This document shows, piece after piece, positions 1 to 38,068 of a stretch of 38,068 nucleotides of DNA. The stretch spans positions 1-38,068 of the forward strand of contig JAQBYC010000037.1 in assembly GCA_027623205.1 (NCBI GenBank), read 5' to 3'. This stretch comes from Pseudomonadota bacterium. Lineage in GTDB: Bacteria; Pseudomonadota; Alphaproteobacteria; GCA-2731375. The position numbers were made by a program, and so were the translations under genes. Within the stretch, counting starts at the first letter, position 1; each line of letters starts with the position of its first letter. The notes beneath the pieces are model-generated. The model was not told the origin of the DNA, did not search any database, and saw nothing but the letters and a program-made list of their open reading frames with translations.

Positions 1-127
1 CACCAACATTGATTCAGACTTCGCGACAATTGGAAAGGGCACATATGAGTCTCAATCAACGCAATCTGGTATTACATCAGTGCGCCATGGGGCGCGGGCA
101 CCATGTGGCCGTGACGTACATAAGCCC

Positions 128-221
128 CAGAGCATGTTTCTTCGAAACATGCTTGGACTCGTATGAATAGAGCAATTGAACCAATTACTTACGTCGCGAT
201 AGCGACTCCGATGAATTGAAA
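128..221 (-). repeat. Dispersed intergenic hairpin element, copy 1
   Basis: One of three copies of a roughly 95-bp element (others at 22721-22795 and 27295-27391). It has a perfect 10-bp inverted repeat (131-140 with 144-153, 3-nt loop) and a conserved core at 165-200 that contains AATTG-AAC-CAATT. A short GTCGC/GCGAC hairpin lies at 193-206. The orientation is given as minus because it then reads in the same direction as the gene that ends just before it (257). The rest of 1-256 holds no gene I can support; open frames there look like read-through of the repeat. Confidence 0.8.
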
Positions 222-256
222 GTTTCTCTAGCTGACCATTTAAACGCAAATTATGG

Positions 257-1069
257 TCAGTAGCCTTTGAAGCTGGGTTTGCGTTTTTCCATGAAAGCGG
301 TGCGGCCTTCGGTGAAGTCTTCGCTGTCGAAACAGGCGGTAATCATCTTGTCCAGTCGGTCCATGTTGCGTTTTTCAGGATCTTTCAGAACTTCCGCCAC
401 GGTGGCCTTGGCGGCACGGATCGTCAGGGGCGCGTTTTCGGCGATCATGCCGGTGTATTCGGCTACCATCGCCTCCAACTGATCCCGCGGCACCACCCGG
501 TTGATCAGTCCCATGGCCAGGGCCTCTTCAGCGCTAAAGCGCCGCGCGGTGAAAAATATTTCCTTGGCCATGGATGGGCCAACCAGGCTGGTCAGGGTTT
601 TCAGTCCGCCATAGTTGTAGCCCAGCCCCAGGCGGGCGGCGGGCACGGCAAACTGACTGTCATCGGAGGCAATGCGAATATCGGCGGCCAGGGCCACCGC
701 CACGCCGCCGCCGATGCAGAAACCCTGGATCATCGCCAGCAGGGGTTTTTCGAAGCCCGCCATGGCTTGATGGGCGGATGCGGTAGCGGCCTTGTAAAGC
801 TCTTCGGACGCGGCGGAATTCCGATTTTCGGCGAATTCCGAAATATCGGCGCCCGAGACAAAAGCCTTGTCCCCAGCGCCCGCCAGCACCGCGACCCGAA
901 TATCATCATCGGCGGCGAAATCTTCCATCACCTCGCCCACGGCCTCCCACATGGCCAGGGACACGGCGTTACGGCGGGCCGGATTGTTGAAGATCAGCCA
1001 GCCGACGCCGTCTTCCTTGCGGGCAATCATCTTGTCGGTCTTTAGGTGCATGGCGCCGGCATCTTTCAT
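257..1069 (-). CDS. Crotonase-fold protein (enoyl-CoA hydratase/isomerase family) lacking both catalytic Glu
   Basis: A 270-residue crotonase-superfamily protein, normal length for the family. The oxyanion-hole segments are visible (VSGADI near 71-76 and GGG at 120-122), so binding of an acyl-CoA thioester is expected. The two glutamates that carry out hydration in classical enoyl-CoA hydratases (in the GGGCEL and QPE motifs) are replaced by Ala124 (GGGVAV) and Ala144 (VPAARLG). A standard hydratase reaction is therefore doubtful; isomerase, hydrolase or another crotonase chemistry is possible. It is divergent from the quinone oxidoreductase at 1216. The start at 1069 has no clear ribosome binding site, and internal ATGs at codons 7 and 14 are alternatives. 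A dispersed hairpin element lies just downstream of its stop. Confidence 0.85.
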   Translation of the reverse strand: MKDAGAMHLKTDKMIARKEDGVGWLIFNNPARRNAVSLAMWEAVGEVMEDFAADDDIRVAVLAGAGDKAFVSGADISEFAENRNSAASEELYKAATASAHQAMAGFEKPLLAMIQGFCIGGGVAVALAADIRIASDDSQFAVPAARLGLGYNYGGLKTLTSLVGPSMAKEIFFTARRFSAEEALAMGLINRVVPRDQLEAMVAEYTGMIAENAPLTIRAAKATVAEVLKDPEKRNMDRLDKMITACFDSEDFTEGRTAFMEKRKPSFKGY

Positions 1070-1215
1070 GTTTTGCTGTCAAGGGTCCTATTTGTAGCCC
1101 AACGCGGGGAAAGACGCCAATCGCATACTGCCTGTTGGGCATTTGCATCCGGTGGCTGCTGGGGCATCATGGGGGCGGATTTTTGAGATCGACGGCGTAC
1201 GACGGGAGAGACAAC

Positions 1216-2196
1216 ATGCGGGCACTGATTTGCCGGGCCTGGGGCGGCATTGACACACTTGAATTGGGCGAGATGGCGGCGCCTGAACCGGGACCAGGGG
1301 AAATTCTGCTGGATGTCGTGGCGAGTTCAGCCAACTTTGCCGATAGCATCATGGTTGCCGGGAAATATCAGACCAAACCGAATTTTCCTTTTGCCCCCGG
1401 TCTGGAGGCGGCGGGACGGGTCGCCAAGGTCGGCGAGGGGGTGGAAGAGTTTCAGCCTGGTGACCCTGTCATGGCGACCCTGGCCCATGGCGGTTTTGCC
1501 GAACAGGCCGTCGCGGCAGTGGCGGAAACCTGGCCCCTATTCGATGGCATGAGCTTCGCGGATGGCGCCGCCTTTACCGTGGCCTATCTTTCCACTCACC
1601 TGGCGATCCGCTGGCAGGGCCGGCTGGAAGCGGGTGAAACCATGCTGGTGCTGGGCGCGGCGGGAGGGTCCGGCCTGGCGGCGGTTGAAATTGGCAAGGC
1701 GATGGGGGCGCGGGTGATCGCCGGGGCGAGCAGTGATGAGAGGCTACAGGCCGTCCGCAACCATGGCGCCGACGAGGTGGTGAACTACGCGGCTGAAAAC
1801 CTGAAAGACCGGGTGATGGCCCTGACCGACGGCCGGGGCGCCGATGTCTGTTTTGATCCCGTGGGCGGCAAGCTGTTCGACAACGCGCTATCGTCCCTGG
1901 GCTGGGGCGGGCGTTTCATCCATTTCGGCTTTGTCGGCGGGGTACCCCAGGTGCCGGCCAACCGGTTGCTGGTCAAGCATCGCTCGGCGCTGGGATCGTC
2001 ATACCGCTATTTCCGCTGGCACCGGCCCGACCTGGTGCAACGTTCCATGGCTGAACTGGGCGAGTTTTATGGCCAGGGGCGTTTGCACCCCATCATCAGC
2101 CACCGCCTGCCCCTGGATCGGGGCGTGGAGGCTCTGCGCCTGCTGACTGAACGCCGCGCCTTTGGTAAGGTGGTGGTCGAGGTGGCGCCAGCGTAG
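1216..2196 (+). CDS. NADPH:quinone oxidoreductase family protein (zinc-independent MDR)
   Basis: A 326-residue medium-chain dehydrogenase/reductase of the quinone oxidoreductase type. The N-terminal GroES-like catalytic domain spans about 1-125. A Rossmann domain follows, with the NADPH-binding glycine motif GAAGGSG at 147-153. No cysteine/histidine zinc-ligand pattern is evident, as expected for quinone reductases rather than alcohol dehydrogenases. I chose the ATG at 1216 because GGGAG precedes it and the protein then begins with the usual MRAL; a longer frame from 1135 adds an unconvincing leader. Members reduce quinones or enones with NADPH in the cytoplasm. It lies 22 nt upstream of an enoyl-CoA hydratase gene and is probably cotranscribed with it, which suggests an acyl-CoA or enone substrate. 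The exact substrate cannot be read from sequence. Confidence 0.9.
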   Translation: MRALICRAWGGIDTLELGEMAAPEPGPGEILLDVVASSANFADSIMVAGKYQTKPNFPFAPGLEAAGRVAKVGEGVEEFQPGDPVMATLAHGGFAEQAVAAVAETWPLFDGMSFADGAAFTVAYLSTHLAIRWQGRLEAGETMLVLGAAGGSGLAAVEIGKAMGARVIAGASSDERLQAVRNHGADEVVNYAAENLKDRVMALTDGRGADVCFDPVGGKLFDNALSSLGWGGRFIHFGFVGGVPQVPANRLLVKHRSALGSSYRYFRWHRPDLVQRSMAELGEFYGQGRLHPIISHRLPLDRGVEALRLLTERRAFGKVVVEVAPA

Positions 2197-2218
2197 AGCC
2201 GTACTGGGAGTTGCAAAC

Positions 2219-2971
2219 GTGACACTACATGTCAAGGAACATAGCCCGCATATTGCCATCATCGTCTTGGACAATCAGGCCAAGCGCAATGCGCTCAGCC
2301 GTGACGATCTGCGCGAATTGGGCGACGTCTGGGTGCGGCTGCAAGAGGCCCCCTATCGCTGTTTGATCCTGACCGGCGCCGGGGAGAAATCCTTTTGTGC
2401 CGGTGCGGATCTGTCCGGCGATCTTTCCGCAGGGCCGGAGCTGTCCGAGATCATTTACCAGGGCCTGCTGAAATACGGTGCCTATCGCAAGCCCGTCATC
2501 GCCGCCGTGAACGGCGACTGCGCCGGGGGTGGGGTTGAACTGTTGCTCTCAACGGACATTCGCGCGGCAACGCCGGAAGCGCGCTTCGGCCTGCCGGAAG
2601 TTCGCTGGGGCGTTTATCCTTTTGGTGGCGCGGCGTTGCGCCTGCGCCAGCAAATCGGCCATGTGCACGCAATGGAGCTGTTGTTGACCGGCCAGTTGAT
2701 CGACGCGGACGAGGCGGCGCGCATTGGCCTGGTGAACCGGGTTCTGCCCAGGGAAGAATTGATGCCCTGGGCCCTGCGCACGGCTGAGGCCATTGCGGCC
2801 AACAGCCCGGCGGCGGTACAGGCGGTCAAACAGCAGATCAGCGCCACCGACGACGCCCTGAACAGACCACGCGAGGCAATGGAACAGGCCCTGGGCGATG
2901 AGGTCCGCGCCAGCCCCGATTTCACCGAAGGTGTCGCCGCCTTTCAAGCAAAACGCCCGGCCAGATATTAG
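2219..2971 (+). CDS. Enoyl-CoA hydratase
   Basis: A 250-residue crotonase-family protein with the full hydratase active site: the oxyanion-hole segment CAGADLS at 60-66, GGG at 103-105, and both catalytic glutamates, Glu107 (GGGVEL) and Glu127 (LPEVRWG). It should hydrate 2-enoyl-CoA to 3-hydroxyacyl-CoA in the cytoplasm. I chose a GTG start at 2219 because GGGAG sits 8 nt upstream and the family-typical N-terminus begins there; a TTG at 2162 would overlap the upstream oxidoreductase. It follows the quinone oxidoreductase closely. It contrasts with the paralogue at 257-1069, which has lost both glutamates. The 2972-3111 gap before the convergent marR gene shows no clear terminator. Confidence 0.9.
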   Translation: MTLHVKEHSPHIAIIVLDNQAKRNALSRDDLRELGDVWVRLQEAPYRCLILTGAGEKSFCAGADLSGDLSAGPELSEIIYQGLLKYGAYRKPVIAAVNGDCAGGGVELLLSTDIRAATPEARFGLPEVRWGVYPFGGAALRLRQQIGHVHAMELLLTGQLIDADEAARIGLVNRVLPREELMPWALRTAEAIAANSPAAVQAVKQQISATDDALNRPREAMEQALGDEVRASPDFTEGVAAFQAKRPARY

Positions 2972-3111
2972 GGAACTGTCGCGGTCCGGAGGCAACGGCG
3001 ACTTGGGCCCTGCAAACCACCTATCGCGGCTGGTGGCCGTCCGCCCGCCAGGTATTGCTGATTTGACGAATTGGCGGTTATGGGCGCGGGCCGATCAGTG
3101 CGACGTGGGAT

Positions 3112-3561
3112 TTACGATCGGTGGGTATCCAAATAGATGCGGACTTTTTCAAGAACCAGAAGGGCAGAACCTAGGTCCTCGTCTCTAAGTTCCCTTGAAA
3201 GATCAACGAGAAAAGGTCCAACGCTTTCCACGCAACGCAGCCTCATGTCCCGCCCGGCCTCGGTGATGCTGACCAGCTTGCCCCGCCCGTCGGTTGGGTT
3301 GGCCAGAATTCGCACCAGGCCGCGCGACTCCAGCCGCTGCAGATTGTTGGTCATCGCCCCCTTGGTTACCTGGAAGGCGGCGGCGAGGCGCGCGGGGCTC
3401 CATTCGCCGCCCAGGCGCACCAAATGGCTCAGCACGGTAAATTGTGACACCTTCAGGCCATTGGGCAATGCGCGCTCCAACCGGTTGCGGGCCAATTGCT
3501 CGATAATGCCGATTTCCATGAAAAGGTGGAAGGCAAGCGGGTCTTCAATTGGTTCTGACAT
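3112..3561 (-). CDS. MarR family transcriptional regulator
   Basis: A 149-residue MarR-type repressor. The winged helix-turn-helix spans about residues 40-104, with recognition-helix region VTKGAMTNNLQRLESRGLV and the wing signature NPTDGRGKLVSIT. Terminal helices would form the dimer interface. Its ATG overlaps the stop of the upstream nitroreductase by one base (TGATG), so the two genes are translationally coupled and transcribed together. A perfect 8-bp inverted repeat with a 7-nt spacer (4754-4776) overlaps the likely promoter of this pair, which fits autoregulation. MarR proteins usually release DNA on binding phenolic or lipophilic ligands, or on thiol oxidation; the effector here is unknown. 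Confidence 0.92.
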   Translation of the reverse strand: MSEPIEDPLAFHLFMEIGIIEQLARNRLERALPNGLKVSQFTVLSHLVRLGGEWSPARLAAAFQVTKGAMTNNLQRLESRGLVRILANPTDGRGKLVSITEAGRDMRLRCVESVGPFLVDLSRELRDEDLGSALLVLEKVRIYLDTHRS

Positions 3562-4715
3562 CAGCTTTCCTTCGGGCCTATTCTCGTCGCCAACGGCCAG
3601 CGCGGGGCGGGACCTATCGCCTGGGCATAACCAAGGCGGGCGAGCATTTGCACCCGTTCGCCGGACTGTTTCGCCAAACGATCATGGATCGTTTCGTAAA
3701 ACGGCTGCATGGCGGCGTATTCCTGCAACGCCTGGCTCATGGGCTGCATGGCGAGGCCATCGGCGGTGGCCTGTAGGGCGACGCGCAGATAGGCCCGCCC
3801 GGCCTCGATCTGTGCCGTCCGGCTGTTGCCATCGGTCTTGATCCAGACAAATCCCATGGACGTCATCGCGCCGTCTTCGATCATTGACAGGCCAATTCGA
3901 TAGGCGCGCGAGGCCGGATCCGCGAGGCTGTCCCGGCTCAATAAGCCGGTCAGCTTCAAGGTCTCCAGAAACCCGCCGCCCAGGGCGATGCCATCTGGAT
4001 TGGCCTCGATCTCATCCCGTCCGATGCGCATCAGATCGATGCTCTCCTGATATGCCTCCGCCGTCCGAACTTCGGTCCACATTGCATCTCTGGTGAGGGC
4101 CCGCAGGTCCTGCAAAAGCGCGCCACCATTCGCGGTGCCGATGTGAATATTTCTCGGCGCCGCAGCGCGCAATCGCCGCGCGACGGCATCATCGATGACC
4201 CGGTTTGCGTCATAGGCGTTCCGATTGGTATGGCGTTCCAGGACGTGGCCAAACAATGGCTCGCCAGCCAGACCCTTTTGCTGCTGCAGTGACAGGTGGG
4301 CAATAGGCCCCTGGTCCAAGCCGACGTCCGGTTCCCCATTGGGAAAATATCGAATATTGGCGCGGTAGCCTTGCGCCGCCGCCGCGATCGAAAATAGTTC
4401 CAGGAAGCATCCCAGTCCGATCACGATCTGCCTGCTGAAGGGGTCCGTGATCGGTAGCAGCCGGCCCAAGTCACAGGTCAGCACCGCCTCGGTCTCGCTT
4501 TTCAGCTCGACCAGCCACGGCTGCCGGTTATGGGGATTGGGCGCTAGAATGGCGTACGATAGGGCCCGGCGCAGAGGGTCGGAATACAACGATCCCGCCT
4601 GTTCCCAGGGCACGAGAGCATCCTTTGGGGTGCGGGTGGCGAGGAAACCTACGCCACCGGCGGCAATGATGACGCCGGAAGAGCCTGCAATCTGCAAAAA
4701 CCTGCGCCTGTTCAT
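3561..4715 (-). CDS. Tat-exported nitroreductase (Acg-like FMN-binding family)
   Basis: A 384-residue nitroreductase-fold protein. It starts with a twin-arginine signal (MNRRRFLQ followed by a hydrophobic alanine/glycine stretch), so the folded flavoprotein is probably exported to the periplasm. The segment APNPHNRQPW near residues 58-67 resembles the FMN-binding start of Acg-like nitroreductases. I chose the ATG at 4715 over 4730 because GGAGGTGA lies 5 nt upstream of it and it puts the Tat motif right at the N-terminus. It is first in a two-gene operon with marR (1-nt overlap) behind a promoter-operator at 4754-4789. It may reduce nitroaromatics, quinones or a related compound sensed by MarR. 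The substrate is not determined by the sequence. Confidence 0.85.
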   Translation of the reverse strand: MNRRRFLQIAGSSGVIIAAGGVGFLATRTPKDALVPWEQAGSLYSDPLRRALSYAILAPNPHNRQPWLVELKSETEAVLTCDLGRLLPITDPFSRQIVIGLGCFLELFSIAAAAQGYRANIRYFPNGEPDVGLDQGPIAHLSLQQQKGLAGEPLFGHVLERHTNRNAYDANRVIDDAVARRLRAAAPRNIHIGTANGGALLQDLRALTRDAMWTEVRTAEAYQESIDLMRIGRDEIEANPDGIALGGGFLETLKLTGLLSRDSLADPASRAYRIGLSMIEDGAMTSMGFVWIKTDGNSRTAQIEAGRAYLRVALQATADGLAMQPMSQALQEYAAMQPFYETIHDRLAKQSGERVQMLARLGYAQAIGPAPRWPLATRIGPKES

Positions 4716-4753
4716 GTTTGTCACCTCCATGGGGAGCCGTTAAAATAGTTCAG

Positions 4754-4789
4754 CGTTAAACATATATGGTTTAACGTCAAACTAATCAA
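4754..4789 (-). promoter_or_regulatory. Promoter with overlapping MarR-type operator
   Basis: The arms CGTTAAAC (4754-4761) and GTTTAACG (4769-4776) form a perfect inverted repeat around a 7-nt AT-rich spacer, the usual size for a MarR dimer site. On the minus strand, TTGATT (4789-4784) and TATATG (4766-4761) are spaced by 17 nt and form a plausible sigma-70 promoter, so the operator covers the -10 box. It lies about 40 nt upstream of the nitroreductase start. That MarR binds here is an inference from position and symmetry. Confidence 0.7.
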
Positions 4790-4849
4790 GGGCGGAAAAT
4801 GCGCTGCGACAGAATGGCGGCATGAAGACGCAAATGGTGTTGCCGGCAG

Positions 4850-6211
4850 CTAAAAACCCAAGGCTTGAAACAGCAGGCCGAAGGCCACGCCGCACGCCAC
4901 TAGGATGGCCATTCGGGAAAGCGACCGGAGCGAGAACAGGTACCGTCCCAGCCCCAGACAGAAGCCGAACCACGACCCCTGAAAGGATGGGTTCAGGAAG
5001 ATGACAAAGGCGGCGAAGGCGGGGACCGCCGCAAACGCGAAGCCGGTTTCATAAGACCCCGTGGCGGCCAGGATCAGCCCATAGATCGCCGGGTAGATCA
5101 TCATCGCAATCGAGGTAAAGGAGAGCACGCCGCCGGTGACGCCGCCGACCTGTCCCTCCGGCGAAAGACGCGCGGTTTCCGCCAGCAGAATGCCGTGCCA
5201 ACTCAACGCGGTAATGTTGAACAGGATCGCCACCGCGATGATCCCGTTCAAGCTCCAGGTGAAATCAAACAGCGTCATCAGCAATGCCGCAATGCCGCCA
5301 AACAGACCGATGCCGGCGAGGACCCAGCGGGTCGGGATAATACTGCCGCCGAGCACGCCCCATAAAATCCGCGCCCAGATGGCGGTAAAGGACGAAACAG
5401 CGAAGGCGGATCCGGCCTCAATCTCGGAATAGCCAAGTCCGTCAATCAGATAGAGAATGAAAAAGCCGGAAAACAGCGACTGCAGGCCGCCAAAGGCAAA
5501 CGCGGCGAAGGAAATATCGCGCAAGGCCGGGTTCCGAAGCACCATGGCAAGCGTCGTCCGCATATCGCCAAAACCAATCTTTTGGCTGGGATCGCGATCG
5601 CGGTCGAAATAGTCGCGGAGCGGTTGCAGCGAAAGCGCCACCGCAAAGACGATCATGGCCGTCATCAGCGCGGCGCCATAGGGGCCGGGGCGGATGGTGG
5701 TGCCGATGGTGGCGCTATAGATCACCAGCCCCAGGAGAAAGGGGATCAGCAGGCCGCCGATCAGGCTGCCCACCGGGACACCGGTTTGTTTGACCGAAAA
5801 AACCACCGACACCAGTCGAGGCGGGCAGACCCGGGCCAGGATGTGCGAGCTAGCCGGGGTCGAAACCGCGGCCGCGCCCAACAGAACGGCGCCGAGAGGA
5901 TACAGCCAAAGCGTGCCCGACGCGATCACCACCAAGCTGCCACCCATCATGAACAAGGTGATTTGGCTGATCCGAAGCGGGCCATAGCGCAAAATAAAAC
6001 TGCCGCAGCCAAGCGCCGCGACGATTGCCGTCACATTCTGCAAAAACAGATAGAGGCCAAGCCAGGCCGGCGAAATGCCGAAATCCTCGGCCAGGCGGTT
6101 AGCCAGGATGGGCATGACAATCTGGCAAACGTATGAAAATGCCTGCTGCACGAGCATGGAAATGGTGGCGATGGCGAGGATCGTCCGCGCGCTGAAAAGT
6201 GAAAGATCCAT
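4850..6211 (-). CDS. MFS transporter, 12-TM
   Basis: A 453-residue, strongly hydrophobic protein with about 12 predicted membrane segments, consistent with a major facilitator carrier in the inner membrane. A short polar loop near residues 195-215 (DYFDRDRDPSQK) would be the central cytoplasmic loop between the two six-helix halves. A conserved-looking VFSVKQTGVPVGSLIGG segment lies in the fifth-helix region. It begins 14 nt after the HlyD stop, so the two are probably one operon, which is unusual because HlyD adaptors normally pair with 14-TM EmrB pumps. The annotation as a transporter is firm; direction and substrate are unknown. Confidence 0.85.
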   Translation of the reverse strand: MDLSLFSARTILAIATISMLVQQAFSYVCQIVMPILANRLAEDFGISPAWLGLYLFLQNVTAIVAALGCGSFILRYGPLRISQITLFMMGGSLVVIASGTLWLYPLGAVLLGAAAVSTPASSHILARVCPPRLVSVVFSVKQTGVPVGSLIGGLLIPFLLGLVIYSATIGTTIRPGPYGAALMTAMIVFAVALSLQPLRDYFDRDRDPSQKIGFGDMRTTLAMVLRNPALRDISFAAFAFGGLQSLFSGFFILYLIDGLGYSEIEAGSAFAVSSFTAIWARILWGVLGGSIIPTRWVLAGIGLFGGIAALLMTLFDFTWSLNGIIAVAILFNITALSWHGILLAETARLSPEGQVGGVTGGVLSFTSIAMMIYPAIYGLILAATGSYETGFAFAAVPAFAAFVIFLNPSFQGSWFGFCLGLGRYLFSLRSLSRMAILVACGVAFGLLFQALGF

Positions 6212-6225
6212 GTCGGCGATACCGC

Positions 6226-7311
6226 CTAGCGAACCTTGATGTTTATGCTGGCGCGCATGCCGGGCCAGATCGCCTTTTCCATCTTCGGCAGGTCGATCAG
6301 GACCGGGACGCGTTGCGCCATGCGTGGATCCGCCGCCTCGTTGCCGCCATCGGTCATCGAGCCCAGGGTGGCGTCACCGACGGCACGGACCTTGCCCTGG
6401 AAATAATCGAACGGATAGGCATCGAATTCGATCGTTACCGGCTGTCCAGGCGCGACCAGGCCAATATCGCTTTCATCGACCTTGGCCTCGAGCCATAGCG
6501 CATTCGGATCATGTAGCAGGAAGGCGCGATCCGCATCCTCGACATAGACGCCGGCGCTGACATAGACCTCGTCGATAATGCCGGCGATCGGGGCACGGAT
6601 ATGCATCTCCATGAGGCGCTGTTTGGATTGCCGCAGCTGGACGTGGATCTTATCGATGCTGCGGTTGATCGCCTGAATTCGGCTTCGATACACGCTCTCC
6701 TTTTGCAGGGCGCTGGTCAGTTCCTGGAGCTTTTTCTGGCTGGTTTGAATATCGGTCTCAAGCGAACGCAGATTCGAGGTGATGTCGAGCAAGCGATCGG
6801 TCGCATCATCCAGTTGACGATTGGAGATGGCGCGTCGGGAGGCAAGTTTCTTGTTGCGATCCACATTGCTCTGGGCTATGTCCAGGCGGTTTCGCCAGTT
6901 GGCATGCTCGCGGCGCTGCAGGCTCACTGCCACCGTGGCGGTGGCGATTTTGTCATTCATTTCCCGCTGATACTGGGCAAGTTCCGCTTCGACCTGGTCT
7001 CGGGCGGCCCGCTCCCTGGCGGCCTCCGCCTCGAGCGTGGCCACATCCAGGCTCGCGACCTCCGTGTCCATGGAGGCAAGCAGCGCGCCTTTTTTAACCC
7101 GGTCGCCACGACGCACATGCACGGTTTTGACAGTGGCATTGACGCTGGAAGACAGCAATGTGAAATCCACCTGGACCCGGGCGTTGGGCTCATCCACATG
7201 GCGCCACCAATGCAGGCTTTCGACGACGGCGACGCCGAGCAATAGCGCGGCGGCCACGAAGAGCAATGGCTTCAGCCACCGACGACGCGCTTTCGGCGTG
7301 AATTCCGACAT
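6226..7311 (-). CDS. HlyD/EmrA family membrane-fusion protein
   Basis: A 361-residue periplasmic adaptor. It has a short cytoplasmic N-terminus, one membrane anchor (about 14-32), a first lipoyl half-domain (VHVRRGDRVKKGALLASMD), a long alpha-helical coiled-coil hairpin (about 85-225), a second lipoyl half (MHIRAPIAGIIDEVYVSAGVYV) and a beta-barrel C-terminal part. I chose the start at 7311 because GGAAGG lies 7 nt upstream; a longer frame from 7392 lacks a comparable site. EmrA-type proteins link an inner-membrane pump to an outer-membrane channel to export drugs or fatty acids. The next gene encodes a 12-TM MFS carrier, but the natural 14-TM EmrB partner lies at 8958-10526, separated by a CoA-transferase gene. 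Confidence 0.9.
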   Translation of the reverse strand: MSEFTPKARRRWLKPLLFVAAALLLGVAVVESLHWWRHVDEPNARVQVDFTLLSSSVNATVKTVHVRRGDRVKKGALLASMDTEVASLDVATLEAEAARERAARDQVEAELAQYQREMNDKIATATVAVSLQRREHANWRNRLDIAQSNVDRNKKLASRRAISNRQLDDATDRLLDITSNLRSLETDIQTSQKKLQELTSALQKESVYRSRIQAINRSIDKIHVQLRQSKQRLMEMHIRAPIAGIIDEVYVSAGVYVEDADRAFLLHDPNALWLEAKVDESDIGLVAPGQPVTIEFDAYPFDYFQGKVRAVGDATLGSMTDGGNEAADPRMAQRVPVLIDLPKMEKAIWPGMRASINIKVR

Positions 7312-7552
7312 GAACAAGCCTTCCGTCATGACCATCCCGAGCGGGAGCGGCGCATGGAACAAATCCCCGCCTGTGGTGCTGCCGACCGACATGCTGCCGA
7401 GGAACCAATGATCCGAAAGTATAGCGGGCTATTGGCGGTTACTCTACCGATCTGCCGAAGATCACGAAGGGATCGCGTAATCCGTCCGCCGCGCCGCAAC
7501 GCCCCGTCTCCTATCCCACGCGCCCACGAAAGTCATCAATTCGGGTCTTGGG

Positions 7553-8788
7553 CTATGCCGCCGGCGGTCCCGATGCCGGCTGCGAGATGCCGGCGCGCCC
7601 ATCAAGGCTGATATCTTCCGCCAACAGCTGCGAAATTTGCGCCTCCGAATAACCGGCTTCGCGCAATATTTCCACACTATGCTCGCCCAGCATTGCCGGC
7701 AACCGGCGGATGTCCGGCGGCGTCTCTGAAAATTTCATCGGCGGTGAGGTCAATTTGATGCAGCCTTCACTCGGGTGTTCGAAAGTTTCAAAAAAGCCGA
7801 CCGCTTGCATGTGCGGATCATCCGCCAGTTCGTCGAACCGCGCCGCCTCACCGTGCGGAATATCAGCTTCCTTGAGCGCCGCCAGCAGGTCGGCGGTCTT
7901 CCAATCCTTCACCAGCTGCGCGACCAGTTCGTAAAGTTCGCCAATCTTCTCGCTGCGGGCCTTCGGGTCGACGACGCGTGGATCATCCATCATGTCGTCT
8001 CGTTTCATGAACGAAAAAAAGGCCCGCCATTGTTTTGTATTGTACGGCAAGGCACAGACATAGCCGTCAGCCGTCGCATAGGGCCGGCGGTATTCGACCA
8101 TGGCCCGCTCGTAACCAGCGGGCCCCAGCGGCGGTTCAAAGGTTTGACCGGAGTGATGCTCGACCAGATTGAAGCCGACCATGGCTTCGAACATCGGCAC
8201 CTCTACCAATTGTCCCCTACCGGTGCGATCCCGGCTGAACAATGCGGCCAAAGTAGAATGCGCTGCAACCTGCGAACATATTTTATCGCATATTGAGGCA
8301 TTTACGAATTTCGGCGGCCCAACGCGGCCGCCCTGCATATGGGCCATGCCGGACATGCCTTGTATAACATCGTCATAGGCCGGGCGTTTGGCATACGGTC
8401 CTGACTGGCCAAACCCCACCAATGCAACATAGACAATCTTCGGGTTGACCGCCCGGCAATCGTCATAGCCAAGTCCCAAACGATCCATCGCCGCCGGGCG
8501 GATGGAACATATCACCGCATCCATGGTTTCCACCAGTTTGAGGAAAATCTCCCGGCCCGGCGCGGTCTTCAAATCAAGCACGATGCTGCGTTTGTTCCGA
8601 TTTGCCATCAGAAAGAAGTGCCCCATTCCCGCGTTGCGGAAAGGGGAAATTCCCCGGGTGATATCGCCTTCCCGTGACTCGACCTTAATGACTTCGGCGC
8701 CATAGTCGCCAAGGATCTGGCAGGCATAGGGCCCATAACCAACTGTGGTCACATCGAGTATCCGAACGCCGTCAAGCGGTCCTGCCAT
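7553..8788 (-). CDS. CaiB/BaiF family CoA-transferase
   Basis: A 411-residue class III CoA-transferase of typical length. It shows the family start GPLDGVRILDVT, the NRNKRSIVLDLK segment, the YDDVIQGMSG motif and, by comparison with formyl-CoA transferase, the catalytic aspartate as Asp168 (ICDKIC), which forms the acyl-enzyme anhydride. GRGQLVEVPM and LGEHSVEILREAGYS are further family marks. It transfers CoA between carboxylic acids in the cytoplasm, or acts as an alpha-methylacyl-CoA racemase relative. GGAG sits 7 nt before the ATG. It lies between the EmrB gene and the HlyD gene with gaps of 169 and 241 nt, so it may have its own promoter. The acid substrate is unknown. Confidence 0.92.
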   Translation of the reverse strand: MAGPLDGVRILDVTTVGYGPYACQILGDYGAEVIKVESREGDITRGISPFRNAGMGHFFLMANRNKRSIVLDLKTAPGREIFLKLVETMDAVICSIRPAAMDRLGLGYDDCRAVNPKIVYVALVGFGQSGPYAKRPAYDDVIQGMSGMAHMQGGRVGPPKFVNASICDKICSQVAAHSTLAALFSRDRTGRGQLVEVPMFEAMVGFNLVEHHSGQTFEPPLGPAGYERAMVEYRRPYATADGYVCALPYNTKQWRAFFSFMKRDDMMDDPRVVDPKARSEKIGELYELVAQLVKDWKTADLLAALKEADIPHGEAARFDELADDPHMQAVGFFETFEHPSEGCIKLTSPPMKFSETPPDIRRLPAMLGEHSVEILREAGYSEAQISQLLAEDISLDGRAGISQPASGPPAA

Positions 8789-8957
8789 CTATCTACTCCG
8801 TGTGGAAGATTGCGAACCAGTGGAGCGGCTCGCTGACAATATCGAGCAGTTTACTACCGCATCCGTAACATTAAATCCAAGACTCGTGCAGCAGGAAAAA
8901 AGCCTGGCCGTGACGCTGGCAAGTATTGACGGATAATCCGTCGCCGTGTGGATACGG

Positions 8958-10526
8958 CTATCTCTTTCGTGAGTTTCCAAGCACGAGTGCCGGCAGCAAG
9001 GCCAAGACGAACACCACGGCAATGATCATGAAACCGTCCTTGAAACCCATCGTATTGGCCTGTGCCTCAATCACGCGGCTAAGGAAGTTGAGCGAACCCG
9101 ATTGCACCAGCGCCTCGGATACGCCGCCTTGGGCGAGCAGATCCGAGAGATGGCCGAGGAGTTCCTGACTTGCGGCGTTGTCGGGTGTCTGTGTCGCGGT
9201 CAGCGCGGTCGAATGGAATGCCGTCCGCTGTTCAATGAAGACGACCAGCAGATTCACGCCGAATGCGCCGCCCATCAGGCGAACGAAATTGATCGTGCCG
9301 GATCCGTTGTTGAGCTTGTCAGGCGGCAGCGCGCCAAGCGCAGAGACATTGATCGCCGGCAGCATGATGCTTTGGCCGACGCGCCCGATGACTACGTAGA
9401 AAACCAAAGTGTAGAAGGCGGTGTTGACGTCGGCCAGATGCAGTAGCGCCGCACCAAGGGCGAAAAGCAGCAGGCCGACCATCGCCAGGTAATGTGCGGG
9501 AAAGGCATCGATCATGCGGCCAGCGATGGGAAAGAACAGCATGACGACGAGTCCGGCCGGCGCCGTCACCAGGCCGGCGGCCGTCGGGGTAAAATTCTGC
9601 ACGGTCTGGACGAAGACCGGTATGATGTAGGTGGAGGCGAAATTTCCGGCGCCGAAGACGAAGCCGAGCGCCGCCGCCGCCGCAAACTGCCTGTGACGGA
9701 AGACTGAAAAGTCGAGGATCGGCGCCGCGGAGCGCAACTGGGAAATAACGAAGGCGCTGGACAGGCCCAGACCGGCCGATCCCAACAGCACGATCTTTTC
9801 GGATCCCCAACCGTCGCGCTGGCCGTTGGCGATTGCCGTCATCGTGCAGACAATGGCGCCGACGACCAAGCCGTATCCTATCCAATCAAATGGCAGACCA
9901 ACGGTATCTTTGTCTCGCGCCGGCATGAACAGGGTGCCTAGCAGGATCGCAAGACCGGCGATCGGCAAGGGAATAAAGAATAAATACCGCCAACTCGAAG
10001 CGTCGATGGTGATCCCGCCGACCACCGGTCCCATGATCGGCGCCAGCATGATACCCATGCCATAGATGCTAAGCGCCAGGCCGCGCTGTTGCGTTGGAAA
10101 CACCCGGAATATAGTCACCATCGCAATCGGTTGCACGGCGCCGGCCGCCATGCCCTGCAGTGTCCGCGCGAGGATCAGAATATCGATATTCGGCGCCCAG
10201 GCGCCGAGCAGGGAGCCGAAGAAAAACAACGCCACCGCGCCCAGGTATCCGCCGCGCGGCCCGAACATTGAAATGAGCCAGGCGCCGAGCAGTTGGCTCG
10301 CCGTCATCGCGGAAAGGAAGGCCGTCGACATCCACTGCGCGTCGCTTTGCCCAACGCCGAAGGTCCCCATGATGGTGGGCACGGCGACATTCACCATGGT
10401 TGACGATAGAATCATCGTCATAGCGGCGGTCATCCCCGTCAGGGTGACAATCCATCGATACGTGGGACCGTAGCGCGCCTGTAGCGCCTCGATATTTTCC
10501 GCCGCCAATCCGACCCGTACTTTCAC
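8958..10526 (-). CDS. DHA2 (EmrB/QacA) family MFS multidrug transporter, 14-TM
   Basis: A 522-residue hydrophobic protein with about 14 membrane helices. The drug:proton antiporter motif C is visible (APIMGPVVGG near 160-170), as is the N-terminal SSTMVNVAVPTIM segment typical of EmrB. It should export hydrophobic compounds using the proton gradient, normally with an EmrA/HlyD adaptor. The adaptor in this window is at 6226-7311 and not adjacent. The start is a GTG at 10526 without a strong ribosome binding site, so a few residues of uncertainty remain. It follows the epimerase-like gene by 42 nt and is probably in one operon with it and the flavin monooxygenase. Confidence 0.9.
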   Translation of the reverse strand: MKVRVGLAAENIEALQARYGPTYRWIVTLTGMTAAMTMILSSTMVNVAVPTIMGTFGVGQSDAQWMSTAFLSAMTASQLLGAWLISMFGPRGGYLGAVALFFFGSLLGAWAPNIDILILARTLQGMAAGAVQPIAMVTIFRVFPTQQRGLALSIYGMGIMLAPIMGPVVGGITIDASSWRYLFFIPLPIAGLAILLGTLFMPARDKDTVGLPFDWIGYGLVVGAIVCTMTAIANGQRDGWGSEKIVLLGSAGLGLSSAFVISQLRSAAPILDFSVFRHRQFAAAAALGFVFGAGNFASTYIIPVFVQTVQNFTPTAAGLVTAPAGLVVMLFFPIAGRMIDAFPAHYLAMVGLLLFALGAALLHLADVNTAFYTLVFYVVIGRVGQSIMLPAINVSALGALPPDKLNNGSGTINFVRLMGGAFGVNLLVVFIEQRTAFHSTALTATQTPDNAASQELLGHLSDLLAQGGVSEALVQSGSLNFLSRVIEAQANTMGFKDGFMIIAVVFVLALLPALVLGNSRKR

Positions 10527-10568
10527 TACTGGGCATCTCTAAACAACGCCCATGATTTGAAAACTGCT

Positions 10569-10979
10569 TCAGGCGTGCCCGTCCGGCAGTTCGGCCAACT
10601 CGATCAGGATGTCGCCAGTGGAGGCCGGGTCGAGGAAGGCAATACGGCTGCCGCCGTGACCACCCTTCGGCGTCTCATCCAGCAATTTTACGCCCTTCGC
10701 GCGCAACTCCGCCAGCGCAGCGTCGATATCCTCGACTTCGAAACAGAGGTGAAACAGACTTTGTCCCCGTTCGGCGATCCAATCGGCCACCGGCGAGGCC
10801 GCGTCGTTCGCCTGCAGCAGTTCCAGGTAGGTTTCGCCGACCGGATACATGGCCAGCCTGGTGCTGGCGATGGTTTCTTCGTAGTCCAGTTTCAGGCCGA
10901 GGGTTTGCTCCAGCATGGCCATGGATGCCGCCATGTCCCGCACCGCTATGGCGATATGCTCCACCCGTTTGATTTTCAT
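10569..10979 (-). CDS. VOC family protein, methylmalonyl-CoA epimerase-like
   Basis: A 136-residue vicinal-oxygen-chelate protein with two beta-alpha-beta-beta-beta modules. It resembles methylmalonyl-CoA epimerase along most of its length. Likely metal ligands are His8 (VEHIAIAV), Glu53 (YLELLQ), His77 (FHLCFEVEDIDAAL) and Glu127 (DILIELAE). In the known epimerase one of these positions is Gln, so the ligand set may differ. I chose the ATG at 10979 because GGGAG lies 8 nt upstream and the family N-terminus MKIKRVEHIA begins there; a longer frame upstream would overlap the monooxygenase gene. Its place between an LLM monooxygenase and an efflux pump suggests either acyl-CoA epimerisation or a resistance/degradation role. 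No mutase subunit is in the window. Confidence 0.85.
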   Translation of the reverse strand: MKIKRVEHIAIAVRDMAASMAMLEQTLGLKLDYEETIASTRLAMYPVGETYLELLQANDAASPVADWIAERGQSLFHLCFEVEDIDAALAELRAKGVKLLDETPKGGHGGSRIAFLDPASTGDILIELAELPDGHA

Positions 10980-11025
10980 TTGAAATATCTCCCTGCAATT
11001 ACCCGTCGATGATCTATGCCGCCGG

Positions 11026-12090
11026 TCACCACGATTTGAGCACAGGTAATACCTCTTTGGCGAACAACTTAAGGCCCCGCTCGGCGACTGCGTAAGGTGT
11101 GCCGCCGAAACGGAAAGCGATGTTGAGTTCGAAGTCGCCGACGACCTTGCGTCGTTCTTCAAGGCCACGCAGAATCTTGTCCGGTGTTCCCCAGCTTGCC
11201 GCCTGCATGAAGCCTGTCACCGCGCCCTCAACCCCACTCTGCCGCGCGATTTCCGCCTTCTGCTGGTAGGAGTCGTAACCCTTTACCGACTTGAAGTGCT
11301 CGCCAAGAAATTCGTAGTGATGAAAGTTGCTCTCGACAAACTTGCCCTGGTACTGGCGTGCTTCCACCTCGGTCTCGGCCAGATCGCCGCCGCACACGCA
11401 GAACTCCGTCAGCATGATGTGTGGCGGTTCGCTGCCGTGATACTTGCGATGGAGTTCGCGCCCATGTTCGATCACCGGCGCCCGCATCTCCCAAGGCCGG
11501 TCGGCGAACATCACAATATGGGCGCCGAGTTTGGCGGCGGACTCGACCGAGTCCTCACTGGACGCCACGGCATAAATGCGCCCGTCGAAGGAATTTTGCG
11601 GCCGCGGACGGATCTCGGTACGTGGTTGTTTGTAGTATCTGCCGTCGCCCTCGATGTAGCCGGTCTTGAGGGCATTGATGATCATCGGCGCTGCCTCGTC
11701 GAAACGTCCCCGCGATTCATCCATGCTGATGCGGAAGGCATCGAATTCGCGCCGTGCGAGCCCGCGCCCCATGCCCAGGCGAAGCCTGCCCTTGCTCAAC
11801 ATATCAAGCACGGCTGCATTCTCGGCTACGCGCAGGGGATCGTGCCAGGGCAGGATGACGGCGGCGGTACCCACATCGATGTTGGGACAGATCGCCGTCA
11901 GATAGGTCATGAGGTTGATGTTGTCGGGGACGAAAGAATAATCGTTGAAGTGGTGTTCGGCCGACCACAGGCAGTCGAAGCCAGAGTCGGCGGCGAGCCT
12001 GGCCAGCCCGATCTCCTCGTCCCACACGCGCGCATCGGGACAATTGTCCCAACCGTAACTGGCGAATACCATCATCATGCCGACATCCAT
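11026..12090 (-). CDS. LLM class flavin-dependent oxidoreductase
   Basis: A 354-residue bacterial-luciferase-like TIM-barrel protein. Family marks are the N-terminal barrel strand, LARLAADSGFDCLWSAEHHF near 28-48, the GTAAVILPWHDPLRVAE segment, the RLRLGMGRGL strand and a C-terminal GTPDKILRGLEE. Such enzymes use reduced flavin and oxygen to hydroxylate or cleave substrates such as long-chain alkanes, sulfonates or amines, and need a separate flavin reductase. None is seen nearby. GGGAG lies 7 nt before the ATG. It is the first gene of the run LLM, VOC, EmrB. The actual substrate cannot be assigned. Confidence 0.9.
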   Translation of the reverse strand: MDVGMMMVFASYGWDNCPDARVWDEEIGLARLAADSGFDCLWSAEHHFNDYSFVPDNINLMTYLTAICPNIDVGTAAVILPWHDPLRVAENAAVLDMLSKGRLRLGMGRGLARREFDAFRISMDESRGRFDEAAPMIINALKTGYIEGDGRYYKQPRTEIRPRPQNSFDGRIYAVASSEDSVESAAKLGAHIVMFADRPWEMRAPVIEHGRELHRKYHGSEPPHIMLTEFCVCGGDLAETEVEARQYQGKFVESNFHHYEFLGEHFKSVKGYDSYQQKAEIARQSGVEGAVTGFMQAASWGTPDKILRGLEERRKVVGDFELNIAFRFGGTPYAVAERGLKLFAKEVLPVLKSW

Positions 12091-12202
12091 CGAGCGTCTC
12101 CCTTGTTCATTTACATGCCGTTGCGCCGGGCGGCGGTTGCACGGCCGATGAGCCGCCCCCTGCGCTGATCATTGTCCCATCTTGGCAGGTTTGCAAACTG
12201 AC

Positions 12203-13456
12203 CTATCCTTTTCGCAACAGATATAGCGCCCCGTCGATTTCACCATCGTCGCCTTTGCGGATCACCGCGTCGACGGCGCGCTCGACGCGGAAGCCGGCGG
12301 CAGTGGCGCCGGCCTCGATATAGGCGGTGGAATGGGCGAAACGGCCGCTCGGCTGGAGTGCCACGCCGGTATCTTTGCTGCGCTCGATCGAGCAGGCGAG
12401 CCAGGCCCCGGGTGCGGCGCGCGCCGCGATGGCTGGGAACAATTCATCCAGGACGCCGACATAGATGAAGACATCCGCGGCGATGAACAGATCGAAGCTT
12501 GCCTCGCCGGCCGTGAGATACTGGACGGCCTCGGCACAGGTCAACTCGTCGTAGATGCCTTTCTGCGCCGCCTGTTCGATCATCCGGCGCGACAGATCGA
12601 TCCCGGTCAAGCGGTCGACCCGGTCGCGAAAGGCGGCGCCGGAAAGGCCGGTGCCGCAACCGAGGTCGAGTGCATTTCCCAGGCGCCGGTCATCCGCCAG
12701 CAGTGCGTCAAATTCCTCACGGAGCAGGATAGGAACCTGATAGTCGAGGCGTTCCACCAGGTCCCTCTCGAAACTCTCGGCGTAGTCATCAAACAGGCTG
12801 CGCACGTAGTCGAGGGGCGCCGAGACGGCGGCCTCGCCACTCAGGGCGCGCACCATGTGCAAACTGCGTGCCTCGGTCGGTTCGAGTTCCAGGGACCGGC
12901 GGAGGTGCCGCAGCGCGTCCGACCGTTGGCCCATCTTGTAGAGCGCGTTCCCCAGATTGTACTGGGCCACTGCCGAGCCTGGCTGGATGGCGACGGCACG
13001 GCGATAGCAGGTCACCGCCTCCTCCAGTCGGCGCTGGCGGTTATAGAGCCCGCCGAGGTCATTGAGAGCGACAAAATCCTCCGGCGACAGGCGCAATACC
13101 TCGCGATAAGCCCCCTCGGCCTCGCCGATTTTGCCCCTGGCCGCCAGCACCGCGGCCAGATTGCGCCAATAAAGCGCGCTTTTGCGGTTGCCCGCGATGG
13201 CGCCGCGCAATCGCTGCTCAGCCTCGGCGTGGTCGCCGCGGGCATGGGCCAGAAGCCCTAGCAGGTGCAGGGCGTCGCAATTGTCCGGGCGCTGTCGCAG
13301 CACTGCACGATAGAGCCGCTCCGCCCGCTCGAGGCGTCCGGCCTGATGGTGCGCGAAGCCCCGCTCCAGCTGCTGGCGTGCGTCCATTCTCTCCCTGTCG
13401 CTTTCAGGTGCCGCTAAGGCCGGTTGCTGTTCCGCTGGTATCGTGTGTTCAGCCAT
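12203..13456 (-). CDS. TPR-repeat protein with C-terminal SAM-dependent methyltransferase domain
   Basis: A 417-residue two-domain protein. Residues about 26-195 hold roughly five tetratricopeptide repeats, with repeated A/G/Y/L helix patterns such as ALNDLGGLYNRQRRLEEA. A linker PLDYVRSLFDDYAESFE follows. Residues about 240-417 form a class I methyltransferase, with SAM motif I DLGCGTGL at 264-271, TGIDLSRRM as the acidic strand and FDLFIAADVF as motif IV. The TPR part probably recruits a protein or large substrate. The substrate is not evident. It is divergent from another methyltransferase at 13621. No clear ribosome binding site precedes the ATG at 13456; the ATG at codon 24 is an alternative. 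Confidence 0.88.
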   Translation of the reverse strand: MAEHTIPAEQQPALAAPESDRERMDARQQLERGFAHHQAGRLERAERLYRAVLRQRPDNCDALHLLGLLAHARGDHAEAEQRLRGAIAGNRKSALYWRNLAAVLAARGKIGEAEGAYREVLRLSPEDFVALNDLGGLYNRQRRLEEAVTCYRRAVAIQPGSAVAQYNLGNALYKMGQRSDALRHLRRSLELEPTEARSLHMVRALSGEAAVSAPLDYVRSLFDDYAESFERDLVERLDYQVPILLREEFDALLADDRRLGNALDLGCGTGLSGAAFRDRVDRLTGIDLSRRMIEQAAQKGIYDELTCAEAVQYLTAGEASFDLFIAADVFIYVGVLDELFPAIAARAAPGAWLACSIERSKDTGVALQPSGRFAHSTAYIEAGATAAGFRVERAVDAVIRKGDDGEIDGALYLLRKG

Positions 13457-13620
13457 ATTATATCGAGGCGCATTGGTATTTCGTATGCTTTTTGACCTGC
13501 CAGGCTATTGGGTTGTCGTGCCAGTCGGGAAGAACAGGTAATGCGATCCGGTCATCTGGGCGCAGCCAGTAGGATGGGCGCCGACGATATGGCGAAGGTG
13601 ATGTAGGAAAGGGTGTAGCG

Positions 13621-14427
13621 ATGGGCCAGGCCTATGTTCACGGATATAGCCCAAGAGAAAACCAGCGGCTCCAGGATCAAGCCAATGTGCTGGTTGAACT
13701 CCTGCATGCCGACACGCATTACCAGAAGGGAAGCCGCGTTTTGGAAGCCGGGTGCGGCGTTGGTGCACAAACTGTCACCCTTGCCCGCAACAGTCCGACT
13801 GCGTCTTTCACCTCCATCGATATTTCCACGGCTTCAATTGCCGAGGCGACAAACGCCGTGCAATCGGCAGGCTTGGATAACGTCCGATTTGAAAAGGCCG
13901 ATATTTTCAATTTGCAGTATGCGCCGGAGTCGTTCGATCATGTGTTTGTTTGCCACGTGTTGGAGCACCTTTCCCGGCCGGCGCAGGCCTTGAAGGCCCT
14001 GAAGAAACTTATCAAGGTTGGCGGTAGTATCACCGTCATCGAAGGCGATCATGACTCGGCATATTTTTATCCCGACAGCGAAGCTGCCAGGCTGGCAATC
14101 CATTGTCAGGTCGAATTGCAGCGGCGGGCGGGCGGCAATGCGCTGATTGGGCGGGAGCTCTACCCGCTGTTGCGGCAAGCAGGGTTCGATGCGATCAATG
14201 TCAGTCCCCGAATGGTCTACGTTGACGCCAGCAAACCCGGTCTGGTCAACGGTTTCACGAAGGATACTTTTACCGCCATGATCGAAGGCATTCGAGGCGC
14301 TGCCCTTGCGGCTGAATTAATCCATGCAAGCACATTTGATGAAGGCATCCGGGATTTGTACAGAACGACCAAAGCCGACGGTGTTTTCTGTTACACGTTC
14401 TTCAAGGCGATTGCAGCCAGAAAATGA
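13621..14427 (+). CDS. Class I SAM-dependent methyltransferase
   Basis: A 268-residue methyltransferase. Motif I is VLEAGCGVG (40-48), followed by an acidic strand TSIDIS, ADIFNLQY, and motif IV FDHVFVCHVLEHL. Residues after 180 form a separate cap region that probably binds the substrate. The start at 13621 is preceded by AGGAAAGGG at a suitable distance. It stands alone on the plus strand, divergent from the TPR-methyltransferase and convergent with the ThDP enzyme. The 14428-14562 gap holds no terminator I can support. Substrate class is unknown. Confidence 0.88.
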   Translation: MGQAYVHGYSPRENQRLQDQANVLVELLHADTHYQKGSRVLEAGCGVGAQTVTLARNSPTASFTSIDISTASIAEATNAVQSAGLDNVRFEKADIFNLQYAPESFDHVFVCHVLEHLSRPAQALKALKKLIKVGGSITVIEGDHDSAYFYPDSEAARLAIHCQVELQRRAGGNALIGRELYPLLRQAGFDAINVSPRMVYVDASKPGLVNGFTKDTFTAMIEGIRGAALAAELIHASTFDEGIRDLYRTTKADGVFCYTFFKAIAARK

Positions 14428-14562
14428 CCATATTCTGTTAACAGATGGGTTGCGACGTCCCCCCTCTGCAAAAAATACCCTTCCGATCACCCGCGGGACT
14501 ATGATCCCAAGAGCTCCTGGGGGTCGTCGGGAGGGGGCGGGTAGAACAATCGCGAAAACGGT

Positions 14563-16122
14563 CTAAAGCGCAACTTCGATCAGATAGGGGCCTTCGGAAT
14601 GCAGGCCGGCATCCATGGCCTTGGCCAACTCCTCGGCGTTGTTGGCACGCGAGGCCTCAACGCCCATACCCTTGGCCATGGCGACCCAGTTCAGGTTGGG
14701 CCGGTCGATGGACAGCATATCCACGGCGCGCGGGCCGGGGTTTTGCACCCCCACGTTGGTCAACTCGCCACGCAGGATGTTATAGGTGCCGTTGGCGAAA
14801 ATCAGTACGGTTATGTCCAGATTTTCGCGGGCCATGGTCCACAGGGATTGCACCGTGTACATGGCACTGCCGTCGCCCACCAGCGCGACGACCTTGCGGT
14901 CGGGGCAGGCGATGGCGGCGCCAATGGCGACGGGCATGCCATAGCCGATGGAGCCGCCGCGATTATTGATCCAGTCATGCGGCGGCGCACCGGCGGTTGC
15001 GGGGAAAAACTCCCGGCCCGTGGTCACGCTTTCGTCCACCACAATGGCGCCTTCGGGCAGCATCGCGCCCAGGGTGGCGGCGATGGCGGCCGGTGTGATC
15101 TCGCCATTCGGCAGCACCGGGCGGTGCGGCGTTGCGACCCCTGCGGGCGCCATGTCCAGGCAGTCCAACTCCCCTGCGAGCGCCGCCAATGCGGCTGCCA
15201 TGTCGTCTTCGACACCGGCCAGCTTGGTGGATGAGGCGCCCGGATCCATCAACAGACTGGGCTTGTCCGGGTAGGCAAAGAAGGCGACCGGTTCCCGGGC
15301 GCCAACCAAAACCAGATTGCCGGCTTTTTTCATCACCGCAAGGGCCTGCTCCACCACATAAGGGATGCGGTTGACTTGAACCCGGCCGGCACCCCGTTCC
15401 AAACGGGTATTGGCACCCTCCGTCAGGATGCCGCAGCCAGTCTTTGCGGCGATCCGCCCGGCCAGTTCCAGGCAGGGTTGGCGCAGGGCGGCGCCACCCA
15501 TCAACAAGGTGGCCGGTTGGCCGCTGCGCAGCAGGGCCGCCGCCGCTTTGACGGCAGCATCGGAGACCCGTGCCGGCGCCGCCGCCGGCGCGGTTTCGGC
15601 GACGGCATCCGCCGGTCCCCAGGCGGTGTCCGCCGGCAGGATTAGGGTCGCAATTTGTCCCGGTGTCTGCCGCGCCGCCGCGATGGCCAGGGCGCCGTCA
15701 GCCGCGATGGTCTGCGAGGTGGGCGAGGTCTTGACCCAATGGGACATCGGGGCTGCCGTTCCTTCGATATCGGCGGTCAGGGGGGCGTCATACTTAATGT
15801 GGTAGGTGGCATGTTCGCCAACGATATTGACGATACCGGAATCGGCCTTTTTGGCGTTGTGCAAATTGGCGAGGCCGTTGGCCAGGCCCGGCGCCAGATG
15901 CAGCAAGGTGGAGGCCGGCTTTCCCAGCATGCGGTAGTAGCCATCCGCCGCGCCGGTCACCACGCCTTCAAACAGGCCCAGCACGCACCGCATACCTGGC
16001 ACCTTGTCCAGCGCGGCGACAAAATGCATCTCGGAGGTTCCCGGATTGGTGAAGCAAACATCCACGCCACCGGCGATCAACGTCCGCACCAGGCTTTCGG
16101 CCCCGTTCATCTCGCTACTCAT
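14563..16122 (-). CDS. Thiamine diphosphate-dependent enzyme (acetolactate synthase / benzoylformate decarboxylase-like)
   Basis: A 519-residue ThDP enzyme with the usual three domains. The N-terminal PYR domain carries the activating glutamate Glu52 (GLFEGVVTGAADGYYR). A central domain spans about 190-320. The C-terminal PP domain holds the diphosphate-Mg motif GDGSAMY, followed about 25 residues later by the Asn of FANGTYN. Such enzymes decarboxylate 2-oxo acids or ligate the resulting aldehyde. No FAD-dependent regulatory subunit gene is nearby, so a catabolic decarboxylase or lyase is more likely than branched-chain synthesis. GGGAG lies 9 nt before the ATG. It follows hyuB by 92 nt on the same strand, with palindromes in the gap, so it may be co-regulated with or separately expressed from the hyu operon. 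Confidence 0.88.
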   Translation of the reverse strand: MSSEMNGAESLVRTLIAGGVDVCFTNPGTSEMHFVAALDKVPGMRCVLGLFEGVVTGAADGYYRMLGKPASTLLHLAPGLANGLANLHNAKKADSGIVNIVGEHATYHIKYDAPLTADIEGTAAPMSHWVKTSPTSQTIAADGALAIAAARQTPGQIATLILPADTAWGPADAVAETAPAAAPARVSDAAVKAAAALLRSGQPATLLMGGAALRQPCLELAGRIAAKTGCGILTEGANTRLERGAGRVQVNRIPYVVEQALAVMKKAGNLVLVGAREPVAFFAYPDKPSLLMDPGASSTKLAGVEDDMAAALAALAGELDCLDMAPAGVATPHRPVLPNGEITPAAIAATLGAMLPEGAIVVDESVTTGREFFPATAGAPPHDWINNRGGSIGYGMPVAIGAAIACPDRKVVALVGDGSAMYTVQSLWTMARENLDITVLIFANGTYNILRGELTNVGVQNPGPRAVDMLSIDRPNLNWVAMAKGMGVEASRANNAEELAKAMDAGLHSEGPYLIEVAL

Positions 16123-16160
16123 TTGGCGGCAACTCCCTTATCTCTCTATTCGGCCATAGT

Positions 16161-16194
16161 AGGATCAGACTTAAAACGATCCTGCATTGCAATG
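16161..16194. promoter_or_regulatory. Pair of palindromes upstream of the ThDP gene
   Basis: AGGATC (16161-16166) and GATCCT (16178-16183) form a 6-bp inverted repeat with an 11-nt spacer. Immediately beside it is the perfect 10-bp palindrome CATTGCAATG (16185-16194). They lie about 40-70 nt upstream of the ThDP gene start. They may be regulator sites, but no good -35/-10 pair was found and no regulator gene is adjacent. Confidence 0.35.
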
Positions 16195-16214
16195 GTTTTG
16201 CATTTCACTCTCAA

Positions 16215-17966
16215 TTATAAGCCGGTCCGCAGGGCTGCGGTGGCGGTCTCGTCCACCGATTTGCCGTCGGCGCCGAGGGCCACGCCATAGATGCTTGCCG
16301 CGGCCTCGCGGCTGACCACGCCGTCGCGGACGTCGCGCAGCACCCGGTGAGGTTCCCGCTGCCGCGGCTCGCCCCACCCGCCGCCGCCGGGCGAAGCGGC
16401 CCGTAATGTCAGGGGTCCGTAACGCCGCACCGCATACTTCGGCGGTTGCGCCGTGCTGCCATCCGCGAAGGTCAGGTCCATCTCGCCAACCTCGCCCGCC
16501 CGCCCGCCCGCGGCACCAAAGCATGATGGGGTGTGCAGGCCCTCGCCGCGAAAAGCGTATTCAGCGGCCACGTTGATCTGTACCTCGAAATCGCAGCCTG
16601 TGCCGCCGCGGTAGGCGCCGGGTCCCGCGGCATCGGTACGGAATTCCTGGCGTTTGAAAAGAACCGGATAAAGCCGCTCGTAGGTCTCGACATTCGGCAG
16701 CACCAGTCCGCCCAGGGCGATCAAATGACCGATCTGGTTGAAACCGTCGCGGCCCTCGACGCCGCCACCGCCAGGGGCGGAATTCCAGTGGTACATGACA
16801 AAGGGACTTTCTTCGTCCGTACGGCCCGAAGTGGTGCCATGCACCGCCTTTGCCCAGCCGGCGCAACTGCGTTCCGGCAGGGCCTGGTTCAAGGTTTTCC
16901 AGATGGCATGCACGATCTCGTGCGCCACAAAGACCGTGTTCATGGTCATGGCGGCGGGCGGTCTGGCGTTGACGATGGTGCCTTCCGGCGCGGTGATCGT
17001 CACTGTGCGGAAGGTACCTTCGTTGCGCGGCAGGTCCGGGTCGAAGTATGAGGCCAGGGCCATGTAGACCGCCGACCAGGTATTGGCGACCGACGAGTTC
17101 TTGAAGCCCTGGATCTGCGGCGCGGTGCCGGTGAAATCGACCTCCAACGCCTCGCCGCTGACGCCCAGGCGTACCCGGATGGCATCGTCCAGGGGCTCGA
17201 AACAATCGTTGTCGATCGCTTCCTCGGCCCGGTAATCGCCGTCGGGGATGGTGGCGACGCAGCGGCGGAAGCTGCGGTCCGCATGTTCCAGGATGCCTTC
17301 GAAATAGTCACGGTATTGCGCCATGCCCAATTCCTCGACCAGGGCCGCAATGCGGTCCGCGCCGATGCGGGTGGAGCCGATCATCGCACGCAGGTCGCCG
17401 TCCAACGCCTCCGCCGTGCGGGTGTTGATCATCAACAGGCGCCAGATGTCCTGCCGGGTTTCGTCCTTCGCGATCAGCTTCATGACCGGCAGACGGATGC
17501 CTTCGTGGAAGATTTCCCTGGCTGCGGAATTATAGGTGCCGGCGGCGCCGCCGCCGATGTCTGACTGATGCGCCCGGTTGCAGGCGAAGGCAACCAGGAT
17601 TCCCGCCACGAAGACCGGCCGGGCAATCACCCAGTCGGGCAGATGGTTGCCGCCGGCGGTGTAGGGATCGTTCAGGACAAAGACGTCGCCGTCGTCAATC
17701 TCGCCCGCGAAATCCCGCAACAGGGCACGTACGGCAAAGCCTCCGCCTCCCGTATGGATCGGGATGCCGTCGGCCTGGCTAACCAGGGTGCCGTCCGGAT
17801 CGGCGATGAAGCAGGAGAAATCATGACTTTGGGAAAAGATCGGGCTGCGGGCGGTGCGGGTCATCACCCAACCCATCTGATGGGAAATATGATCCAGGCG
17901 GTTCTGCACCAGGGCCAAGACGATGGGATCGAGCACAGTGGCATCTGAGTTTTCCTGCCTGCTCAT
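16215..17966 (-). CDS. Hydantoinase B / 5-oxoprolinase beta-type subunit
   Basis: A 583-residue HyuB-family protein of normal length. Family segments visible are DPIVLALVQNRL at the start, MTRTARSPIFSQSHDFSCFI, VFVLNDPYTAGGNHLPDWV and a C-terminal FRGEGLHTPSCFGAAGG. With HyuA it makes an ATP-dependent enzyme that opens cyclic amides such as hydantoins or 5-oxoproline, or carboxylates ketones in the acetone-carboxylase branch. Its ATG follows the HyuA stop by one nucleotide, indicating cotranscription and coupling. GGGAG is present 11 nt upstream. The substrate is not visible from sequence. Confidence 0.92.
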   Translation of the reverse strand: MSRQENSDATVLDPIVLALVQNRLDHISHQMGWVMTRTARSPIFSQSHDFSCFIADPDGTLVSQADGIPIHTGGGGFAVRALLRDFAGEIDDGDVFVLNDPYTAGGNHLPDWVIARPVFVAGILVAFACNRAHQSDIGGGAAGTYNSAAREIFHEGIRLPVMKLIAKDETRQDIWRLLMINTRTAEALDGDLRAMIGSTRIGADRIAALVEELGMAQYRDYFEGILEHADRSFRRCVATIPDGDYRAEEAIDNDCFEPLDDAIRVRLGVSGEALEVDFTGTAPQIQGFKNSSVANTWSAVYMALASYFDPDLPRNEGTFRTVTITAPEGTIVNARPPAAMTMNTVFVAHEIVHAIWKTLNQALPERSCAGWAKAVHGTTSGRTDEESPFVMYHWNSAPGGGGVEGRDGFNQIGHLIALGGLVLPNVETYERLYPVLFKRQEFRTDAAGPGAYRGGTGCDFEVQINVAAEYAFRGEGLHTPSCFGAAGGRAGEVGEMDLTFADGSTAQPPKYAVRRYGPLTLRAASPGGGGWGEPRQREPHRVLRDVRDGVVSREAAASIYGVALGADGKSVDETATAALRTGL

Positions 17967-17967
17967 G

Positions 17968-20055
17968 TCACTTTGTTCTCCCGTCGATTTCGATCACGAA
18001 GTTATCTGCCTTGTCGACCGCCAGGCGGTCCATTGGTCCGACAAAGACCGTGGTGGTCAATTCTTCCACCAGCAACGGGCCGTCGTGGGCAAAACCTGGC
18101 CGCAAATCCACCCCGGCATAGACCGGTGTCTCCTGCCAGCCGTGAACATGGTCGGTATAGACCTGACGGATCGCGGTCGGCTGCGGCAGCTTTGTGGCGG
18201 GCGGCACCGGATCAGGTGCAATACCTTCGATCAAGCCGCGCGCGGTCACCCGCAGGGCGGTAATCTCGATGGTGCCGCCGGGCTGGGTATGGCCGTATTG
18301 ACGTTGATGATCTGCATCGAAGGCGCCCCGCACGGCGGCCGGATCAAAGCTGCCGCCAGGCAATTCCACCCGGATCGACCAAAGCTGTCCGCGATAGCGT
18401 AGATCCAGTTCCCGATGCAGGATCGCGTTATTGCCCCAGAAACCTTCAGCCGCCAGCGCTTCGCCTGCCCGCGCGGCCAGGGGTTCAAACACCTGTTCCA
18501 GTGTCTCTGCGCCGACCGTATCCAGGTTGTCGAAATGTACGGCGAGATAATCCTGACGCACATCCGTGTGCAACATGCCCAGGGCGCAAAACGCCCCGGC
18601 CTGACGCGGCACATAGGCCAGCGGGCAGCCCAGGGCGCGGGCCACCGTGGCGCCGTGCATGGGCCCGGCACCGCCCGCCGCCACCAGGGTAAAGCGTTGT
18701 GGGTTATGGCCGCGCTGGATCGAAATATGCTCCACCGCATGCAACAGGTTTTGTTCCAGCAAGCGGATGATCCCCGCCGCGGCCTCTTCCACCCCAATCC
18801 CCAGGGGCGCCCCGATCTTGTTCGCGATGGCTTCACGCGCCAGGTTGCCGTCCAACGTAACGCTGCCGCCCGCATAGGGGCCGGGACGCAGCCGGCCCAG
18901 TACCATATAGGCATCGGTCACGGTGGGCGCCTGGCCGCCCAGACCATAACAGGCCGGGCCGGGCACCGCACCCGCGCCCTGGGGGCCCACATGCAGCAGG
19001 CCGGCCTGATCCACTCTGGCAATGGTGCCGCCGCCCGCGCCGACCGTGTGGATGTCCACCGATGGCGTCGCCAGATGATAACCGTCGATGATCAACTCAT
19101 CGGTAACCGCGACCTGGCCCTCGGCCATCAGCATGACATCGCAACTGGTGCCGCCGATTTCCATGGCGATCAAATTGCCGGAACCCGCCGCACCGCTGTA
19201 CAGGCCCAGGGCGCCGACACCGGCGGCTGGCCCCGATAGCACCAGATTTACGGGCCGTTCCGTAACCTGTTCCACCGATACCGCGCCGCCGTTGCTTTGC
19301 AGCAACAGGATCGGGCGGGCCAGGCCATGGCGATGCAAATAGCTGTCCAGGTCCCGCAGGTAGCCCACCACTTTCGGTGCGATATAGGCATTGACCACGG
19401 CGGTGGAGGTGCGCTCATACTCGCCCATGATCGGGGCGATGCGGCTGGAGAGCGATACCCAGGGGGGGCCGCCGGATTGCGCCAGATGATCCGCGACGGC
19501 GTCCTCGTGAGCTGGATTGCCATAGCTGTTCAGCAATCCGACGGCGATGGCTTCCACGCCCTCATCGGCAAAGATCGCCATGGCCGCATCCACATCGCCC
19601 AGCGCCACCGCCTGCATCTCGATGCCGTCCTTATCCAGACGGCCGCCAACGGGCCGGCGCAGGTATCGGGGTACCAGGACTTCGGGAAATGGCGCCCGGT
19701 GATCCCACTGGTTTTCGCGAATGCCCCGGCGCACTTCCAGGCTGTCGCGAAAGCCCGTGGTGGTCAGCAGGCCGACCCTGGCGCCCTTTTTCTCCAGGAT
19801 GGTGTTGGTGGCGACCGTGGAGCCATGGAAAAACAACGCGCAATCCGTCAGCAGATCGGACAAGGTCATTTCGAAAGCATCGACGGCGCGCTGCAACACC
19901 GCCAGAACGCCCTGGCTGGGATCGGCGGGCACGGACGGCGCCTTGAAGACCCACAGGCCGCCGCCTTGATCGCGCAGCACCATATCGGTGAAGGTGCCGC
20001 CGACGTCAACGCCGATGCGCCAGGGTGGCGACGGCCGTGCCGGCGCATCGTTCAT
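17968..20055 (-). CDS. Hydantoinase A / 5-oxoprolinase alpha-type subunit
   Basis: A 695-residue HyuA-family protein. The N-terminal actin-like ATPase fold begins with GVDVGGTFTD at 15-24, the phosphate-binding loop. Family segments follow: FFHGSTVATNTILEKKGARVGLLTTTGFRD, the DVMLMAEGQVAV region, and GAGGGTIARVD. Together with HyuB it should couple ATP hydrolysis to ring opening of a cyclic amide or imide. It lies between an AtzH/HpxZ-like gene (30 nt upstream) and hyuB (1 nt downstream). The coding strand also leaves long open frames on the opposite strand, a GC-rich artefact. Confidence 0.92.
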   Translation of the reverse strand: MNDAPARPSPPWRIGVDVGGTFTDMVLRDQGGGLWVFKAPSVPADPSQGVLAVLQRAVDAFEMTLSDLLTDCALFFHGSTVATNTILEKKGARVGLLTTTGFRDSLEVRRGIRENQWDHRAPFPEVLVPRYLRRPVGGRLDKDGIEMQAVALGDVDAAMAIFADEGVEAIAVGLLNSYGNPAHEDAVADHLAQSGGPPWVSLSSRIAPIMGEYERTSTAVVNAYIAPKVVGYLRDLDSYLHRHGLARPILLLQSNGGAVSVEQVTERPVNLVLSGPAAGVGALGLYSGAAGSGNLIAMEIGGTSCDVMLMAEGQVAVTDELIIDGYHLATPSVDIHTVGAGGGTIARVDQAGLLHVGPQGAGAVPGPACYGLGGQAPTVTDAYMVLGRLRPGPYAGGSVTLDGNLAREAIANKIGAPLGIGVEEAAAGIIRLLEQNLLHAVEHISIQRGHNPQRFTLVAAGGAGPMHGATVARALGCPLAYVPRQAGAFCALGMLHTDVRQDYLAVHFDNLDTVGAETLEQVFEPLAARAGEALAAEGFWGNNAILHRELDLRYRGQLWSIRVELPGGSFDPAAVRGAFDADHQRQYGHTQPGGTIEITALRVTARGLIEGIAPDPVPPATKLPQPTAIRQVYTDHVHGWQETPVYAGVDLRPGFAHDGPLLVEELTTTVFVGPMDRLAVDKADNFVIEIDGRTK

Positions 20056-20085
20056 AATGTGCCGCCTTTCCTCACCGATATTTTC

Positions 20086-20502
20086 CTACCATCTGGGGGC
20101 CTTGTCCTGGATGGAAACATGGGCGGCGACGACCTTCCAGCCCAGATCGGGGAATTTCACCCAGGTCTGGGACTGCCGGCCCACTTCGTCCTGGCCGCGC
20201 ACCTTGAATTCCAGGTTCACCGTGGCAAAGGTATCCCCCAGGGTCAGAATTTCCAGACGCCGCCTGACCTCCTTGATGCCGGGCCCCGGCGCCCGGCCGA
20301 CCCGGTGCCGGTGGATGTCGTCAAAGCCATAACCATTTTCATGCATGGCATAACGGATGGTGTGGGGGCTGTTCCAGAAGGTGTTGTCCAGAACCTCCAC
20401 ATCCTTCTGGATCAGCGCCTGTTCATAGGCCTCGAACAAGGCCGTGAGCTCCGCCACGACCTCCGGGTCGTTGACGGCCAACGTGTTTGCCGCGGTAGTC
20501 AT
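20086..20502 (-). CDS. DUF3225 / AtzH-HpxZ-like protein (SnoaL/NTF2 fold)
   Basis: A 138-residue protein resembling HpxZ and AtzH. Seen are VNDPEVVAELTALFEAYEQAL, LDNTFWNSPHTIRYAMHENGYG, and the C-terminal RQSQTWVKFPDLGWKVVAAHVSI, a cone-shaped NTF2-like fold. Relatives sit in operons for oxalurate and cyanuric-acid breakdown next to an amidase, where their exact role is poorly known. Here the start overlaps the amidase stop by 4 nt (ATGA), so the pairing with an amidase is kept. The small DUF4089 partner (AtzG/HpxX) usual in those systems is not seen. Confidence 0.85.
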   Translation of the reverse strand: MTTAANTLAVNDPEVVAELTALFEAYEQALIQKDVEVLDNTFWNSPHTIRYAMHENGYGFDDIHRHRVGRAPGPGIKEVRRRLEILTLGDTFATVNLEFKVRGQDEVGRQSQTWVKFPDLGWKVVAAHVSIQDKAPRW

Positions 20503-21674
20503 GAGGCGTCCTCCAATGCTTTTGCCAGCGCCACCAGTTGGCCATCCATGCGCCAGCGGCCGATAATCGATAGGCCCATGGGTAAGCCGTCCAGCCTGGC
20601 CCCGGGAATGGAAACCTGGGGCACGCCGGTCAGGCCGCCATGGCTGCATAGACAGGCGATCTGCAGTCGCAAGGGATCGGTCTGGCTGATCGGCAGGCCC
20701 TTTAGCGGCGCGGGAAAGGGTGTGGTCGGCAGACAAAGAACAACGTTCGGCGCCAACAGATAGTCCAGACGGGCGCGGGCCTCCTGGCGCATCATCTGGG
20801 CCCATTCCCGTTCCGCCTGGGAAATGGACGCTGCGGCGGCCAAACCACGCGCGACGCTGTAGGCCATGACCGGGTTGGTTGCGTCCAGCCAAGCCCTGAA
20901 GGTCAGCCAGCCTTCGTAGGGTTGCAGGGTGCGCTGCGCCTTGGCCCAGGTGCTGAGGCCGGGCGGCGCCATGACCTCCTCGTCCACCGTGCCGACCAAT
21001 TCGCCCAGGCGTTCAATCATCGGCCGCAGGGCGGCGCGAACCTTGCGCCCGGCAAAACCGAAGGCGTCGACGGCGACGATCAATCGTTCGGGCAGCGCGT
21101 CGGAGATATCTTCTTCCAACAGCACGGCCGAGGCTTTGGCGAAGGTGGCGCCGTCGCGGGCGAACCAGCCGGTGGTGTCGGAACTGGGCGCCTGGGCCAT
21201 CATGCCGCGCAAATCCAGGCGGCCATGGGTGGGGCGGATACCGTACAGGCCGCAAAAGCTGGCCGGTACCCGGACCGAACCGCCGGTGTCCGTGCCCAGG
21301 GCGATATCACACATCCCGGCGGCTACCGCCGCGGCAGAGCCGGCAGAGGAGCCTCCCGGCACCCGGTCCGGCGCGGCGCTGTTCAGGGGCGTGCCGTGAA
21401 AGGCGCTTTCGCCCAGGATGCCAAGCGAGACTTCATCGGTGATCGACTTGCCCACCAGGGCGGCGCCGCCATCCAGCAGGGCCTGCACCGCCCAGGCATG
21501 GCGTTCGGCGGGCGCCGCATTGCCGGGCCAGTCCGGATTGCCACCACCCGTGGGATAGCCCGCCACATCGAACAGATCCTTGGCGACGAAGGTCAAGCCC
21601 GACAAAGGGCCGCCCGCCGCGCCCTTGATGTGCACGGACGTGCCCGGCACCAGGGCGCCTGCGGTATCCCGCAT
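20499..21674 (-). CDS. Amidase signature family protein, AMI1-like
   Basis: A 391-residue amidase-signature hydrolase with the Ser-cisSer-Lys triad visible: Lys32 (VAKDLFDV), cis-Ser at 109/110 (GGSSAGS) and nucleophile Ser133 (TDTGGSVRVPAS). It is shorter than AtzE/HpxY amidases (about 460). The N-terminal half, including GLTFVAKDLFDVAGYPTGGGNPDW, more closely recalls plant AMI1 indole-3-acetamide hydrolase. It should release ammonia from a small amide. The stop overlaps the AtzH-like start by 4 nt, and the start lies 3 nt after the alpha/beta-hydrolase stop, so three genes are tightly coupled. The likely substrate is a ring-opened amide made by the other operon products. Confidence 0.9.
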   Translation of the reverse strand: MRDTAGALVPGTSVHIKGAAGGPLSGLTFVAKDLFDVAGYPTGGGNPDWPGNAAPAERHAWAVQALLDGGAALVGKSITDEVSLGILGESAFHGTPLNSAAPDRVPGGSSAGSAAAVAAGMCDIALGTDTGGSVRVPASFCGLYGIRPTHGRLDLRGMMAQAPSSDTTGWFARDGATFAKASAVLLEEDISDALPERLIVAVDAFGFAGRKVRAALRPMIERLGELVGTVDEEVMAPPGLSTWAKAQRTLQPYEGWLTFRAWLDATNPVMAYSVARGLAAAASISQAEREWAQMMRQEARARLDYLLAPNVVLCLPTTPFPAPLKGLPISQTDPLRLQIACLCSHGGLTGVPQVSIPGARLDGLPMGLSIIGRWRMDGQLVALAKALEDAS

Positions 21675-21677
21675 GAC

Positions 21678-22697
21678 CTAGGCCCCGCCCGTCAGCAGCG
21701 CCTGCACCGCGGCGCGCAGATAGGCCTCGTCGTCCGCATTGTCGGTCGGGTTGCCGGCGCGATGGCCCCAAATGGAGTCAATGGGGCGAAATTCGGCGTT
21801 GGGCATCTGACCGCATTCCCGCTCGCTGTCCTCCGGCGTGAAATAAAGATCCGTGCGCGAGGGCATGATCATGGCGCGGGCCCGGATGGCGCCCAGGGCA
21901 GTGGCCAAGTCGCCCTGGTAAATTTCATTGTCGCTGATATCGGATCGATACCAGGTGGCCAGCATGGACAGCAGGTCATCGCCACTCCGGCGCAGGAAGT
22001 TTGCCTCCCAGACCCGCACCAGATAATCCTCCAACGAGGCAAACCCCAGTTCCAGGTGCTTGCCTTCCCGATAGAAGGCCTGGGACATGGCCCAACCGGC
22101 ATACAGCCGGCCCATGGCGCGCAGGCCGCGCACGGGACGCGCCGCAAAGCCGCCGTCCTGCCAGGCCGGGTCCGCCGTCAGGGTGGCGCGGACGCCTTCC
22201 AGGAAGACCTTGTTGTGGGGCGAGGTGCGGGCCGAGCCGCAGACGGCGCAGATGGTATCCACCAGATCGGGAAACATCGCCCCCCAATGCAGGGCCTGCT
22301 GAGCGCCCATGGACCAGCCATATACCAGGGCCAGGCGCTCCACCCCGAAAACTTCGGCCAACAGGCGGCGCTGCGCCTGCACATTGTCCCAATGGCTGAA
22401 GGCGGGAAAGCGGCCCATGCCGTATGGTTCGGCGAGGTTGCTGGGGGACGAGGACAGGCCGTTGCCGAACATGTTGGGGATGACGATGAAGTATTTATCG
22501 GACTCCAGTATCCGGCCCGGCCCGATCAGCCATTCCGTATCCACATGCTGGGCGCCATACGAGGTCGGATACAGCACAACGTTCGACCTGTCCGCCGCCA
22601 GAGTGCCATAGGTTTGGTAGGCCAGCCGGGCATTGGGCAGGGTCATGCCACATTGCAAACGCAGGTTACCCAGTTCGAAAATCTTGAATTCAGCCAT
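21678..22697 (-). CDS. Alpha/beta-hydrolase, homoserine O-acetyltransferase (MetX)-like fold
   Basis: A 339-residue alpha/beta-hydrolase. The catalytic triad is evident: Ser129 in the nucleophile elbow GWSMGA, Asp283 (RTDLYFTPED) and His312 (WGHRAG). The order and the segments LAYQTYGTL, NMFGNGLSSSPSN and SHWDNVQAQ resemble MetX. The MetX-type opening GGP and a full-length lid are not clear, so a hydrolase acting on an amide or ester is as likely as an acyltransferase. GGAGG lies 8 nt upstream of the ATG. It is the first gene of the catabolic operon, directly behind copy 2 of the dispersed hairpin element. Confidence 0.85.
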   Translation of the reverse strand: MAEFKIFELGNLRLQCGMTLPNARLAYQTYGTLAADRSNVVLYPTSYGAQHVDTEWLIGPGRILESDKYFIVIPNMFGNGLSSSPSNLAEPYGMGRFPAFSHWDNVQAQRRLLAEVFGVERLALVYGWSMGAQQALHWGAMFPDLVDTICAVCGSARTSPHNKVFLEGVRATLTADPAWQDGGFAARPVRGLRAMGRLYAGWAMSQAFYREGKHLELGFASLEDYLVRVWEANFLRRSGDDLLSMLATWYRSDISDNEIYQGDLATALGAIRARAMIMPSRTDLYFTPEDSERECGQMPNAEFRPIDSIWGHRAGNPTDNADDEAYLRAAVQALLTGGA

Positions 22698-22720
22698 TGT
22701 TCTGCCCTCCAGCCTCCATC

Positions 22721-22795
22721 CTAGAGTACATTTGATCCAAATGTGCTCGGAATCTTCAGAATAGAGCTATTGAACCAATTACTTAAGTCGCGATT
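22721..22795 (-). repeat. Dispersed intergenic hairpin element, copy 2
   Basis: Second copy. The hairpin arms are 22725-22734 and 22738-22747 with a 3-nt loop; the core at 22759-22794 matches copy 1 closely. Compared with copy 1, three base pairs of the 10-bp stem have changed on both sides and one became G-T, so pairing is kept. It lies between the holC stop (22865) and the alpha/beta-hydrolase start (22697) and reads in the direction of both genes. Confidence 0.8.
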
Positions 22796-22864
22796 GAGAT
22801 GCTTCGCATCCCGGCAAGGCGCACGGAAAAGGCGATTGAAGCCGGACCTGCCAACGTAGCAATG

Positions 22865-23311
22865 CTATTTTTTCTCCCAGCCGCCGGTTTCTGTTTGCTG
22901 CCAGTAGGTCAACTCGAGACCTTGATCCAAATAGCGGCGCCAGCGTTGCCGGGCGGCGGCGACCATGGCCGCGTCCCGGCCGTCGAACAGGTCGATGATC
23001 CTGGCGAAGCCGCCGGCCACGGCCGGTTCGCGGCCATCAACGGCCACCAGAACATCGGCGCCGTTGGGGTTCTCATCGTCGATTGTCAGAAAGATCGGCT
23101 GTTCCCCCGGCAAACCGTCACTGCTGCTGCCATGGGGTAGCCAGGATCGATCATCATAGGTCCACAGGACATTGTTCAAATCCTCGACCCGCTCCTGGGA
23201 ACCGGCCAGGACGATGGCGCGATGCCCCCGTTCCAGTGCTTTTTCCAGCAGCTTTGGCAACGCTTTTTCCAGGGGCCAATGCAGCAAATGGTAAAAGCCA
23301 ACCGTGGTCAT
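22865..23311 (-). CDS. holC: DNA polymerase III chi subunit
   Basis: A 148-residue HolC protein. The start TTVGFYHLLHWPLEKALPKLLEKAL and the segments DLNNVLWTYDDRSWLPHG and GEQPIFLTIDDENPNGADVLVAVDG are those of the family. In the replisome chi links the clamp-loader complex to single-strand-binding protein. It lies 24 nt after pepA and on the same strand, the order widely conserved in proteobacteria. The ribosome binding site is weak. A dispersed hairpin element follows 70 nt after its stop. Confidence 0.93.
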   Translation of the reverse strand: MTTVGFYHLLHWPLEKALPKLLEKALERGHRAIVLAGSQERVEDLNNVLWTYDDRSWLPHGSSSDGLPGEQPIFLTIDDENPNGADVLVAVDGREPAVAGGFARIIDLFDGRDAAMVAAARQRWRRYLDQGLELTYWQQTETGGWEKK

Positions 23312-23335
23312 CGGCGGTGCTCATTCATAGGCGGG

Positions 23336-24832
23336 CTATTTGCCGCCTTCGTAATGGTTGGCCACCAGCCGGTCCAACAGACGCACACCCCAACCGGTGC
23401 CGCCCTTGGGCACGGTCGGCTTGCCTTGATCGCCCCAGGCCACGCCGGCGATGTCCAGATGGGCCCACGGCACCTTGTTGACAAACCGCTGCAGAAACTG
23501 CGCGGCGGTGATGGAGCCAGCGTCACGGCCGCCGATGTTCTTCATATCGGCGATGGCGCAGTTGATTTTCTTGTCATAGGCATCGGACAAAGGCATGCGC
23601 CATACGCCTTCATCAACTTCCGCCCCGGCGTCGAACAATTGCTGGGCCAGCTTGTCGTTGTTGGAAAACAGGCCGGCGTTTTCATGACCCAGGGCGATGA
23701 CCATGGCCCCTGTCAGGGTCGCGAGATTGACCATGAATTGCGGCTTGAAACGCTCCTGAGTATACCAAAGGGCATCGGCCAGGACCAGGCGGCCTTCCGC
23801 GTCGGTGTTCAGAATTTCGATGGTCTGACCCGACATGGAGGTGACGATGTCGCCAGGCCGTTGCGCCTTGCCGTCGGGCATATTTTCGACCAGGCCGACC
23901 ACGCCGATGGCATTGACCTTGGCCTTGCGCCCCGCCAGGGCTTTCATCAATCCGATCACGGTACCGGCGCCGCCCATATCCCACTTCATCATTTCCATGC
24001 CGGGTCCGGGCTTTAGAGAGATGCCGCCGGTATCGAAGGTCACGCCCTTGCCCACGAAGGCCACAGGCTTGGTTTTGGCGCCGGCGCCTTGCCAGCGCAT
24101 CACCACCATGAGGCTTTCCCGTGGACTGCCCTGGCCCACGCCCAACAGGGCGCCCATGCCCAATTTCTCCATCCGCGCTTCGTTCAGGACCTCGACCTTG
24201 ACGCCCAGTTTGCTCAAGGTCCTGCATTGTTGCGCCATGCTGTCGGGGTACAGCACATTGGCCGGCTCGCTGACCAGATCGCGGGTCATGAAGACGCCAT
24301 CGGCGATCGCCTCCAAGGCCTTGAAGTGACGACGGGCAGCGGCGGGGCTCTGCGCCAGCACCGAAAGGGAGGTCACGCTCGGCTTGTCTTCAGCCTTCAT
24401 TTTGGTGCGGTACTTATCGAAGCGATAGCTGGCCAGCCGGGCGCCATAGGCCATGCTGGCGGCGCTCAAGGCCGGGTCACCCTTGGCGCCGGTGATGGGA
24501 TCGCAGGCGATAATCATGTTTTTCAGGCCACAACTGGCCAGGCGTTGCAGGGCCGCGCCGCCAAAATCTTCCAGCCCGAGCGGCTTGATATCCTTGACCT
24601 CTCCCAGTCCGCCCAACAATACCCTGTCCGCGCCAATCCCGGCGGGGGCCAGAATATCCAGCCATTGGCCCTTGCGGCCGTCAAAGCGGGACGCCTTGAT
24701 GGCCTTGCTGATCGCGCCCTTGCTGGCCTTGTCCAATTGCTTGGCGGTAGCCAGCAATTTGCCGCCCTGCAGGGCGCTGGCGACCAGCGCGCCCGATTGT
24801 GGCAATTGATGTTCGTTGATGGTGATCTTCAT
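23336..24832 (-). CDS. pepA: Leucyl aminopeptidase (M17)
   Basis: A 498-residue cytosolic aminopeptidase of standard length. The C-terminal catalytic domain contains the signature NTDAEGRL at 342-349. The expected metal and catalytic residues are Lys262 (GKGVTFDTGG), Asp267, Asp285 (KWDMGG), Asp344 and Glu346, matching the spacing of E. coli PepA. It removes N-terminal residues from peptides with two metal ions as a hexamer. GGGGA lies 5 nt before the ATG. It is divergent from lptF with a 148-nt spacer. Confidence 0.96.
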   Translation of the reverse strand: MKITINEHQLPQSGALVASALQGGKLLATAKQLDKASKGAISKAIKASRFDGRKGQWLDILAPAGIGADRVLLGGLGEVKDIKPLGLEDFGGAALQRLASCGLKNMIIACDPITGAKGDPALSAASMAYGARLASYRFDKYRTKMKAEDKPSVTSLSVLAQSPAAARRHFKALEAIADGVFMTRDLVSEPANVLYPDSMAQQCRTLSKLGVKVEVLNEARMEKLGMGALLGVGQGSPRESLMVVMRWQGAGAKTKPVAFVGKGVTFDTGGISLKPGPGMEMMKWDMGGAGTVIGLMKALAGRKAKVNAIGVVGLVENMPDGKAQRPGDIVTSMSGQTIEILNTDAEGRLVLADALWYTQERFKPQFMVNLATLTGAMVIALGHENAGLFSNNDKLAQQLFDAGAEVDEGVWRMPLSDAYDKKINCAIADMKNIGGRDAGSITAAQFLQRFVNKVPWAHLDIAGVAWGDQGKPTVPKGGTGWGVRLLDRLVANHYEGGK

Positions 24833-24920
24833 GAACGTCCCCTGATTGTCGCGGCGAATTCAAAATAGGCCAGGACGCATCTTACGGCTGATCGGCAGCA
24901 GCGCAAGCGGGGTCTGGATA

Positions 24921-24930
24921 ATTGATCAAT
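24921..24930. promoter_or_regulatory. Palindrome in the pepA/lptF divergent promoter region
   Basis: A perfect 10-bp palindrome ATTGATCAAT lies between the divergent pepA and lptF starts, extended imperfectly on both sides. It may be a regulator site, but no regulator is identified and short AT-rich palindromes can occur by chance. Position is the only support. Confidence 0.25.
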
Positions 24931-24980
24931 ATCTGCCGCGGAGGCGCTGTTGATTCTATTATTTCGGCGCGCGCCGCTGT

Positions 24981-26138
24981 ATGATTCCCGCCGTGCACAG
25001 ATTGCAACGATATATCCTTGGGCAATTGGCCGGCCCGTTTGTTTTTTTTCTGTTGTCGTTGACAGGCGTGATCTGGTTGACCCAATCCCTGCGGTTTGTT
25101 GACTTGATCATCAACAAGGGCCTGTCGGCCGCTTATTTCGCCCAGTTGACTTTGCTAATCCTGCCCAGCGTGTTGACGATTATCCTGCCCATCGCCCTGT
25201 TCGCGGCGGTCCTGTATGTCTATCACAGCCTGGATGGGGATAGCGAAATTGTTGTCATGCGGGCCTCCGGTCTGGGTAATTTTGCCCTGGCCAGGCCGGC
25301 CCTGGTCCTGGCTGCCGCCGTGACGCTGTTTGGTTATTTCCTGTCTTTGTACATGATGCCCACGGGTCAGCGGGCCTTCAAGGATATGAAAACCTCCCTG
25401 CGGACCAATCTTTCCTATGTGCTGTTGCAGGAAGGTACCTTCAACACCATCGGCGACAGCTTGACCGTCTATATCCGCGCGCGGCAGTCGGGTGGCGAGA
25501 TGTTGGGTATTCTGGTGCATGACAGCCGCGACCGACAGCGCCCGGTGACCATGATTGCGGAAAAGGGCGCCATGGTCCGCACCGCGGCGGGACCCCGATT
25601 CATCATGATCAACGGTAACCGGCAGCAGATCGACCATGCCGCCGGGCAATTGTCTCTGTTGCAATTCAACCGTTACGCCCTTGACCTGAGCCAATTCGTG
25701 CAACCGGACGGCGACCGCTGGCTGGAGCCTGGAGAGCGCTATTTGCACGAATTGTTCTGGCCCGGGAGCAACGCCGACGATCTGGCCAACGCAACCCGCC
25801 TATGGGCGGAAGGGCATGACCGTCTGGCGTCACCCCTATACAGTCTGGCTTTTGCCCTGATTGCCCTGACGGCGGTGTTGGCGGGCGATTTCAACCGACG
25901 GGGGCGACCATGGCGTATCGTCCTGGCCGTGTTTTGTATCGGCCTGATGCGGGCTGTCGGCCTGGGCCTGATTGGTCTGTCGGCCAGGGTTCCGGCTTTG
26001 ATTCCGCTGCTGTATCTGAATATCGTACTGGTCATGGCTATCTGTGTTTTCGCCTTGACGCGGGGGCGATTCTGGCGGCGTCGGCGGCCGGTCTGGCGGC
26101 ACCCCCGCGCCGACCAATATCAAGGACCATTGGCATAA
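24981..26138 (+). CDS. lptF: LPS export ABC transporter permease LptF
   Basis: A 385-residue LptF/LptG-family membrane protein. Two N-terminal and four C-terminal membrane helices flank a periplasmic beta-jellyroll (about 125-270). The start LQRYILGQLAGPFVFFLLSLTGVIWL is family-typical. With LptG and the ATPase LptB it extracts LPS from the inner membrane toward LptA and LptD. A GTG at 24993 is an alternative start; no strong ribosome binding site precedes either. Its stop overlaps the lptG start by one base (TAATG). LptB, LptA and LptC genes are not in the window. Confidence 0.95.
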   Translation: MIPAVHRLQRYILGQLAGPFVFFLLSLTGVIWLTQSLRFVDLIINKGLSAAYFAQLTLLILPSVLTIILPIALFAAVLYVYHSLDGDSEIVVMRASGLGNFALARPALVLAAAVTLFGYFLSLYMMPTGQRAFKDMKTSLRTNLSYVLLQEGTFNTIGDSLTVYIRARQSGGEMLGILVHDSRDRQRPVTMIAEKGAMVRTAAGPRFIMINGNRQQIDHAAGQLSLLQFNRYALDLSQFVQPDGDRWLEPGERYLHELFWPGSNADDLANATRLWAEGHDRLASPLYSLAFALIALTAVLAGDFNRRGRPWRIVLAVFCIGLMRAVGLGLIGLSARVPALIPLLYLNIVLVMAICVFALTRGRFWRRRRPVWRHPRADQYQGPLA

Positions 26139-27232
26139 TGCGCCTATCGCCCACTTTTTCCCTTTATCTGGGACGGCAGTTTCTGATGGGCATAAGCTTT
26201 GTCATGGCGGTTCTCCTGGCGTTGATCTTTCTGATCGATGTCGTTGAACTATTGCGCCGTTCAGCCGATCATGAGGCTGCGGGCTTCGGCCTGATCCTTG
26301 GCATGGCGGCCTTGAACCTGCCCAATCTAGCCCAGAAGGTGCTGCCGGTGGCGACACTGTTCGGCGCCATCATGACCTTTTCCCGCCTGACCCGAAGCCA
26401 TGAACTGATCGTGGCCCGCGCCTCTGGGGTTTCGGTCTGGCAATTCCTGGCCCCCGCCCTGGTCATCGCGTTACTACTGGGCGGCATCATGGTGACCCTG
26501 TTCAACCCCTTGGCCGCCCTCATGACGGCACGATATGAACAGTTGGAGGGGCGTTTTTTGGAGGGCCGGCAAAGCCTGTTGGCCGTTTCAGCCACGGGTC
26601 TATGGCTGCGCCAGGCGGACGAATTCGGCCAATCCGTGATCCACGCCCGGCATGTCACCTCGGCGGGCACGGAGTTGCAGGACGTCATCGTCTTTCTCTA
26701 CAAGGGAACCGACGAATTCATCGGCCGCATCGATGCCAAACAGGCGATGTTGCTGGATGGCCGGTGGCGCCTTACCGATGCCTTGTTGACCCGACCCCAG
26801 GAGGCGGCGCTACGCCTGGCGGAATATGAAATCAAGACCACACTGACCTTGGCCCAGATCCAAGAAGGCTTCGCCTCGCCCCAGACCCTGTCCTTTTGGT
26901 CCTTGCCGGGTTTTATCCGGACGCTGGAGATGGCCGGGTTTTCCGCCACCCGGCACCGCCTGCATTGGCACAGTATTTTGGCCACACCCTTGTTGTTGGC
27001 GGCCATGATCCTGTTGGCCGCGACTTTTTCCCTGCGCCTGACGCGGCGCGGCCACACGGGTTTATTGCTGGGCGCGGGTGTATTGACCGGCTTCGTGCTA
27101 TATTTTGTTTCGGATGTCGTGCGCGCCTTTGGCATTGCCGGCACTCTGCCCGTAATTCTGGCCGCCTGGACGCCTGCGGGTGTTTGCGCGCTGTTGGGCC
27201 TGTCCCTGCTGCTACACCTGGAGGACGGTTAG
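26138..27232 (+). CDS. lptG: LPS export ABC transporter permease LptG
   Basis: A 364-residue partner of LptF with the same architecture: two N-terminal membrane helices, a periplasmic domain and a C-terminal helix group. Family marks are TFSLYLGRQFLMGISFVMAVLL, LIVARASGVSVWQFL and SATRHRLHWHSILATPLLLAAMILLAATFSLR. The ATG shares one base with the LptF stop. It is followed by the dispersed hairpin element and then lptD. Confidence 0.95.
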   Translation: MRLSPTFSLYLGRQFLMGISFVMAVLLALIFLIDVVELLRRSADHEAAGFGLILGMAALNLPNLAQKVLPVATLFGAIMTFSRLTRSHELIVARASGVSVWQFLAPALVIALLLGGIMVTLFNPLAALMTARYEQLEGRFLEGRQSLLAVSATGLWLRQADEFGQSVIHARHVTSAGTELQDVIVFLYKGTDEFIGRIDAKQAMLLDGRWRLTDALLTRPQEAALRLAEYEIKTTLTLAQIQEGFASPQTLSFWSLPGFIRTLEMAGFSATRHRLHWHSILATPLLLAAMILLAATFSLRLTRRGHTGLLLGAGVLTGFVLYFVSDVVRAFGIAGTLPVILAAWTPAGVCALLGLSLLLHLEDG

Positions 27233-27294
27233 ATTGGGGTGCCTTGGGGCGCCATCAATTGGATATGCGCGCCTGAGACGTGTTCTGGCGCTAT

Positions 27295-27391
27295 TTTCAA
27301 TTAATCGGACTCGTTCTCTCGACTTTTGTAATTGGTTCAATTGCTCTATCCTTAGAGAGTCTGGGCATGTTTTAAGGAAACATGCTCTAGG
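27295..27391 (+). repeat. Dispersed intergenic hairpin element, copy 3
   Basis: Third copy, on the opposite genomic strand to copies 1 and 2 but in the same orientation relative to the upstream gene (lptG, stop 27232). The conserved core around 27329-27349 contains AATTGGTTCAATTGCTCTAT. The terminal hairpin has 8-bp arms 27365-27372 and 27378-27385 with a 5-nt loop. It ends 7 nt before the proposed lptD start, so it may affect lptD translation. Confidence 0.8.
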
Positions 27392-27398
27392 CTGCCTT

Positions 27399-29525
27399 TT
27401 GATCGCGCCATTCGTGCTGTTTTCCACCATTGGCCCGGCCCTGACACAAGGGCCGGGCAGGGCGCCGTTCCTGCTATCAGCGGATCAAATAATCCACGAT
27501 AACCGGCTGGGTCAGGTCACCGCCAAAGGCAATGTGGAAATCAGCAGCGGAGACCGCATTCTGCTGGCCGACAGCGTCAGCTACAATCAACGCGGCGGCG
27601 TGGTCACGGCATCGGGTAATCTGACTCTGATGGAGCCTGGCGGCGAGGTTATTTTTGCCGAGCATCTGCAGCTATCGGACGATTTGACCGAAGGTTTCAT
27701 CGAAAGCATACGGATCCTGCTGACGGATAAATCCCGTTTTGCCGCCAACGGGGCTCGGCGCTATGGCCCTGATCGGCTGGAATTGGCCAAGGCGGTCTAT
27801 TCACCCTGCGAAATTTGCCGCGAACAGCCCGACCGGGCGCCGTTGTGGCAGTTGAAAGCGGCCCGGGTGATCTATCACCGCGATGCCCACGAGATCGAAT
27901 ACCGGGACGCAGTGCTCGAAGTATATGGCGTGCCCATTGCCTATACGCCGTATTTTCGCCATGCCGATCCTTTGACACCGCGTAAAAGCGGGTTTCTGCC
28001 GCCAGTGCTGGGTTCTTCATCGGATTTGGGGACATCCATTCAGGTGCCCTATTTCTGGGCTATTGAAGCGGACCGGGATCTTACTTTCGCGCCGATCTTC
28101 ACCACGGATGCAGGCGTGGTGCTGACCAGCGAATACCGCGCCCTGACCGCCAAGGGCGGCTACAACGGGGAAGCCAGCCTGACCTATACGGACAACCGCC
28201 ACGACCCCAATGACAGTCGGGACGACATGGAGTTTCGCGGTCATATCGATGCCTTGGGCCGGTTTGATATTGATCAAACTTGGCGTTGGGGCTTTGATCT
28301 GGCCAGGGCCACCGATGATACCTATCTCCGCCGCTATGGTTTCGGTGACGATGACGTCTTGACCACCAATCTTTTTGTGGAAGGCTTTCGCGGCCGGCAA
28401 TATATTGCGGCCTCGGCCTATGCGTTCCAGGGCCTGGATGAGGGAGACGACTCCGGCACGACGCCTCTTGTGGCGCCCCTGCTGGATTATTCCGTGACCC
28501 TGCAACCCGAACGCCTGCCAGGCCGGTTATATTTTGATGCTTCTGCGCTTTCGCTTTATCGCGAGGACGAATTCGACAGCCGGCGGCTCAGTCTCGATGG
28601 CAGCTGGCAATTGCCCTATGTCGGTCCAGCGGGCGATATCTATAAACTAACCGCCGACCTGGGCCTGGATCTTTATTGGCTGAACGGCTTTACCCCCGAG
28701 GGCAACTCCGCAAACGCGGGCAGCAGCGACGATCTGGAGGTGCGCATACGGCCCACGCTCGCCTTGGATTGGCGTTTTCCATTTGTGCGCCGTGAAGGCA
28801 GCGTGCGTCAGGTGATCGAACCGGTGGCGCAGGTGATCCTCACCCCCTACGGCGGCAATCCGAAGGAAATTCCCAATGAAGACAGCCGCAGCCTGGAGTT
28901 CGATGAGACCAATCTGTTCAGCCTGAACCGCTTCCCCGGCCATGATCGGGTTGAAAGCGGACCGCGCGTCAATCTGGGTCTGAAAGCATCGGCCTATGGC
29001 GTCTCGGGCGGCTATGCCAGTCTGACAGTGGGTCAGGTGTTTCGCCTGAAGGATGACGATACCTTCGCCCGAGAATCCGGGCTGGATGATCATCGCTCGG
29101 ACTATGTCATGGCGTTGAACATTGCGCCGTCGGAATTTTTTGACCTGACCAACCGGCTTCGCCTGGACCGCAACACATTTTCCCTGGACCGCAACGAAAT
29201 CTATTTGTCCGTTGGCCCCAAATCTCTGCGTTTTGACACATCCTATGTTTCGTTGGACCAGGAGTTGACCGCAGATAATCTGGAGGCGCGGGAGGAAATA
29301 TATAACTCGCTGCGCTGGCAGATCGACAAACGTTGGCTTGCCACCCTGGAAAGCCGCCGCGACCTCAGCAATGGGGGCAGTCAGATACGATCTGGCGGCG
29401 GCCTGCAATACCTGGATGAATGTATTGGCTTCAGCCTCACGGTCGAACGAAATTTTACCCGTGACCGGGATGTGGAACCCTCAACTTCGATCAATTTCCG
29501 CTTTCTGCTGCAGAATTTGGGTTAA
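27399..29525 (+). CDS. lptD: LPS-assembly outer-membrane protein LptD
   Basis: About 708 residues. A hydrophobic signal segment is followed by an N-terminal OstA/LptA-like beta-jellyroll (about 25-140: LLSADQIIHDNRLGQVTAKG). The alphaproteobacterial CEIC motif (YSPCEICREQPD) comes next, then the outer-membrane beta-barrel, ending in the family-typical ECIGFSLTVERNFTRD...NFRFLLQNLG. It inserts LPS into the outer leaflet with LptE. The start is uncertain: TTG at 27399 has AGG 7 nt upstream but gives a signal peptide without basic residues. The frame stays open back through the hairpin element to GTG 27180, where residues RKH would supply a positive n-region but no conventional start codon is near. 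Confidence 0.92.
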   Translation: MIAPFVLFSTIGPALTQGPGRAPFLLSADQIIHDNRLGQVTAKGNVEISSGDRILLADSVSYNQRGGVVTASGNLTLMEPGGEVIFAEHLQLSDDLTEGFIESIRILLTDKSRFAANGARRYGPDRLELAKAVYSPCEICREQPDRAPLWQLKAARVIYHRDAHEIEYRDAVLEVYGVPIAYTPYFRHADPLTPRKSGFLPPVLGSSSDLGTSIQVPYFWAIEADRDLTFAPIFTTDAGVVLTSEYRALTAKGGYNGEASLTYTDNRHDPNDSRDDMEFRGHIDALGRFDIDQTWRWGFDLARATDDTYLRRYGFGDDDVLTTNLFVEGFRGRQYIAASAYAFQGLDEGDDSGTTPLVAPLLDYSVTLQPERLPGRLYFDASALSLYREDEFDSRRLSLDGSWQLPYVGPAGDIYKLTADLGLDLYWLNGFTPEGNSANAGSSDDLEVRIRPTLALDWRFPFVRREGSVRQVIEPVAQVILTPYGGNPKEIPNEDSRSLEFDETNLFSLNRFPGHDRVESGPRVNLGLKASAYGVSGGYASLTVGQVFRLKDDDTFARESGLDDHRSDYVMALNIAPSEFFDLTNRLRLDRNTFSLDRNEIYLSVGPKSLRFDTSYVSLDQELTADNLEAREEIYNSLRWQIDKRWLATLESRRDLSNGGSQIRSGGGLQYLDECIGFSLTVERNFTRDRDVEPSTSINFRFLLQNLG

Positions 29526-29585
29526 ACCAATTTCGATCGGATGCAATTGCAGCACGGGTCGGCATAGGTGCGTCGATGCCAGTGC

Positions 29586-30089
29586 CTACAATTTCGTCGG
29601 ATTGGGCGCATCGCCATAAACGACCTCTGGATCGAAGACCTTTTCCGTTTCTTCGAATTGCAGGCGCGGCGGGGCGCCATTGCCGCTCGGGCCCAGGGGG
29701 ATCGAGCGATAGAAGCAGGAGCGATAGCCGACGTGGCAGGAGGCGCCACCGGTAACATCGACCCGCAACCAAACCGAATCCTGATCGTCGTCAATGCGCA
29801 TTTCCACAACCCGTTGTATCAGGCCCGAGGTTGCCCCCTTGTGCCACAGCATTTGCCGGCTGCGGCTGTAATAATGCGCCTCACCGGTTTCGATGGTACG
29901 GCGCAGGGCCTCATCATTCATATAGCCGTGCATGAGCATCTCGCCGCTGCCGGCATCGGATGTCACCACGGGAATAAGACCGTCGGCGTCAAATTTAGGC
30001 GCCAGGTCAAAGCCTTCTTCCACCTGTTCCACGCTTTGCCGGGGCGCGAACTGCATGGACTTGGCGGCGGCGGATTTTGTCTCTGTCAT
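29586..30089 (-). CDS. hisI: Phosphoribosyl-AMP cyclohydrolase
   Basis: A 167-residue HisI of the single-domain type. Seen are [43 protein letters not shown] and the metal site: DDDQD (100-104) and Cys118/Cys125 in [13 protein letters not shown]. The position that is Cys in many HisI proteins (DCD) is Asp101. It opens the adenine ring of phosphoribosyl-AMP in histidine synthesis. It lies convergent with lptD. No other his gene is in the window. Confidence 0.94.
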
Positions 30090-30189
30090 GGCGGTGTTTC
30101 TCGGCCAGCGTTTGGGAGCTTTGGATTAATGGTCCTCAATAAAGCCTGCCCGTACCGCTGGCAACCAACTATCAATCCGAACCGGCCGC

Positions 30190-30807
30190 TTAGCTGTTTT
30201 CGCTGATATGACCCTGTGCCAGCAAAATTTCCTCCACCCCCTGCACCAGAAGATGGCCCAACATGATGTGGCTTTCCTGGATACGGTTGGTGTCATGGCT
30301 GGGCACCACGATGGCTTGATCACACGGACCCAGGGCCGCACCGCCGTCGCCGCCCAAAAACCCAAGGCTGACCAACCCTTGGGTCCTGGCCACGGCCAGG
30401 GCGGCCAAAACATTGGCTGAATTGCCGGAGGTGGTAATCGCCAGCAGCACATCGCCCTTTTGCCCCAGGGCCCGCAAGGGGCGGGCGAAGATCTGTTCAA
30501 AACCATAATCGTTGGCGCAGGCGGTCAGTGTGGAGCTGTCGGTAATGAGGGACAGGGCCGGCAAGGCGTCCCGATTCAGGGACGCGCGCAGGCGGACCAG
30601 GAATTCCCCGGCCAGATGCTGGGCATCGGCGGCCGATCCGCCATTGCCGCACAACAAGATCTTGCCCCCATTGGCGATGGACTGGGCGACCCTGTCCGCC
30701 ATGACCGAAAGCTGGGCGCCGATACCGTCCGCCAGCAGCCGCTCCTTTACGGCCACCGATTCCCGGATCGCCGCCTCGACCTGGCCGGCCAGTTGCTGCA
30801 CATTCAT
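30190..30807 (-). CDS. gmhA: Phosphoheptose isomerase (SIS domain)
   Basis: A 205-residue SIS-domain protein. CGNGGSAADAQHLAGEF (53-69), SLITDSSTLTACANDYGFEQIFARP and TTSGNSANVLAAL are GmhA marks. It converts sedoheptulose 7-phosphate to D-glycero-D-manno-heptose 7-phosphate, the first step to the heptose of the LPS inner core. Its ATG overlaps the galE stop by 4 nt (ATGA), so it is translationally coupled in the sugar operon. Other heptose genes (hldE, gmhB, hldD) are not in the window. Confidence 0.93.
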   Translation of the reverse strand: MNVQQLAGQVEAAIRESVAVKERLLADGIGAQLSVMADRVAQSIANGGKILLCGNGGSAADAQHLAGEFLVRLRASLNRDALPALSLITDSSTLTACANDYGFEQIFARPLRALGQKGDVLLAITTSGNSANVLAALAVARTQGLVSLGFLGGDGGAALGPCDQAIVVPSHDTNRIQESHIMLGHLLVQGVEEILLAQGHISENS

Positions 30808-31832
30808 CTATCCATTCCATCCATCGATTTCTTCTCCCAGGCCATGGCGGTCGTGATGACGGCCGTCAGATCATCATGCCGCGGTTGCCAGTTCAGGGTT
30901 TTCCGAATGCAGTCTGTCGCGGCGATCAAGCTGGCCGGATCGCCGGCCCGGCGTGGCTGTGGCCGACGCAGCATGGGCCCAACGCCCAGCATGTCATTGG
31001 CGACCTGATCCACCGTATCAAGCACCTGGGTTACTGAAAATCCTTGGCCGTAACCGCAATTCAGGGTGAGGTTGCCGCCGCTATCGCCAATGTGATCCAG
31101 GACGGCCACATGGGCCTGGGCCAGATCGCTGACGTGAATATAGTCCCGTACGCAGGTGCCGTCGGGGGTCGGGTAGTCGTTCCCGAAAACATCCATGTGA
31201 GGCAGGATACCCAGCGCGGTCTGGCAGGCGCGTTTGATCAGATGGGTCGCGGCTTTGCTATACTGTCCCGACCGCCCGGCCTGATCCGCGCCGGCCACGT
31301 TGAAGTAGCGCAGCACGGCATAGCGCAGGCCGGTAGCGGCGCCGATATCGCGCAACATCCATTCCGTCATCAGCTTGCTGCGGCCATAGGGACTGGCCGG
31401 CGCCAGGTTGTCGTCTTCGGCCACGGGCACCGCCCCACCCGTATTGCCGTCATATACCGCGGCGGTGGATGAAAAGACGAAATCTTTGATATCGTTGTCC
31501 AGGCAGGCGCGTAGCAGTTGGGCGCTGCTGACCACATTGTTTTGATAATAGTCCAGCGGGCGCGCCACCGATTCCGGCACGATGATGGAGCCGGCGAAAT
31601 GCATCACCGCACGGCAACCATGTTCGGCGATAATCCGGCCGATCAGGGCTTTATTGCCGACCTTGCCCTGATAAAACGGCACGTCACCCGGCACTGCGCC
31701 GCGGCGGCCGGTGGACAGGTCGTCCACCACGACGACCGTGCGGCCGTTGTCCAACAGGGCCAGCATGGCGTGGCTGCCAATATAGCCGGCGCCGCCGGTG
31801 ATCAGCACGGGGGGGGGAGGGGTATTCATCAT
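30804..31832 (-). CDS. galE: UDP-glucose 4-epimerase
   Basis: A 342-residue extended short-chain dehydrogenase. NAD is bound by GGAGYIGS (13-20). The catalytic SSTAAVY (121-127) and Tyr149-x-x-x-Lys153 (YGRSK) are intact. It interconverts UDP-glucose and UDP-galactose for envelope polysaccharides. Starts overlap the DMT gene stop and the gmhA start (each 4 nt). Codons 6-8 are three CCC codons that form a C9 homopolymer on the coding strand, a possible slippage site very near the start. An ATG follows directly as codon 2. Confidence 0.93.
   Translation of the reverse strand: MMNTPPPPVLITGGAGYIGSHAMLALLDNGRTVVVVDDLSTGRRGAVPGDVPFYQGKVGNKALIGRIIAEHGCRAVMHFAGSIIVPESVARPLDYYQNNVVSSAQLLRACLDNDIKDFVFSSTAAVYDGNTGGAVPVAEDDNLAPASPYGRSKLMTEWMLRDIGAATGLRYAVLRYFNVAGADQAGRSGQYSKAATHLIKRACQTALGILPHMDVFGNDYPTPDGTCVRDYIHVSDLAQAHVAVLDHIGDSGGNLTLNCGYGQGFSVTQVLDTVDQVANDMLGVGPMLRRPQPRRAGDPASLIAATDCIRKTLNWQPRHDDLTAVITTAMAWEKKSMDGMDR
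31809..31817 (-). repeat. C9 homopolymer in the start of galE
   Basis: Nine consecutive G on the plus strand (C on the coding strand) form codons 6-8 of galE. Replication slippage by one base would shift the frame almost at the start and abolish the protein. It is unusually long for this window. Confidence 0.9.
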
Positions 31833-32734
31833 GACGCCAGTTTAGCAGATTGCCGCGCTTCCCTGTGAAATATGTAAAGGCCGCTGCCAATTAGCAAGGT
31901 GGCGCCCAGCACTGTCCAGCCGTCGGGCATATCGCCCCAAACCAGAAAGCCGATGGCCCCGGCCCACAGCAGCGAGGAATATTTGAACGGCGTGACCAGG
32001 GCGGCTTCGGCAAAGCGAAAGGTCTCAATATGCAGAAAATGTGCACTGCACAACAGCAGGCCGGCCAGGGCCAACAGGGCCATATCAGCCACGCCGGGAG
32101 GCTGCCAGGCGAACGGCGCCATGACCGCCCCGGCCAGCGCGACGCCCAATGTGGAATAGAACAGGGTGGTGCCTGACGCTTCCGTGTGCGAGATGCGGCG
32201 GGTCAGAAGATCGCGAAAGGCCCCGCACAACGCTGCGCCGGCGGGGAACAGGGCGGCCCAATTCAGGCCATCGCCGCCGGGCCGCAACATTACCAGAACA
32301 CCGGCGAATCCCACCAGCACGGCCGTCCAGCGGCGCCAACCAACCCGTTCAGCCAGTATCAGGGGCGCCAGGGCGGTGACGAAAATAGGCCCGACAAAAG
32401 CCACGGCGACATTCTCCGCCAACGGCATCAGGCGCAAACCCGAAATGAACAAAAAGGTGCTGACGATCATCAGGGCGGCGCGGATCAATTGCAGTTTGGG
32501 ATGGTTGACCTGGAAGATACGGAATTCTTTTCGCCAGCCTAGCACCAGCGTGATGATGATGAGGGCGGCCAAGCCGCGGGAAACCAGTATTTGCCCCAGT
32601 TGAAAATCACTTGCAACCCACTTCACCACGGCATCGTTCATGGTCAACAGCAGGCTGCCGCCAATCATGCAGGCGATGCCGCGGCCCGGCGCCTCGATGC
32701 GCCCCGGCGCGCGCGCTTTGTCGGTCCTGCTCAC
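31829..32734 (-). CDS. DMT superfamily (EamA) transporter
   Basis: About 301 residues with ten predicted membrane helices in two EamA repeats, an inner-membrane drug/metabolite-type carrier. The membrane part starts at GIACMIGGSLLLTMNDAVVKW. A GTG at 32734 is proposed as the start, because an ATG at 32821 would overlap the upstream epimerase by 56 nt; the ribosome binding site is poor. An 11-bp tandem repeat (32724-32753) contains this GTG and another GTG in a different frame, so the true start is unsure. It overlaps galE by 4 nt. A role in moving a sugar or lipid intermediate is possible but not shown. Confidence 0.8.
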   Translation of the reverse strand: MSRTDKARAPGRIEAPGRGIACMIGGSLLLTMNDAVVKWVASDFQLGQILVSRGLAALIIITLVLGWRKEFRIFQVNHPKLQLIRAALMIVSTFLFISGLRLMPLAENVAVAFVGPIFVTALAPLILAERVGWRRWTAVLVGFAGVLVMLRPGGDGLNWAALFPAGAALCGAFRDLLTRRISHTEASGTTLFYSTLGVALAGAVMAPFAWQPPGVADMALLALAGLLLCSAHFLHIETFRFAEAALVTPFKYSSLLWAGAIGFLVWGDMPDGWTVLGATLLIGSGLYIFHREARQSAKLAS

Positions 32735-32753
32735 GTCCTGCTCACGTCCTGCT
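32724..32753. repeat. 11-bp tandem repeat at the start of the DMT gene
   Basis: The unit GTCCTGCTCAC occurs 2.7 times head to tail between the epimerase stop (32766) and the DMT coding region. Because 11 is not a multiple of 3, a change in copy number would shift the frame or change the start and its spacing. Each unit holds a GTG on the coding strand. Confidence 0.85.
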
Positions 32754-32765
32754 TCGGGGCCGCCG

Positions 32766-33758
32766 CTAAAGTTTGTGGTATTCCCGAAACCAGGCGGCGA
32801 AGCGGGGGACGCCCTCCGCAATGGTGGTCGTGGGCCGAAAGCCGAGATCCCGTTCGATGGCGGTCAGGTCGGCATAGGTGTTTTTCACGTCACCCGGCTG
32901 CATCGGCTCCAATATGCGCGCCGCCTTGCGGCCCAGCGCATCTTCCAAAATCTCGATCAGGCGCAACAGGGGCTCGGGATGATTGTTGCCGATATTGTAG
33001 ATCCGATGCGGTGCCGTGGGTGCGTCTCCAGCGCCCTCATCCGCGCCGGGCGGATTGTCGCGTGCCGCCAGCACCCCCGAGACGATGTCATCCACATAGG
33101 TGAAGTCGCGGTGCATGTCGCCATGATTGAAGACCTTGATTGGCCGTCCGGCCAGGATGGCCTCGGTAAACAGCCACAACGCCATGTCCGGCCGGCCCCA
33201 GGGCCCATAGACGGTGAAAAAGCGCAGACCGGTCTGCGGAATCCCATACAGATGGGCATAGGAGTAGGACAGCAATTCGTCCGATTTCTTGGTCGCGGCA
33301 TAAAGGGAAATCGGTTGATCGACCCGGTCTTCCTCGGAAAAGGGTAACTTGGTGTTGCCGCCATAGACCGAGGAGGAAGACGCATAAACCATATGCGTTA
33401 GGGCCGATTGCTGGCGGGCCAGTTCCAGAATGACCATATGGCCAATCAAATTCGCCTCGATATAGGCAAACGGGTTTTCGATGGAATAACGGACACCGGC
33501 CTGGGCGGCGAGGTGAATGATCGAGGTGAATTTCAACTCACCGACGGCATCCTGCATGGCGCTGCGATCAGCGATATTGACCTGATGGAAGCTGAAGTTG
33601 GGATGCTCCAGCAATTGCCGCAGCCGATCTTCCTTCAAGACTACGGAATAGTACGGATTAAGATTGTCGACGCCGACCACCCGTTCCCCCTGGTCCAGCA
33701 GGCGCTGGGCCACGTGGAAGCCGATAAAGCCGGCCGCGCCGGTAAGTAGGTTCGTCAT
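32766..33758 (-). CDS. NAD-dependent epimerase, UDP-glucuronate 4-epimerase-like
   Basis: A 330-residue extended SDR. NAD loop GAAGFIG is at 7-13, and the catalytic Tyr153-x-x-x-Lys157 (YAATKKS) is preceded by ASSSSVYG. The segments VDNLNPYY, GVRYSIENPFAYIEANL, VYGPWGRPDMALW and HRDFTYVDDIV are typical of CapI/LspL-type UDP-glucuronate 4-epimerases, which make UDP-galacturonate for capsule or LPS. The start ATG at 33758 is chosen with GGAG 11 nt upstream; 33767 is an alternative. It is the first gene of the minus-strand run epimerase-DMT-galE-gmhA, with a 252-nt divergent spacer to the glycosyltransferase. Confidence 0.9.
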   Translation of the reverse strand: MTNLLTGAAGFIGFHVAQRLLDQGERVVGVDNLNPYYSVVLKEDRLRQLLEHPNFSFHQVNIADRSAMQDAVGELKFTSIIHLAAQAGVRYSIENPFAYIEANLIGHMVILELARQQSALTHMVYASSSSVYGGNTKLPFSEEDRVDQPISLYAATKKSDELLSYSYAHLYGIPQTGLRFFTVYGPWGRPDMALWLFTEAILAGRPIKVFNHGDMHRDFTYVDDIVSGVLAARDNPPGADEGAGDAPTAPHRIYNIGNNHPEPLLRLIEILEDALGRKAARILEPMQPGDVKNTYADLTAIERDLGFRPTTTIAEGVPRFAAWFREYHKL

Positions 33759-34010
33759 ACGCACCATCGCTCCAAAACCGCAGCTATTTATCCCCGTGGA
33801 AAAGCATGTTCCGAAGCCTGCGCCGCTTTTCCCACCCGCGTGGTTTGACCCGGCAGCACTAAATCGTCTATCTGACGGTCTTGCCGCCACCAGCGCGCAA
33901 GCCACGGCAAACGAAGCACTGGCTTATGGTGGCATTCGGGCATAGATTCTTTTTAGCCGTCTATTAGCCTGATCGGCAGGGTCTGAACTGGTTACTCATT
34001 ACGCCGTCCC

Positions 34011-35081
34011 ATGGGGCGCGTCAACGTGAAGGAGGGGGCTATCAACGGCGTTTGGAGCAGTGCTGTAACTGGACTTATTGCGGTCGCGGCGGCGGCCGGG
34101 ATGAGTGCGTTGATCAGCGTCTTTGCGCGGCCGCTTGGTGAATGGCTGGGGGTCTTGGATGCGCCAGACGGCAAGCGCAAGCTTCATCCCACCATTACGC
34201 CCCTGGCCGGCGGCCTGGCGATTGGTCTGCCCGCCCTGCTGGCGCTGCTGTATGGCGCACTGACGACGGTTTTTCTGCCCCTCTATCTGACCGTGGCCGC
34301 CGCCGGATTGGCCTGTTTGTTGCTGGGCTTGTTGGATGACCGGGCCCATATCCGCCCGATCTATCGGCTGTTATTGTCCCTTTTGATGGCCTTGGCTGTT
34401 TTGGAAGTGGTGCCGGACCTGATGGTGACCTTTTTGCGTTTCAGCTTCCTGGGTCAGGTCATATTTCTTGAGCAATTCGCCCTGGTTTTTACCGCCATCT
34501 GCATCGTCGGCCTGCAAAATGCGGTCAATATGGCCGACGGCAAGAATGGCCTGGTGATCGGTCTGTGCCTGTTCTGGTGCCTGGAACTGTTGCTGTTCGC
34601 GCCCGACCATATGCGGCTGGTGCTGCTGTCCCTGGCTGCGTCGCTGGTGGTGACCCTGGCATTCAATCTGCGGGGCCGATTGTTCCTGGGCGATTCGGGC
34701 AGCTATTTTCTCAGCTTCACTTTCGCCCTGCTGGCGGTTTATGTCTATGACATCGCCTTCACCGCTTTGCCCGCGGATCTGATGGTGCTGTGGTTTTTGA
34801 TACCCGTCCTCGATTGTCTGCGCGTCATGGCCGTACGGGTGGCCCGTGGCCGCTCGCCCTTTGCCTCCGACCGCAATCATTTGCACCATATGCTTTATCG
34901 GCGGATGCCGTGGCGTTGGGGTCTGCTGGTTTATCTGGGCCTGGCGGGCGTACCCGGTTTGCTGGCGTCGTTCGCGCCCGGCACCGCCCTGGCCTGGGGC
35001 ATTGCGGCGGTATGCTGTTACGCTGTTATTGTTGCCTGGCCGTCCCGGCGCAGCCAGACCGCCGGCGGCGCGGCGGAATAG
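34011..35081 (+). CDS. WecA/MraY family glycosyl-1-phosphate transferase
   Basis: A 356-residue polyprenyl-phosphate sugar-1-phosphate transferase with about ten to eleven membrane helices. Family motifs: DD at 109-110 (LLDDR), NMADGKNGL at 173-181, GDSGS at 227-231, and the HxHH motif at 290-293. It attaches a sugar-1-phosphate from a UDP sugar to undecaprenyl phosphate at the cytoplasmic membrane, starting O-antigen or capsule assembly. The motif set fits the WecA/TagO group better than MraY. The ATG at 34011 has no ribosome binding site, but AAGGAGGGG at 34029-34037 lies inside the reading frame, ahead of an ATC at 34041. The true start is therefore open. Confidence 0.9.
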   Translation: MGRVNVKEGAINGVWSSAVTGLIAVAAAAGMSALISVFARPLGEWLGVLDAPDGKRKLHPTITPLAGGLAIGLPALLALLYGALTTVFLPLYLTVAAAGLACLLLGLLDDRAHIRPIYRLLLSLLMALAVLEVVPDLMVTFLRFSFLGQVIFLEQFALVFTAICIVGLQNAVNMADGKNGLVIGLCLFWCLELLLFAPDHMRLVLLSLAASLVVTLAFNLRGRLFLGDSGSYFLSFTFALLAVYVYDIAFTALPADLMVLWFLIPVLDCLRVMAVRVARGRSPFASDRNHLHHMLYRRMPWRWGLLVYLGLAGVPGLLASFAPGTALAWGIAAVCCYAVIVAWPSRRSQTAGGAAE

Positions 35082-35129
35082 CGGCAAAAATGGGTCGAAA
35101 AATAAGCACATATTTCCCTGTCAAGAGCG

Positions 35130-35158
35130 TTGTTTCCAAAGGTTTCGGTGCCTATATT
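35130..35158 (+). promoter_or_regulatory. Putative promoter of tRNA-Gln
   Basis: TTGTTT (35130-35135) and TATATT (35153-35158) are separated by exactly 17 nt, close to the sigma-70 consensus, with transcription expected near 35165 just ahead of the tRNA. The -10 box lies within the left arm of an inverted repeat around the tRNA. If this promoter is used, that arm is mostly not transcribed. Confidence 0.5.
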
Positions 35159-35270
35159 GCCGGTCGTCGAATTGGGGCGTAGCCAAGTGGTAAGGCATCG
35201 GGTTTTGATCCCGTGATCGCAGGTTCGATCCCTGCCGCCCCAGCCAAGCCGACCGGCGATATAGGCGCCG
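35146..35270 (+). repeat. 21-bp inverted repeat enclosing tRNA-Gln
   Basis: The arms 35146-35166 and 35250-35270 pair over 21 positions (19 Watson-Crick and 2 G-T). The mature tRNA (35173-35246) lies inside with only 6 and 3 nt between it and the arms. This could be a precursor processing stem or a DNA palindrome; see the finding. Confidence 0.9.
35173..35246 (+). tRNA. tRNA-Gln (TTG anticodon)
   Basis: A 74-nt tRNA with encoded CCA. The acceptor stem TGGGGCG pairs with CGCCCCA, discriminator G is followed by CCA. The D-arm region GCCAAGTGGTAAGGC is present. The anticodon loop TTTTGAT gives TTG (Gln), and the T-arm GCAGG-TTCGATC-CCTGC is perfect. The outer pair of the anticodon stem is a T-T mismatch. 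It matches the E. coli glutamine tRNA pattern. Confidence 0.96.
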
Positions 35271-35288
35271 TATATGTTAGGATGCATC

Positions 35289-35519
35289 ATGCAAGATAAT
35301 CCATTCGCCGCCATACCCGATCGGGCATTGGAACTGGCGCTGATATTTTTCGGCTTCGTCGGCATGGTGACGCCCCTGGCGCTGTGGATCACCTGGTCGG
35401 AGTTCACCTTTTTGCTGGTTCTGAGCGTTGGGGCATTGGCCATCGGCGTTTTCGTCGTGCTGTCCTGGTATTTCAACGTCCGCCACAAGGCCCGCCACGG
35501 CAACCGCCTGCCGGACTAG
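35289..35519 (+). CDS. Small hypothetical membrane protein
   Basis: A 76-residue protein with two predicted membrane helices (about 15-35 and 41-61), joined by a short WSEF turn, and a basic C-terminal tail VRHKARHGNRL. The ATG at 35289 is preferred to 35274 because TAGGAT precedes it at suitable spacing. It lies just downstream of tRNA-Gln and outside the right arm of the inverted repeat. I do not recognise the family and assign no function. Confidence 0.7.
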   Translation: MQDNPFAAIPDRALELALIFFGFVGMVTPLALWITWSEFTFLLVLSVGALAIGVFVVLSWYFNVRHKARHGNRLPD

Positions 35520-35656
35520 CTGGCCGGAAATGCGCCGCGTAATTCCGCCCCGGATGGCGCTTTAATCGCCGCCCTGCATCTTGCGTGATTGTCCGCGCCG
35601 CCTATCTGTTGTGCATATCTTTCATGACCACACCATAGTGAGGGGGAGGCGACGGG

Positions 35657-35971
35657 ATGGACCGGACGTTCAAAGCCAACATCAGCGAGCGATCGATCTG
35701 GCGGCGCCTTTGCTTCATGCTGCTGTTTGCGGCGATCTTCAACCTTGTTGCTTTCATCGTTTTCACCGCTGCTCTGGTACAGTTTATCATCCGCCTGACA
35801 ACGGGTTCGGTGAATACGGAGTTGCAGGCTCTTGGCCCGCGCCTGGGCCAATACATCCAGCAGATCGTGGCGTTCGAGACCTTCCATACGGAGCAACGGC
35901 CCTATCCCTTCGCGCCGTTCCCTGAAGCGGATGGGACCGCCACACCGGACACGCGGGTCCAGGCGGGATAG
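35657..35971 (+). CDS. DUF4389 domain-containing membrane protein
   Basis: A 104-residue protein. A basic N-terminus (SIWRRLCFMLLF) leads into a hydrophobic hairpin of about 30 residues, followed by FIIRLTTGSVNTELQALGPRLGQYIQQIVAFETF and EQRPYPFAPFPE. This order is characteristic of DUF4389, whose function is unknown. GGGAGG lies 7 nt before the ATG. It appears monocistronic and is convergent with the aminotransferase. Confidence 0.85.
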   Translation: MDRTFKANISERSIWRRLCFMLLFAAIFNLVAFIVFTAALVQFIIRLTTGSVNTELQALGPRLGQYIQQIVAFETFHTEQRPYPFAPFPEADGTATPDTRVQAG

Positions 35972-36006
35972 CCCCGAGACGTCCTAAGCCGCAAGTTCCG
36001 TCACCG

Positions 36007-37200
36007 TCAGCCATAGGATACCGCGGCGGTATCGAATGCCGCCTTGAGTTCCCCTTGCATGGCGGTCACATCGGCGCAGACGGCGTAGCGCAGGAAATCA
36101 CCGAAATGCACGCCAATGACGCCGGTCTTTTCGATCATCGTGAAATTGAACTGTTCGGCGCTCGCCATGGCCTCGCCAAAGGCTTCCTTAGGCGTTTCCC
36201 AAAGGGTGAAAAAGCCGGCCCTGGGCTGGATGGCCAGGCGCATGCCGCATTCGGTCAGCAGTGTCGCCAGCAGCGCCAGGCGCTGCTGGTATAGGGCTCT
36301 ACATTGCGCGATCCCGGCTTGATCCGTCTCCAGCGCGGCCAGGACGCCGGCCGCCATGGGCGCGACAAAGCCGGCATCGGTCTTGCCTTTCACTTCCTTC
36401 ATGTCGGCGATGAAGTCCGCCGATCCGACCATGGCGCCCACATGCCAGCCGGTGCCGTTGCCGATCAGCTTCGCCGCCGTGAACGCCTCGGCCCAGGACA
36501 GGTCCGGGTAAGCAATGGCGATTTCACTCAGGCTGGCGCTATCCGCCGTGTGGCTGAGCGCGATATAGGCGGCATCGTTGAACAGGCGGATATCGTGCGT
36601 GGCGCAATATTGGCAAAGCTCCCGCAACCAGGCGGCCTCGGCGATCTGGCCCGAGGGATTGTGCGGATAGTTGAGCATGATCAGGTCGGTGCCCGGCGCA
36701 ATGTCGGCGATGCCGAAGCGGAAGCCATTCTGGGCATTCAGGGCCAGCGGGTAATGGCGGACGTTGACATGGTAGGCGCACCAATCGGCGGGGGTGGGAT
36801 AGCCGGGCTTGGTCATGGTCGCCACCGACACCGGCCCGCCCGCACAGCCGCAGGCCAGGGGCAATAGCCCCAGGATCGGCTTGATGCCCGGGATTGGCAG
36901 ATAGTCCAGGCCCCCGGCGCTCTGGTCACTGGGCAGTGCGGCATCCAGATGGGCGCGGACGAAGCGGCGGGCGAAATCGGGCACCGCCGGACTGTCGTTG
37001 TATTGGTAGGCATGCATGCTTTCCGCCTCGCTCAGAACGGCGGCGCTGGCCGCCTGCCGCGCGCTGGGCAGCGCCGGCCCCTTCGGCTCGCCAATGGACA
37101 AATCCAACAGTTTTTGTCCCCGGGCCGCCGCCTCGGCCCGTTTGCCGCGGATCTTCTGAAAGATGTTGGCGCCCCCCGCGGGCAGTCGTGATCGTCGCAT
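36007..37200 (-). CDS. Class I/II PLP-dependent aminotransferase with atypical active site
   Basis: A 397-residue fold-type I aminotransferase. The cofactor-binding residues Asn181 (NYPHNPSG), Asp209 and Tyr212 (NDAAY) are present, as is a C-terminal Arg in FLRYAVC for the substrate carboxylate. The Schiff-base lysine appears to be Lys244 (TAAK). The usual SK-x-x-x-x-x-GWRxG is altered: the serine before Lys is Ala, one residue is inserted, and the phosphate-binding Arg is His253 (GWHVG). It could still bind PLP, but with changed affinity or reaction. A diaminopimelate-type aminotransferase role is possible. No partner gene is adjacent. Confidence 0.85.
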   Translation of the reverse strand: MRRSRLPAGGANIFQKIRGKRAEAAARGQKLLDLSIGEPKGPALPSARQAASAAVLSEAESMHAYQYNDSPAVPDFARRFVRAHLDAALPSDQSAGGLDYLPIPGIKPILGLLPLACGCAGGPVSVATMTKPGYPTPADWCAYHVNVRHYPLALNAQNGFRFGIADIAPGTDLIMLNYPHNPSGQIAEAAWLRELCQYCATHDIRLFNDAAYIALSHTADSASLSEIAIAYPDLSWAEAFTAAKLIGNGTGWHVGAMVGSADFIADMKEVKGKTDAGFVAPMAAGVLAALETDQAGIAQCRALYQQRLALLATLLTECGMRLAIQPRAGFFTLWETPKEAFGEAMASAEQFNFTMIEKTGVIGVHFGDFLRYAVCADVTAMQGELKAAFDTAAVSYG

Positions 37201-37281
37201 CGTTGCCGCTCCTTGGTCCTGCCGAACGCCGGATAGAGCAAAGGCGCCAGCAGATGTACACCGCTAACGCCTTGAAAAAAT

Positions 37282-37337
37282 TGGTGCCCCTGCCCCGACT
37301 CGAACGGGGACGTCCGTAAGGACAACAGATTTTGAGT
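37282..37337 (-). tRNA. 3' fragment of tRNA-Leu (CAA), probable attachment site
   Basis: On the minus strand this carries anticodon loop CTCAAAA with CAA (37332-37334) and the 3' arm of the anticodon stem. The long variable arm GTCC-TTAC-GGAC, T-arm CCCCG-TTCGAGT-CGGGG, acceptor CAGGGGC and ACCA follow. The matching 5' acceptor strand and a proper D-arm are absent upstream of the anticodon. It is a truncated gene, as left by integration into a tRNA; the element lies on the right side. Confidence 0.82.
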
Positions 37338-37386
37338 GCAGTCGTTCTGCCAAATACCTCAACTATTTCAACATTTTACAATTTTA

Positions 37387-37421
37387 TGTGTAGTCTAAAT
37401 GTGCAGTTTTAAGGCTACACA
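37387..37421. repeat. 7-bp inverted repeat between att fragment and integrase
   Basis: TGTGTAG (37387-37393) and CTACACA (37415-37421) are perfect inverted repeats with a 21-nt spacer in the AT-rich 37338-37613 stretch. This stretch holds no gene. The repeat may be a recombinase or excisionase site, but that is only positional inference. Confidence 0.4.
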
Positions 37422-37613
37422 GCGCCCTAAAAGCGCAGAGAATTGATACACTTTTTCGCGTCAAGCGGCAACATCATAAAATGTAACAAAGATGAACCAA
37501 ATCGCTAAGTCATTGAAATCTTGTGCCTAAAAAGCCCAATCTTAGAGGTCGTCCTGCCCAGCATCAGAATGCATACTAAATGCAGTTAAAACATGATGTT
37601 AGGAGCTGTAGCG

Positions 37614-38068
37614 ATGAAACAGGCACCCGTACTTAACGAACGCGAAAAGCAGCGCATGCTGCAGCACCTGCAGCGCACCAGCTATGCAGCCCGCAACCGC
37701 TGCATGCTGCAGCTGAGCTGGCTTGCTGGCATGCGTGTTGGCGAGATTGCTGCGTTGGACATTGGCGACGTACTCGGCGCTGACGGCGCGATCCGCGCTG
37801 AAATCCAGCTGCGAGCTGACCAGACCAAAGGTGACCAAGCGCGGACAGTGCTGGTCAACAGCCAGCTGCAGGCTGAGCTGGAGCGATACGTAAAGACTCT
37901 TAGCATGCAGCTGGACCCCAAGCGCCCACTGATAGCCAGCAAGACAGGCAAGCGGTTTTCCGCAAACGGGCTGTGCCAGCGTTTCCTGCAGCTTTACGAC
38001 GCTGCGGGCTTGGACAAGCTGACCAGCCACAGCGGACGCCGCACTTTCATTACAAGCTTGGCGCACAA
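37614..38068 (+). CDS. Tyrosine recombinase/integrase, catalytic domain only (partial at window end)
   Basis: The visible 151 residues are the catalytic domain of a phage-type integrase: catalytic Arg41 (AGMRVGEI), Lys72 (TKGDQAR), and His139-x-x-Arg142 (HSGRR). The gene runs off the right edge, so the second His/Trp and the nucleophile Tyr are not seen. The N-terminal core-binding domain is missing from the start, a form known in short integrases. AGGAG lies 8 nt before the ATG. The sequence is rich in CTGCAG and CAGCTG. It lies 277 nt from the tRNA-Leu fragment, which it probably uses as target. Confidence 0.9.
   Translation, partial: MKQAPVLNEREKQRMLQHLQRTSYAARNRCMLQLSWLAGMRVGEIAALDIGDVLGADGAIRAEIQLRADQTKGDQARTVLVNSQLQAELERYVKTLSMQLDPKRPLIASKTGKRFSANGLCQRFLQLYDAAGLDKLTSHSGRRTFITSLAH

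Follow-up and report, generated by a model that had tools for sequence, protein, structure and literature searches.

A two-hairpin intergenic repeat of an uncultured marine alphaproteobacterium, probably a genus-specific mobile element of the CIR kind

The Caulobacter CcrM-associated intergenic repeats, CIR1 to CIR4 (Chen and Shapiro 2003, as described in PMC2229807), are a little-studied kind of repeat, and how they move has no explanation. They are about 110 bp long, consist of two long inverted-repeat arms joined by a linker, contain GANTC, terminate in TA and occur only between genes (PMC2229807). In Brucella, the insertion sequence IS711 uses the target YTAR and duplicates the TA (PMC2266754). 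In this study we have analysed a stretch of 38,068 nucleotides (the window) from the genome of an uncultured marine alphaproteobacterium, here called G000, and found that it contains three copies of a dispersed element which is also of the 110-bp class, has two arms and a linker, carries GANTC, ends in TA and is intergenic, abundant and alphaproteobacterial. It differs from CIR in that its stems are specific to the genus and its GANTC sites lie not only beside the loop of the second hairpin but also in the linker. The family had not been recognised in a first-pass annotation of the window. We assign it to CIR because the description in PMC2229807 matches it in all the features that we were able to test, an assignment that rests on architecture, motif and context and not on sequence homology to CIR1-4. 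Taken as a whole, the evidence makes it probable that the element is a genus-specific, non-autonomous mobile member of the CIR kind that is moved in trans.

The repeat unit has a modal length of 105-106 bp and is built of hairpin I (element positions 4-28), a 14-nt linker and hairpin II (positions 43-105), the latter with an inner stem and, in the folds, an asymmetric GAAC/AA internal loop. In copy 1 of the window, this internal loop and a GTCGC/GCGAC inner stem are seen in both folds and pair counts. That two arms are joined by a linker is shown by folds and by covariation; the consensus sequences fold strongly (z about -6.5 to -8), and the unit has a short terminal inverted match, TAGAGC...GCTCTA. 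The core from which the first-pass annotation had started, GAATAGAGCAATTGAACCAATTACTT, recurs three times in the window at up to three mismatches and was never found in 100 shuffles, but most of it belongs to the left arm of hairpin II (TAGAGCAATT...AATTGCTCTA). The annotation had thus seen hairpin I correctly and missed the second hairpin, and the unit is larger than it had proposed. It had put the three copies in the right places, and the covariance model redraws their limits as given in Table 1, with the right end of copy 2, whose right arm of hairpin II is gone, at 22807 or 22808.

Table 1. Coordinates in the window of the three element copies, their parts and neighbouring genes.
Feature	Position	Strand	Evidence or remark
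Copy 1, full-length, 105 bp	127..231	+	Model R1, 103.9 bits
Enoyl-CoA hydratase gene	257-1069	-	Copy 1 just downstream of the gene
Copy 1 hairpin I (GAGCATGTTTC TTC GAAACATGCTT)	130..154	+	Fold, model, covariation
Copy 1 linker GANTC site (GACTC)	156..160	+	Sequence; GANTC enrichment
Copy 1 hairpin II (TAGAGCAATT ... AAGTTTCTCTA)	168..230	+	Folds, pair counts
Copy 1 hairpin II GANTC site (GACTC)	204..208	+	Sequence; GANTC enrichment
Copy 2, hairpin I and left arm of hairpin II	22721..22807	+	R1 52.3, R2 51.4 bits
holC, flanking copy 2	22865-23311	-	
MetX-like gene, flanking copy 2	21678-22697	-	
Copy 2 hairpin I (CACATTT/AAATGTG subfamily)	22724..22748	+	Sequence, model
Copy 2 linker GANTC site (GAATC)	22750..22754	+	Sequence
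Copy 3, full-length, 106 bp, lptG-lptD spacer	27285..27390	-	R1 100.3 bits
Copy 3 hairpin I	27363..27387	-	Sequence, model
Copy 3 hairpin II, decayed	27286..27348	-	Fold z -1.78; model
Copy 3 linker GANTC site (GACTC)	27357..27361	-	Sequence

The copies of this element number several hundred in the genome. The pattern TAGAGCAATTGAACCAATTAC, allowing up to three mismatches, matches 253 places across the genome of 5.02 Mb and its reversed control matches none, so that with at least 253 places the outcome that the annotation had named as refuting, no further copies genome-wide, falls away. The covariance model gave 78 matches in 822 kb of G000; in the sister genome G010 it gave 67 in 800 kb, and a few of these matches overlap or are partial. 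The former number scales to about 450 copies per genome, an estimate on the upper side because the sampled contigs had been chosen for known copies. The element is present in all 11 genomes of the genus that were examined, and the relatives are likewise uncultured marine Alphaproteobacteria (MAGs OFTM58 and BS150m-G9).

The stems of the family show compensated evolution. The changes that the first-pass annotation had read between copies 1 and 2 are exact (T-A to C-G, G-C to A-T and C-G to G-C, plus C-G to T-G). Among 50 copies out of 11 genus genomes, hairpin I turns over between the types CATGTTT, CACATTT, GCATTC and CATTTTC with its pairing kept, the pairs involved being 8-25 (AU/GC), 9-24 (UA/CG), 10-23 (GC/AU/UA) and 13-20 (UA/CG). 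Over the whole structure there are 96 both-side cells versus 31 after shuffling, and 15 pairs have both-side change versus 8.8, a number reached in 0 of 500 shuffles; the covariation score is 0.201, and it is at most 0.062 when the partners are slid. On an event tree built from hairpin II and the linker only, which is independent of hairpin I, 26 branches carry a compensated double change in hairpin I, while the re-paired control has a mean of 0.9 and a maximum of 10. The reverse test on hairpin II gave 7 compensated changes against a control of 1.0 with a maximum of 5. The covariation suggested by the annotation is therefore significant, and the compensating changes separate subfamilies.

Comparison with relatives reveals that the copies are mobile and were inserted recently. 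Copy 3 has a clean empty site, CTAG, between lptG and lptD in OFTM58 and BS150m-G9 (L104). Copy 1 is absent around the orthologue in nine genus relatives (a tenth locus, L128, is a paralogue) and copy 2 is absent beside the orthologous MetX-like gene at 11 loci of 10 relatives; these two have no clean empty site in the relatives because the flanking synteny differs. Split alignment of 822 kb of G000 against 800 kb of G010 yielded further empty sites, TTAG at L042, L036 and L167 and CTAG at L171. With gene calls from a coding model built within this analysis, each of the 68 copies that were placed lies between genes, against 12% expected at random. In 68 copies of G000 and 55 of G010, the left flank reads Y, TA and then a G owned by the element (62/68), and the right flank reads a C owned by the element (66/68), TA and then R; the outer Y and R vary, unlike the near-invariant inner G and C. 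The consensus has TA on either side of the unit, and an exact TA stands at the left of 35/68 and the right of 37/68 copies in G000 and of 38/55 and 43/55 copies in G010, so about half of the G000 copies are without it on each side, left and right being uncorrelated. The clean empty sites show insertion at YTAR, and the flanks fit a target of this kind in which the TA, often imperfect in the copies, is probably the duplicated part. A 4-bp duplication of CTAG is less likely than one of TA, since it is the element that owns the inner G and C and the outer Y and R vary.

We propose that the moving unit would be GAGC-hairpin I-linker-GAGC-hairpin II-GCTC, about 101-102 bp long and bordered by TA, and that an enzyme acting in trans would recognise the two hairpins and the end motifs and insert the unit at YTAR, turning Y-TA-R into Y-TA-[G...C]-TA-R. 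No transposase with the element's ends was found among the DDE_3, DUF4096, DDE_Tnp_1 and Y1 loci examined. As a special case of the same explanation, the element could be a MITE moved by a host transposase of the IS5 family (IS427-type) or of IS630 type, as its terminal inverted match and the presence in these genomes of IS5-type insertion sequences with YTAR-like flanks (L191, L194 and L196), like those of IS711 in Brucella, would allow. We regard this as rather unlikely, in view of the IS5-type ends, GGGYCTGT..., which differ from GAGCA, of G010, which has a recently expanded subfamily but no DDE_Tnp_1 or DUF4096 match, and of the IS630-type loci, which are without the element's ends. A long element with 5' and 3' halves split around a gene was also considered and rejected, since the one apparent pair turned out to be a complete copy from a different subfamily.

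Insertion sequences of at least three types lie inside copies or exactly at their end (L188, G000:C175, 172-1111; L196, G000:C193; L225, G000:C44). They recall IS711 at Bru-RS in Brucella, and the copies look like preferred landing places for insertion sequences. An IS630-type end starting CTAGTCGTCTGAATCATC occurs twice (L143, G000:C28; L044, G000:C21, 1-60), and one of these ends abuts a copy of the element at its CTAG.

The question that follows is where selection on the paired structure acts. Within subfamilies we counted 331 stem breaks on one side only (242 in G000, 89 in G010) and 31 double changes that still pair (20 and 11), so that uncompensated breaks are about ten times as common as compensated pairs, and some of the latter are probably unresolved sub-subfamilies. 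The annotation had held that stem arms varying without compensation would speak against its reading; this is often the case inside a subfamily, but the arms are compensated between subfamilies and we do not judge the reading refuted. Because compensation separates subfamilies while breaks dominate inside them, the shape was probably selected when copies spread and not in each resident copy. As the copies are mobile insertions, the structure is most economically explained as needed at mobilisation, and the concerted change between source lineages while resident copies decay suggests that the hairpins are needed at this step. Most resident copies presumably drift. Inside subfamilies, the rate of private changes is lower in stems than at unpaired positions (0.101 versus 0.135 in G000 and 0.054 versus 0.112 in G010), thus resident copies may be under some residual constraint, or gene conversion may act on them. 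These data tell selection during spread apart from selection on copies already in place, which covariation alone cannot do, and they call for caution in RNA searches that take covariation as proof of an RNA gene.

We consider it unlikely that every copy is a cis-acting RNA structure, such as a 3'-end stabiliser, terminator or riboregulator, kept by selection on RNA. The strong folds of the consensus sequences, the slower change of stems within subfamilies and the 49 gene stops versus 27 starts within 60 bp of copies would all agree with such a role. On the other hand, G-T mispairs are no commoner than A-C mispairs (64 versus 67, and 24 versus 31), so neither strand is favoured as RNA, and one-sided breaks dominate. 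The copies are also species-specific and stand in either orientation (29 antisense and 14 sense between tandem genes), an Rfam search gave no match for the element, and no T-run of length was seen after hairpin I or hairpin II on reading the sequence. The annotation had read the covariation as selection for structure, as RNA or as a protein-bound palindrome. Selection on a paired structure is borne out by the tree and shuffle tests, and selection on each resident copy as RNA finds no support.

Another feature shared with CIR is GANTC. This motif occurs at 12.6 per kb in the copies versus 0.99 per kb outside them in G000, a 13-fold difference (composition predicts 3.56 outside), and at 14.0 versus 0.93 per kb in G010, and of the 16 N-centred palindromic pentamers no other is as strongly enriched. 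At least one site is found in 61 of 76 copies, and in 44 of 50 copies genus-wide. Sites are found in the linker and next to the loop of hairpin II; their N is free, and GA and TC are mostly conserved. A methylase of CcrM type with N6_N4_Mtase and RAMA is encoded in the genome (an ORF at L244); it matches the CcrM model at E 1.7e-181 with 602.7 bits, below the 830-bit cut-off of that Caulobacter-specific model. CcrM would methylate the GANTC sites, and this methylation may couple mobilisation, or the binding of proteins, to replication. Outside the elements GANTC is avoided about 3.6-fold, and the elements, about 1% of the sequence, hold about 11% of all GANTC (L031-L070 and the window). A domesticated chromosomal binding site, at whose dispersed copies a protein that recognises hairpins or GANTC, for example CcrM or GcrA, organises or times replication or transcription, would account for an enriched motif with free N and kept GA/TC in a GANTC-avoiding genome that encodes CcrM. 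Such a function has little probability in our view, given that 15 of the 76 copies have no GANTC, that positions are unconserved between species and that most copies decay.

A palindrome of REP/BIME type moved by a RAYT (Y1) transposase is very improbable, for although the element is likewise a dispersed intergenic palindrome with hundreds of copies and Y1 genes occur in 9 of 11 genus genomes, no RAYT is linked to it here (the roughly 60 kb surrounding 20 Y1 loci hold 0 elements, against about 5 predicted from their density), two element-bearing genomes are without a Y1 match, the two RAYT-like genes of the genome carry their own repeat, GGGTCAGGTCTT, and REP units are 20-40 bp long (PMC3733652), versus 105 bp for the element. 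The RAYT-like Y1 genes (L071, L072, L234, L239 and L240) have an inverted repeat of their own, GGGTCAGGTCTTT / AAAGACCTGACCC, which is a second, unrelated dispersed repeat of these genomes.

Beyond the genus, elements sharing this layout occur in at least six other families. The genus-wide model gave weak matches of 31-47 bits, several of them multi-copy, in 8 genomes of 6 other alphaproteobacterial families, and an earlier model gave one match in a sister genus. Their stems differ, but they keep the layout CTAGAGC-hairpin-GCTC-linker-GAGC-hairpin-GCTCTAG exactly or nearly, with GANTC within 8 of the 10 elements inspected. Rhizobial palindromic repeats of about 103 bp, probably RIME-type (Bradyrhizobium, L212 and L215; Rhizobium, L213 and L214), also have YTAR-like ends, two hairpins and a linker, and three of the four have GATTC in hairpin II. 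They differ in their stems, model R2 giving just 14.9 bits for L212, and resemble Rfam RF02600 (Brucella sRNA CI27) at 32 bits, below its cut-off of 59.8, whereas the window copy has no match. Bru-RS1 and Bru-RS2 of Brucella (103-105 bp), compared by description, are similar in length, palindromes, intergenic location and an insertion sequence with a YTAR target. We see a small chance that CIR, RIME, Bru-RS and the present element form a class-wide superfamily of two-hairpin elements whose movement by an undescribed host enzyme is licensed by hemimethylated GANTC just after replication, with recognition of the hairpins driving the compensated evolution of the stems. For the CIR kind itself, the many subfamilies in sister genomes, the YTAR empty sites and the compensated evolution of both arms provide a natural data set on mobility.

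In G010, probably a MAG from the Black Sea, near-identical copies at L162 (for example L162:7110-7214), L166, L179, L159, L156 and L161 make up an apparently recent subfamily, GAGCATTTTCATTCTGAAAATGCTC. This genome, with a recent subfamily but no DDE_Tnp_1 gene detected, is a good hunting ground for the mobilising enzyme. Three other copies there (L147:9036-9161, L161:6989-7114 and L150:11427-11550) have an additional CTAGAGCAATTCCGAATTAATGAGAA-like stretch within hairpin II and appear to be chimeras of two subfamilies or copies of the two nested in each other.
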